DNA from: a candidate division WOR-3 bacterium
Lineage (GTDB): Bacteria > Hydrothermota > Tepidihabitantia > Tepidihabitantales > Tepidihabitantaceae
NCBI GenBank assembly: GCA_039801245.1
Contig: JBDRUF010000002.1
Coordinates: forward strand, 1 to 37,318
Length of the DNA: 37,318 nucleotides
Direction of reading: 5' to 3'
Position 1 is the first letter of the stretch. Every line of letters starts with the position of its first letter. Under the pieces are notes generated by a model. That model searched no databases. It saw nothing but the letters and a program-made list of their open reading frames with translations, and was not told the origin of the DNA. The position numbers were made by a program, and so were the translations under genes. Below are positions 1-37,318 of this stretch, in pieces.

Positions 1-102
1 TCTGGTGTCAAACACGGCTAAATCACATACTGGCTAAAGGTTAATGAGTTTTTAGTTTTTGGTTTATGGTTTTCAGGGCAGGTCCTCCCCACCACTACCC
101 CT
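1..102. repeat. 102-bp dispersed repeat, copy 1
   Basis: This stretch recurs at 20047-20148 with two mismatches in 102 bases (positions 35 and 44), so it is a recent or conserved dispersed repeat. It may extend left of the window. Its right part contains copy A (76-93) of the 18-bp core motif found at four more intergenic sites. It has no convincing reading frame. It lies just past the 3' end of the PAC2 gene. Confidence 0.85.
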
Positions 103-144
103 GTCGTTGCTGTCGGTGAGGTTTGATCAAGGCTCTTTTTGGTC

Positions 145-1101
145 TTAATCCTTTTTGCGTCTTTTGTCAAATAGGTCTAAAAATCTGTCCTCGTAGAGTT
201 TGAAAAGACCCCACCGGTCAAGCTCTTCTTTGAGTTCCTTTGCCTTGGATATGTCCCTTTGCGCCTCCTCAAAGAGCCTTTCAATATGAGCCATCAGTTC
301 ATGGGGCTCGGGCGCCTCCCCGGTTTCAGGCTGCTCGCCCGGCTCCTGCTCAAGCCGGGACTCTGCCTGCTGACGCAACGCCTCCAGCGCCGCCGCAACC
401 CGCCTCTCAAACTCACCCATCATCCGGTCCGCCTCCTTTATCCGCTCGTCAAGGTCGGTCATATCCACGCTGGTGTTGAGGATTTTGCAGAAGACCTCAA
501 TCACCGCCTTGGACGCCTTGGGGTTGGGCGCCTCAATCGCATACTGGGGCATCGTTGCGAGGAAACTGGCAGCCGGGATTGAGCGGGATTTGGCAAGACC
601 CAAGAGGAGCCCGTTGAGTCCGGAGATTCTGCCCTCAGAAAGCGGCTCAATCCCAAGGCTGATAAAGCGCTGGCGGAGAATCTCGTCGGTGGCAACACCA
701 TAAACCTTGGGCGCCTGGCGATAACTCATCGGCAGGGCAAAGGCAGCACCGGTAAAGACAGTGCCAACACCCGACTCCTGGGCGATGTCCAAGAGTTCGC
801 TGGCGATTTTCATCCCGGGCTCGCCGGAAATCTGCGCCTCACCCTCAAACACCAAAAGGGGGGGCTCACTCACATAGAACACCTGCTGCCTTGGGGGCAA
901 GGGGATCCTGCCGATGCCGTTTTCAACCTCAATCGCATCCGGCAAAAAATAGGGAGTGGCATCAATCTCGGCATAAGGCTCACCCTTCAGTTTCACGCGC
1001 AGGTAACTGGCAGCAAGAATCCCGACATGACCCATCCCGGGCCAACAGGCAATCAAAATTGGTGCCTGAACCCTTTTTGTGCTGTAATACCTTATCGGCA
1101 T
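145..1101 (-). CDS. PAC2 family protein (proteasome assembly chaperone-like)
   Basis: 318 aa. Residues 1 to about 210 match the PAC2 (DUF75) family: an early 'ACWPGMGHVG' glycine-rich segment, a central 'VGTVFTGAAF' strand and a 'GRISGLNGLLLGLA' motif. The last 100 residues are charged and probably coiled coil (EERRVAAALEALR-type heptads). Archaeal and eukaryotic PAC2 proteins help proteasome assembly, but the role of bacterial stand-alone members is not settled, so only the family is called. The ATG is preceded by TTGCTA-17-TAAAAT with about 10 nt to the start and no Shine-Dalgarno sequence, so the leader is very short. It lies 24 bp downstream of the HGSNAT-like gene and could also be read from that transcript. 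Confidence 0.8.
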   Translation of the reverse strand: MPIRYYSTKRVQAPILIACWPGMGHVGILAASYLRVKLKGEPYAEIDATPYFLPDAIEVENGIGRIPLPPRQQVFYVSEPPLLVFEGEAQISGEPGMKIASELLDIAQESGVGTVFTGAAFALPMSYRQAPKVYGVATDEILRQRFISLGIEPLSEGRISGLNGLLLGLAKSRSIPAASFLATMPQYAIEAPNPKASKAVIEVFCKILNTSVDMTDLDERIKEADRMMGEFERRVAAALEALRQQAESRLEQEPGEQPETGEAPEPHELMAHIERLFEEAQRDISKAKELKEELDRWGLFKLYEDRFLDLFDKRRKKD

Positions 1102-1125
1102 ATCTAAATATATTTTAGCAGGAAA

Positions 1126-2100
1126 TTACAGTTTTAGCAACCAATTTCTTTTGTAGAGAAAAAGGGCACAAAGAAAGGTTAAAGAGTAGATGGTGCCGGC
1201 AAGGGCAATCATCACTAAAGGCTGGGGTGCGGGCAGGATTTGGGCAAAGATGGTGCCCAGAATACCTGAGAGCATATAGACAAAAAGCGGATTGACACCA
1301 AGGATGGCAAAATGGTTGAGCCGGATGCGCAAAAAGCGGTCAAGGAAAAGAAAGAGTGTCAAGCCAAGGCTGGCAAGACCGGTGGTAAAAAGGGTATAGG
1401 AAATGGTGGCAAGGGGCTTGGCAACTGGAACCGAGATTGATAATAAAACCCCGGTAAGGGAAAGAAGGATTCCGGTAAAAAGGGCGCGGGAAAAAGATTT
1501 GTGACCGGCACCAACAAAACTGGCAACAAGGATGACACCAGCCCAGGCAAAACCGCCAAAGATGCCGGCGAGACCGCCCTCCTCATTGGCTAAAAGCCAG
1601 TTTTCGTAGCCAAAATAGAGATGCGCCTGATGAAGCCCGAAAAGAAAAATGCCACAAATGAGCCGGGATACAGGGGGAAGGAATGAAAAGGGAAGTGAGA
1701 TTAGCCCGGCAAGACCGATTGACTGGAGAACCGACCAGTTCGTGAAAACCGGTTGCCCGAGGAGGAGATTGCCGGCGATGCCGAAGAGAATCAGAAGGAG
1801 ATAGCGTTTGAGAAAGTGAAGGGTGGTTTTTAGGGTGCCCTTTTGCTCAAGCCGGCGCTTTAATGAGCCGGGCAAGACCAGACCAAGGATGAAAAGAAAA
1901 AAGGGGAAGCCGAGGTCAACAACTGTTATCCCTTTTAAGGGCTGGGCATGATGAAGCCAAAATGGTGCGGTCTGGACCTGACCAAAGTAATTGGCGATGA
2001 CCATCAGGGCAAGCAAAACACCACGGAAGGTGTCAATCGCCCGGTCCCGCTCAGGTCTTTCCGGTGTTGTTGCTGCGGCTAAAGAGGCTGCTGACTGCAT
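1126..2100 (-). CDS. HGSNAT/DUF5009-like membrane acyltransferase
   Basis: 324 aa and strongly hydrophobic, with about nine or ten membrane segments. The N-terminus carries the family signature 'RAIDTFRGVLLALMV' (about residues 20-35), followed by 'FPFFLFILGLVLPGSLKRR', as in heparan-alpha-glucosaminide N-acetyltransferase-like proteins (DUF5009/DUF1624). These proteins are thought to move acyl groups across the membrane onto sugars. The substrate here is unknown. No other canonical start lies before the signature, so the ATG at 2100 is used, which makes a 50-nt overlap with the 3' end of murJ. That tight link suggests translational coupling and perhaps a cell-envelope glycan role. Confidence 0.75.
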   Translation of the reverse strand: MQSAASLAAATTPERPERDRAIDTFRGVLLALMVIANYFGQVQTAPFWLHHAQPLKGITVVDLGFPFFLFILGLVLPGSLKRRLEQKGTLKTTLHFLKRYLLLILFGIAGNLLLGQPVFTNWSVLQSIGLAGLISLPFSFLPPVSRLICGIFLFGLHQAHLYFGYENWLLANEEGGLAGIFGGFAWAGVILVASFVGAGHKSFSRALFTGILLSLTGVLLSISVPVAKPLATISYTLFTTGLASLGLTLFLFLDRFLRIRLNHFAILGVNPLFVYMLSGILGTIFAQILPAPQPLVMIALAGTIYSLTFLCALFLYKRNWLLKL

Positions 2101-3667
2101 CCTTTATCTCCTCAACTTTTAATATTCGGGCAAAGAGATAATAACACACAAGACCCGCACCACCGGCAAGGAAAATCTCAAGGATTTGAATGATGAGACC
2201 TTCAGGCGCGATAAGACGCTCAAAGAGATAACTGATGAGGAGGGCAACAAGACCGGAGAGGAGCGCGGCAATCAGGGTGCGGAGGAATACCGAAACGAGC
2301 CGGCGGTTATAAATATCGGGCTGACGACGGTAAAGGAGCAAAAAGAGCAAGGAAAAGTTTAAGAGTTGGGTGAAGGAGGCGGCAAGGGGAAATGAGCGAA
2401 AGCCGATAAAACGCATCAGGGTGAGGTTGATGAGGATGTTGAGGCTGACAACAACGAGCGCAATCAGTGCCGGTGTCTTCGTGTTGCCAAGGGCATAAAA
2501 CCCGGCAGCGCAGTTTCTTGTTGCCGCTGCGGGCCAGACACCAAGGGCATAAAGGGCAAGCGCCTGAGCGGTCAAATGGGTGTCAATGGAGGTAAAGCGC
2601 CCGTGCTGGTAGATTAGCCTCACCACCGGCACCGACAGAACCAGCAGGAGAACCGCTGCCGGCAAAGTGAGGACCGAGACCAGATTCAGACCATGGGCGA
2701 ACTGCTCCTGGTCAATCCTTTCATTAGCGGTATGGGCAAACTGGGCAAGCGCAACCGTGCCAATCGCCACCCCAAAAAGCCCGGCAGGCAAATGTTGAAT
2801 CCGATAGGCATAACTCACATAGGTTACCGAACCAACCGGCAGAAATGTCAGAAGAAAGGTGTTGACTAAAAAGTTCACCTGCCAGGTGGCAAGCCCGAAG
2901 ACCATCGGCAACCAGCGAAAAAAGACCTGGTGCAGATGCGGGTCTTTGAAATCAAGGACAGGGGCGTAGCGGAAACCAAAGGAGTGCAAACGGGGCATCT
3001 GAACAAGGAACTGAAACAATGCGCCCAAGGTGACACCATAAGCCATACCCAAAATCGGGTGATAGCCCTGAGCGGTGAAAAGGGCATAGGTGGCAAGCGG
3101 AAAAACTGCGGAAAGGATGTTGAAAACCGCGGGCGCGAGCGCGGGAATAAAGAAACTGCCACAGGCATTAAGGATTCCCATCGCCCAGGCGGCAAGGCCA
3201 ACAAAGAGCAGAAAGGGAAACATAATCCTTGTCAGGGTGATGGTCAGCGTTAGTTTTTCCGGGTCAGGACGGAAACCCCAGGCAACAACCCTGACAATAA
3301 AAGGGGCAAAGATGATGCCTAATAGGACAAGGATGCTGATGATGAGAAGAATCGTATTGAACATATTGGCGGCAAAGCGCCAGGTCTTCTTCTCATCGCC
3401 CTCACGGATGCTGGTGACAAATGTGGGCACAAATGCGGCAGAAAGCGCACTCTCGGCAAAAAGGTCACGGAAGAAGTTGGGGATGCGGAAGGCAACATTA
3501 AAGGCATCGGTTGCCAGCCCCGCACCAAACAGATAGGCAAATACCGACTCGCGCACCACCCCCAAGAGCCGGGAAATCAGGGTTCCAAGGGTAAAAAGAC
3601 CGACCCTTCTGGTAAAACCGGAACGGGAAGCCTCGGTAGTTGGCTGGGAACTTTTTCTTGGTGCCAC
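2051..3667 (-). CDS. murJ: lipid II flippase MurJ
   Basis: About 538 aa. It is a MOP-superfamily flippase that moves lipid II across the inner membrane for peptidoglycan synthesis. The N-terminal 'TLISRLLGVVRESVFAYLFGAG' type segment and 'ESALSAAFVPTF' are hallmark MurJ motifs, and about 14 hydrophobic segments follow. The frame is open up to a TTG at 3694. A promoter (TTGACT-17-TATACT, minus strand 3701-3673) lies inside that extension, and its -10 box ends 5 nt before a GTG at 3667, so I choose GTG 3667 as a leaderless start. It ends in TGA, overlapping the HGSNAT-like gene. It is divergent from the CofE-like gene. Confidence 0.93.
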   Translation of the reverse strand: MAPRKSSQPTTEASRSGFTRRVGLFTLGTLISRLLGVVRESVFAYLFGAGLATDAFNVAFRIPNFFRDLFAESALSAAFVPTFVTSIREGDEKKTWRFAANMFNTILLIISILVLLGIIFAPFIVRVVAWGFRPDPEKLTLTITLTRIMFPFLLFVGLAAWAMGILNACGSFFIPALAPAVFNILSAVFPLATYALFTAQGYHPILGMAYGVTLGALFQFLVQMPRLHSFGFRYAPVLDFKDPHLHQVFFRWLPMVFGLATWQVNFLVNTFLLTFLPVGSVTYVSYAYRIQHLPAGLFGVAIGTVALAQFAHTANERIDQEQFAHGLNLVSVLTLPAAVLLLVLSVPVVRLIYQHGRFTSIDTHLTAQALALYALGVWPAAATRNCAAGFYALGNTKTPALIALVVVSLNILINLTLMRFIGFRSFPLAASFTQLLNFSLLFLLLYRRQPDIYNRRLVSVFLRTLIAALLSGLVALLISYLFERLIAPEGLIIQILEIFLAGGAGLVCYYLFARILKVEEIKDAVSSLFSRSNNTGKT

Positions 3668-3672
3668 GAGCG

Positions 3673-3701
3673 AGTATAAAAACGGCAAGGGCAATAGTCA
3701 A
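3673..3701 (-). promoter_or_regulatory. murJ promoter, leaderless type
   Basis: On the minus strand TTGACT (3701-3696), a 17-nt spacer and TATACT (3678-3673). Five nucleotides separate the -10 box from GTG 3667, so transcription should begin at or next to the start codon. Confidence 0.7.
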
Positions 3702-3708
3702 AAGGGTG

Positions 3709-3736
3709 TTGATTTCATTTGCCTAATTGCTAAATT
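3709..3736 (+). promoter_or_regulatory. promoter of the CofE-like gene, leaderless type
   Basis: TTGATT (3709-3714), a 16-nt spacer and TAAATT (3731-3736), followed by exactly 6 nt and then ATG 3743. No Shine-Dalgarno sequence is present. It is back to back with the murJ promoter. Confidence 0.6.
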
Positions 3737-3742
3737 CAACCT

Positions 3743-4432
3743 ATGCCAAAACCCAAGCCGAGAATAATTGAAACCCAAAAAGGTCAGATTGAACGCATCT
3801 GGGTCAAAACCCATATCTTGAACAAGGGTGATGACCTGATTGGTGAGGTCAAGCGGTATGCCGGCTCACTTTTAAAGCCGGGTGATATTCTAACAATTGC
3901 CGAAAGCCCGGTTGCCGCAGTTCAGGGAAGGGCGATTCCAATAAGCGAAATCAAGCCCGGATTCTGGGCAAACATCCTCTGGCGGTTTGTGAAAAAGGTG
4001 CCCTACGGCATCGGTCTGCGCTCGCCCTGGTCAATGCAGTGCGCGATTGACGAGGTCGGCTTGCCAAGGATTCTGCGTGCCGCGATTGCCGGGTTCTGGG
4101 GCAAAATCAGGGGCAGAAGCGGCGACTTTTACCGGGTTGCGGGCAAACAGGCGGCGATGATTGATGCCGCGCACACATCAGGGGTAAAGGAGTTTTATGA
4201 GTGTGTGATATTGGGTCCGAAGGACCCGGATGGCGTTGCCCAGGAACTGGCAGTTGCGCTTGGCTGTCCGGTGGCGGTTGTTGATGCCAATGACATCTTC
4301 GGCTGCACGGTTGTTGGCGCCTCTGAGGGGCTGGATATTGCGCTGGTTGAGGAGGCGATGCGCGACAACCCCGCAGGTCAGGGTGATGAACTTACCCCTA
4401 TCATCATCCTCCGCCCGGTAAAGGTCTCCTGA
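3743..4432 (+). CDS. coenzyme F420-0:L-glutamate ligase (CofE)-like protein
   Basis: 229 aa. The overall pattern matches the CofE/F420-0 gamma-glutamyl ligase family: an N-terminal 'KTHILNKGDDL' region, 'LKPGDILTIAESPVAAVQGR', then 'VAGKQAAMIDAAH' and a C-terminal 'VVDANDIFGCTVVGAS'. CofE adds glutamate to the F420 precursor, but many bacteria without F420 carry this stand-alone homologue with an unknown substrate. No other F420 gene is present in the window, so I assign only the family. It starts at ATG 3743 on what should be a leaderless mRNA and ends in TGA. Confidence 0.75.
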   Translation: MPKPKPRIIETQKGQIERIWVKTHILNKGDDLIGEVKRYAGSLLKPGDILTIAESPVAAVQGRAIPISEIKPGFWANILWRFVKKVPYGIGLRSPWSMQCAIDEVGLPRILRAAIAGFWGKIRGRSGDFYRVAGKQAAMIDAAHTSGVKEFYECVILGPKDPDGVAQELAVALGCPVAVVDANDIFGCTVVGASEGLDIALVEEAMRDNPAGQGDELTPIIILRPVKVS

Positions 4433-4446
4433 CCCCTTGTTCATAC

Positions 4447-4474
4447 TTGACTTTATCAGAAAAAACGGTATATT
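4447..4474 (+). promoter_or_regulatory. promoter of the nucleotidyltransferase gene
   Basis: TTGACT (4447-4452), a 16-nt spacer and TATATT (4469-4474). Transcription would start near 4481, giving a leader of about 78 nt that ends in a strong AGGAGG site at 4549-4554. This gene is therefore SD-led, unlike its neighbour. Confidence 0.6.
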
Positions 4475-4558
4475 AAGATAAGTAAACAACTTTGGGCTGA
4501 ATAAAATTATATTTAGGGCATCGGTGAATGGTGTTGTTAAAAGTTTCAGGAGGCAATA

Positions 4559-5320
4559 ATGACACCTGACCTCTATATGAGGTTTGTGTTAAAAAAGTAT
4601 GAGTATTCCGTGGAAGGGGAAGCCCAGGCTAAGACCGCAATCACCGAACTGCAGGCGCTACTAAAAAAATGGGCTGGCCACTACCTTATCACCATTGAAC
4701 CAACCGGCTCCTATGCCAAGGGTACAAGGATAAAAGGTGGGACAGACCTTGACCTTCTAATCTCATTAGGTCCGCGAACACCCTTTGAGATGCCAAAAAT
4801 CTACGAACACTTATTCGGCTGGCTGAAGAAACAGGGGTTTGAGCCCGTGCGCCAAAATATCTCGGTGGGGGTGAGATACAAGGGTCTGGCGGTTGACCTG
4901 ATCCCGGCAAAGCAGGAGTGGGGTGTGAGCAACAATCACTACATCTTTGAAACCGCCCGCAATCGCACCACCCGCACCAATTTCACCACCCATACCGAAC
5001 TCGTCCGTAACTCGGGCTGGGCTAATGAGATCAAGGCGCTGAAAATCTGGCGGACCGTGCGGGAGTTGCGTTTCCCATCCTTCTGTCTGGAACTGGTGGT
5101 GATTGATGCCCTGCGGAATCGCCCCAAAGGGCTCCTGGTGGGCAATTTTGAGAAGCTCCTTGCCTATCTGCGCGACATCTTTCCGGGTGCGCCCTTTCGA
5201 GACCCGGCAAACCTTGAAAACATCGTCTCCGACGACCTGCTTGAGCACGAAAAACTGGCGATTGCCGACGCTGCTGCCGAAAGCCTGCGGGAGAAGGACT
5301 GGGCAAGGATTATCTGGTAG
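4559..5320 (+). CDS. OAS/CD-NTase-like nucleotidyltransferase
   Basis: 253 aa. It has the polymerase-beta-fold active site: G50-S51 followed by D63-x-D65 in 'GGTDLDLLISL', and a third acidic residue D113 in 'LAVDLIPAK'. The C-terminal half has an OAS1-C-like helical pattern ('EIKALKIWR', 'PSFCLELVVIDAL') and a 'RDPANLENIVSDDL' segment resembling the 'DPaNp.NNV' block of cGAS/DncV-like and OAS-like enzymes. Such enzymes make cyclic or linear oligonucleotide signals in CBASS defence, but archaeal-type CCA-adding enzymes share the core and cannot be excluded by eye. No CBASS effector, Cap2 or Cap3 gene is adjacent, so it stands alone. AGGAGG lies 4 nt before ATG. Confidence 0.65.
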   Translation: MTPDLYMRFVLKKYEYSVEGEAQAKTAITELQALLKKWAGHYLITIEPTGSYAKGTRIKGGTDLDLLISLGPRTPFEMPKIYEHLFGWLKKQGFEPVRQNISVGVRYKGLAVDLIPAKQEWGVSNNHYIFETARNRTTRTNFTTHTELVRNSGWANEIKALKIWRTVRELRFPSFCLELVVIDALRNRPKGLLVGNFEKLLAYLRDIFPGAPFRDPANLENIVSDDLLEHEKLAIADAAAESLREKDWARIIW

Positions 5321-5357
5321 CGTCTGCCGACACCCGTTAATATAAGTTGGCTGGGGT

Positions 5358-5906
5358 TTATTTTACCTCTTTTGCCGGACAGGATTTCATAAACCAACTG
5401 CCACCAAGATGGTAAATCAGTCCTGCCGTTTCGGTATCCCAGACACCGTTATGGAAAAGCCCCTCTTCTGCCTCGGCATAAACAACCTCCCCAAAGAAAA
5501 GGATATGGTCGCCAATCTCGGTTTTATCAATCACGGCGCACTCAATCGCACCGATACACTCCTTGATCTTGGGCGCCTTTAACAGTTTTACCGCCTTTTC
5601 CGCGGTCAGTTTTGCCTCCTTGAACTTGTCAACATCCCGGCCCGAATGGGTCCCGCAGTAGAGCATCGCCTCCAAAAGCTTCCAGTCCGGAATATTGACA
5701 ATAAACTCGCCGGAGCGGGTAATCAGTTCTGCAGAAAAGCGGGTCTTGCCCACCGCAATGGCAAGCGCTGGTGGTTTGATTGAGACCGGGCAGTGCCAGG
5801 CGATGGTGATGATGCTATTTTTATCCTTATAGGCAGAGGATACCAAAATGACATTGCCGGAGTTTATCAGCCGGTTTGCCTGTGAAATCGGGACTAAAAC
5901 CTTCAT
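5358..5906 (-). CDS. flavin reductase family protein (FMN-binding)
   Basis: 182 aa, the usual length for the flavin reductase-like split-barrel family. Diagnostic features are the N-terminal 'NVILVSSAYKDKNSIITIAWHCPVSIKPPALAIAVG' type block (residues about 18-53), 'GEFIVNIPDWKLLEAM' and 'DHILFFGEVVYAEAEEGLF'. These proteins bind FMN and reduce flavins with NAD(P)H or act as oxidoreductases; the partner is unknown. The ATG is 6 nt from the -10 box of an almost consensus promoter, with no Shine-Dalgarno site, so the mRNA should be leaderless. It converges with the nucleotidyltransferase gene, 37 bp away. Confidence 0.85.
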   Translation of the reverse strand: MKVLVPISQANRLINSGNVILVSSAYKDKNSIITIAWHCPVSIKPPALAIAVGKTRFSAELITRSGEFIVNIPDWKLLEAMLYCGTHSGRDVDKFKEAKLTAEKAVKLLKAPKIKECIGAIECAVIDKTEIGDHILFFGEVVYAEAEEGLFHNGVWDTETAGLIYHLGGSWFMKSCPAKEVK

Positions 5907-5912
5907 ACTTTA

Positions 5913-5940
5913 TTTATAGAAAAATCTTGGCTGCTGTCAA
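5913..5940 (-). promoter_or_regulatory. flavin reductase promoter, leaderless type
   Basis: On the minus strand TTGACA (5940-5935), a 16-nt spacer and TATAAA (5918-5913), then exactly 6 nt to the ATG at 5906. Confidence 0.8.
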
Positions 5941-5968
5941 ACATTTTGGCTTGCCTTGGCATTTTTTC

Positions 5969-5996
5969 TTGACAATCCATCCGGGTCGCTGATAAT
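5969..5996 (+). promoter_or_regulatory. promoter upstream of the 6048 methyltransferase gene
   Basis: TTGACA (5969-5974), a 16-nt spacer and GATAAT (5991-5996). It implies a leader of about 45 nt. No clear Shine-Dalgarno site precedes ATG 6048. Confidence 0.5.
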
Positions 5997-6047
5997 TATT
6001 TAACGCAGCGGTAGCGGTAATTATTGGGATAAAGGCAGCTGAAGACG

Positions 6048-6863
6048 ATGATAAAAGTATCTCACCATTTTGCGAGAATCGCCCCGGTCTACCGCCAGGT
6101 AAGAACAACCGATTTAGAGCCGATTGTTTTTATTAAAAAGAAACTTCGCCGAAGAAAAAAGATGGTTGGTGCCGATGTTGGCTGCGGTGCCGGACGCTAT
6201 ACCCTGAAACTGTTGCAACACTGCGGCAAGCGACTGTTTCTTTACTGCATTGACGCCAGTTCGGCAATGTTAAGGGAGTTGGAGGACTACTTAAAGAAAA
6301 ACGGGATGAAAAATTTTCAGCCGCTGAGGAGAGTCATTGGCAAAATTCCGCTTGCTGACAATACCCTTGACTGCATTTTTACCTTCAATGCCATCCATCA
6401 TCTTCCGGCATCCTTGTTTTTCAGCGAGTCCTCCCGAACTCTCAAACCCAACGGCTATCTGTTTATCTACACCCGGCTGCGAAGCCAGAACCGAACTAAC
6501 ATCTGGGGCAGGTATTTCCCTTATTTTTACCAAAAGGAAACCCGCTTATTCAGCCTCAACAAAATAAAGACACTAATCAGACAAACACCGGGGCTGAGGA
6601 TGGAGTCAATTCAATATTTCTCCTATTACCGCACCGCTTCGCTTGACTGGCTGCTAACCCAGGCAAAAAGACGCCACTACTCCACCTTCTGTCTTTACAC
6701 CCGGGATGAGTTCAAACGGGGATTGGTCCAATTCAAGGAGAACATCCGGCGTCGTTTTCCAGACCTGAATAAAATCAACTGGCTGGATGAAAACACCCTA
6801 TTGGTAATCAGAAAACAAGGCCGAGTGAAGACAAATAAACAAATATTATTGCCCATTTCCTGA
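6048..6863 (+). CDS. SAM-dependent class I methyltransferase
   Basis: 271 aa. Motif I is 'VGADVGCGAGRYTL' (about residues 40-53), motif II 'YCIDASSAML', then 'IPLADNTLDCIFTFNAIHHL' and 'SSRTLKPNGYLFIYTR', the standard Methyltransf_11 order. The basic C-terminal 100 residues probably form the substrate part. The substrate cannot be read from sequence; tRNA-modifying and small-molecule enzymes share this pattern. An in-frame stop at 6030 limits the start to ATG 6048 or a CTG at 6039. The 3' end lies in an inverted repeat shared with the convergent toxin gene. Confidence 0.8.
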   Translation: MIKVSHHFARIAPVYRQVRTTDLEPIVFIKKKLRRRKKMVGADVGCGAGRYTLKLLQHCGKRLFLYCIDASSAMLRELEDYLKKNGMKNFQPLRRVIGKIPLADNTLDCIFTFNAIHHLPASLFFSESSRTLKPNGYLFIYTRLRSQNRTNIWGRYFPYFYQKETRLFSLNKIKTLIRQTPGLRMESIQYFSYYRTASLDWLLTQAKRRHYSTFCLYTRDEFKRGLVQFKENIRRRFPDLNKINWLDENTLLVIRKQGRVKTNKQILLPIS

Positions 6864-6894
6864 CCGTTTGCCCAATTACCGGTTCAGGTCAGGA
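6858..6894. terminator. inverted repeat between convergent genes, possible bidirectional terminator
   Basis: TCCTGACC (6858-6865) and GGTCAGGA (6887-6894) are a perfect 8-bp inverted repeat with a 21-nt loop. The repeat spans the stop codons of both convergent genes. A short T-run (6898-6902) follows on the plus strand. Terminator function is inferred. Confidence 0.45.
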
Positions 6895-7519
6895 GATATT
6901 TTTCAAACTCTGGGATATTTTTGATAAAGAAACCTTTAACCTCATTCCAGTTAAACGGTAGTAGCGTGGCTATTTCCGGTTCTTTGTCCGCATCCTCAAA
7001 GTAAACCAGGCTTTTTAGAATGTGATAGTAGTTGATGTCAGTGCCGGCAAAGCGGTTCTTTAAAAACCCGACTCCCTGCTCAATGGTTAGCTGTTTAATT
7101 ACAAAACAGGCGTAGATGTCATAGAAATCCTTGCGGCTGCCACGCTGGGATAAGGTCTTGAATTTCTCTGCCATAATGTCTCGCCAGTCGGCAACCGAAA
7201 TCTTTTTTAATTTCAGTAACGGCAGGGTGAGTGGCACCGGATAATGAATAAATGAAACCTTGATGGCGTTTATTTCGCAGTAAAGCGTGCCGGCGCTGAT
7301 ATGGTTCTCCCGGTAATGGAATTTTTCCCCCAGATAATGGGCAAGTTCACCAGGCAGGAACTTTTCCGGCGTGAAGAAATCTAAGTCTTCTGACCGGCGG
7401 TGTCCGAGCTGCAATGCCAGACCGCCGCCACTGGCAAGGTAAAAGTTCAACCGGGTCAACTCATCGTTGAAAATGTCAATCAACTTGAGAGCGGGCTCAG
7501 CAAGGCAGTTTTCAAACAC
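6884..7519 (-). CDS. AbiEii/AbiGii-family nucleotidyltransferase toxin
   Basis: 211 aa. The N-terminal half shows the family motif 'ASGGGLALQLGHRRSEDLDFF' in spirit: a G-rich turn, then D-L-D, as in the DNA-polymerase-beta-fold nucleotidyl transferases of the AbiEii/AbiGii (pfam08843) group. Members such as AbiEii and MenT block growth by adding nucleotides to tRNA ends and act as toxins or phage-abortive factors. The middle part has 'IMAEKFKTLSQRGSRKDFYDIYACF', the conserved K...R...KD.YD block. It starts with GTG 7519, overlapping the upstream small gene by 8 nt, the tight coupling typical of a toxin-antitoxin pair. Activity and target are inferred. Confidence 0.85.
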   Translation of the reverse strand: MFENCLAEPALKLIDIFNDELTRLNFYLASGGGLALQLGHRRSEDLDFFTPEKFLPGELAHYLGEKFHYRENHISAGTLYCEINAIKVSFIHYPVPLTLPLLKLKKISVADWRDIMAEKFKTLSQRGSRKDFYDIYACFVIKQLTIEQGVGFLKNRFAGTDINYYHILKSLVYFEDADKEPEIATLLPFNWNEVKGFFIKNIPEFEKYLLT

Positions 7520-7760
7520 TCTTCAATTGATAATAGTGCATCCAGAATGCCCGGGTTTTTCTTGACAGCCCCTTTTGAGCCATAACCACATCTTTTATCA
7601 GCGCATCCGGATAGGTTTGACGCAGCCATTTGACCGCCTGCTCATCGCCAAAATCCAGGACCCGGCGGATGATATAGCGGGCGTGATGATTAATATCCAC
7701 CCGGTCCTTTTTAACATCCCAGAAAAGCCGGGTAATGTAATCGGGTATGATAGGCTTCAC
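7512..7760 (-). CDS. small DUF6922-like partner, probable antitoxin
   Basis: 82 aa. It contains 'LFWDVKKDRVDINHHARYIIRRVLDFGDEQAVKWLRQTYP', the pattern (LFWD...D...H..YII.RVL..G....V.WL...Y) seen in small proteins commonly encoded just upstream of AbiEii-type toxins. The likely role is antitoxin and perhaps autorepressor, though no clear DNA-binding fold is visible. It starts at GTG 7760, 5 nt after the -10 box, so the operon mRNA is probably leaderless. Its end overlaps the toxin start by 8 nt. Confidence 0.75.
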   Translation of the reverse strand: MKPIIPDYITRLFWDVKKDRVDINHHARYIIRRVLDFGDEQAVKWLRQTYPDALIKDVVMAQKGLSRKTRAFWMHYYQLKSV

Positions 7761-7765
7761 AATAT

Positions 7766-7794
7766 ATTATAGCCCGAAATTCGGATTGGTGCAA
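7766..7794 (-). promoter_or_regulatory. toxin-antitoxin promoter with palindromic operator in the spacer
   Basis: On the minus strand TTGCAC (7794-7789), a 17-nt spacer and a perfect TATAAT (7771-7766), then 5 nt to GTG 7760. The spacer contains the palindrome CCGAAATTCGG (7774-7784). A dimeric repressor bound there would cover both promoter boxes, fitting autoregulation by the antitoxin or the complex. The operator role is inferred. Confidence 0.7.
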
Positions 7795-7833
7795 ATTCAG
7801 ATTTGACGAACGGGAACAAAAGGTTATTCTGCT

Positions 7834-8598
7834 TTAATCACTCTGATGAGTTTTGCCAATGATTCTGTCAATAATTTCCGATTTGGTGGTGTATTCCGGG
7901 TAGCGGCGATAGACATAGCGGAGGAGTTGGGTTAAGGGGAGTGAGCCGAACTGGGCTTTGATGATTTTCAGCCCCGCCGCAAGGTTTTTCTTTTTACGGC
8001 TGGCAATCTGAAAAAGGGCGCGGGCAAAGCGCCTGCCTCTGGGTGTGAGTTCAAAGAGCAGTTGCCCGGCATCAAGCCTTTCCGCGGTTTTGACTCCAGA
8101 GTTGAGCGCGGTCAGGAGTTTTATCGTCTCGGCATCGGTCTTGACCACCGGCATCCCTGCCGGGTCAATCTCATAGCAGCGCAGGAGTTTTGCCTGCATA
8201 AGAATCTCCAAATCGTCGTAAAGTTCTGGTGAGAACGGTCCAAGTTTGTATGGGGCAAATTGGTATGGTTTTCTGATGAGTTTTCCGAGATTGAGTTCCT
8301 TTAAGGCGATAAAGAGGAGTTTGGTGATTCTCGTCATCCCCAGGAGCGGTTCAGCGTATCTTTGGGTTCTGCCCGGGGCATAAAGGAGGAGGAGTAAAAG
8401 GTCTTTGCGGTCAGTAAGGCGCAATGCCTTTGGGTTTTCTTCAAACCTTTTCAGGCGCAAAATGAGCCTTTTTTGCGCGGGCTCCTGCAGCCTTGCCTTC
8501 ACCCTAACAAAAAGTTTTTCCTTGTCTATTGCTTCAACCTTTTGTCCAATATGCTCCCTTGCCTTGGCAAGGATAAGGTCAAGTTCACTTTCCCTCAT
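7834..8598 (-). CDS. uncharacterised protein with SocA/YwgA-like segment, coupled to the ECF sigma gene
   Basis: 254 aa. Residues about 60-140 ('LLLLLYAPG...ITKLLFIALKEL...FAPYKLGPFSPELYDDLEILMQAKLL') resemble the Panacea/SocA (DUF4065) and YwgA winged-helix pattern, in which 'YGPF..ELYD.L..L...' is the core. A C-terminal 'LRYVYRRYPEYTTKSEI' block matches the end of such proteins. The first 50 residues are charged and helical. The start (AAAGGAGG, 4 nt spacing) overlaps the sigma-factor gene by 14 nt. Position suggests a regulator of that sigma factor, but it has no membrane segment and no zinc-finger anti-sigma motif. Function is not known. Confidence 0.6.
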   Translation of the reverse strand: MRESELDLILAKAREHIGQKVEAIDKEKLFVRVKARLQEPAQKRLILRLKRFEENPKALRLTDRKDLLLLLLYAPGRTQRYAEPLLGMTRITKLLFIALKELNLGKLIRKPYQFAPYKLGPFSPELYDDLEILMQAKLLRCYEIDPAGMPVVKTDAETIKLLTALNSGVKTAERLDAGQLLFELTPRGRRFARALFQIASRKKKNLAAGLKIIKAQFGSLPLTQLLRYVYRRYPEYTTKSEIIDRIIGKTHQSD

Positions 8599-9175
8599 TC
8601 TGCCTCCTTTCCTTTAATCTTCGCAGCCGGTTTTTCGCCCGATTAATCCTCATCCCTGCTGCCGGAACTGAAATCTTTAACACATCGGCAACCTCGGGCA
8701 AATCCATCTCCATAATGTAGCGCAAGATGAGCGCCCTGCGCTCCTTTTTGGGCAGGCGTTTCAGGTCAGCAAAGAGTTGCTTGATTTCCCTTTCCGGCTC
8801 CTTTTCCTTTTCCAGGCTCTCACTCTGAACCGCATCCGGGTTTATCCCCTCAATCGGAACGGTCTTGGGTTCACAGGAATGTCGGCGGTGGTGTTTTGAG
8901 ATTCTGTTCAAACAGAGCCTTAAAAGCCAGGAGGAAAGTTTTGCCTCACCGCGAAAGTTTTTAATCCCTTTGGCGGCATCAGTAAAGGTCTCAATTGCCG
9001 CATCCTCGGCTTCAGAGGTGTCGTCAAGATGGGCAAGGCATAGTTTCATTACCAGGCGCCAGTAGCGGTCAAAAAAGGTTTCAAATGCGCCCGGTGCCCC
9101 GGATTTGAGCAGGGCGATGAGCTCCTTGTCCGGGTCGGGTCTTTTTTCTCTCACCGGTTTATCATATTCAGGCAT
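8585..9175 (-). CDS. ECF-type RNA polymerase sigma factor
   Basis: 196 aa. Region 2 is visible at about residues 30-95 ('AFETFFDRYWRLVMKLCLAHL...SEAEDAAIETFTDA...FRGEAKLSSWLLRLCLNRI') and region 4 at about 135-185 ('LPKKERRALILRYIMEMDLPEVADVLKISVPAAGMRINRAKNRLRRL'). A charged linker joins them, and there is no region 1 or 3, as expected for the sigma-70 ECF group. It directs core RNA polymerase to special promoters under a signal that cannot be read here. It lies 9 bp downstream of the 120-aa gene and overlaps the SocA-like gene. Confidence 0.92.
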   Translation of the reverse strand: MPEYDKPVREKRPDPDKELIALLKSGAPGAFETFFDRYWRLVMKLCLAHLDDTSEAEDAAIETFTDAAKGIKNFRGEAKLSSWLLRLCLNRISKHHRRHSCEPKTVPIEGINPDAVQSESLEKEKEPEREIKQLFADLKRLPKKERRALILRYIMEMDLPEVADVLKISVPAAGMRINRAKNRLRRLKERRQNEGK

Positions 9176-9184
9176 AACTCAAAA

Positions 9185-9547
9185 TCAACCGGCTCTGAGC
9201 GCGGAGAGCACCCTTTGCTGAATTGCCAGCAAAACCTCAGGCTCAAGCCCCTTTTCCTGCCAAAAGGACCGCACCCGGTCAAGTTCGTTGTTAAGGGTCT
9301 TGGCGCCAAACCTGCGGAATTTTGCCCAGACCTGCCTGCCGAAGTTGAGGTAGTGAAGCCGGTATAATGGGTTGATGTTCATTGAGTTAATAACTGTAAG
9401 TGTCGCATTATCAACAATTTGCTGGTAGCGTCGGGCATCGGCATAATGGGCTATCATCAAAGGCTTCAATACCCTTTGCAAATCCTTAGGCAGGGACTTG
9501 CCCGCCTTTTTTGCATACCTTTTCACTGCGCTATCATTTGCTTCCAT
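9185..9547 (-). CDS. hypothetical helical protein at the head of the sigma-factor operon
   Basis: 120 aa, basic and predicted mostly helical. There is no signal peptide, no membrane segment and no family I recognise. An excellent Shine-Dalgarno site (AAAGGAG, 6 nt before ATG) supports the start. It is the first gene of a three-gene operon with the ECF sigma factor and the SocA-like protein, which hints at a role in the same response. Confidence 0.6.
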   Translation of the reverse strand: MEANDSAVKRYAKKAGKSLPKDLQRVLKPLMIAHYADARRYQQIVDNATLTVINSMNINPLYRLHYLNFGRQVWAKFRRFGAKTLNNELDRVRSFWQEKGLEPEVLLAIQQRVLSALRAG

Positions 9548-9724
9548 AAAAATCTCCTTTCTTTCCTCTATCCATTAAGAGCCAGAAAACAACAAAAATT
9601 AACGCAGGAATTTCATAAATTTTGGGAAATTTTATATAAGATAATTTTTATCAAATAGTTAGGAACTTAACCCTGATTTAAAAAATTTTCAAGGGCAGGT
9701 CCTCCCCACCCTCACGGTGATAGT
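9548..9724. other. AT-rich spacer with repeat motif copy B
   Basis: This gene-free stretch between the sigma operon and the tRNA-Val promoter is very AT-rich (about 9590-9690). It contains copy B of the 18-bp motif at 9693-9710, and 'CATTAAGAGCCAGAA' near 9572, a word repeated near 20000. No firm promoter for the sigma operon could be picked out. Confidence 0.5.
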
Positions 9725-9753
9725 TTGACACCCGGTGTTTTTCCCGGTATAAT
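9725..9753 (+). promoter_or_regulatory. consensus promoter of tRNA-Val
   Basis: TTGACA (9725-9730), a 17-nt spacer and TATAAT (9748-9753), both hexamers perfect. Transcription should start about 9760, just before the tRNA at 9763. Confidence 0.9.
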
Positions 9754-9762
9754 CTTAAGGAA

Positions 9763-9836
9763 GGGCGATTAGCTCAGTTGGCGAGAGCGCCTCCCTTACA
9801 AGGAGGAGGTCACCTGTTCAATTCAGGTATCGCCCA
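9763..9836 (+). tRNA. tRNA-Val (anticodon TAC)
   Basis: 74 nt. The acceptor stem pairs GGGCGAT with ATCGCCC. The D-arm has 'AGCTCAGTTGG'. The anticodon stem CCTCC/GGAGG closes the loop CTTACAA with anticodon TAC. The T-arm is CCTGT-TCAATTC-AGG(T). The discriminator base is A (9836), and CCA is not encoded (CTTC follows), so it must be added after transcription. The T-loop reads TTCAATT rather than TTCGATT or TTCGAAT. It lies 121 bp before groES. Confidence 0.93.
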
Positions 9837-9957
9837 CTTCTGAAACCTTTTTTAAAATCCGGTTGTCTAATAACAGGAGGGGGTAGGGATGGGAATGTGA
9901 GGACTTTGCGATTATAAAAGTTATTAAAAACTGGCAGAGTTCTAAAAAGGAGGAGCG

Positions 9958-10251
9958 ATGAAGATTAAACCTTTACAGGATAGAATCCTGGTTGAAAGAG
10001 TTGAGGAAGAGGTGAAAAAGGGCGGGATTATCATTCCCGACACCGCCAAGGAAAAGCCGCAACAGGGAAAGGTGATTGCGGTTGGTCCTGGTCGGATTGA
10101 CGAGAAGGGTAACCGGATTCCGATGGAGGTGAAGAAGGGCGACTACATCCTGTTCGGCAAGTATTCCGGCAATGAGATTCGGATTGGCGATGAGGAGTAT
10201 CTGATTATGCGCGAGGACGATGTCCTGGCGATTATTGAGAAGGAAAAATAA
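9958..10251 (+). CDS. groES: co-chaperonin GroES
   Basis: 97 aa, normal length. It starts '[18 protein letters not shown]', has the mobile-loop region '[17 protein letters not shown]', then 'VIAVGPGR' and the C-terminal '[14 protein letters not shown]'. GroES caps the GroEL ring during ATP-driven folding. A strong AAGGAGG precedes the ATG. It is 15 bp from groEL. No CIRCE inverted repeat (TTAGCACTC-N9-GAGTGCTAA) is visible between the tRNA and groES, so HrcA control is not supported here. It could be partly transcribed from the tRNA-Val promoter. Confidence 0.98.
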
Positions 10252-10266
10252 AAAGGAGGAGTGAAA

Positions 10267-11910
10267 ATGGCAGCAAAACAGTTAAGATTTGAGGAAGAGG
10301 CACGAAGGGCAATCCTGCGGGGTGCCGAGCAGCTGGCACACGCGGTCAAGGTCACCCTTGGTCCGCGCGGGCACAATGTCTTAATTGACAAGAAGTGGGG
10401 TGCGCCCACCGTGACCAAGGATGGCGTGACCGTTGCCAAGGAGATTGAACTTGAGGACAAGTTTGAGAATATGGGCGCCCAGATGATTAAGGAGGTGGCG
10501 TCCAAGACCTCGGATGTTGCCGGCGACGGCACCACCACCGCCACCATCCTCGCCGAGGCAATCTACCGCGAAGGTCTGAAGAATGTCACCGCCGGTGCCA
10601 ACTCGATGGCGCTGAAGCGGGGCATTGACAAGGCGGTAGAGGCGGCGGTTGCCGAGCTCAAGCGCATCTCCAAGAAGACCGCGGGCAGGGATGAGATTGA
10701 GCAGGTTGCCACCATCTCCGCCAACAACGACAAGGAGATTGGCAAACTGATTGCCGATGCGATGGAGAAGGTGGGCAAGGAGGGCGTCATCACCGTTGAG
10801 GAGGCAAAGGCGGTTGAAACCACCCTGGAGGTGGTTGAAGGTATGCAGTTCGACCGCGGCTACCTCTCGCCCTACTTTGCCCTTGAGCCGGGCACAACCT
10901 CGCCCCAGAACCAGAAGATGGAGGCAATCCTTGAGGATGCCTTTGTCCTCTTGTATGAGAAAAAGATCTCCTCAATGAGGGACCTCTTGCCCATCCTCGA
11001 GAAGGTGGCGCAAAGGGGCAAGCCCATCCTCGTGATTGCCGAAGAGGTTGAGGGCGAGGCGCTTGCCGGGCTGGTGGTCAACCACATCAAGGGCACCCTC
11101 CGCTGCTGTGCGGTCAAGGCGCCGGGCTATGGCGACCGCAGAAGGGCGATGATGGAGGATATTGCGATTCTCACCGGCGGACGGCTCATCTCCGAGGATT
11201 TGGGAATCAAACTGGAGAATGTCCAGATTTCCGACCTCGGCATTGCCAAGCGGGTGGTGATTGACAAGGAGAACACGACGATTGTTGAGGGTGCGGGCAA
11301 GAAGGCTGACATTCAGGCGCGCATCGAGCAGATTCGCAAGCAGATTGAGGAGACCAAGTCCGACTACGACCGCGAGAAACTGCAGGAGCGCCTGGCAAAA
11401 CTTGCCGGCGGTGTTGCGGTTATCAATGTGGGCGCCGCCACCGAGGTGGAGATGAAGGCGAAGAAGGCGCTGGTTGAGGATGCGCTCCATGCCACCAGGG
11501 CTGCGGTGGAGGAGGGTGTTGTTCCTGGCGGTGGTGTCGCCCTGGTGCGGTGCATACCCGCGCTGGAGAAACTGAAACTGGAGGGCGACGAGCAGATTGG
11601 TGTCAACATCGTCAAGCGGGCGCTGGAGGAGCCGATTCGGCAACTGGCGGAGAACGCCGGGGTTGACGGCTCCATCGTCTTCAACCGCGTCAAAGAGGGT
11701 AAGGACGATTTCGGCTTCAACTGCGAGACGCTTGAATACGGCAAGATGTTTGATATGGGCATCATCGACCCGACCAAGGTGACGCGGGTGGCGCTGCAGA
11801 ATGCGGCAAGCGTTGCCGGTCTGATGATTACCACCGAATGCGCGATCACCGAACTCCCAGAAAAGGAGAAGACACCACCAACCCCGGGCGGTTACGGCGG
11901 TGAATACTAA
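10267..11910 (+). CDS. groEL: chaperonin GroEL
   Basis: 547 aa. Clear family blocks: '[34 protein letters not shown]'-like N-terminus, '[17 protein letters not shown]' (ATP site), 'GYLSPYF', '[13 protein letters not shown]', '[21 protein letters not shown]' and '[14 protein letters not shown]'. It assembles into the double-heptamer folding chamber with GroES. The frame extends to a GTG at 10261, but AGGAGG at 10254-10259 places the start at ATG 10267. The C-terminal tail ends '[11 protein letters not shown]' instead of the usual GGM repeats. A strong terminator follows. Confidence 0.98.
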
Positions 11911-11924
11911 TTGCGCAACGACCT

Positions 11925-11957
11925 GGGAGCGCCCTTTGCGGGCGCTCCCGGATTTTA
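11925..11957 (+). terminator. groESL terminator
   Basis: A 10-bp perfect stem, GGGAGCGCCC (11925-11934) and GGGCGCTCCC (11940-11949), with loop TTTGC. It is followed by GGATTTTAATC. The T-run is short, but the stem is very stable. Confidence 0.75.
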
Positions 11958-11976
11958 ATCGGGGGACAAGATAAAA

Positions 11977-12231
11977 ATGCCAACCTACGAATACCACTGT
12001 CGAAGATGCGGACACAGATTCAGCCTTTTTCAGTCCATTACCGCCAAACCTGTCAAGGACTGCCCGAAGTGTAAGTCAAGGGGTTCGGTGGAGCGGCTCA
12101 TCTCCGGTGGCGCGGGGCTCATCTTCAAAGGCTCGGGATTCTACATCACCGATTACAAGCAAAAGCCCGCACCAACCGGCGAAAAAAGTTCGGAGGGAAC
12201 CAGGAAGGGAAGCGATGATAAAAAAGGGTAA
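11977..12231 (+). CDS. FmdB family zinc-ribbon regulatory protein
   Basis: 84 aa. The first 45 residues are the FmdB zinc ribbon: 'MPTYEYHCRRCGHRFSLFQSI', then a second pair 'CPKCKSRGSVERLISGG', giving a CxxC...CxxC metal site. Then comes the family motif 'GLIFKGSGFYITDYK'. A polar, lysine-rich tail follows. FmdB proteins are small putative regulators whose exact role is not established. The start ATG is preceded by a G-rich stretch, not a clear AGGAGG. It sits between groEL and the 16S unit and has its own terminator. Confidence 0.88.
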   Translation: MPTYEYHCRRCGHRFSLFQSITAKPVKDCPKCKSRGSVERLISGGAGLIFKGSGFYITDYKQKPAPTGEKSSEGTRKGSDDKKG

Positions 12232-12249
12232 CGACCCCCTAAAGCCACA

Positions 12250-12278
12250 TGTGCCAAATTGTTTTAGCACATTTTTTT
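12250..12278 (+). terminator. Rho-independent terminator after the fmdB-like gene
   Basis: TGTGC (12250-12254) pairs with GCACA (12267-12271), with inner AAA/TTT pairing possible, followed by seven T residues (12272-12278). It insulates the 16S promoter from upstream reading. Confidence 0.65.
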
Positions 12279-12331
12279 AAGTTTGATTATTTCAATAACT
12301 TATATATTTACAAATTCATTAAAGAAGATAA

Positions 12332-12360
12332 TTGACAAGGGTGTTCTCTTTTTGTAATAT
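12332..12360 (+). promoter_or_regulatory. 16S rRNA promoter
   Basis: TTGACA (12332-12337), a 17-nt spacer and TAATAT (12355-12360). The 60 bases upstream are nearly all A/T, compatible with an UP element. Transcription should begin near 12367. Confidence 0.8.
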
Positions 12361-12376
12361 ATAGTTACAGAGATAG

Positions 12377-12388
12377 TGCTCTTTGATA
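12377..12388 (+). promoter_or_regulatory. boxA antitermination signal in the 16S leader
   Basis: TGCTCTTTGATA closely matches the bacterial rRNA boxA consensus (TGCTCTTTAACA). It is placed in the leader between promoter and processing stem, as in rrn operons, where it recruits Nus factors. Confidence 0.7.
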
Positions 12389-12391
12389 ATT

Positions 12392-12424
12392 CGGATGTAA
12401 CCCAAAGCGTGCTCGGGTTGTGCC
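12392..12424 (+). other. 16S precursor processing stem, 5' strand
   Basis: Pairs with 13994-14029 downstream of the 16S gene: a 10-bp block (12392-12401 with 14020-14029), a 9-bp block AAAGCGTGC (12404-12412 with 14005-14013) and a third block of about 10 bp including wobble pairs. Such a stem is the usual RNase III substrate that frees pre-16S. Confidence 0.85.
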
Positions 12425-12447
12425 AAGTCATTTCCTTCTAAGCTTTT

Positions 12448-13983
<1,536 letters not shown>

Positions 13984-13993
13984 TACGAGTTTT

Positions 13994-14029
13994 GCACGAC
14001 CCGGGCACGCTTTAAATGTGTTACATCCG
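13994..14029 (+). other. 16S precursor processing stem, 3' strand
   Basis: Reverse-complement partner of 12392-12424. The outermost 10 bp (14020-14029) and the GCACGCTTT block (14005-14013) are perfect matches. Confidence 0.85.
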
Positions 14030-14050
14030 CTATAATGTATCACAAAAGTG

Positions 14051-14082
14051 GAAGGCCTTGGGGTGGAGGCCTTCTCTTTTTA
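14051..14082. terminator. 16S terminator, bidirectional with rsmG
   Basis: GAAGGCC (14051-14057) and GGCCTTC (14067-14073) form a stem followed by TCTTTTTAT on the plus strand. The rsmG stop codon (TAA, 14082-14080) lies in this T-run. Read on the minus strand the same stem is followed by CACTTTTG, so it could end rsmG transcripts as well. Confidence 0.8.
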
Positions 14083-14730
14083 TGTTGTTATTATGACAAA
14101 ATGGCGGGTGATTTCAGTGAATGGCAGGCTGATTGACTCGGTTCTGAGCCAGCGCAGGTTGAATCTGTCAATGATTTTTGCCGCTGATTTCAGCTCCGCT
14201 TCCCAGTTTAAAGACTTGTAAAGGATGAGCAGACCACCGGGTTTGAGATGGAAACGACAGTAGCGAAGAGTGCGGTCAAGTGCAGAGGTCAGCCGGCTCA
14301 AAAGGATATCGCACCCAAGCGGTGATAGCGCTTCCGCGCGTCCGGCAATAAGCTCAGTGTTTTTCAAGCCGAGTTCGCTCACCGCCGCTTCGAGGAACCG
14401 GCACTTCTTTTTAATGGATTCAATCAAGGTCATATTGATATCCGGACGGACAATGGCGAGCGGGATGCCAGGAAGACCGGCGCCCGAGCCGATATCAGCA
14501 CAACGGGCTCCATGAGGAATGAACCGGCACGCAGCAAGTGAGTCGATGATGTGATAGGTGAGGATGCGGTCGATGTCCTTGCGGGAGACAAGGTTGATTT
14601 TTTTATTCCACTCTTCAATGAGACAGGCGTATTGCTGGAGAGATTGGTAAATTGCCGGGGTCAGATTGACACCGAGAACCTGACAGGCTTGGGCAAAGGT
14701 GTTAAAATCAGGCTGGTGCCTTACTGGCAC
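14080..14730 (-). CDS. rsmG: 16S rRNA (guanine-N7)-methyltransferase RsmG
   Basis: 216 aa. RsmG (GidB) methylates N7 of G527 in 16S rRNA using SAM. The family blocks are present: 'EEWNKKINLVSRKD' (about 39-52), 'HIIDSLAACRF', the SAM-binding 'ADIGSGAGLPGIPLAI' (about 78-92), 'SIKKKCRFL' and 'IAGRAEAL'. The length is typical. It starts at GTG 14730, overlapping the end of the yhaM-like gene by 10 nt. It is last in the porV-yhaM-rsmG operon and converges tail to tail with the 16S rRNA gene that encodes its substrate. Confidence 0.96.
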   Translation of the reverse strand: MPVRHQPDFNTFAQACQVLGVNLTPAIYQSLQQYACLIEEWNKKINLVSRKDIDRILTYHIIDSLAACRFIPHGARCADIGSGAGLPGIPLAIVRPDINMTLIESIKKKCRFLEAAVSELGLKNTELIAGRAEALSPLGCDILLSRLTSALDRTLRYCRFHLKPGGLLILYKSLNWEAELKSAAKIIDRFNLRWLRTESISLPFTEITRHFVIITT

Positions 14731-15686
14731 GGGTGGTTATCGCCCTGATTCTGGATGAAGATGTCGGTGTCAAGGTAGTCGTTGAACTCGGTCCAACGGA
14801 CACCTTTGTTTTTTGCCATCGCCTCGCGGAATATCGCCAGGCGGGAGTCAAGGTAGTCAAGGGAAAAGACCAAAAAGGCTTCGGGAAACTTCGGGATCTT
14901 GGGCGCGCCGAACTCATGCTCGCCGTGATGGGCAAGGATGATGTGGAGAACCATCTTTGCCAGGTCTTGCGGAAAGCCATCAATCCTCGCAATCTTTTCG
15001 GCAACCATCTGATAGCCAAGGACAATGTGACCGATGAGTTTGCCTTCGTCGGTGTGGTCAAGCGCCTGTTCGCAGGTGTATTCCCGCACCTTGCCGATGT
15101 CGTGGAGGATGACACCGGTGAGCAGTAAGTCCGGGTCAATCTCCGGATAAATCTCAGGGAGTTTAAATGCCTGGCGGCACATCATCACCGTATGCTCCAA
15201 AAGCCCGCCGAGCCAGGCGTGGTGAACCCGGACCGCTGCCGGGGCAAGGGCAAACTGTTCAGAGAAATTCGGGTCAGCAAAAAAGGAGTCAAGCAACGCC
15301 CGCAGGTAGGGGTTTTTAATCCCGCGAATATAGCCAAGGAGTTCGTTCAAAAGTTCGGTGCGGTTGAAGGTGGAGACGGGAATAAAATCGCTGCGGGAAA
15401 TCTGCACCGGCTCAACCGGGAAAACCGCATTCACCGTAATCTGGAGTCTGCCCTGATAGTCACTAACCTTGCCCTGAATATGGCAGAAGGAGCCGTCGCC
15501 GATGTAGTTGAGCCCGTCCTCAATTTTGTCCCACATTATCGCGGGCATTGCCCCGGTGCGGTCGCGGATTTCAAAGGTGAGGAACTGCCCCCCGTCGCGG
15601 CGGTCCTTTAGGTCGCGGCGGCTGCAGTAAAAGACATCGTTGACCAAAGCGCCCGCCTTCAGGTCCTTGACAAACTGCCGTTTCAT
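14721..15686 (-). CDS. 3'-5' exoribonuclease YhaM family protein (OB fold + HD domain)
   Basis: 321 aa. The N-terminal 95 residues form an OB-fold nucleic-acid-binding domain ('GGQFLTFEIRDRTGAMPAIMWD', 'GSFCHIQGKVSDYQGRLQITV'). The HD phosphohydrolase domain follows with metal ligands H156/H165 ('HHAWLGGLLEHTV') and H195-D196 ('LTGVILHDIGKVREY'), then 'LAHHGEHEFGAPKIPKFPEAF'. This order and length fit YhaM, which trims RNA 3' ends. It lies 9 bp downstream of the PorV-like gene and overlaps rsmG. Together with rny at the window end it gives two RNA-decay enzymes here. Confidence 0.92.
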   Translation of the reverse strand: MKRQFVKDLKAGALVNDVFYCSRRDLKDRRDGGQFLTFEIRDRTGAMPAIMWDKIEDGLNYIGDGSFCHIQGKVSDYQGRLQITVNAVFPVEPVQISRSDFIPVSTFNRTELLNELLGYIRGIKNPYLRALLDSFFADPNFSEQFALAPAAVRVHHAWLGGLLEHTVMMCRQAFKLPEIYPEIDPDLLLTGVILHDIGKVREYTCEQALDHTDEGKLIGHIVLGYQMVAEKIARIDGFPQDLAKMVLHIILAHHGEHEFGAPKIPKFPEAFLVFSLDYLDSRLAIFREAMAKNKGVRWTEFNDYLDTDIFIQNQGDNHPCQ

Positions 15687-15695
15687 CAGCCCTTT

Positions 15696-16598
15696 TTACA
15701 GGCTCAAACCAAGGCTGAGCCGGTGGGAGAGCCCCAGCCGCCCCATCGGCACAAAGGAGTAGTCAATCTGATAGCGCTGGTAGCGCACACCCAGACCAAG
15801 GGTAAAGCCGGCAAAGATGTCACCGCCGCTGCCTTCCCACCAGTCAATACCAAGCGAGTTGTAACCCCCGCGCAGCACCAGGTACTGATTGAGCCAGCCC
15901 TCAGCACCGAGGCGGATGTTAAAGCGGTTGTCAAGCGGCTTGTTGATACCGAGGTTGAGGTTGAACGCCGGCACCGGCTCCCAGGCAGCACCAAGCCCGA
16001 ACTCAATCGGCATCGGGTCCCGGCTGTCACCAAAGGGCTTGATTTGCAGACCGAGGTTGTGGGCGTGAAGACCGAGCCGGATGTTTTGCAGCGGCAGCTC
16101 ATAACCGACACCGAGGTTGAGCGCAAGCCCGAGCGAGTAGAAGGAGTCAATACCACCGTAAAGACCGGCAAGACCGGCGCCGAGCAATACCCCTTGACCA
16201 ACCCGCATAGCCCCGGCGATGTTTAGGTCGGCAAACGAGGCGCCGAAATAGCCCAGTTCATCACCCTGCTCATTGGTTCGCTTCATTGTGCCCGAGTTGA
16301 GGTAGTAGACACCGACACCAACACCGATGTCAAAATTGACCGGCTGGGAATAGCCAACCGCACCGGCATGGATTCCTGCCGGATAGTTGACATAACTGAA
16401 CTGTGCGGCTGACGACCGGTTTTTCAGGAGGTTGATCGGGCTGTAGTAAAAGGAGAATGCGCCCTCGGCGTTCGCGCTGGAAGCGCCGGCAAGCCCTGCC
16501 TCCCGTGCCGTAGGGATGATGCGCAGAAAATCAAACCCGGCTGTGCCCGCATTCGGGTCAAAGGCAAAGAGGTGGAAAATGATAATGAAAACGTTCAC
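15696..16598 (-). CDS. PorV/PorQ family outer-membrane beta-barrel protein
   Basis: 300 aa. A short signal-like N-terminus (about 13 residues, 'NVFIIIFHLFAF') is followed by 'AGFDFLRIIPTAREAGLAGASSANA', the start typical of PorV/PorQ (UPF0164) proteins, 'YYSPINL', and alternating beta-strand sequence to a C-terminus 'LSHRLSLGLSL'. PorV takes cargo from the type IX secretion channel to the attachment complex. The three sorting-domain proteins in this window fit such a system, but a general FadL-like barrel is possible. It starts at GTG 16598, 7 nt from its -10 box, so it is leaderless, and it heads the operon with yhaM and rsmG. Confidence 0.82.
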   Translation of the reverse strand: MNVFIIIFHLFAFDPNAGTAGFDFLRIIPTAREAGLAGASSANAEGAFSFYYSPINLLKNRSSAAQFSYVNYPAGIHAGAVGYSQPVNFDIGVGVGVYYLNSGTMKRTNEQGDELGYFGASFADLNIAGAMRVGQGVLLGAGLAGLYGGIDSFYSLGLALNLGVGYELPLQNIRLGLHAHNLGLQIKPFGDSRDPMPIEFGLGAAWEPVPAFNLNLGINKPLDNRFNIRLGAEGWLNQYLVLRGGYNSLGIDWWEGSGGDIFAGFTLGLGVRYQRYQIDYSFVPMGRLGLSHRLSLGLSL

Positions 16599-16605
16599 CT
16601 TAATA

Positions 16606-16634
16606 AGTTAACCCATACAACCGCCTCCTGTCAA
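16606..16634 (-). promoter_or_regulatory. porV-yhaM-rsmG promoter, leaderless type
   Basis: On the minus strand TTGACA (16634-16629), a 17-nt spacer and TTAACT (16611-16606), then 7 nt to GTG 16598. Confidence 0.6.
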
Positions 16635-16973
16635 GTTAATACTGACGGAAACTATTGCCAAATCTTTTGCCCCAATGCCCGAGAACGGTGGCAACACCAT
16701 TTCAGCGAACGCCTTTGTATTTGTTGGGGGCATTTTGCCGGGGTTTAAAATCTAACCCCATTTCCCAAGCGAGCCCAGAACGGTTCTTCAATCCGTCACC
16801 CCATCCCCAATCAACTCCGGGATGGTGGAGGGGACCTACCCCTTGAGCAAAAGGTCAGAGAAGATCAAATTGCTAAACACCTGTCATTATGTTACTTAGC
16901 AGACTGTTCCCCACTCACCCGAATTTTTTGCGTTAATTTTGAGAAAAAACGCCCCTCCTCTTTAGGGTTTAAT
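16635..16973. other. 339-bp spacer between divergent genes with repeat copy C
   Basis: No plausible gene. It holds a GGGGTT/AACCCC hairpin (16740-16745 with 16754-16759), imperfect G-rich/C-rich complementary patches, and copy C of the dispersed motif at 16824-16841, which differs from the consensus at two bases. Confidence 0.6.
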
Positions 16974-17002
16974 TTGCATTTTGACCATTGCCTTACTAAA
17001 AT
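16974..17002 (+). promoter_or_regulatory. promoter of the DUF59-CcdA operon, leaderless type
   Basis: TTGCAT (16974-16979), a 17-nt spacer and TAAAAT (16997-17002), then exactly 6 nt to ATG 17009. No Shine-Dalgarno site. Confidence 0.65.
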
Positions 17003-17008
17003 TGTTAA

Positions 17009-17434
17009 ATGCCAGAAAAGGAGAGCCGGGTGCTGCGAACCATTTTGCTTGTCATTCTCATTATTGCTGGGGCGGCTTTAACCATCTTGCCGCACTGGTT
17101 GCGGACCGGCAGGCGCTCATTTAAACCAATTACCCTTGAGGCGCCGGGCAGGTTTTTCCCCTACCCTTCCTTACCGGATTCGGCTGACATCCTTTTCCGG
17201 CTCACCACCGTCATCGACCCGGACCTAAACCTAAGCATTGTTGAACTTGGGCTGGTTGAGACCCTTGCTGTTGACACATCCGCGCAGGTGCGCGTTGTCC
17301 TCGGTCTGACAACGCCCTACTGCCCCTATACCAAAGAGCTGGCACAGGCGGTCCTTGACACCGTTGTTAACACCCCGGGCGTAAAAAGGGCGCAGGTCAA
17401 AATTGACCCCCACCTTACCCGCCCGCTGCGATGA
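17009..17434 (+). CDS. membrane-anchored DUF59 (MIP18/PaaD-like) protein
   Basis: 141 aa. Residues 9-30 form one membrane anchor. Residues 60-135 are a DUF59 domain: 'LTTVIDPDLNLSIVELGLVETLAV', then 'VVLGLTTPYCPYTKELAQAVLDTVVNTPGVKRAQVKI', with the conserved cysteine C105 in the 'T.p.CP' motif. Soluble DUF59 proteins (SufT, MIP18, PaaD) help put iron-sulfur clusters into apo-proteins. A membrane-tethered form is unusual, and the few basic residues at 31-36 suggest the domain may be outside the cytoplasm. It overlaps the CcdA-like gene (ATGA), which could supply electrons to keep C105 reduced; this link is inferred. Confidence 0.8.
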   Translation: MPEKESRVLRTILLVILIIAGAALTILPHWLRTGRRSFKPITLEAPGRFFPYPSLPDSADILFRLTTVIDPDLNLSIVELGLVETLAVDTSAQVRVVLGLTTPYCPYTKELAQAVLDTVVNTPGVKRAQVKIDPHLTRPLR

Positions 17435-18057
17435 GCGCAAGGATAATCCTGCAGGCGCTTGCGCTCGGCTTTTCTGCTGGTAGCTTCTGTCTCGGTTTCT
17501 GCCTGCCGGTTGCCCTGCCTATACTGTTCGGCACAAAAACCTCAGGGGTGCGCACCTCTGCCGTTCGGCTCATCACATTTCTTTCTGGTCGCCTTTGTGC
17601 CTATCTCCTGATTGGCATCATCGCCGGCAGCCTTGGTGCCACCCTTACCCACTCCCTTTTCCTGCGCATCCGGCTATTACCCCTGCTTTACATCCTCCTT
17701 GCCCTCTTACTCATCATCTATGGCATTACTGAAATCAACCCCCTTGCCCGTCTTGCACCCTGCCGCTTTATCCAGCCCGCTATCAACTCAATCTGGTTCC
17801 TGTTTCCTTTAGGCTTTCTTGCCGGTATCAGCCCCTGCCCGCCCTTTCTCTTGGCAATTACCCGCGTCATTGACATCGCCGGCATCATTAACGGCATTCT
17901 TTTCTTTCTTTTCTTCTTTCTCGCCACCTCGCTTTACCTTTTACCTCTCCTCCTTGCCGGCTTTCTCACCCGCTTTTCCCTTATCCGCATCGCTGCCCGC
18001 ATCCTTGCCATTCTCACCGGTCTCTACTTTCTATTTCTTGCCCTTCGAATCGTCTAA
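17431..18057 (+). CDS. CcdA/DsbD-type transmembrane thiol transporter (SafE-like)
   Basis: 208 aa with about six membrane segments. Cysteines lie in helix 1 ('SFCLGFCLPVALP', C20 and C24) and helix 4 ('GISPCPPFLLA', C136), the positions of the redox pair in CcdA/DsbD-beta proteins, where a proline-flanked cysteine in each three-helix half shuttles electrons from cytoplasmic thioredoxin to the outside. A further cysteine is C111. It is translationally coupled to the membrane DUF59 gene through an ATGA overlap. The partner is normally a periplasmic thioredoxin-like protein, but none is adjacent, and the DUF59 protein takes that place. Confidence 0.82.
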   Translation: MSARIILQALALGFSAGSFCLGFCLPVALPILFGTKTSGVRTSAVRLITFLSGRLCAYLLIGIIAGSLGATLTHSLFLRIRLLPLLYILLALLLIIYGITEINPLARLAPCRFIQPAINSIWFLFPLGFLAGISPCPPFLLAITRVIDIAGIINGILFFLFFFLATSLYLLPLLLAGFLTRFSLIRIAARILAILTGLYFLFLALRIV

Positions 18058-18065
18058 CCTTTACC

Positions 18066-18093
18066 TTTACACATTTTAAAAACGGCTTATAAT
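18066..18093 (+). promoter_or_regulatory. rarA promoter, leaderless type
   Basis: TTTACA (18066-18071), a 16-nt spacer and a perfect TATAAT (18088-18093), then exactly 6 nt to ATG 18100. Confidence 0.8.
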
Positions 18094-18099
18094 TATTTG

Positions 18100-19386
18100 A
18101 TGCCAGAACAGCCGCTTGCCCCATTAGCCGACCGGATGCGGCCACAAAGCCTTGATGAAATCGTGGGGCAGGGGCACCTTTTGTCCAAAGACAGGCCCTT
18201 TCGCAAGATGCTCGAGCGTGGGGAACTGCACTCAATGATATTCTGGGGCCCGCCTGGTTCGGGCAAAACCACCCTTGCCTTGACAATCGCCCGGCACACC
18301 CAGGCTGACTTCATTTCCATTTCTGCTGTCACCGCCGGTGTTGCCGACATCCGCAATGCGGTGAAAAGGGCAAAGGAGAACACCCTGTTTAAGAGACGGA
18401 CCATCCTCTTTGTTGACGAGATTCACCGCTTCAACAAGGCGCAGCAGGATGCGCTCCTTCCCTATGTTGAATCCGGTCTCTTGGTTTTAATTGGTGCCAC
18501 TACTGAAAACCCTTCATTTGAGGTTATCGCCCCGCTCCTTTCCCGCACCCGCGTCTATGTGTTAAATCAACTCTCGCCCGAGGATTTAAAACTCCTTATG
18601 CAGCGGGCGCTTAATTCCAAAGATGGTCTGGCAGAACTCAAACCTGAGGTTGGAGGAGATGTTTTGGACTATTTCACCATTATTGCCCAAGGAGATGCCC
18701 GTGTTGCCCTGACCGCACTGGAACTGGCGGTCATCTCAACCGAACCGGACGAAAGCGGCAAAAGAAGGGTTACCCTGGAACTGGCACAGGATGTTGTCCA
18801 GCGCAAGTTCCTCCTTTATGACAAGGGTGGCGAAGAGCACTACAACCTCATTTCCGCTCTGCACAAATCCTTAAGAGACTCTGACCCGGATGCGGCGCTC
18901 TACTGGCTGGCGAGGATGCTGGAGGCGGGTGAAGACCCGTTATACATCGCCCGGCGTCTGGTCCGCTTTGCCTCTGAAGACATCGGTATGGCAAACCCCA
19001 ACGCCCTCGTGATTGCCAATGCTGCCAAGGATGCGGTCCATTTTGTCGGCATGCCCGAAGCCAACACCGCACTTGCCCAGGCGGTCATCTACCTTGCCCT
19101 TGCTCCGAAATCCAATGCGGTTTACAAAGCCTACACCCTGGCAAAACAGGATGCCTTAAACAGCCTGACCGAGCCGGTTCCTCTCCATCTGCGCAACCCG
19201 GTGACACCTTTAATGGAAAACTTAGGCTATGGCAAAGGCTATAAATATGCCCACGACTTCCCTGATGCCAAAGTTGAACAGGAGCATTTTCCCGAATCGC
19301 TCAAAGGCAGAAAATACTACTTCCCCTCTGACCGTGGCTTTGAAGCGGAATTAAAGAAAAGGCACAGGCACCCCCGCAACGATTAA
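18100..19386 (+). CDS. rarA: replication-associated recombination protein A (RarA/MgsA)
   Basis: 428 aa. It is an AAA+ ATPase of the RarA/WRNIP1 clamp-loader-like family that acts at stalled replication forks. N-terminal 'PLADRMRPQSLDEIVGQGHLL', Walker A 'GPPGSGKTTLA' (50-60), Walker B 'ILFVDEIHRFNKAQQDALLP' (about 102-121), 'IGATTENPSFEV' sensor 1, and the C-terminal tetramerisation part 'SEDIGMANPNAL' and 'NPVTPLMENLGYGKGYKYAHDFP'. Full length for the family. A TTG at 18097 is in frame, but the promoter spacing favours ATG 18100 on a leaderless mRNA. Confidence 0.97.
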   Translation: MPEQPLAPLADRMRPQSLDEIVGQGHLLSKDRPFRKMLERGELHSMIFWGPPGSGKTTLALTIARHTQADFISISAVTAGVADIRNAVKRAKENTLFKRRTILFVDEIHRFNKAQQDALLPYVESGLLVLIGATTENPSFEVIAPLLSRTRVYVLNQLSPEDLKLLMQRALNSKDGLAELKPEVGGDVLDYFTIIAQGDARVALTALELAVISTEPDESGKRRVTLELAQDVVQRKFLLYDKGGEEHYNLISALHKSLRDSDPDAALYWLARMLEAGEDPLYIARRLVRFASEDIGMANPNALVIANAAKDAVHFVGMPEANTALAQAVIYLALAPKSNAVYKAYTLAKQDALNSLTEPVPLHLRNPVTPLMENLGYGKGYKYAHDFPDAKVEQEHFPESLKGRKYYFPSDRGFEAELKKRHRHPRND

Positions 19387-19434
19387 TTACATTAAGGTTA
19401 TTGATGAAGACCTTTTCAGTCTAAATTTTTCCTC

Positions 19435-19687
19435 TTATCTTTCCCTTTCCAGTTCCGGTTTGGGCGGGTTTTTCATCTGTTCATAGCGGGCTCTGCCAGC
19501 AGGGGTGCGAAAATTAAGACCTTGTGCTTTTCCCTCGCGTTCCAGTTGCAGCATACAGCCGGCAAGGAAGTCATCATCAAGCATCCTGCCAGCAAGTTCA
19601 CCGGTCTTTGGTTGCTCAACCGGCATCATCTGCTGCCCAGAGTAGCCAGCTCAGGGTAGCCAAAAGCACTACGATGTAGCGGGTCAT
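19435..19687 (-). pseudogene. small secreted protein gene split by a one-base frameshift
   Basis: An excellent start (AAAGGAGG, ATG at 19687) opens a frame coding a signal peptide of about 19 residues ('MTRYIVVLLATLSWLLWAA'), but this stops after 23 residues at TGA 19618-19616. In the next frame from 19629 a 64-residue polar stretch ('PKTGELAGRMLDDDFLAGCM...') continues to 19435 without its own Shine-Dalgarno site. Removing one base near 19630 joins signal peptide to mature part, giving a secreted protein of about 84 aa. A real mutation or an assembly error is possible. The mature part has no family I know. Confidence 0.6.
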
Positions 19688-20046
19688 TTTGACCTCCTTT
19701 TGTTTTAACCTAACAGCCCTCGCTGCCCGAGTTGGCTGAACTTGAGCAGCATCTAACTGTACCATTTAAAACCCTTCTGTCAAGCTTTGCAAAAGGGAAT
19801 AAAAGAAACTGCTTCCCCTCATTAAGAGCCCGCACTTTGCGCACTGCCAAAGGCAAAGGGCAAGAGGGATTTCTCGACAGGCTCGAAATGACACCCTCAC
19901 CCCTCCTCTCCCTTAGGGAGAGGGGAAGCGGGATAGGGATTCCTCGACAAGTTCGGAATGACGGGGAGGGGAAATGACCAATCGCGAATGTCTCCCTATC
20001 ATTAAGAGCCAGAATCTTGGAAAGATTAACAGACAGATTCCTAAAT
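19688..20046. repeat. repeat-rich spacer with two copies of a 27-bp element around a palindrome
   Basis: Two related 27-bp copies (19866-19892 and 19936-19962), sharing the words CTCGACA and AATGAC and differing at a few positions, flank the perfect palindrome CCTCTCCCTTAGGGAGAGG (19905-19923). CATTAAGAGCC words occur near 19819 and 19999. The whole looks like a REP-type intergenic repeat cluster. I see no gene in it. Confidence 0.65.
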
Positions 20047-20148
20047 TCTGGTGTCAAACACGGCTAAATCACATACTGGCAAAAGGTTAGTGAGTTTTTA
20101 GTTTTTGGTTTATGGTTTTCAGGGCAGGTCCTCCCCACCACTACCCCT
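20047..20148. repeat. 102-bp dispersed repeat, copy 2
   Basis: Identical to bases 1-102 except at two positions. It contains copy D of the 18-bp motif (20122-20139). It ends just before the promoter of the LolA-like gene. Confidence 0.85.
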
Positions 20149-20203
20149 ACCATTTCGGTTTTGGGTTTGGGTTTGAGAATTGTTTTTATCATTTTTGTCG
20201 GTT

Positions 20204-20231
20204 TTGACATCGGTTTCATCAGCAGGATAAT
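20204..20231 (+). promoter_or_regulatory. promoter of the lolA-like/plsY/GT2 operon
   Basis: TTGACA (20204-20209), a 16-nt spacer and GATAAT (20226-20231), then 8 nt to ATG 20240. The transcript would have at most a few leader bases. Confidence 0.65.
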
Positions 20232-20239
20232 CTTTGGCA

Positions 20240-20941
20240 ATGAACTGGGCTTTGCTGTTTTTTCTTTTTTCCATTGCGGACAGGGCGGTGATTGAAAGTG
20301 TGTTTGTGCGCCAGGCTGAGATTGGTCGCAGGCTCGCAGGTGTGAATTATCGGGCTGAGTTCAAGTACATTGAGACCGACATTCTCAAGGGAACAATTAA
20401 AAGGCTTGGCTGTATCCGCCGGGTGATAATGACAGGTTATGATGAGCAAACCGAGGTTTTTCTGAGCGCAACCGTTGACGGCAGAGAGGTTGATGGCGAA
20501 AAAATGAGGCAGGTCTGTCAGGAACTTAAAAGAAAGGGTCTAATTGCGCGCAAATCAAGGATGCCGTTTCTGGTCGCAACCAGGGATGAGTATGAATACG
20601 AGGTTTCCGGGGTTGCTGAGATTCAAGGTGAAAGTTGCCGGGTGATAAAATTTTTCCCGAAAAGGGCGGACAACCTCCATCTGCGCGGTAAGGGCTATGT
20701 ATCTCTGAAAGGTTATGATGTTGTGCGCCTGGAGTTTGTGCCGGCAAGGTTGCCGTTTGTTGTCAGGGAGGCAAGAATGGTGCTTGATTACAAACCGGTT
20801 CAGGGCTTCTGGTTGCCAAGCCGTTTTGCAATGTGGATGGGGTTGCGTGTCAAGGTTTTTAAGGAGTTTTGGCACCAGCGGCTTGAGATAGAGGATGTTT
20901 ATGATGATTATCAACTGGACCTGAACCGGGATGGGGCTTAG
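20240..20941 (+). CDS. exported LolA-like protein of unknown function
   Basis: 233 aa. A signal peptide is likely at residues 1-15 ('MNWALLFFLFSIADRA'). The rest alternates beta strands, with 'LHLRGKGYVSLKGYDVVRLEFVPARLPFVVREARMVLDYKPVQGFWLPSR', a pattern like the LolA/LppX-type outer-membrane lipoprotein-sorting fold, in which a concave beta sheet carries a lipid chain. That family call is tentative. An upstream TTG (20234) is in frame, but ATG 20240 is preferred. It overlaps plsY by 11 nt, so it is expressed with a phospholipid enzyme and a membrane glycosyltransferase, which fits lipid handling. Confidence 0.6.
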   Translation: MNWALLFFLFSIADRAVIESVFVRQAEIGRRLAGVNYRAEFKYIETDILKGTIKRLGCIRRVIMTGYDEQTEVFLSATVDGREVDGEKMRQVCQELKRKGLIARKSRMPFLVATRDEYEYEVSGVAEIQGESCRVIKFFPKRADNLHLRGKGYVSLKGYDVVRLEFVPARLPFVVREARMVLDYKPVQGFWLPSRFAMWMGLRVKVFKEFWHQRLEIEDVYDDYQLDLNRDGA

Positions 20942-21509
20942 TGTGATTTTGCCTGCGGTGGTCATGCCCCTTGTCGGTTTTCTGTGCGGTTCTTTGATGT
21001 TTTCCTTCTGGCTCGGGCTTTTGCGCGGCAAGGACATCAGAAAGGTTGGTGATGGCAATCCCGGCGCGGTTAATGCCTTTAAGGCGGCAGGAGCTTTTGT
21101 CGGCACGCTCGGGCTTTTATTTGATTTTCTTAAAGGCGCGCTCCCGGTCGCTTTTGGCTACTGGTATCTGCACATCTCCGGGATTGCGCTCACCGCCCTG
21201 ATTGTTGCCCCGGTTTTCGGGCACGCCTTTTCACCCTGGCTCAAATTCAGAGGCGGAAAGGCGCTGGCAGTAACATTCGGGGTCTGGTCAGGAATAACGC
21301 TCTATCAGGTGCCGGTCCTGATGGGCGCAATCCTTCTGTTCAGCCGTTTTGTTCTGCGCATCCGGCAGGATGGGGTGTGCGTGCTGTTAGCGCTTTTGGG
21401 GATGATGGTCTTTGTCATCCTGAGGTATCATTCACCGGTGTTCACCCTGGCGGCGATTTTGACCGCAATGACTGTCCTCTTTAAACACCGTGTCGCTCTC
21501 GGTCTTTAA
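20931..21509 (+). CDS. plsY: glycerol-3-phosphate acyltransferase PlsY
   Basis: 192 aa membrane protein. PlsY transfers acyl groups from acyl-phosphate to glycerol-3-phosphate, the first step of phospholipid synthesis. The three active-site blocks are present: 'GSLMFSFWLGLLRGKDIRKVGDGNPGAVNAFKAAG' (normally GSGN.GATN), 'FLKGALPV' and 'GHAFSPWLKFRGGKALA'. The first block reads GDGNPGAVN, a small deviation from consensus. It starts at ATG 20931 inside the end of the LolA-like gene and its stop overlaps the next ATG by 1 nt, so the three genes are coupled. Confidence 0.9.
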   Translation: MGLSVILPAVVMPLVGFLCGSLMFSFWLGLLRGKDIRKVGDGNPGAVNAFKAAGAFVGTLGLLFDFLKGALPVAFGYWYLHISGIALTALIVAPVFGHAFSPWLKFRGGKALAVTFGVWSGITLYQVPVLMGAILLFSRFVLRIRQDGVCVLLALLGMMVFVILRYHSPVFTLAAILTAMTVLFKHRVALGL

Positions 21510-22666
21510 TGAACACCGATAATTTCTTTTTTGACAGCTACCGGATTTTAATATTTGTCGCGGTGCAATTTTTGATTGCTTTGAGCAACTGGTTTCTGCT
21601 GCGCCGACCGAAAAAGGGAAATAATCCCAATTTTAGACCAAAGGTTTCCATCCTGGTGCCGGCGCGCAATGAGGAGAAAACGATTGCCGCCTGTGTCAAG
21701 GCGCTGATTGGGCAGGACTATCCCGATTTTGAGGTGGTGGTTCTTGATGACCGTTCTGAAGACAGAACAAAGGAAATTCTTGCCGGCATCGGTTCAAGAA
21801 GGTTGCGGGTGGTTGCAGGTAGAGAGGTGCCGGAGGGATGGACCGGCAAGAACTGGGCGTGTTATCAACTGGCGCAAAATGCGCTTGGTGAAATTCTTCT
21901 CTTTACCGATGCTGATACGGTTTTTGAGAAAGAGGCGCTCAGCCGCGCGGTTGGGGTGATGCAGGAGAGGGGTGCGGATATGCTCACCGCAGTTGTCAGA
22001 AATCTCCTGCCCAGTTTTGGCGAGCAGATTACCGTGCCCTTTCTCTTCTGGTCAATAATGGCAATATTACCGATAGGAATTGCCCAAATCTGGCGGGGCT
22101 CAAAGGCGTTTGTGGCGGCAAATGGCAAGTTTCTGCTCTTTTCCCGGAACGCCTATGAAAGGATTGGCGGTCATCGGGCGGTCAGAAGCGAGGCGGCAGA
22201 GGATTTGGCTTTGAGCCGGCTGATAAAAGGGGCAAGGATGAACTGGGTTTTGATTGACTTGACCGAACTGGTTTCAACCAGGATGTATCACGGGTTTTTC
22301 TCAGCCGTGAGCGGCTTCAGCAAGAACTTCTTTGCCATATTTGATTACCGGGTTCTGCCCGCACTCTTTGTCTGGTTCTGGATGCTTTTGATAACCTATC
22401 ACCCTTTGGTTACCGTCGCGCTCTTGATTGCCAACGGTCAGTTAAACGCTCATTTCCTCGCAGCGGCGGCAACAGTGATGCTCTCACTTCTTATCTGGGT
22501 TATTACCGCCTTGAAGGCGCGGCTGCCGAAAACAGTGGTTTTCCTCTATCCCTTGACAATGACCGTGGCAGCCGCTATCGGCATTTATTCCCTTTTTTTG
22601 ACCGTTTTTGGCAGAACCGCTTGGAAAGGCAGGCGCTTGCCCCGGCACCGAATCAGGATTGTTTAG
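21509..22666 (+). CDS. family 2 glycosyltransferase with membrane segments (CrtQ/CrtO-like)
   Basis: 385 aa. One N-terminal membrane helix, then a GT-A domain: 'VSILVPARNEEKTIAACV' (about 49-66), 'FEVVVLDDRSEDRT', 'EILLFTDADTVF' (DxD motif) and 'FVAANGKFLLFSRNAYERIGGH' with 'EDLALSRLIK' (ED base). Three or four membrane helices close the protein. This architecture is typical of lipid- or carotenoid-linked glycosyltransferases such as CrtQ, but the acceptor is unknown. Coupled to plsY (TAATG overlap). Its last four bases overlap the stop codon of the convergent xerC-like gene. Confidence 0.85.
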   Translation: MNTDNFFFDSYRILIFVAVQFLIALSNWFLLRRPKKGNNPNFRPKVSILVPARNEEKTIAACVKALIGQDYPDFEVVVLDDRSEDRTKEILAGIGSRRLRVVAGREVPEGWTGKNWACYQLAQNALGEILLFTDADTVFEKEALSRAVGVMQERGADMLTAVVRNLLPSFGEQITVPFLFWSIMAILPIGIAQIWRGSKAFVAANGKFLLFSRNAYERIGGHRAVRSEAAEDLALSRLIKGARMNWVLIDLTELVSTRMYHGFFSAVSGFSKNFFAIFDYRVLPALFVWFWMLLITYHPLVTVALLIANGQLNAHFLAAAATVMLSLLIWVITALKARLPKTVVFLYPLTMTVAAAIGIYSLFLTVFGRTAWKGRRLPRHRIRIV

Positions 22667-23565
22667 TTGCGCGCACCTGAGCGGGGATGTGCCTTATCAT
22701 AAACCTTGCGCAGCCGCTCAACGGTCAGATGGGTGTAAATCTGGGTTGACGATAACGAGGAATGACCTAAAAGTTCCTGAACCGCGCGCAAATCCGCACC
22801 CCTTTCCAAAAGGTGGGTGGCAAAGGCGTGGCGCAGGGAATGGGGGTTGGTGGCGGTAACACCGGCAATGCGGCTCAAGGCATTAGCAACAATCTTCTGC
22901 ACCGAACGGCTGGTAAGCCTTTTGCCATCTTTGTTCTGAAATACCGCTTCAGCAGAAGGGTCGGGACGAATCGGAAGGTATCTTTGCAGCGCCTCCTTCT
23001 CCTTTCTACCCAAAGGCAAAATGCGCTCCTTCCCACCCTTACCCCGAACACGAATGGTCTCCTGCTCAAAGTCAATGTCAGAGCGGTTGAGCCCGACCAG
23101 TTCACTGGCGCGCAAGCCCGAACCGTAGATGGTTTCAAGGATTGCCGCTTCACGGAGGGAGGCAGGTGAGTCGTCAGGTGGTGTTAATGCCTGGGCAACC
23201 TGAAACTGGGTGAGGAGCGGTGGGAGTTTTTTCTCCAGACTCGGTCCCTTGATGCCCAAAACCGGGTTTGATGGCAAGGTGCCGGTCTCAACGAGATAGC
23301 GAAAAAATGACCTGAGGCTGGAAAGTTTGCGGGCGGTGCTTTTGCGGGTGTACCCATAGCGCATCACCGCGCCGATAAAATCCCTGATGTCCTTGCGCTC
23401 AATAGCGACCAGGGGCTTTGATTTTAGCCGGTCAGAGCAGAAGTCAAAAAACTGGCAGAGGTCAATCCTATAGGAGCGAACCGTATGAGGAGAAAATTTG
23501 CGCTCCTTTTTCAAATAGGCAAGGAAGTCGTTGAGGGCAGACCCGTATTCCGCATTTAACTGCAC
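22663..23565 (-). CDS. tyrosine recombinase XerC/XerD-like
   Basis: 300 aa, the standard XerC/XerD length. The N-terminal SAM-like domain ('FLAYLKKERKFSPHTVRSYRIDLCQFFDFC') is followed by the catalytic domain with all six residues: R152 ('GSGLRASELVGL'), K176 ('RGKGGKER'), H242 and R245 ('HSLRHAFATHLL'), H268 ('LLGHSSLSSTQIYTH') and nucleophile Y277. These enzymes resolve chromosome dimers at dif, and nothing here marks it as an element integrase. It starts at GTG 23565, exactly 6 nt from the -10 box. Confidence 0.93.
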   Translation of the reverse strand: MQLNAEYGSALNDFLAYLKKERKFSPHTVRSYRIDLCQFFDFCSDRLKSKPLVAIERKDIRDFIGAVMRYGYTRKSTARKLSSLRSFFRYLVETGTLPSNPVLGIKGPSLEKKLPPLLTQFQVAQALTPPDDSPASLREAAILETIYGSGLRASELVGLNRSDIDFEQETIRVRGKGGKERILPLGRKEKEALQRYLPIRPDPSAEAVFQNKDGKRLTSRSVQKIVANALSRIAGVTATNPHSLRHAFATHLLERGADLRAVQELLGHSSLSSTQIYTHLTVERLRKVYDKAHPRSGARN

Positions 23566-23571
23566 AAGAAA

Positions 23572-23599
23572 ATAATACCCCCATTTAAAATTTTGTCAA
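23572..23599 (-). promoter_or_regulatory. xerC-like gene promoter, leaderless type
   Basis: On the minus strand TTGACA (23599-23594), a 16-nt spacer and TATTAT (23577-23572), then exactly 6 nt to GTG 23565. Confidence 0.8.
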
Positions 23600-23632
23600 G
23601 TAGGAAAAAACCTATCAGTCCTTAGGCTCTTT

Positions 23633-25855
23633 TTAATTCACCTTCACAAACCTTTTGATTGCATTCACCTTGCCGATTTTCAGCCGCAGGAAGTAAATTC
23701 CGCTCGGCAGATTCCACAGGTCCACCTGATACGATGTCTGACCGTTAGCTAATATCGCCTTTTTCAGGTCGTGGATAATTCTCCCGGAACGGTCGTAAAT
23801 CCCGCCGCTAATTGATTGCGCTTTAGGGGCATTAATCACAATGTTAACTATGCTGCGACAGGGGTTTGGTCCGATTTCAATATCCAACTCTCTGGAGCTG
23901 GTGTGTTTTTCAGGCTCAACGACGCCGGTGGGTGGGGTTTGGGCGAAGATGCCAGCGCCATTAGTGCCCGCAAAAACTGTGCGCGGTGCATCACTGCGGA
24001 ATCCTAAGCAAAGGATGTCGGTATTTGTCAGCCCTTCGTTAATCTGCTGCCAGTTTTCACCGCCATCGGTTGTGAGATAGATACCATTACCGGTTCCGGC
24101 ATAGATGATGTCATCATTGGTCTGGTCAAGGGCGATACATCTGACATTGGTAAAACTCCCTGTGCGCGTCCAGTTTTCACCGCCATCGGTTGACTTAAAA
24201 AGACCCTGACTGGTACCAGCATAAAAGAGTCCTGGTGTCAATTGCGAGGCGGCAAGACGGTAAATGATTCCCGTCAAACCGTTGCCGATGTGCTGCCAGG
24301 TTGCGCCCAAGTCGGTTGTCAACAGGAGGAGTTTGTAATTATAGGCAGAATCGCCGCCGATTAAAATCCGGGTGGAGTCAAACGGGTCAAACAGGATGGT
24401 GTTGGCGCGGGCAATTGAGTCAGGCAGGGTATCACGAATCCAGGTTGAGCCATTATCAGTTGAATAGGAGGTCTGAATCCTGTAGGCGCTGTTGATTGAG
24501 CCATAACCGCAGGAAAATATCAGTTCAGGGTTATGGGGCGAGATGGCAAGGTCGGCACCATCAATCAAATAGCTCTCAATCTGTGTCCAGACGGACCCGC
24601 CGTCTGTGCTCCTGAAGAGCTCGGCGTTGCCTCAACCCGAACCTTCCAAAGCCCAGACAGTCAGCGGGTCAGAGGGGTTGACCGCAAGGGCGCAGATGTT
24701 GCCGCAGGAAAGAAACTCTGGACATCTCTCCCAGGAGATGCCGTTGTCGGTAGACTTGAAGACCGCATTGTCAAGACATTCGGCATAGATTGTACCCTCG
24801 TCGTTGGCAAGGGCGATGGTCTTGATTTTGTTAAAGGAAAAGTTAGTGGTGATGTGCATCCAATTGTTGCCGTAATCGTTGGAAGCGAACATCCCTGCCT
24901 TGGTGCCGAGATAGACGGTAGCGGTATCAGTCGGGCTGGGGAGAAGGCAGAAATAAGGGGTCCCTAATAGTCCGTTACTGATTGTTGTCCAGGTCTTGCC
25001 CGTATCCTGACTGCGATAAACAGTGCTGGTGGTTGTCACATACATAACCGCAGGGTTCCCCTGGGCTGATGCCATTCGGTAAATACCAGTAATTGTTGCT
25101 GTCCTTGTCCAAGTTGCGCCCCGGTCGGTGGAACGATAGATGCCGCTGGAATAGGGGGTGACAAAGATGATGTTAGGGTCAATCGGGCTGATATAAATTG
25201 CATAAGGGTAATAACCATTAACACCCAGCCCAATCTCCTCCCAGGTTTCACCCCGGTCGGTTGAACGATAAACCATTGTAGCACCACTGCTGCGATAACC
25301 ACCGGCGTAAACTGTCACTGTATCAATCGGATCAATCGCCAATGAATAGCCATAAGATGTTGTAGAAGATGTGTCGCAGATGAAGAGATTCCAGGTGGTA
25401 CCGGCATCATCCGACCTCGCCACCGCAGTATGATAGACACTCCCCGAATAGTTATAACCAACCGCATAGATTACATCATAGTTCAAAGGATTGAACTCGA
25501 TATTGCGAAAGTAATTGTTAGTGGGGGTTGAAAGTCTTGTCCAAGATGAACCGCCATTGGTACTTTTATAGATATAGGAGCCCACCGGTGCATAGATGAT
25601 GTCTGGATTCTCGGGATGGACAAGAATGTCAATGCAATAACCGCTCAGGGAACCGGATGTTAACTCCCAGGTTCTGCCTTCATCAGTTGACTTGACAAGG
25701 CGCGTGGAGCTCGCATAGGGCGCAAAGTAGATTACTGGGGGGTCGGTTTGACTGATGGTGCCGGAATAAACCGGGCCCCCTTGAGGTCCAACTGGTGACC
25801 AAGTACAAAGGGCGGTTGTAACGGTAAGAATAAATACGGCAAGGAATCTATTCAT
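23633..25855 (-). pseudogene. secreted BNR-repeat (sialidase/VPS10-like) protein with sorting domain, interrupted by in-frame TGA
   Basis: 740 codons if the TGA at 24634-24632 is read through, without any frame change. A signal peptide (residues 1-20) is followed by many Asp-box/BNR repeats ('YRSTDRGETW', 'YRSQDTGKTW', 'LFRSTDGGSVW', 'YLTTDGGENW'), forming one or two beta-propellers. The last 80 residues are a type A sorting domain for type IX secretion ('IGPNPCRSIVNIVI', 'IYDRSGRII', 'NLPSGIYFLRLKIG'). The TGA falls in a variable loop between repeats. It could be a nonsense mutation, an assembly error, readthrough or, because tRNA-Sec is nearby, a recoded codon. AAAGGAG precedes ATG 25855. 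Confidence 0.75.
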
Positions 25856-25874
25856 AACAAAACTCCTTTAAAAA

Positions 25875-25902
25875 ATAATAAAATTACATTAATCGAGGTC
25901 AA
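25875..25902 (-). promoter_or_regulatory. promoter of the BNR-repeat protein gene
   Basis: On the minus strand TTGACC (25902-25897), a 16-nt spacer and TATTAT (25880-25875). It leaves a short leader containing AAAGGAG before ATG 25855. Confidence 0.6.
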
Positions 25903-25925
25903 CTTTTTCTTTCGTCAATCAGGAG

Positions 25926-25954
25926 TTGACATTAAAGGCATTCGGCAGTAAAGT
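25926..25954 (+). promoter_or_regulatory. promoter of the beta-propeller gene and probably tRNA-Sec
   Basis: TTGACA (25926-25931), a 17-nt spacer and TAAAGT (25949-25954). Transcription from about 25961 gives a short leader with an SD site (AGAGGAG, 25978-25984). Confidence 0.55.
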
Positions 25955-25989
25955 TTTTTATGTAGAGATGTTATATGAGAGGAGTAGAA

Positions 25990-27942
25990 ATGAAGGCATT
26001 TTGTCTGCTAACGGCATTCTTTTTGCTGATGCCTGAGGTAGTTTTTGGTCAGCTGGATACCGCTTGGTTGCGGTCAATTGATGGTGGCACAAGAAATGAG
26101 GATATCTTTTCAGATATGTATGTTGATGACTCGGGTAATGTCTATGTCACTGGGATGATTATCACCAGTGGGAATTATGGTGACATCTTCGTCCGGAAGT
26201 TCAGCCCAGACGGCGTGGTCTTGTGGAACACAGTATACGATGGCAGGGCACATGAGGATGACTCAGCTTCAGCGCTGGTGGTGGATAGTATTGGCAATGT
26301 TTATGTTTGTGGCTGGACGACAGATACATTGGCAGACAAGGATATGGTGACATTGAAATTATCCAACAGCGGGGAATTGGTCTGGGTGAGAAGTTGGTTC
26401 CGTATTTTTAACGGTAACGACGCCGCCCATGCAATTGCGCTTGACCGTTTAGGCAGAGTCATTGTTACTGGGTATTGTGCTGATAGTTTTAACAATATTG
26501 ATTACTGCACAATCTGCTACAATGCTGAAAACGGCGACACGGTTTGGGTGCGTTATTACAACCGGACACCAGAGAATGATGAAGATATTGCCTATTCAAT
26601 CTGTGTCGATGACTCCAATAATATTTACGTCACTGGGACCAGTTATGATGATGACACCGACTATGATATCGTTACCATCAAGTATCGACCGAATGGAACC
26701 CAGGCTTGGTTGCGCCGGAAGAATAACTGGCCCTGGTGGGGTGACGATTACGGGATGAAGGTTATTTTTGACCCGGTAACAAACACGATAATTGTTGGTG
26801 GTATCGTCTGGGATGATAATCAGGACTACAATTACTTCACGATGAAATATTCAAGAAATGGCGATTCGCTCTGGGCACGGACATACAATCGCTATCCGGC
26901 AAACAATGAGGACCTTCTCAGTGCGGTTGCAGTTGACCAGTCGGGCAATGTTTTTGTTACCGGAACAAGTCTTGATGATGTTACCGATTATGACATCGCA
27001 ACCGTTTCTTACAGCGCTATCGGCGGTGTGCGCTGGAGTCATCGTTTTGATGCCGACCATCTTGAAGACGGGGGTGCTGATTTGACTGTTGATTCCATCG
27101 GTCAGGTCTTGGTCATCGGCACTGCTGAAACTGACATCACCTGGCAGGACATTGCTTTTGTAAAATATGATACATCCGGCACACTCATTTATTCCTATCT
27201 CTGGGATAATCCGTTCAGCCACGACGAGGATTGGGGCTACAAAATCGCAGTTCAGCCTGACGGACAGATGATTTTTGCCGGAACAAGTTATAGCGATTCC
27301 ACCGATATTGACATCGTTGTCCTGAAGATGTTTCAGGTGCTTCACGATTTTGCTTTGAGCGAGCTGATCCTGCCGGAATCACTCTATATTGAGGATACGC
27401 TGAAACCAGAGGCGGTGGTCACCAATCTGTCAATTAATAAGGATAGTTGCTGGCTGCGGCTGACAGTTCAGCCCGGTGAGTACCGGGATTCTGTCTGGGT
27501 TGTGCTGACACCGGGAATGCGGCAACGGGTATCGTTCAGACCATTCCTTGCCGATACAGTTGGGCTACTAACAGTTTGCTCTTGGGTTAATCTTCCCGAA
27601 GACGAAAAAAGGGGAAATGATACCATCTGGAAGGAAGTAGTTGTCTGGCGGGAAAGTTCTGGAATAGCAGAAGAAAACATTACACTAAGGGTATTGAAAC
27701 TGACGGTCACACCTAACCCAGTAAGGGCATTCGGGCTGGTGAGATTGGATGGACCGGTTCCGCCAAAAACTTTCCTCAAGATATATGACCGGACTGGTGC
27801 CTTAGTTAAGGAGTTGGAAGTTGGTGGAAATGAAAAGTCACATTTCAAGTTCGATGTTCGTCCCCTCCCTGCCGGCGTTTATTTTTTGTGCCTTGATCAA
27901 CCAAGAGGTGGCATAACAAAGAAGGTTGTTGTGCAACATTAG
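25990..27942 (+). CDS. secreted beta-propeller (SBBP-repeat) protein with type IX sorting domain
   Basis: 650 aa from ATG 25990 (AGAGGAG 5 nt upstream; an in-frame ATG at 25975 is less likely). A signal peptide 'MKAFCLLTAFFLLMPEVVFG' is followed by about seven repeats of roughly 50-55 residues with the pattern 'DDSGNVYVTGTS.DD.TDYDIVTIKY...G...W', the SBBP-type propeller blade. A beta-rich linker (about 450-560) leads to a C-terminal sorting domain ('VTPNPVRAFGLVRL', 'KIYDRTGALVKELEV', 'LPAGVYFLCLDQ'). Likely a surface or released protein; ligand unknown. Its TAG stop is 10 nt from tRNA-Sec, which lacks an obvious promoter of its own. Confidence 0.85.
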   Translation: MKAFCLLTAFFLLMPEVVFGQLDTAWLRSIDGGTRNEDIFSDMYVDDSGNVYVTGMIITSGNYGDIFVRKFSPDGVVLWNTVYDGRAHEDDSASALVVDSIGNVYVCGWTTDTLADKDMVTLKLSNSGELVWVRSWFRIFNGNDAAHAIALDRLGRVIVTGYCADSFNNIDYCTICYNAENGDTVWVRYYNRTPENDEDIAYSICVDDSNNIYVTGTSYDDDTDYDIVTIKYRPNGTQAWLRRKNNWPWWGDDYGMKVIFDPVTNTIIVGGIVWDDNQDYNYFTMKYSRNGDSLWARTYNRYPANNEDLLSAVAVDQSGNVFVTGTSLDDVTDYDIATVSYSAIGGVRWSHRFDADHLEDGGADLTVDSIGQVLVIGTAETDITWQDIAFVKYDTSGTLIYSYLWDNPFSHDEDWGYKIAVQPDGQMIFAGTSYSDSTDIDIVVLKMFQVLHDFALSELILPESLYIEDTLKPEAVVTNLSINKDSCWLRLTVQPGEYRDSVWVVLTPGMRQRVSFRPFLADTVGLLTVCSWVNLPEDEKRGNDTIWKEVVVWRESSGIAEENITLRVLKLTVTPNPVRAFGLVRLDGPVPPKTFLKIYDRTGALVKELEVGGNEKSHFKFDVRPLPAGVYFLCLDQPRGGITKKVVVQH

Positions 27943-27952
27943 GTAGAGAAGC

Positions 27953-28047
27953 GGAGGCGGATGGGTGCTGGTGTGCCTGGCGGACTTCAAATCCGTATGG
28001 TCGGCGATTTGCTGACCGGTAGGTTCGATTCCTACCCGCCTCCGCCA
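27953..28047 (+). tRNA. selC: tRNA-Sec (selenocysteine, anticodon TCA)
   Basis: 95 nt with encoded CCA. Features that define selC: an 8-bp acceptor stem (GGAGGCGG with CCGCCTCC), anticodon loop CTTCAAA with TCA at 27987-27989, an extra-long variable arm (GGTCGGC-GATTT-GCTGACC, 7 bp with one wobble) and T-arm GTAGG-TTCGATT-CCTAC. The discriminator is G. A T-run follows (28050-28054). The host should therefore own SelA, SelB and SelD and at least one selenoprotein. It lies 10 nt after the propeller gene and 28 nt before the porin gene, so it is probably processed from a shared transcript. Confidence 0.95.
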
Positions 28048-28075
28048 GCTTTTTAATAAAAATGGAAGAAAGGGA

Positions 28076-29017
28076 ATGAAAAAAATTTTAATTGGAATTT
28101 TTTGGGTAACTATGGCATTGGGAGAGTTGAATTTAGTTCCTGGCCGTCTTAGCATTGATGGGCTTTTTGTTGGTTACGGGGTTATTTATCAGGGAAGAAG
28201 CAAAGGTTGGTCAAATAACGGTTTTGAATTCCGTTGGCGGCTCGGAACCTTGAGTTTAACAGGTGATATCAGGGAGAATACTACCGCTAAGATTGAGTTT
28301 GATTTTTCTCACCTTTCTCTCCGCGACCTTTACATCCACTTCAATTTGGGTAAAGGCTTTGCGTTACGAACAGGTCAGTTTGCTATACCGATGAGTTTTG
28401 AAGCGGAAACACCCGAAAGATACTTGAAGGTGGAGGAGTATTCAATTTTATACGGTATTATGAGTAAACCCAATACCATCCGTGATATCGGCATCTTATT
28501 GGACTGGCAGGCGCAAGTTGTGGGGTCCGCTTTGCGTCTTTTGACAGGGGTCATGAATGGGACCGGTCCGAACAGCACAGATAACAACACAAACAAGGAT
28601 GTTTTTACCCGGGTGGTCTTTACACCGGTAAACACAGCCAATTTGAGTCTCGGGGGCCGTGCTTATTGCGGCTGGGTTAATCCAGAGGCGGTGCGCTGGC
28701 TCGGATTTGCCGGGGAGGCGGTCTATCAGGAAAAATCCTTCACCATTGCCGCAGAAGTGGCTTATCGCCGTTATCAGAACATATCAACCTCTGCTGGCTT
28801 ATTAGAAGCAGCATACGAATTTGGGGTTATTGCACCAGCGATGAGGTTTGAAGGGATGCGTAGCACCGATGGTCAACAGCAATTCCGAGTCCTTTCTGCC
28901 TTAACAGTGAAACCGGTGGGTGATAATCTAAAGGTTATGATTGGCTATCAATACAACACGCTTAGGAAGATTTGGAGTTATCAAGGTTTAATAGTTCAAT
29001 TGGTAACCGGCTTTTAG
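28076..29017 (+). CDS. porin-like outer-membrane beta-barrel (OprO/OprP-like)
   Basis: 313 aa. A signal peptide (residues 1-17, 'MKKILIGIFWVTMALGE') precedes alternating strands. 'FEFRWRLGTLSLTGDIRENTTAKIEFDFSHLSLRDLYIHFNLGKGFALRTGQFAIPMSFEAETP' matches the phosphate-selective porin O/P pattern (phosphorus-limitation porin: an 'a.l.y......l.vG....PfglE' block). It ends with an aromatic C-terminal residue F, as outer-membrane barrels usually do. It is shorter than classic OprP, so specificity is not assigned. AAAGGGA lies just before ATG. Its TAG overlaps the convergent tsaB stop by 4 nt. Confidence 0.75.
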   Translation: MKKILIGIFWVTMALGELNLVPGRLSIDGLFVGYGVIYQGRSKGWSNNGFEFRWRLGTLSLTGDIRENTTAKIEFDFSHLSLRDLYIHFNLGKGFALRTGQFAIPMSFEAETPERYLKVEEYSILYGIMSKPNTIRDIGILLDWQAQVVGSALRLLTGVMNGTGPNSTDNNTNKDVFTRVVFTPVNTANLSLGGRAYCGWVNPEAVRWLGFAGEAVYQEKSFTIAAEVAYRRYQNISTSAGLLEAAYEFGVIAPAMRFEGMRSTDGQQQFRVLSALTVKPVGDNLKVMIGYQYNTLRKIWSYQGLIVQLVTGF

Positions 29018-29721
29018 GAATCGCTTTGCCGAGGCTCTCGTTTTAATTCCGCATCGGTCCGGCGGAGATAAGTTGGCTCAAGCTTGGTTATGTCATCCCC
29101 GCCTTCTTTTACTAACAAATCAATGCCAAGGCGAATGACAGCGACTGGAGAAGGAAAGGTAATTCCGATTCTGTCAATATGATACCCCGCCTTTTTCAAT
29201 ACTGGTTCTGCCAGCTCGGCACCATCACCAGCAATCACTAGACTATTGCTGGACAAATTTGTCTGACCAAGTAACCTGGCTAACCCTTCAGGACTGACAA
29301 CCTTTGGTGCAATAATTGCTTCCCCACCCTGATATAGCCCGGCGTAGACCTCGCCTTTGCGTGCATCAATCAGTGATAGGACCAATTGATTTCCCCTTTC
29401 CGTTTCCGCGGTAAAACTTAGTGCCCTTAGGGTATTGATACCCTTAACCAAAAGCCCTCGTGCCACTGCCAGACCCTTGGTGACACTTAATCCCACGCGC
29501 AACGAGGTGAACATTCCCGGTCCGATGGTCAGACAGATGCCGGTAAGTTCGTTCAGTTTTATTTCCGTCTGAGCAAAAGCGGTGTCAATTAGCGGCAAAA
29601 GACTCTCATTATGACTTACCTCGTTAGGGGTCCTTTTTTCCCAAACAACCCTTTTATCCTTAACCAATGCCAGTCCGGTTGTACGTCCGCTCGTTTCCAG
29701 CCCTAAAAAGGCGCCATTCAC
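29014..29721 (-). CDS. tsaB: tRNA threonylcarbamoyladenosine biosynthesis protein TsaB
   Basis: 235 aa. TsaB is the ASKHA-fold partner that activates TsaD in making t6A37 of ANN-decoding tRNAs. Diagnostic: 'FLGLETSGRTTGLAL' at the start, 'SHNESLLPLIDTAFAQ', 'LTGICLTIGPGMFTSLRVGLSVTKGLAVA' (usual GPGSFTGLRIG) and 'LIDARKGEVYAGLY'. It starts with GTG 29721, overlapping the NYN-domain gene by 4 nt. It is last in a run of minus-strand genes from the FG-GAP gene through birA, coaX and the NYN gene, each overlapping its neighbour or separated by 2 nt. Confidence 0.93.
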   Translation of the reverse strand: MNGAFLGLETSGRTTGLALVKDKRVVWEKRTPNEVSHNESLLPLIDTAFAQTEIKLNELTGICLTIGPGMFTSLRVGLSVTKGLAVARGLLVKGINTLRALSFTAETERGNQLVLSLIDARKGEVYAGLYQGGEAIIAPKVVSPEGLARLLGQTNLSSNSLVIAGDGAELAEPVLKKAGYHIDRIGITFPSPVAVIRLGIDLLVKEGGDDITKLEPTYLRRTDAELKREPRQSDS

Positions 29722-30251
29722 AATACCAATGGCTGTTCCTCTTCCCGCCCGGGAAACTGTGGTTTCACCGCACCCTCAATCTCATCCAGGTTAATGTACT
29801 CATCGCAGGCGCGAATGAGTTCCACCGAAGTATAGCCTCGTCCGAGACCGATTGTCACCACTCTTTTCCCCCTTTTGGAAAGCCAGTCAACCAAGGCGAC
29901 AAAGTCCCCATCACCGGTAACAAGCACAATCTCATCCAGCCAGTCGCTCATTGAGAGAATCTCAAGGGTGATTTCAATGTCCATATTTGCCTTGATGGTG
30001 CCATCCGGTCGCTCCCGCACCGGTTTAGCCACAACCCGATAACCCTGAAATGAAAGCGCATCGATCAGCCGCTGCCGCCGTTCGTCATCCCGGCGGTAGG
30101 GCACAAATGCGACAAACTTGCAGTTCTCCTTTTCTCTCGAGCCGGTGGTAATGATGTGCCGGATAACCGCATCATAACGAACCTCCTTGCCCTGCCGCTC
30201 AAATGTCTCTTGAACATTCTGAACATCAATAAATACACCGGTCTTAATCAT
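29718..30251 (-). CDS. NYN domain protein (LabA/DUF88-like nuclease)
   Basis: 177 aa. PIN-like NYN fold: 'GVFIDVQNVQETF' (first Asp and Asn), 'IKANMDIEITLEIL' (middle Asp) and 'DEIVLVTGDGDFVALVDWLSKRGKRVVTIG' (third acidic pair), then 'ELIRACDEYINLDEI'. All the acidic metal-site residues of the LabA/MARF1-type group are kept, so single-strand RNA cleavage is plausible but unproven. A strong AAGGAGG 4 nt before ATG 30251 lies inside the coaX end, and the genes overlap by ATGA. Confidence 0.88.
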   Translation of the reverse strand: MIKTGVFIDVQNVQETFERQGKEVRYDAVIRHIITTGSREKENCKFVAFVPYRRDDERRQRLIDALSFQGYRVVAKPVRERPDGTIKANMDIEITLEILSMSDWLDEIVLVTGDGDFVALVDWLSKRGKRVVTIGLGRGYTSVELIRACDEYINLDEIEGAVKPQFPGREEEQPLVL

Positions 30252-30979
30252 CTAACCTCCTTATTAAGATAAAAAATTTCTCTAAGACCCTTTGAACCAA
30301 GGTCTTCATCAACGACCTTGATGGAGCGTAAATGGCATCCGAACCTTTGTGCCAGCCCGCCGGTGGCCACAACAAAATAACTTTCTCCGGTTTCAATGCA
30401 GATTCTTTTGATGATGTCATTTAGTCCACTACGGAGGAGATTAAAAACCCCTGTCTGAATTGCCGGTTTGGTTGTTCGGCAAATCACCTTATTGGATGCC
30501 AAAAACCCCACCCTTGGCAGTCTGGCGGTTTTCTCAGCAAGACAGGAGAGCAGCATCTCCGCACCTGGAAGGATGGGACCACCAAGAAAATCGCCGTTCC
30601 TCTTCACGATATTAAAGGTTATCGCTGTACCGAAATCAATGATAATTAAATTTTTTTTGTAAAGGGTGTATGCTCCGACAGCCACACACACCCTGTCCGC
30701 TCCAAGGGCGCGCCGGTCATAGTGAAACCTGAGCGGTGTCTTGGTGGTGGCACCAACGAGCAAGGTCGGTGTCTCTTGGCAAAGCCGGCGATAAACCGGT
30801 AGGGTCAGTTTCGGCACAACCGAAGCCACTGCCGCACCTCTCGTATCCTTTGTCAATCGCAGCCGCTCAAGAGACTCAATCACTTTGGTAGTGGGCACAA
30901 TCATGCGCCTTACAATCCCTTGGTTATCAAACCAGACGAATCTTGTCCGGCTGTTGCCGATAAGAACCGTGAGAATCAG
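30248..30979 (-). CDS. coaX: type III pantothenate kinase CoaX-like, non-canonical start
   Basis: About 243 aa. The first ATG (30904) would cut off the conserved N-terminus; the frame continues upstream as 'LTVLIGNSRTRFVWFDNQG', matching the first CoaX motif. The only start options there are CTG 30979 or ATT 30976, with AGGAGG 5 nt before the CTG. The first motif, normally D-[IV]-G-N-T, reads L-I-G-N-S, so the usual Asp is missing. Later motifs are intact: 'LGADRVCVAVGAYTLY', 'NLIIIDFGTAITFNIV', 'GGPILPGAEML'. CoaX phosphorylates pantothenate in CoA synthesis. The missing Asp makes activity uncertain. Overlaps birA by 4 nt. Confidence 0.8.
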   Translation of the reverse strand: MILTVLIGNSRTRFVWFDNQGIVRRMIVPTTKVIESLERLRLTKDTRGAAVASVVPKLTLPVYRRLCQETPTLLVGATTKTPLRFHYDRRALGADRVCVAVGAYTLYKKNLIIIDFGTAITFNIVKRNGDFLGGPILPGAEMLLSCLAEKTARLPRVGFLASNKVICRTTKPAIQTGVFNLLRSGLNDIIKRICIETGESYFVVATGGLAQRFGCHLRSIKVVDEDLGSKGLREIFYLNKEVR

Positions 30980-31740
30980 CGCAGCCTCCTCACCTGACCC
31001 GCATTGAACACCACCAGCCTGCCGGCATCGGTGCGTAAAACAACTTTTCCTTCGTCATCGATGTCAATGACCGTGCCGATATATTTCCGCAAGAGCGTTC
31101 TGATTTCAACCCGCTGATGCAGGATGCTTGACCTTTTCTTAATTTCTTCCCAGATTTCCTTAACATTTCCCTTGTAGACTTCATTTACCATTTGAAAAAA
31201 TTCGAGCAGGAAAAGGTCTAAGAGCACAAACCGGTCAAAACCTTTGCCATAGGCAAGATACAAGGAGCCCGCATCGAGCAGATTCTCGGGCATGCCGGTC
31301 TGATTAACATTGACACCGATACCCACAACCACCGCATCCCGACGCTGCTCAGAAAGAACGCCGGCAACCTTTTTGTCACGAATAATGACATCATTTGGCC
31401 AGCGCAAAAGCGGCATTGGCTCCTTTACACCCGCCGCCTGTTCAATCGCCCGGCAAAGGGCAAGACCGGCAATGTGGGTGATGAGACCCGCGCCCGTAAA
31501 GCCTGGCTTAGGAAAGAAAAGAACAGAAAAGATAAGGCTGTTTTCATCCGCAAACCAGCGCCTTCTGAACCTGCCCCTGCCCTTTGTCTGTCTGTGCGCC
31601 ACCACAATCGCCGGCTCCTTCTGTTCGGCAAGGGTAAAGGCATAATCGTTGGTTGACTTCACCTTCTCCAAGAGATAAACCCTGCCATAATGTGCCAGCC
31701 GGTTGAGAAGTTCACCCTGAATGCTATCCTCTTTTGCCAA
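30976..31740 (-). CDS. birA: biotin--[acetyl-CoA-carboxylase] ligase BirA (no repressor domain)
   Basis: 254 aa. Catalytic core only, without the N-terminal winged helix, so it ligates biotin but should not repress. Motifs: 'LEKVKSTNDYA' (24-34), the biotinyl-AMP loop 'TKGRGRFRRRWF' (52-63, usually GRGRRGR.W), 'LRWPNDVIIRDKKVAGVLSE' (112-131) with catalytic lysine K124, and 'VVGIGVNVNQ'. A C-terminal SH3-like domain closes it. It starts at TTG 31740 with GAGG just upstream, 2 nt past the stop of the FG-GAP gene. Overlaps coaX. Confidence 0.93.
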   Translation of the reverse strand: MAKEDSIQGELLNRLAHYGRVYLLEKVKSTNDYAFTLAEQKEPAIVVAHRQTKGRGRFRRRWFADENSLIFSVLFFPKPGFTGAGLITHIAGLALCRAIEQAAGVKEPMPLLRWPNDVIIRDKKVAGVLSEQRRDAVVVGIGVNVNQTGMPENLLDAGSLYLAYGKGFDRFVLLDLFLLEFFQMVNEVYKGNVKEIWEEIKKRSSILHQRVEIRTLLRKYIGTVIDIDDEGKVVLRTDAGRLVVFNAGQVRRLR

Positions 31741-31742
31741 TT

Positions 31743-33425
31743 TTACCTCGCTTTTACTCTTATCAGTTTTGCTGGGGCAAACCCGTCTGCCTTCAAGACA
31801 TAAACCCCTTGCGGTAGAACCTCGCCCTGCTCATCCCTCCCGTCCCAGACAAATCCCGCTCCTTTCAAGTTTATTTTCCGCACCAGCCTGCCATCCTGGG
31901 CATAAATCCCTGCCATCATTGGCTCAATTTCTCCTCTGCTGAAACTGAAATTCATCAAACCCGCACTCGGATTCGGGCTCACCCGGAAATGCCTGTAAAC
32001 CTTTGGGGGCATAGCCGCGGAAATGCCCGCCGGCGTGGTATTGAGAAAGACCAGATTGCCGCCAAGGGTGTCCCAGTTTGTTACCGCAAGGTCAGGATGG
32101 TCGGAATAGCGATAGTAAAATACAACATTACCGGTTCCGGAATCTGGTGCCTGGGCAAATGAGACCCAGCCTGCCAAAGGGTCAAAACAGAAATCTTGAT
32201 AACCCTTGCGCTCGCCATTCACCTTGACACTGTCCAAAAACTGCACCGGTCGCCTGTGCAGATAAAAAAGTTTGCGTCTGCCATCACCGTTATGAGCCTC
32301 AACAACCTCGCTCAGATGGCTGTTATCAACATCGGTCCATATTAAAGCCTCGCAGACCAAGCGCTGGGGATTGGGCGGCGACCAGGACCAGGAGGGCAAG
32401 GTCTCCAGGACACCGGCATTGTTAAGATAAACAACCGCAGGTCGCCACCAGCCGCCAGCAGCCAGGTCTAAATAGCCATCGCCATTGACATCGCCCCAGG
32501 CAACGCATGAGGAGTAAAGATTTGTGCCGCGGCGCTGCATATTGAAGGTGGCAATGGTATCCAAAGTGCCGTTATCATTGTGAAAAACCTTGATACCATT
32601 CGGGTCACCCAGCTGGTCATTGCTCGCCACCGCCAAATCAAAAAACCCGTCCTGGTCGTAGTCACCAAAGTCAAGCCGCAAAACCCAGCCAACCCCCTGC
32701 CGCGCAACCCAGGAAGGGCTTGTCTCCAAGACGCCATCGTTATTGCGATACATTGACACCTTTCGGCGCTGACCGACAAACAAATCCAAATCACCATCAT
32801 TGTCAATATCGCAGAACCTGATGGCATCGGAAGGCACGCTGTCGGTTGCCGACCAAAAGGGCAGACTGTCAAAAACACCGCCGTTATTCTGATAGATGCG
32901 GGCACGGTCATAATTGTTGGTATAGGCATCACCCGCAGAGATGGCAAGGTCAAGGTCACCATCAAGGTCAACATCACCCAAACAGCAGTCAAAAGATGAG
33001 TGCCTGTCAGCCGCAACCCAAAAGGGTTGGGGTTCAAGCCCTGAGTCGCTGTTAAGATAAAGGCGCACCTTCAACTCGCCGGTCATAAAATAACCGAGAT
33101 AGGCAACCGCAAAGTCAGGTAAACCGTCATTATTGACATCACCGCTATAGCAGTGCCCGAAATAGCCGGAGTCAATAGAGCGCCAGGATGCATTTGTCTC
33201 CAAAACCCCGGTGTTATTCAGATAAACCGCATTGCGGTCATAAGCCATATCATTGCCATTGGAGATTAAAAAATCCAGATAACCGTCGCCATTCACATCC
33301 GCGAAACTGCCACCGGTTGAATAGTCCCGGTCAAGCGAAATCCAGTCCGGTGCGGACGGCAAAGGCACCTGGGCAAACGGGAAACTCAAGCAAAACGATA
33401 ATAAGAGAAATCCGGTCTTTTTCAT
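31743..33425 (-). CDS. secreted FG-GAP/VCBS-repeat protein with type IX sorting domain
   Basis: 560 aa from ATG 33425, chosen because it starts a clean signal peptide 'MKKTGFLLLSFCLSFPFAQ'; the frame itself opens at 33491. Six to seven blades follow with calcium-binding-type repeats 'D.NGDGYLDFLIS', 'DVDLDGDLDLAIS', 'DIDNDGDLDLFVG', 'DYDQDGFFDLAVA', as in integrin-type FG-GAP propellers. The C-terminal 80 residues are a sorting domain ('VSPNPSAGLMNFSFSRGEI', 'IYAQDGRLVRKINLKGAGFVWDGRDEQGEVLPQGVYVLK', a FlgD-like variant). Likely cell-surface. It is an odd head gene for an operon of cofactor and tRNA-modification enzymes. Confidence 0.85.
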   Translation of the reverse strand: MKKTGFLLLSFCLSFPFAQVPLPSAPDWISLDRDYSTGGSFADVNGDGYLDFLISNGNDMAYDRNAVYLNNTGVLETNASWRSIDSGYFGHCYSGDVNNDGLPDFAVAYLGYFMTGELKVRLYLNSDSGLEPQPFWVAADRHSSFDCCLGDVDLDGDLDLAISAGDAYTNNYDRARIYQNNGGVFDSLPFWSATDSVPSDAIRFCDIDNDGDLDLFVGQRRKVSMYRNNDGVLETSPSWVARQGVGWVLRLDFGDYDQDGFFDLAVASNDQLGDPNGIKVFHNDNGTLDTIATFNMQRRGTNLYSSCVAWGDVNGDGYLDLAAGGWWRPAVVYLNNAGVLETLPSWSWSPPNPQRLVCEALIWTDVDNSHLSEVVEAHNGDGRRKLFYLHRRPVQFLDSVKVNGERKGYQDFCFDPLAGWVSFAQAPDSGTGNVVFYYRYSDHPDLAVTNWDTLGGNLVFLNTTPAGISAAMPPKVYRHFRVSPNPSAGLMNFSFSRGEIEPMMAGIYAQDGRLVRKINLKGAGFVWDGRDEQGEVLPQGVYVLKADGFAPAKLIRVKAR

Positions 33426-33435
33426 CTTCTCTACC

Positions 33436-33464
33436 AGTCTAACCGCAAACCCTGCTCTGGTCAA
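33436..33464 (-). promoter_or_regulatory. promoter of the FG-GAP/birA/coaX/tsaB operon
   Basis: On the minus strand TTGACC (33464-33459), a 17-nt spacer and TAGACT (33441-33436), then 10 nt to ATG 33425. The leader would be about 4 nt. Confidence 0.5.
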
Positions 33465-33764
33465 GAACAGATAAAAAAATTCGCCCACCAATCCCTTTTA
33501 GCCGGTTCTTATACAAAAGCCAAAGGGAGCGATTGGAGAGAAACCCAGTTTTCATCCCCAGAGCGAGATAGGAGGGGGAGGGGTGGGGAGGACCTACCCT
33601 TTGAAGGAAAAAAACAAGAGGCTAAGAATCTTAAGTAATTGTCAGTTCGTGCCTTAACCCAATTTTCACCTAAATTGGGCACTGGTGCAGTTGTTCTAAA
33701 CCGGGAGAGGTAGGGGATAGTAAGATGGTTGAGTTTTTGGGAGGGGGTGATGGAAATAAAATGC
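33465..33764. other. 300-bp spacer between divergent genes with repeat copy E
   Basis: No gene seen. The plus strand is purine-rich, with many G-runs. Copy E of the 18-bp motif lies at 33582-33599 and matches the consensus fully. Confidence 0.55.
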
Positions 33765-33792
33765 TTGACAAGGAGGGGAGGGGGGGTAAAAT
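33765..33792 (+). promoter_or_regulatory. promoter of the small lipoprotein/FN3 operon
   Basis: TTGACA (33765-33770), a 16-nt all-purine spacer and TAAAAT (33787-33792). The leader is about 100 nt and ends in AAGGAGG before GTG 33898. Confidence 0.7.
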
Positions 33793-33897
33793 TAGATGAG
33801 TAAGTTTGGAGGCTCTTGGTTTTATGTGGCGGAAGCAGAGGTCATTGCGGCGCTCTGGTTCCGCTAAAAGGAATAAAAGTCAAAAAAGGAGGAATTC

Positions 33898-34152
33898 GTG
33901 AAAAAACTAATCGCCGCTTGTGCAATCGTCGCACTGATTTTCGCGCTCGGCTGTCCGAGCAAAAAGACAGAGGAAAAGGCAAAGCCGACAAAGGCTGAAA
34001 GCACCTTAACGGTGCCGCCGCCGGAATCTGCGGCTGTGACACCGGCAGAGTCGGTTAAGGCACCGGCAGAGTCGGTGAAGGCACCCGAACCGGCACCTCA
34101 GCCCAAGCCGGCACCTCAACCCTCTGGTAAACCACCTAAAGTGGGCCGTTAA
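33898..34152 (+). CDS. small Pro/Ala-rich lipoprotein
   Basis: 84 aa from GTG 33898 (AAGGAGG 7 nt upstream). A lipoprotein signal peptide 'MKKLIAACAIVALIFALGC' ends at the lipobox L-G-C19. The mature part is low complexity: Lys/Glu-rich, then repeats 'APAESVK' and 'PAPQPKPAPQP', an extended chain like those that span periplasm or wall. No domain is recognisable. It lies 16 bp before the first FN3 protein, so probably the same operon and the same envelope location. Confidence 0.75.
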   Translation: MKKLIAACAIVALIFALGCPSKKTEEKAKPTKAESTLTVPPPESAAVTPAESVKAPAESVKAPEPAPQPKPAPQPSGKPPKVGR

Positions 34153-34168
34153 AAGAAAGGAGGAGGAA

Positions 34169-34981
34169 ATGAAAAGGCTACTGCCTGTTCTAACTATCCT
34201 CGCCTGGGTAGTTCTGGGTGTCATTTCGATTGGCTCTGACTGCAGTAATATCGTCGGTGGCGCACCAACCGGTCTTGCGGTTGTTGCTGATTCCGACTCA
34301 ACTGTTAAACTCACCTGGAGTGCGCCCGCAGAAGGAACACCGGACAAATACATCGTCTATTTCAAGGCGGTTGATGCTGCAGACTTTGTGATGGTTGCCA
34401 ACAATGTTACTACCACCTCTTATGTCCATAATCCCAATGGCAAAACCGGGACCTATAAGGTTGCCGCCCAGTTCGGCTCGCAGGAGTACCCAAGCCTGAC
34501 AACCGTTTCCACTGTGCCGATTGCCACCTCAGCATTGACGGTGGCTGAACTCAACGCGGCGGGCAACTCCGGATATGGCTGGAGCCGGACCAATGGCACA
34601 GGCGCTACCTACTCAATGACGCAGGCGGCAAATGCGGCAAATGTTGACTTCTACATCACCGACTTCCAGACCTCCACTTATTCAATTGCCAGCCCTGACA
34701 TGGGGCCGACCGACCCTGGGAATGTTGTACCTGCGGGCTCTTGGCGTGTGAATGCGATTGCCGGACCTTTGACAAGCGAGACTGCACCTCTACCTGCTCA
34801 TAATCCCAATGTCTATGCCAATTATCAGGACATTACCCAGACACCTTTCCTTGCGGCTATCTATACTCAGGATGGCTATTATGCGCTGGCAAAACTTGAC
34901 GGTTTCAACGCTGGCGACAAGACCTATCAGGTCTCTGGTTGGTTCCAGCTGGTTAAAGGGTTGCGGTTAATCCAGCACTAA
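34169..34981 (+). CDS. exported FN3-domain protein, tandem paralogue 1
   Basis: 270 aa. An N-terminal hydrophobic signal (residues 1-20) leads to a fibronectin type III-like domain (about 30-115: 'PTGLAVVADSDSTVKLTWSAPAEGTPDKYIVYFKAV', 'GTYKVAAQF'). A domain of about 150 residues that I do not recognise follows ('GYGWSR', 'VDFYITDFQT', 'IASPDMGPTDPGNVVPAGSWR', 'YYALAKLDGF') and ends 'WFQLVKGLRLIQH'. The cysteine at about 25 follows D, so lipidation is doubtful. AAAGGAGG precedes ATG. It is a tandem duplicate of the gene at 35096, and a strong terminator separates the two. Confidence 0.7.
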   Translation: MKRLLPVLTILAWVVLGVISIGSDCSNIVGGAPTGLAVVADSDSTVKLTWSAPAEGTPDKYIVYFKAVDAADFVMVANNVTTTSYVHNPNGKTGTYKVAAQFGSQEYPSLTTVSTVPIATSALTVAELNAAGNSGYGWSRTNGTGATYSMTQAANAANVDFYITDFQTSTYSIASPDMGPTDPGNVVPAGSWRVNAIAGPLTSETAPLPAHNPNVYANYQDITQTPFLAAIYTQDGYYALAKLDGFNAGDKTYQVSGWFQLVKGLRLIQH

Positions 34982-35000
34982 AGCCTAACCCCACTTTTGG

Positions 35001-35030
35001 AGCCCCCGTTTTTCGGGGGCTTTTTCTTTT
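35001..35030 (+). terminator. strong Rho-independent terminator between the FN3 paralogues
   Basis: AGCCCCCG (35001-35008), loop TTTTT, CGGGGGCT (35014-35021) and a run TTTTTCTTTT. A textbook intrinsic terminator, so the second paralogue needs its own promoter (a TTGACA lies at 35039, but its -10 box is unclear). Confidence 0.92.
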
Positions 35031-35095
35031 ATCCAAAGTTGACAGGAGGGGATTCTATAGTTAGCCTGATTTAGTAAAAAATTTAGGAGGAGCTT

Positions 35096-35911
35096 ATGAA
35101 ATCTGACTTTTATCTGTTTTGTTTACTCAGCGCGGTTGCCGGCGTTGTTTTATTTATCGGCTGCGGTGTTATCGGCGGTCCACCTGGAAATCTTCAGGTT
35201 GCCGCTGCCACCGATTCAACTGTCCAACTTGTGTGGACGACACCGGCAGCAGGTGTGCCTGACAGTTTTCTTATCTATTTCTGCCCGGTCAATGAATCGG
35301 TTTTTACAATTATCGGCGACACCAGTGCCAATACTTTTGTCCACAACCCACAAGGCAGGACCGGGAGGTATCTGGTCTCGGCGGTCTTTGCCGGCAAGGA
35401 GTATAAATCGGATACGGTCACAACCATCCCGGTTCATACCGAAGCCCAAATAATCTCTGAGCTTGACGGCACCGGCAATGCCGGATATGGCTGGGACATT
35501 GACTCGGGGTTTGCCCGCAGTTACTCAATGCGCGACACCGCCAATGCCCCCAAGGTTGCCTTTTACATCACCGACTTCACCACCGGTTCAAGCCTGCCCT
35601 ATCGTATTGCCAGCCCGACAATGGGACCTTCAGACCCTTCTGGTGTTGTGCCTACCGGTAGTTGGCGCAAGAGTGGGTTCACCGATCCGCTGTTAGATGA
35701 AAATGCACCCTTGCCCAAGATTGACTCCACTCGTTACTTTAACTATAGCACCATACCCCATACCTCACTGCCGGCTTATTTTGGCGTATATACAACCGCA
35801 GATGACCATTACGCGCTGATTAAGGTCATACGGGTGAATGGCGCCAATGCCACCGTAGAGATTGAGTCCTGGTTTCAGGTGATTCCGGGTTTGCGCCTGA
35901 TTGAACATTGA
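35096..35911 (+). CDS. FN3-domain lipoprotein, tandem paralogue 2
   Basis: 271 aa. Lipoprotein signal with lipobox 'LFIGC' (Cys about 23). The FN3-like domain (about 28-115, 'PGNLQVAAATDSTVQLVWTTPAAGVPDSFLIYF') and the unrecognised C-terminal domain match paralogue 1 along the whole length: 'GYGWD', 'VAFYITDFTT', 'IASPTMGPSDPSGVVPTGSWR', 'HYALIKVIRV' and the same ending 'WFQVIPGLRLIEH'. AGGAGGAGCTT precedes ATG. Only this copy has a good lipobox, so the pair may sit in different envelope places. It ends 1 nt before the ZapB-like gene. Confidence 0.72.
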   Translation: MKSDFYLFCLLSAVAGVVLFIGCGVIGGPPGNLQVAAATDSTVQLVWTTPAAGVPDSFLIYFCPVNESVFTIIGDTSANTFVHNPQGRTGRYLVSAVFAGKEYKSDTVTTIPVHTEAQIISELDGTGNAGYGWDIDSGFARSYSMRDTANAPKVAFYITDFTTGSSLPYRIASPTMGPSDPSGVVPTGSWRKSGFTDPLLDENAPLPKIDSTRYFNYSTIPHTSLPAYFGVYTTADDHYALIKVIRVNGANATVEIESWFQVIPGLRLIEH

Positions 35912-35912
35912 T

Positions 35913-36119
35913 ATGAAGGCGGGTTACCAACCGGATAAGGTGCTCATTGAGCAGTTCAACCTCCTCGAGGAAAAGATTGATGCGGCGCTGGGGTTAATCC
36001 AGCGGCTGAAAGAGGAAAAGCGGCGGTTAGAGGAGAGGCTCTCCGAGGAGGAAAAACTGCGCGGGGAGGCGGTGAGAATGTTAAACACAATTATTGACAA
36101 AATCGAGACACTTCTATAA
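35913..36119 (+). CDS. ZapB-like coiled-coil protein
   Basis: 68 aa from ATG 35913 (a TTG at 35901 is in frame). It is almost entirely coiled coil: 'LIEQFNLLEEKIDAALGLIQRLKEEKRRLEERLSEEEKLRGEAVRMLNTIIDKIETLL'-type heptads. A short coiled coil placed directly before zapA is the usual setting of ZapB-type cell-division partners, which bridge ZapA-FtsZ to other components. The assignment rests on shape and position, not on a specific motif. Confidence 0.6.
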   Translation: MKAGYQPDKVLIEQFNLLEEKIDAALGLIQRLKEEKRRLEERLSEEEKLRGEAVRMLNTIIDKIETLL

Positions 36120-36139
36120 AATTCAATAAACGGGAGCCT

Positions 36140-36406
36140 ATGCAGAGTTTTGTTGTTAAAGTCTTTGGCAGTGAATACAATGTTAAAGCCGACCAAGACG
36201 GCGAATATGTTTTGAAAGTTGCAGAAATTGTGGACCAGAAGATGAGGCAGATTAGTGAGCAGTATCATCAACCTGCCACCGCCAAAACCGCGGTTTTGGC
36301 ATGTCTGAATCTGGTTGACGAGTCGCTCCAGGAGAAAAAGGCAGCCACCGAGTGGATTTGCCGTCGGGTTGGCGCGCTCATTGAAAAATTGGAAGGGGTT
36401 GTTTAG
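36140..36406 (+). CDS. zapA: cell division protein ZapA
   Basis: 88 aa. ZapA bundles FtsZ filaments in the Z-ring. 'VVKVFGSEYNVKADQDGEYVLKVAEIVDQKMRQI' is the ZapA N-terminal pattern (V.I.G..Y.i....e..Yl..vA..vd..m), then 'TAKTAVLACLNLVDESLQEKK' and a helical tail. GGGAG precedes ATG. It follows the ZapB-like gene by 20 bp, and the 6S RNA begins 3 nt after its stop, the order also found in other bacteria. Confidence 0.88.
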   Translation: MQSFVVKVFGSEYNVKADQDGEYVLKVAEIVDQKMRQISEQYHQPATAKTAVLACLNLVDESLQEKKAATEWICRRVGALIEKLEGVV

Positions 36407-36409
36407 GCT

Positions 36410-36580
36410 CCCTGCAGTGTCCGTGATAGTGGCTGAGTCTTGAGCCAACACCCGTTTAACGGGGGCCACTATAGAACGGTGGAGTGATGCCCGATGAGGG
36501 CGACGCGAAGCCGCTCTGAGGCTCCCACCTGATATACGGGTTCAGAGACTGCACTACACGACACCTGCAGGGTTTTATTT
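36410..36580 (+). ncRNA. ssrS: 6S RNA
   Basis: About 163 nt plus a T-rich tail. The ends pair into a rod: CCCTGCAG (36410-36417) with CTGCAGGG (36565-36572), then TGTC with GACA, GTG with CAC and UAGUG (36427-36431) with CACTA (36552-36556), then AGTCT with AGACT and TGAGCC with GGGTTCA. The middle is more open. Length, rod-and-bubble shape and position between zapA and rny all fit 6S RNA, which binds the housekeeping RNA polymerase like an open promoter. An 8-bp local hairpin (36426-36433 with 36465-36472) competes with the rod. A covariance-model hit would settle the family. Confidence 0.8.
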
Positions 36581-36597
36581 TCTCTAAGGAGGCAATG

Positions 36598-37318
36598 ATG
36601 GAATGGAATATCGCTTATTTTGTTATTGCCATCGTAATAATGATGGCCTTGGGTATTTTAGGTTTTTGGGTTGGAATCGCAGCAAGCCGGCGGACGGCGC
36701 GCAAATTTTTAGCGGCACGGGAGGCGGATGCCGTGGCAATAGTTGCCGAAGCAAAGAAAAGGGCTGAAGAAACTCAGCGGGAGGCAGAAGAGCGAATAAA
36801 TAAGGAATGGGAACGGGAAAGATTGAAGTTTGAGGCACAGACCGCTGCCACCCGTCGGGAACTGGAACGGATAGAACAGAAACTTGCCGAAAGAGAGGCG
36901 TTTCTCTCGCGCCGTGAAGGGGTTTTAACGCAGAAGGAGGCAGACCTTATTAAAAAAGACCGGGAACTGGCGGCGAAGGAAAAGCTCATTCGCGCAAAGA
37001 TGGAGCGGGTTGACCAGCTGATTGAACAGGAGAACAGCCGCCTCGAACGGATTGCCAACCTTTCTTCAGAAGAGGCGCGAAGGGAGCTTCTCCGTAACCT
37101 TGAAAATGAAGCCCGACTCGAAGCCGCAAAGTTGATGCGTGAAATCAAGGAAGAGGCAAAGGCACGGGCTGAAGCCGAGGCGCGGGAGGTAATTGCCGCG
37201 GCAATCCAGCGCTGCGCGATTTCCCATACCGCGGAAACAACCGTTTCAGTTGTTAACCTGCCGTCAGACGAACTTAAAGGTAGGATTATCGGTAGAGTGG
37301 GCATAAACATCCGGACAT
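36598..37318 (+). CDS. rny: ribonuclease Y, N-terminal part (cut by window end)
   Basis: 240 codons are visible without a stop. One membrane helix (residues about 4-28, 'IAYFVIAIVIMMALGILGFWVG') is followed by about 150 residues of highly charged coiled coil. The start of the KH domain is at the end ('TTVSVVNLPSDELKGRIIGRVGINIR', the family's NLP.DE.KGRIIGREGRNIR). The HD nuclease domain lies beyond the window. RNase Y is a membrane-anchored endonuclease that starts mRNA decay. AAGGAGG (36586-36592) favours ATG 36598 over ATG 36595. Two deviations from the KH consensus are GRVGI for GREGR. Confidence 0.93.
   Translation, partial: MEWNIAYFVIAIVIMMALGILGFWVGIAASRRTARKFLAAREADAVAIVAEAKKRAEETQREAEERINKEWERERLKFEAQTAATRRELERIEQKLAEREAFLSRREGVLTQKEADLIKKDRELAAKEKLIRAKMERVDQLIEQENSRLERIANLSSEEARRELLRNLENEARLEAAKLMREIKEEAKARAEAEAREVIAAAIQRCAISHTAETTVSVVNLPSDELKGRIIGRVGINIRT

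What the first reader, a model, noticed from the sequence alone, without database searches (positions are those of the whole stretch)
17009..18057. Membrane-anchored DUF59 protein coupled to a CcdA-like electron carrier
DUF59 proteins of the SufT/MIP18 type are normally cytosolic iron-sulfur helpers. Here the domain has an N-terminal membrane anchor and a kept cysteine (C105), and its gene overlaps by ATGA a CcdA/DsbD-type gene whose usual partner is a periplasmic thioredoxin-like protein. The pair may be a redox-supported metal-cluster or thiol maintenance system at the membrane. I know of no description of such a pair.
Basis: partly seen in the sequence, partly recalled or inferred. Interest (0 to 1): 0.55.

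Follow-up and report, generated by a model that had tools for sequence, protein, structure and literature searches.

The report
Membrane-tethered iron-sulfur helper with thiol carrier
Two overlapping genes encode a membrane-anchored relative of iron-sulfur cluster helper proteins and a four-cysteine membrane carrier; the pair recurs in distant bacterial groups and may service iron-sulfur enzymes that work outside the cytoplasm, a job no dedicated system is known to do.

Summary
Window 17009-17434 encodes a DUF59 (PF01883) protein with one N-terminal membrane helix; it overlaps by ATGA a DsbD_2 (PF13386) membrane protein at 17431-18057.

The pairing is a conserved module: 24 loci in 23 genomes, from the window's own family (candidate division WOR-3), Spirochaetota and Desulfuromonadales. 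The genes overlap in 19 of 24. Soluble DUF59 genes used as controls were next to a DsbD_2 gene in 0 of 36 loci. In the window's family the anchored protein is the only DUF59 in the genome.

C105 is not special: it is the standard reactive DUF59 cysteine (24 of 24). The distinctive cysteines are in the carrier: four invariant in 43 of 43 relatives.

Relatives of the carrier sit beside membrane or exported iron-sulfur proteins (NapH-like, AmmeMemoRadiSam radical SAM). In 3 of 3 Spirochaetia pair loci, reductive-dehalogenase-like proteins with two cluster motifs, N-terminal membrane helices and no Tat motif follow.

Best reading: a tethered DUF59 kept active by electrons carried across the membrane, servicing extracytoplasmic iron-sulfur proteins. 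Linkage is shown; sidedness and chemistry are inferred. The window protein's own anchor charges slightly favour the cytoplasmic side. My literature searches found no description.

The parts
17009..17434 (+). membrane-anchored DUF59 protein, 141 aa (stop codon included)
   Evidence: PF01883 E=1.1e-12; model; 1uwd TM0487, profile E=2.8e-32
17012..17110 (+). N-terminal membrane helix, residues 2-34
   Evidence: AlphaFold2 helix 2-34; hydropathy 2.58 over residues 8-26
17183..17398 (+). DUF59 / FeS_assembly_P domain, residues 59-130
17321..17323 (+). codon of C105, the conserved DUF59 cysteine (T-x2/3-C-P)
   Evidence: C105 invariant in 24 of 24 anchored homologues; sequence read
17431..17434 (+). 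ATGA overlap of the two genes
   Evidence: the same 4-nt overlap in 10 of 24 pair loci, some overlap in 19 of 24
17431..18057 (+). four-cysteine DsbD_2 membrane protein, 208 aa (stop codon included)
   Evidence: PF13386 E=2.2e-20; model; CcdA 5vkv Z 6.8, rmsd 3.7, 169 residues
17488..17490 (+). codon of C20 of the DsbD_2 protein (helix 1)
   Evidence: invariant 43 of 43
17500..17502 (+). codon of C24 of the DsbD_2 protein (helix 1)
   Evidence: invariant 43 of 43
17761..17763 (+). codon of C111 of the DsbD_2 protein (loop 3, positive, predicted cytoplasmic side)
   Evidence: invariant 43 of 43
17836..17838 (+). codon of C136 of the DsbD_2 protein (CPP motif, helix 4)
   Evidence: invariant 43 of 43

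Best explanation
The two genes make a two-protein membrane unit. The DsbD_2 protein is a CcdA-like carrier that takes thiol electrons from the cytoplasm and passes them across the membrane through its four invariant cysteines. The DUF59 protein is tethered beside it with its domain on the outer face. Its single reactive cysteine, or the cluster-ligand cysteines of a client held by it, is kept reduced by the carrier, so that iron-sulfur clusters of extracytoplasmic or membrane enzymes can be inserted or repaired. Shown by computation: the two protein families, the anchor, the conserved pairing and overlap, the four cysteines, and the membrane or exported Fe-S proteins beside pairs outside the family and beside solo relatives. 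Inferred: the outside position of DUF59, electron flow, direct contact, and the Fe-S client role.
For: Pair in 24 loci of 23 genomes in three groups, in changing surroundings. Genes overlap in 19 of 24. Soluble DUF59 next to DsbD_2: 0 of 36. In the family both genes are present in 13 of 18 genomes and both absent in 5 of 18; the anchored protein is the only DUF59 found there. A search that started from DUF59 rather than DsbD_2 found 4 anchored forms in 392 Spirochaetota genomes, all 4 beside DsbD_2. Cysteines 20, 24, 111, 136 invariant in 43 of 43. CcdA 5vkv is the third row by Z (6.8) with the lowest rmsd of the list, 3.7 over 169 residues. Loops 1, 3, 5 of the carrier are the positive ones, giving outside termini. 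Neighbours: two-cluster RdhA-like proteins in 3 of 3 Spirochaetia pair loci, with a positive loop before the last helix (outside catalytic domain) and no RR motif in the first 60 residues; anchored AmmeMemoRadiSam rSAM plus an FMN_bind/Fer4_5 protein, on the opposite strand, in 2 of 2 Spirochaetales pair loci. Anchor charges favour N-in/C-out in 14 of 23 rows. The Cys of a soluble SufT is needed for its contacts with SufS, SufU and clients (PMC9045647, passages).
Against: The anchor of the window protein is more positive after the helix (+3) than before it (+1), as in 6 of 23 rows, which favours a cytoplasmic DUF59. DUF59 lacks the CXXC of known CcdA partners. No extracytoplasmic iron or sulfur donor is known to me. 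The window pair has no Fe-S client gene beside it, nor do the family loci show a constant one. Exported rSAM and Fer4_5 proteins also occur in family members without the pair, so they do not explain its distribution. The CcdA match has a middling Z; unrelated transporters score similarly, and no match reached E 0.001 in Foldseek.
Confidence: 0.42

Rival explanations
1. The DUF59 domain lies in the cytoplasm. The anchor docks an otherwise ordinary SufT-like helper at the membrane, next to a DsbD_2 protein, so that clusters are delivered to the cytoplasmic side of membrane Fe-S proteins or the carrier draws electrons from it.
For: C-flank of the anchor more positive than the N-flank in 6 of 23 rows, the window included. 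Soluble DUF59 proteins interact with the cytosolic SUF machinery (PMC9045647, passages). The pair is the only DUF59 in the family, so it may simply be their SufT.
Against: 14 of 23 anchors favour the opposite side, among them all 5 Desulfuromonadales proteins. A CcdA-like carrier has no obvious use for a cytoplasmic partner. The RdhA-like neighbours are predicted outside.
Confidence: 0.27
2. The DsbD_2 protein is not an electron carrier but a transporter of the wider LysE/TauE-like kind that moves a sulfur species (persulfide, sulfide) or a metal past its four cysteines, handing it to DUF59 as building material for clusters outside.
For: Four invariant cysteines instead of the two of CcdA. Fold comparison also lists many transporters at similar Z. 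Recalled, not tested here: thiosulfate transporters of the YeeE type use pore cysteines.
Against: CcdA has the lowest rmsd among listed chains and a similar size. No transporter family matched by sequence apart from a weak PpoB2 hit below cut-off. Solo relatives sit beside electron-transfer proteins of NapH type.
Confidence: 0.13
3. The carrier supplies general thiol reductant to the periplasm (for example to methionine sulfoxide reductase), and DUF59 acts as a scaffold or relay unrelated to iron-sulfur clusters.
For: A signal-bearing MsrAB gene lies downstream of the pair in the Desulfuromonadales locus L131, though not directly. One conserved cysteine suffices for a monothiol relay.
Against: MsrA-like genes were seen near the pair only in Desulfuromonadales loci, with other genes between. 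In Spirochaetota the neighbours are Fe-S proteins.
Confidence: 0.1
4. Chance or hitch-hiking neighbours without functional link.
For: Patchy distribution, for example 4 of 392 Spirochaetota genomes with the anchored form.
Against: Conserved across three groups with gene overlap in 19 of 24; 0 of 36 soluble controls; in the family both genes present or both absent in 18 of 18 genomes.
Confidence: 0.02

Closest known systems
SufT / TM0487-type soluble DUF59 proteins (PF01883, TIGR02945)
   Same: Same domain and reactive-cysteine motif; closest solved structure 1uwd (profile E=2.8e-32).
   Different: N-terminal membrane helix; scores below the SufT model cut-offs (53.4 against 143.4 bits for TIGR02945, 37.2 against 202.6 for TIGR03406); no suf genes among the flanking genes scanned; overlapping gene for a DsbD_2 protein.
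CcdA (solution structure 5vkv) and the DsbD membrane domain
   Same: Helical membrane model that superposes at Z 6.8, rmsd 3.7 over 169 residues; conserved cysteines in helices 1 and 4.
   Different: Belongs to PF13386, not PF02683; two further invariant cysteines (C20, C111); partner without CXXC.
Three-helix hybrid reductive dehalogenases (PMC6797604, 2019)
   Same: The RdhA-like proteins in 3 of 3 Spirochaetia pair loci fit that description: N-terminal helices, two cluster motifs, no Tat motif.
   Different: In the paper's main text the term DsbD has 0 occurrences (passages only); it asks how exoplasmic forms without Tat signal get outside.
AmmeMemoRadiSam radical SAM system (TIGR04337, TIGR04336, TIGR04335)
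   Same: Beside the pair in 2 of 2 Spirochaetales loci and beside solo DsbD_2 relatives, in versions with export signals or anchors.
   Different: A neighbour, not part of the window pair; also present where the pair is absent.

Membership tests
DUF59 / FeS_assembly_P (PF01883) | Pfam score above the gathering cut-off | tested here: met
   48.5 bits against 23.5
DUF59 / FeS_assembly_P (PF01883) | reactive-cysteine motif DPE-X26-31-T-X2/3-C (motif as given in PMC9045647) | tested here: met
   DPx form 24 of 24; strict DPE 21 of 24; the window protein has DPD
SufT (TIGR02945, TIGR03406) | score above the NCBIfam cut-off | tested here: not met
   53.4 against 143.4 and 37.2 against 202.6 bits
SufT (TIGR02945, TIGR03406) | soluble protein without membrane helix | tested here: not met
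   helix 2-34 in the model, hydropathy 2.58; soluble controls 0.49-1.30
SufT (TIGR02945, TIGR03406) | suf operon context (frequent, not strict) | tested here: not met
   flanking genes are GidB, an HD/OB protein, an unmatched protein and an MgsA-type AAA protein
CcdA / DsbD membrane domain | match to the classical DsbD family PF02683 (accession recalled) | tested here: not met
   only PF13386 above cut-off; PF02683 not listed at E up to 1
CcdA / DsbD membrane domain | cysteine in helix 1 and in helix 4 | tested here: met
   C24 (also C20) and C136, 43 of 43
CcdA / DsbD membrane domain | CcdA fold | tested here: inconclusive
   5vkv Z 6.8, rmsd 3.7, 169 residues, but middling Z among unrelated helical rows
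CcdA / DsbD membrane domain | thioredoxin-like CXXC partner | tested here: not met
   the partner is DUF59 with one conserved cysteine; the window protein has one cysteine in all
CcdA / DsbD membrane domain | electron transfer across the membrane | not testable with these tools
   needs biochemistry
DsbD_2 (PF13386) | Pfam score above the gathering cut-off | tested here: met
   73.9 bits against 24.9

The most novel reading that the evidence does not exclude
This is the first recognised dedicated system for building or repairing iron-sulfur clusters outside the cytoplasm: a SufT-like domain on the outer membrane face, kept reduced by a four-cysteine carrier, that lets iron-sulfur enzymes be exported unfolded (without Tat) and matured outside, such as three-helix reductive dehalogenases and exported radical SAM enzymes.
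Probability: 0.27. Interest if true: 0.92.

Novelty: new variant of a known kind. Interest (0 to 1): 0.64.

Why it matters
Extracytoplasmic iron-sulfur enzymes are generally understood (recalled) to get their clusters in the cytoplasm and to be exported folded through Tat. A helper of the SufT family on the outer face would break that rule and would bear on the question asked in PMC6797604 (passage): how reductive dehalogenases with an exoplasmic catalytic part reach the outside without a Tat signal. Even on the weaker reading, it defines a module for which I found no description, ties the poorly understood DUF59 cysteine to a trans-membrane thiol carrier, and gives a two-gene system small enough to test directly.

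Tried and rejected
Chance pairing was rejected. That C105 is a special feature was rejected: it is the standard DUF59 cysteine. Co-occurrence with the AmmeMemoRadiSam rSAM enzyme was tested and is uninformative: 40 of 41 genomes have it, those without the pair included. Co-occurrence with Fer4_5 proteins was likewise uninformative: 19 of 21 (that draw held only 13 of the 18 family genomes). Foldseek gave no match at E 0.001 for the carrier, and no PDB chain matched it by sequence profile. Topology by charge did not settle the side of DUF59. The tree does not join all paired carriers in one clade; it needs 2 changes of the label, with 0 of 500 shuffles as low.

Rows dropped before counts. L032 (cut N-terminus), L124, L126 (CYP instead of CPP), L061-L063 (weak) and L137-L140 (the HCxGMCGP type) were left out of the 43-row carrier alignment A4, so 43 of 43 holds for the rows chosen. 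L011 starts at a contig edge and has no anchor to judge, hence 23 of 24 rows in the charge count. L118 gave no DUF59 hit and is not in the 36. Of the 90 Spirochaetota genomes with a DUF59 hit, only the 30 loci fetched (4 anchored, 26 soluble) were checked for neighbours. The flank checked for the soluble controls is about 1.5 kb a side, less at some contig ends. The pairs outside the family were first found through the DsbD_2 profile, so only the family counts and one search are independent of that choice.

Paper searches: (DUF59 + CcdA, none); no description of the pair seen. From three papers I saw only passages found by terms; for the rest only search listings.

Full report
What is in the window. 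Two genes on the + strand overlap by ATGA: 17009-17434 (141 aa) and 17431-18057 (208 aa). The first matches PF01883, the DUF59 or FeS_assembly_P domain, at residues 59-130 (E=1.1e-12, above cut-off); the second matches PF13386, DsbD_2 (E=2.2e-20, above cut-off). The first scores far below the SufT models. AlphaFold2 models: the DUF59 protein has a helix at 2-34 and then the DUF59 fold (pLDDT 89.6); the DsbD_2 protein is an all-helical membrane protein (pLDDT 81.6, pTM 0.76). Flanking genes are unrelated: a protein without a Pfam match and an HD/OB protein upstream on the other strand, an MgsA-type AAA protein downstream.

The pairing is conserved. A search of 61 genomes (the window's own among them) with the DUF59 protein found anchored homologues in 13 of the 18 genomes of the family, 14 loci because one genome has two copies. 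All 14 have the DsbD_2 gene next to the DUF59 gene, while 8 soluble DUF59 loci from the same class have none. Other neighbours differ from genome to genome. Of the 5 family genomes without the DUF59, none has the DsbD_2 relative and none has any DUF59 by the PF01883 model. In the 13 with it, the anchored protein is the only DUF59 found.

A scan of GTDB genome contigs with the carrier alignment gave 21 loci: 3 from the window's family, 5 further pairs (2 Spirochaetota, 3 Desulfuromonadales) and 13 carriers without DUF59. Named records of the family members read candidate division WOR-3. Follow-up searches in orders and classes raised the pairs outside the family to 10: Spirochaetales 2, another Spirochaetia group 3, Desulfuromonadales 5. 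Total: 24 loci, 23 genomes. The two genes overlap in 19 of 24, by exactly 4 bases in 10 of 24, the latter in all three groups; gaps in the others are 19, 21, 67, 152 and 355 nt.

Controls. An independent search that started from the DUF59 alignment over 392 Spirochaetota genomes gave 4 anchored proteins (E below 1e-40), all beside DsbD_2; the next best match is 3e-28. The 26 further loci fetched are soluble and have no DsbD_2 beside them. With the 8 above and two more (L115, L117), soluble DUF59 beside DsbD_2 is 0 of 36. A sample of 395 genomes of the phylum of G150 gave 9 four-cysteine carriers, 1 with DUF59 (the known one) and 8 without. The carrier therefore also occurs without DUF59; the anchored DUF59 was never seen without the carrier in what was searched.

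Residues. In 24 anchored DUF59 proteins D70, P71, G81, T101, C105 and P106 are invariant. The reactive-cysteine motif is present as DPx in 24 of 24 and as strict DPE in 21 of 24; the window has DPD. The window protein has a single cysteine. In 43 carriers from many phyla, paired and solo, C20, C24, C111 and C136 are invariant. This sets them apart from the HCxGMCGP / LPCG members seen. In the tree, paired carriers need two label changes, against 14.3 on average for shuffled labels.

Fold and topology. Among the chains ranked by Foldseek, CcdA (5vkv) has Z 6.8, rmsd 3.7 over 169 residues, the lowest rmsd in the list, although unrelated transporters reach similar Z and Foldseek itself gave nothing at E 0.001. 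Positive charges fall in loops 1, 3 and 5 of the carrier (paired rows: mean 2.5, 3.4 and 2.1 K+R, against 0.7-1.7 for the others), so both ends are predicted outside and C111 on the cytoplasmic side. For the DUF59 anchor the N-flank is more positive in 14 of 23 rows, equal in 3, less in 6. All 5 Desulfuromonadales anchors favour DUF59 outside; the window protein is one of the 6 that favour inside. Sidedness is therefore likely outside for the module as a whole but not settled for the window protein.

Neighbours. Three solo carriers whose neighbours I scanned sit beside NapH-like membrane Fe-S proteins (L032, L033, L040), and by sequence reading the same type of neighbour appears at others. Further solo carriers have an AmmeMemoRadiSam rSAM gene nearby (L031, L041, L058) or a Memo-AMMECR1 fusion with a lipoprotein-like signal (L041, L126). 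Both Spirochaetales pairs lie convergent to an FMN_bind/Fer4_5 protein and an anchored AmmeMemoRadiSam rSAM enzyme. All three other Spirochaetia pairs are followed by a small membrane protein and by RdhA-like Fe-S proteins: one in each locus that matches TIGR02486 just under its cut-off (147-157 against 160 bits), and in two loci a longer second protein with the same two cluster motifs. All five carry both cluster motifs, no RR motif in the first 60 residues, and N-terminal hydrophobic helices whose positive last loop places the catalytic part outside. PMC6797604 describes three-helix RdhA proteins and asks how exoplasmic ones get outside without Tat (passages).

Mechanism. A soluble SufT of Mycobacterium needs its DUF59 cysteine for contact with SufS, SufU and client proteins and was not found to hold a cluster itself (PMC9045647, passages); the S. 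aureus study reports one strictly conserved cysteine, and the word transmembrane does not occur in its main text (PMC4982691, passages). A reactive cysteine placed outside would need reductant, which a CcdA-like carrier can bring. The most economical reading is a tethered, electron-supplied DUF59 helper for membrane or extracytoplasmic Fe-S proteins. What is shown is the module, its conservation, its residues and its company. What is not shown is the side of the membrane, electron flow, and clients, above all in the window's own family, where no client gene lies next to the pair.

Novelty. Searches for DUF59 with CcdA, DUF59 with membrane-anchored, iron-sulfur cluster with CcdA and SufT, SufT with DUF59, periplasmic or extracytoplasmic Fe-S phrases and DsbD_2/PF13386 listed no description of the pair. 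The library holds open-licence PMC papers only. Both protein families are known; the anchored form and its coupling are a new variant.

Noticed in passing
G000:C3:25734-26738 (L071); L065-L094: A second AmmeMemoRadiSam radical SAM paralogue in this class carries an N-terminal export signal: Tat-like (RRxFLK) in some families (for example L065, L068, L073), Sec-like or anchor in the window's family. An exported radical SAM enzyme would be unusual, as SAM is not known (recalled) to be outside the cytoplasm.
   Followed up: partly
L041:4369-5892, L126:1344-2768: Memo-AMMECR1 (AmmeMemoSam B-A) fusion proteins with lipoprotein-like signals near or beside solo DsbD_2 genes.
   Followed up: partly
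L029, L033-L040, L043, L123, L125, L132: Solo four-cysteine DsbD_2 genes beside NapH-like membrane Fe-S proteins (scanned only in L033 and L040, otherwise by reading) and often a small unmatched protein, in Bacillota, Acidobacteriota, Bacteroidota, Planctomycetota and others; a second, DUF59-free version of the system.
   Followed up: partly
L108:7995-8417, L110:7360-7779: In family f3 a solo carrier stands divergent from an RseC/MucC gene (PF04246 in L110) and upstream of an AmmeMemoRadiSam rSAM gene.
   Followed up: no
L131:2763-3596: Signal-bearing MsrAB downstream of the pair in a Desulfuromonadales genome; MsrA-like sequence also near the pair in L028.
   Followed up: no
L180:4696-6609, L181:4837-6756: A second, longer two-cluster Fe-S protein (638-640 aa, Fer4_7 in the L180 copy) with N-terminal hydrophobic helices in the same Spirochaetia operons.
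   Followed up: partly
G005:C104 and G005:C95 (L010, L022): One family genome holds two copies of the DUF59-DsbD_2 pair in different surroundings.
   Followed up: no

Follow-up and report, generated by a model that had tools for sequence, protein, structure and literature searches.

Most selenoproteins of bacteria are redox enzymes of the cytoplasm or periplasm and have Cys counterparts. The maturation of a tRNA from an RNA that also encodes a protein is familiar from the tRNA–tufB type operons of E. coli. For the selenocysteine tRNA gene itself, the closest described arrangements are the selB–selC overlaps of Alpha- and Gammaproteobacteria, in which selC is nested in or overlaps selB and may be cut from an mRNA (PMC8124441; cited in PMC13188914). 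The envelope selenoproteins listed in one review are an ExtKL multihaem cytochrome, an MtrB/PioB-like barrel and a UshA-like protein (PMC13188914). Their Sec residue, like that of the protein family reported here, probably lies outside the cytoplasm, but there is no beta-propeller and no type IX cargo protein among them. A 2026 review of prokaryotic selenoproteins mentions no propeller, BNR or T9SS/type IX selenoprotein, the deep-Sep paper mentions no propeller or BNR selenoprotein, and in the open-licence literature we found no paper on beta-propeller, BNR, Vps10 or type IX selenoproteins, or on Sec in WOR-3.

The DNA analysed here, referred to as the window, is a stretch of 37,318 nucleotides from a candidate division WOR-3 bacterium (GenBank assembly GCA_039801245.1, contig JBDRUF010000002.1). 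It carries selC between a type IX cargo gene and a porin gene, about 2 kb from a gene for an exported beta-propeller protein that is interrupted by an in-frame UGA (Table 1). The best joint explanation, which we consider very likely, is that a working selC is carried in a cargo–selC–porin RNA next to a divergent gene for a surface Sec propeller equipped with a SECIS element, the conserved UGA being a selenocysteine codon and not the sign of a broken gene.

Table 1. Features of the selC locus and the adjoining propeller selenoprotein gene (window coordinates).
Feature	Position	Strand	Remarks
Selenoprotein gene, 740 aa, Sec at residue 408 (predicted)	23633..25855	-	Signal-peptide-like N-terminus, tandem Asp-box beta-propellers, T9SS C-terminal sorting domain
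SECIS region (putative), UGA + two hairpins	24587..24634	-	Frozen synonymous sites, covariation, pattern search
SECIS hairpin 2, CAGACGG-CGGGU-CCGUCUG	24606-24588	-	Covariation
SECIS hairpin 1, GCUC-UUCAG-GAGC	24620-24608	-	Covariation
In-frame UGA, codon 408, EGSG[U]GNAEL	24632..24634	-	Same column in 68 homologues
TTGACC-16-TATTAT promoter-like site, selenoprotein gene	25875..25902	-	In the 119-bp intergenic region
Promoter-like site TTGACA-17-TAAAGT	25926..25954	+	Ahead of the cargo gene; may serve the cargo–selC–porin unit
Type IX cargo gene, 655 aa	25975..27942	+	SBBP beta-propeller repeats and T9SS type A sorting domain
selC, tRNA-Sec(UCA)	27953..28047	+	ARAGORN and Rfam; CCA encoded
Phosphate-selective porin O/P-like gene	28076..29017	+	Pfam PF07396 (Porin_O_P), 36 bits, cut-off 20.9

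The preliminary description had recognised the tRNA by its acceptor stem, anticodon loop and variable arm, and the sequence, ARAGORN and Rfam all bear this out. Read off the sequence, the acceptor stem has 8 bp (GGAGGCGG/CCGCCTCC), the anticodon loop is CTTCAAA with TCA as the anticodon, the variable arm is of the long type with 7 bp (GGTCGGC/GCTGACC), and GCCA is encoded at the 3' end. ARAGORN called tRNA-SeC(tca) at 27953-28047. The covariance-model check that had been suggested gave a match to RF01852 of 73.4 bits over the full model length (gathering score 47, E 2.2e-13), and no other match in the genome, which is 1.70 Mb in size and 97% complete, exceeds the cut-off; the next best reaches 42.7 bits. 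The relatives retrieved by an exact tRNA pattern search were all candidate division WOR-3 bacteria, and a tRNA-Sec match with E < 1e-10 was obtained in 51 of 100 relatives. As a molecule, this tRNA-Sec adds nothing beyond the known type.

The remaining decoding genes, among them selA and selB, whose absence would have refuted the preliminary reading, were all found above curated cut-offs: selA (569.7 bits, cut-off 267.9), selB (403.5 bits, cut-off 242.3) and selD (334.9 bits, cut-off 125), with selD directly 3' of selB. Two recognised selenoproteins are encoded as well, both with a hairpin downstream of the UGA. SelD itself contains an in-frame UGA (VTCAG[U]ASKL, motif CAG[U]ASK), and HdrA (L100, contig C63 of this genome, G000) has a single one (TGA at 1161, minus strand; TMDCAI[U]ILAPKM). 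The same single HdrA UGA occurs in 9 genomes of the family and is common to the genera g1, g2, g3, g5 and g7 (G012), and it is absent from the best HdrA matches of g4 and g6. Elsewhere in the genome, which was searched family by family for Sec genes, formate dehydrogenase alpha gave only matches below the cut-off, without stops, and the FlpD/MvhD and NiFe hydrogenase large-subunit genes that were found contain no UGA. The bacterial Sec-decoding trait is thus complete, with selA, selB, selD, selC and recognised selenoproteins, and 27953-28047 is its genuine selC.

The preliminary description placed selC 10 nt after the end of a type IX cargo gene, with a porin gene starting 28 nt downstream. 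This geometry is exact, from the cargo stop codon TAG (27940-27942) to the porin ATG (28076), and both domain assignments were confirmed, that of the cargo sorting domain by TIGR04183 (31.0 bits, cut-off 23). A cargo stop 9-10 nt before selC and a porin gene within ~30 nt after it are found in the window and in G001, G002, G003 and G009 (genera g1 and g2). The porin neighbour is kept in g1 and g2 and, more weakly, in g3 and family f2. Genera g5 and g7 have the same cargo gene with wider gaps of 49 and 70 nt before selC, and in g4 and g6 other genes adjoin selC. We rejected a UGA stop ahead of selC as a meaningful feature, the cargo stop being TAG, TGA or TAA depending on the genome. Near selC, an NYN-domain gene (29718-30251, minus strand) is 90-92% identical between the window and the other g1/g2 genomes, while its neighbours are only 42-68% identical across the same genomes; none was detected at the selC locus in other genera.

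The preliminary description called this an unusual way to make selC. This calls for some qualification, as selC nested in or overlapping selB has already been published (PMC8124441), and the placing of selC within or after a coding gene is a known principle. What is new is the partner gene. In the published overlaps the partner is selB; here selB lies on contig C27 and selC on C2, so that the two do not overlap, and the partner encodes a secreted protein with no relation to Sec decoding, a gap of 9-10 nt separating it from selC. The tRNA–tufB type operons likewise place a tRNA and a protein on one RNA, but in the present locus the tRNA is selC and it stands between two coding genes. Elsewhere among WOR-3, in another family, the selB stop of L015 (G065) lies 12 nt inside the tRNA-Sec (tRNA at 1501-1595), giving a selB–selC overlap of the kind published for Proteobacteria.

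A shared 119-bp region separates the selenoprotein gene from the divergent cargo–selC–porin unit, and each of its strands bears a promoter-like site. This divergent arrangement is common to the window, G003 and G009 (g2); G001 and G002 carry the Sec-protein gene at another place. An attractive reading of this arrangement is that the supply of selC may be coupled to the propeller selenoprotein. The chances are about even, however, that the proximity is fortuitous and that selC was placed there for unrelated reasons: only these three of the compared genomes have both genes side by side, yet the arrangement has been kept in two genera at ~60% protein identity.

How selC is expressed can be approached through its relatives. 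The preliminary description had seen no clear promoter of its own, and comparison with eight promoter-bearing relatives supports this. In eight relatives from the same GTDB family whose upstream sequence is available, selC is preceded at a distance of 6-17 nt by the end of a TTGACA-16/17-TAnnnT site; in g5 and g7 a TTGACA-16-TAnTAT promoter occupies the cargo–selC gap, and g4 and g6 have the same kind of promoter. On our promoter scale, all eight of these selC genes score 10.5; among the 368 gene ends that served as the null, 1% reach 10 or more. The score before selC is 0 to 8.5 in the window, its g1/g2 relatives and G004 (g3). Judged by the sigma-70 consensus, the best site within 90 nt of selC is at background level in the window and five other g1/g2/g3 genomes, and the window has no sigma-70-like site on the plus strand from 26679 to 28047. 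Every one of the eight genomes with the cargo gene instead has a TTGACA-17 site at that gene, ~2.0-2.1 kb before selC, and this is the only conserved promoter upstream of selC in the window and the g1/g2/g3 genomes.

The comparison shows that no promoter of its own can be recognised for selC in this genus and its sister genus, where it stands at a fixed 9-10 nt behind the cargo gene. Since its own promoter appears to be gone and the sole conserved promoter is that of the cargo gene, maturation of selC from the cargo–selC–porin transcript is likely, and the most economical reading is that selC travels as a passenger on the cargo–porin transcript. It would be transcribed from the cargo promoter as part of the cargo–selC–porin RNA, from which RNase P and 3' processing would free it. 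A tree of four neighbouring proteins groups g1 with g2 and does not resolve the other genera, and the selC promoter may have been lost once or twice. Here a tRNA gene seems to have lost its promoter and to rely on an unrelated mRNA.

A possible but rather unlikely alternative is that selC retains a promoter of its own that escapes the sigma-70 consensus, either one used by an alternative sigma factor or a degenerate site in the 3' end of the cargo gene. G001 and G002 do contain a candidate, TTGAAA-16-TATATT, inside the cargo gene 69 nt before selC, but this site is not kept in the window or in g2. Many selC genes of family f6, which belongs to the same class, also lack a consensus promoter, yet they do not lie directly behind a coding gene. 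Against a hidden promoter stands the fact that close relatives have an unmistakable TTGACA promoter at exactly that place. We therefore retain transcription from the cargo promoter as the preferred reading.

The sequences flanking selC show further features of their own. Bases -2 and -1 are GC in the window, G001-G004, G009 and G007, and are not GC in those selC genes of the family that have their own promoter. They could pair with G73-C74, which would extend the acceptor stem by two pairs and might affect RNase P cleavage. In family f6, where the tRNA-Sec has no consensus promoter, a strong hairpin ends ~2 nt before the 5' end of the tRNA (L017, L023, L025, L027, L028, L108, L109, L111, L112, L114, L118). 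Its arms differ between loci yet match, a second hairpin often precedes it, and similar units may repeat upstream; a search for a dispersed-repeat pattern of this leader gave no matches.

The preliminary description advised that in-frame TGA codons in this genome be checked, and one in the window indeed appears to be the Sec codon of an apparently undescribed protein family. The gene was found by a filtered scan for UGA in conserved frames; an unfiltered UGA/Cys-column scan yielded mostly noise from other frames. The open reading frames 24632-25855 and 23633-24568 (minus strand) form one frame split by the UGA alone, and an AAAGGAG Shine–Dalgarno-like sequence precedes the ATG. TGA ends 12 of the 30 window genes, so the genetic code is standard. 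The same UGA occurs in the genes of G003 and G009. In a search of 100 relatives, homologues were found in 34 genomes, nearly all close ones having exactly one TGA; 30 genomes have at least one UGA copy and some have several. In 68 homologues the UGA falls in one alignment column ([AF]LEGxG[U]GxAELxxST), and dN is well below dS on both sides of it in eight pairs of relatives. A tRNA-Sec was found in 24/30 genomes with the Sec-protein gene and in 27/70 without it (Fisher p 0.0002, uncorrected for relatedness); the six genomes that have the protein and no clear tRNA-Sec are all MAGs, 66-91% complete.

No Cys occupies the Sec column among 88 sequences, and the usual Sec/Cys argument is thus missing. 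The homologues without Sec mostly lack the loop, and two have Ser and one His in the column. Two other residues follow the UGA closely: Glu404 is present in 68/68 sequences with UGA and in 0/18 without it, and Cys384 in 64/68 and 1/18, respectively. Besides structural Gly, Trp and a few other repeat residues, the invariant positions are Glu404, Gly405, Gly407 and Sec408, and Cys384 is nearly invariant.

The RNA around the UGA is conserved beyond what the protein accounts for at its synonymous sites, which are nearly frozen. The DNA is almost fixed for 48 nt from the UGA in proteins that diverge down to ~30% identity. In the Asp-box that follows the UGA, AGC encodes Ser in 97% and GGG the second Gly in 82%; in the other Asp-boxes of these proteins the two codons are used in 11% and 14%. 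RNAalifold alone predicted a weak structure with only three hairpin pairs, and the two named hairpins were therefore tested directly. Counted from the UGA, their columns (15-18/24-27 and 29-35/41-47) are paired in 93.4% of cells, and sliding the partner lowers the pairing from 93% to 22-42%. Double changes occur in 8 of the 11 hairpin pairs, with covariation in both helices (shuffled mean 1.7; 0 of 500 shuffles reach 8). A search with the resulting pattern returned 36 matches in 24 of the 65 genomes of the class and none in the reversed control. This two-hairpin SECIS directly 3' of the UGA would direct Sec insertion at residue 408.

That the UGA is instead decoded as another amino acid, for example as Trp by suppression, is very improbable: read-through alone does not identify the residue and no Cys homologue was found, but the Sec machinery is complete, a SECIS-like element follows the codon directly, the 68 homologues have UGA and never Trp or another sense codon at this position, and Cys384 comes and goes together with it. 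Equally hard to credit is an ordinary stop, with halves that are separate genes or a downstream half that restarts internally at, for instance, the TTG found 22 codons after the UGA in the window, because the residues right after the UGA rank among the best conserved, the synonymous sites beyond it are frozen and the hairpins covary, and the downstream half would have an export domain without a signal peptide. We rejected the TTG restart, as no restart codon is conserved downstream of the UGA and the first in-frame start is scattered from 7 to 126 codons after it. A selenocysteine codon remains the preferred reading.

Pfam places Sortilin-Vps10/BNR repeats and a type IX sorting tail in the selenoprotein. 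The Por_Secre_tail match is 43.4 bits in the window protein (cut-off 27); among other family members, L155 reaches 24.5 bits, below the cut-off, and L196 has no match. The AlphaFold2 model of the read-through protein, built with 44 family members, has a mean pLDDT of 90.8. A Foldseek search with the model ranked the GH74 tandem propellers at the top (5fkq, 2cn3 and others; E 1.8e-26, TM-score ~0.60), and it shows the tandem seven-bladed propeller fold of that family. The likeness to GH74 xyloglucanases, which share the tandem Asp-box beta-propeller fold, is one of fold, at 16-18% sequence identity. To our knowledge, neither Sec nor a type IX tail is part of the GH74 family.

The selenoprotein is thus predicted to be a tandem beta-propeller that would be exported to the cell surface by the type IX route, and its EGxG[U]G loop, together with Cys384 and Glu404, may form a redox or a binding/ligand site there. 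Since the UGA stands ahead of the coding sequence for the second propeller and sorting domain, failed Sec insertion would leave a truncated fragment without the type IX export signal, and display of the propeller protein should therefore depend on selenium. Sec insertion may in this way be tied to export. A broader proposal, which we advance tentatively and rate somewhat below an even chance, is that WOR-3 bacteria possess a selenium-dependent surface system, in which type IX-exported, multi-copy Sec propellers would receive their export signal only if UGA is read as Sec, and in which selC of two genera would have lost its own promoter and be run from a surface-protein operon, which in some cases diverges from such a gene, the supply of tRNA following surface demand.

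Both SelD-Sec and HdrA-Sec, with their in-frame UGA and downstream hairpin, are known selenoproteins (PMC13188914). The propeller family differs from them in being surface-targeted, in having no Cys counterpart and in carrying Sec in an inserted loop instead of a UxxC/CxxU motif. None of the NCBIfam models identified it as a family of selenoproteins. It is apparently an undescribed, large, multi-copy family of surface-targeted selenoproteins that would operate within the known mechanism, and an invariant Sec in an inserted loop, accompanied by Cys and Glu, would represent a different use of selenium. A standard gene caller cuts each of these genes into two. Their SECIS offers a very well conserved natural element for study, and WOR-3 becomes a lineage whose use of selenium is accessible through sequence data. 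A second beta-propeller selenoprotein is encoded in the same genome (L198, G000:C18:28947-30950), with the motif EGKG[U]GSSELF.
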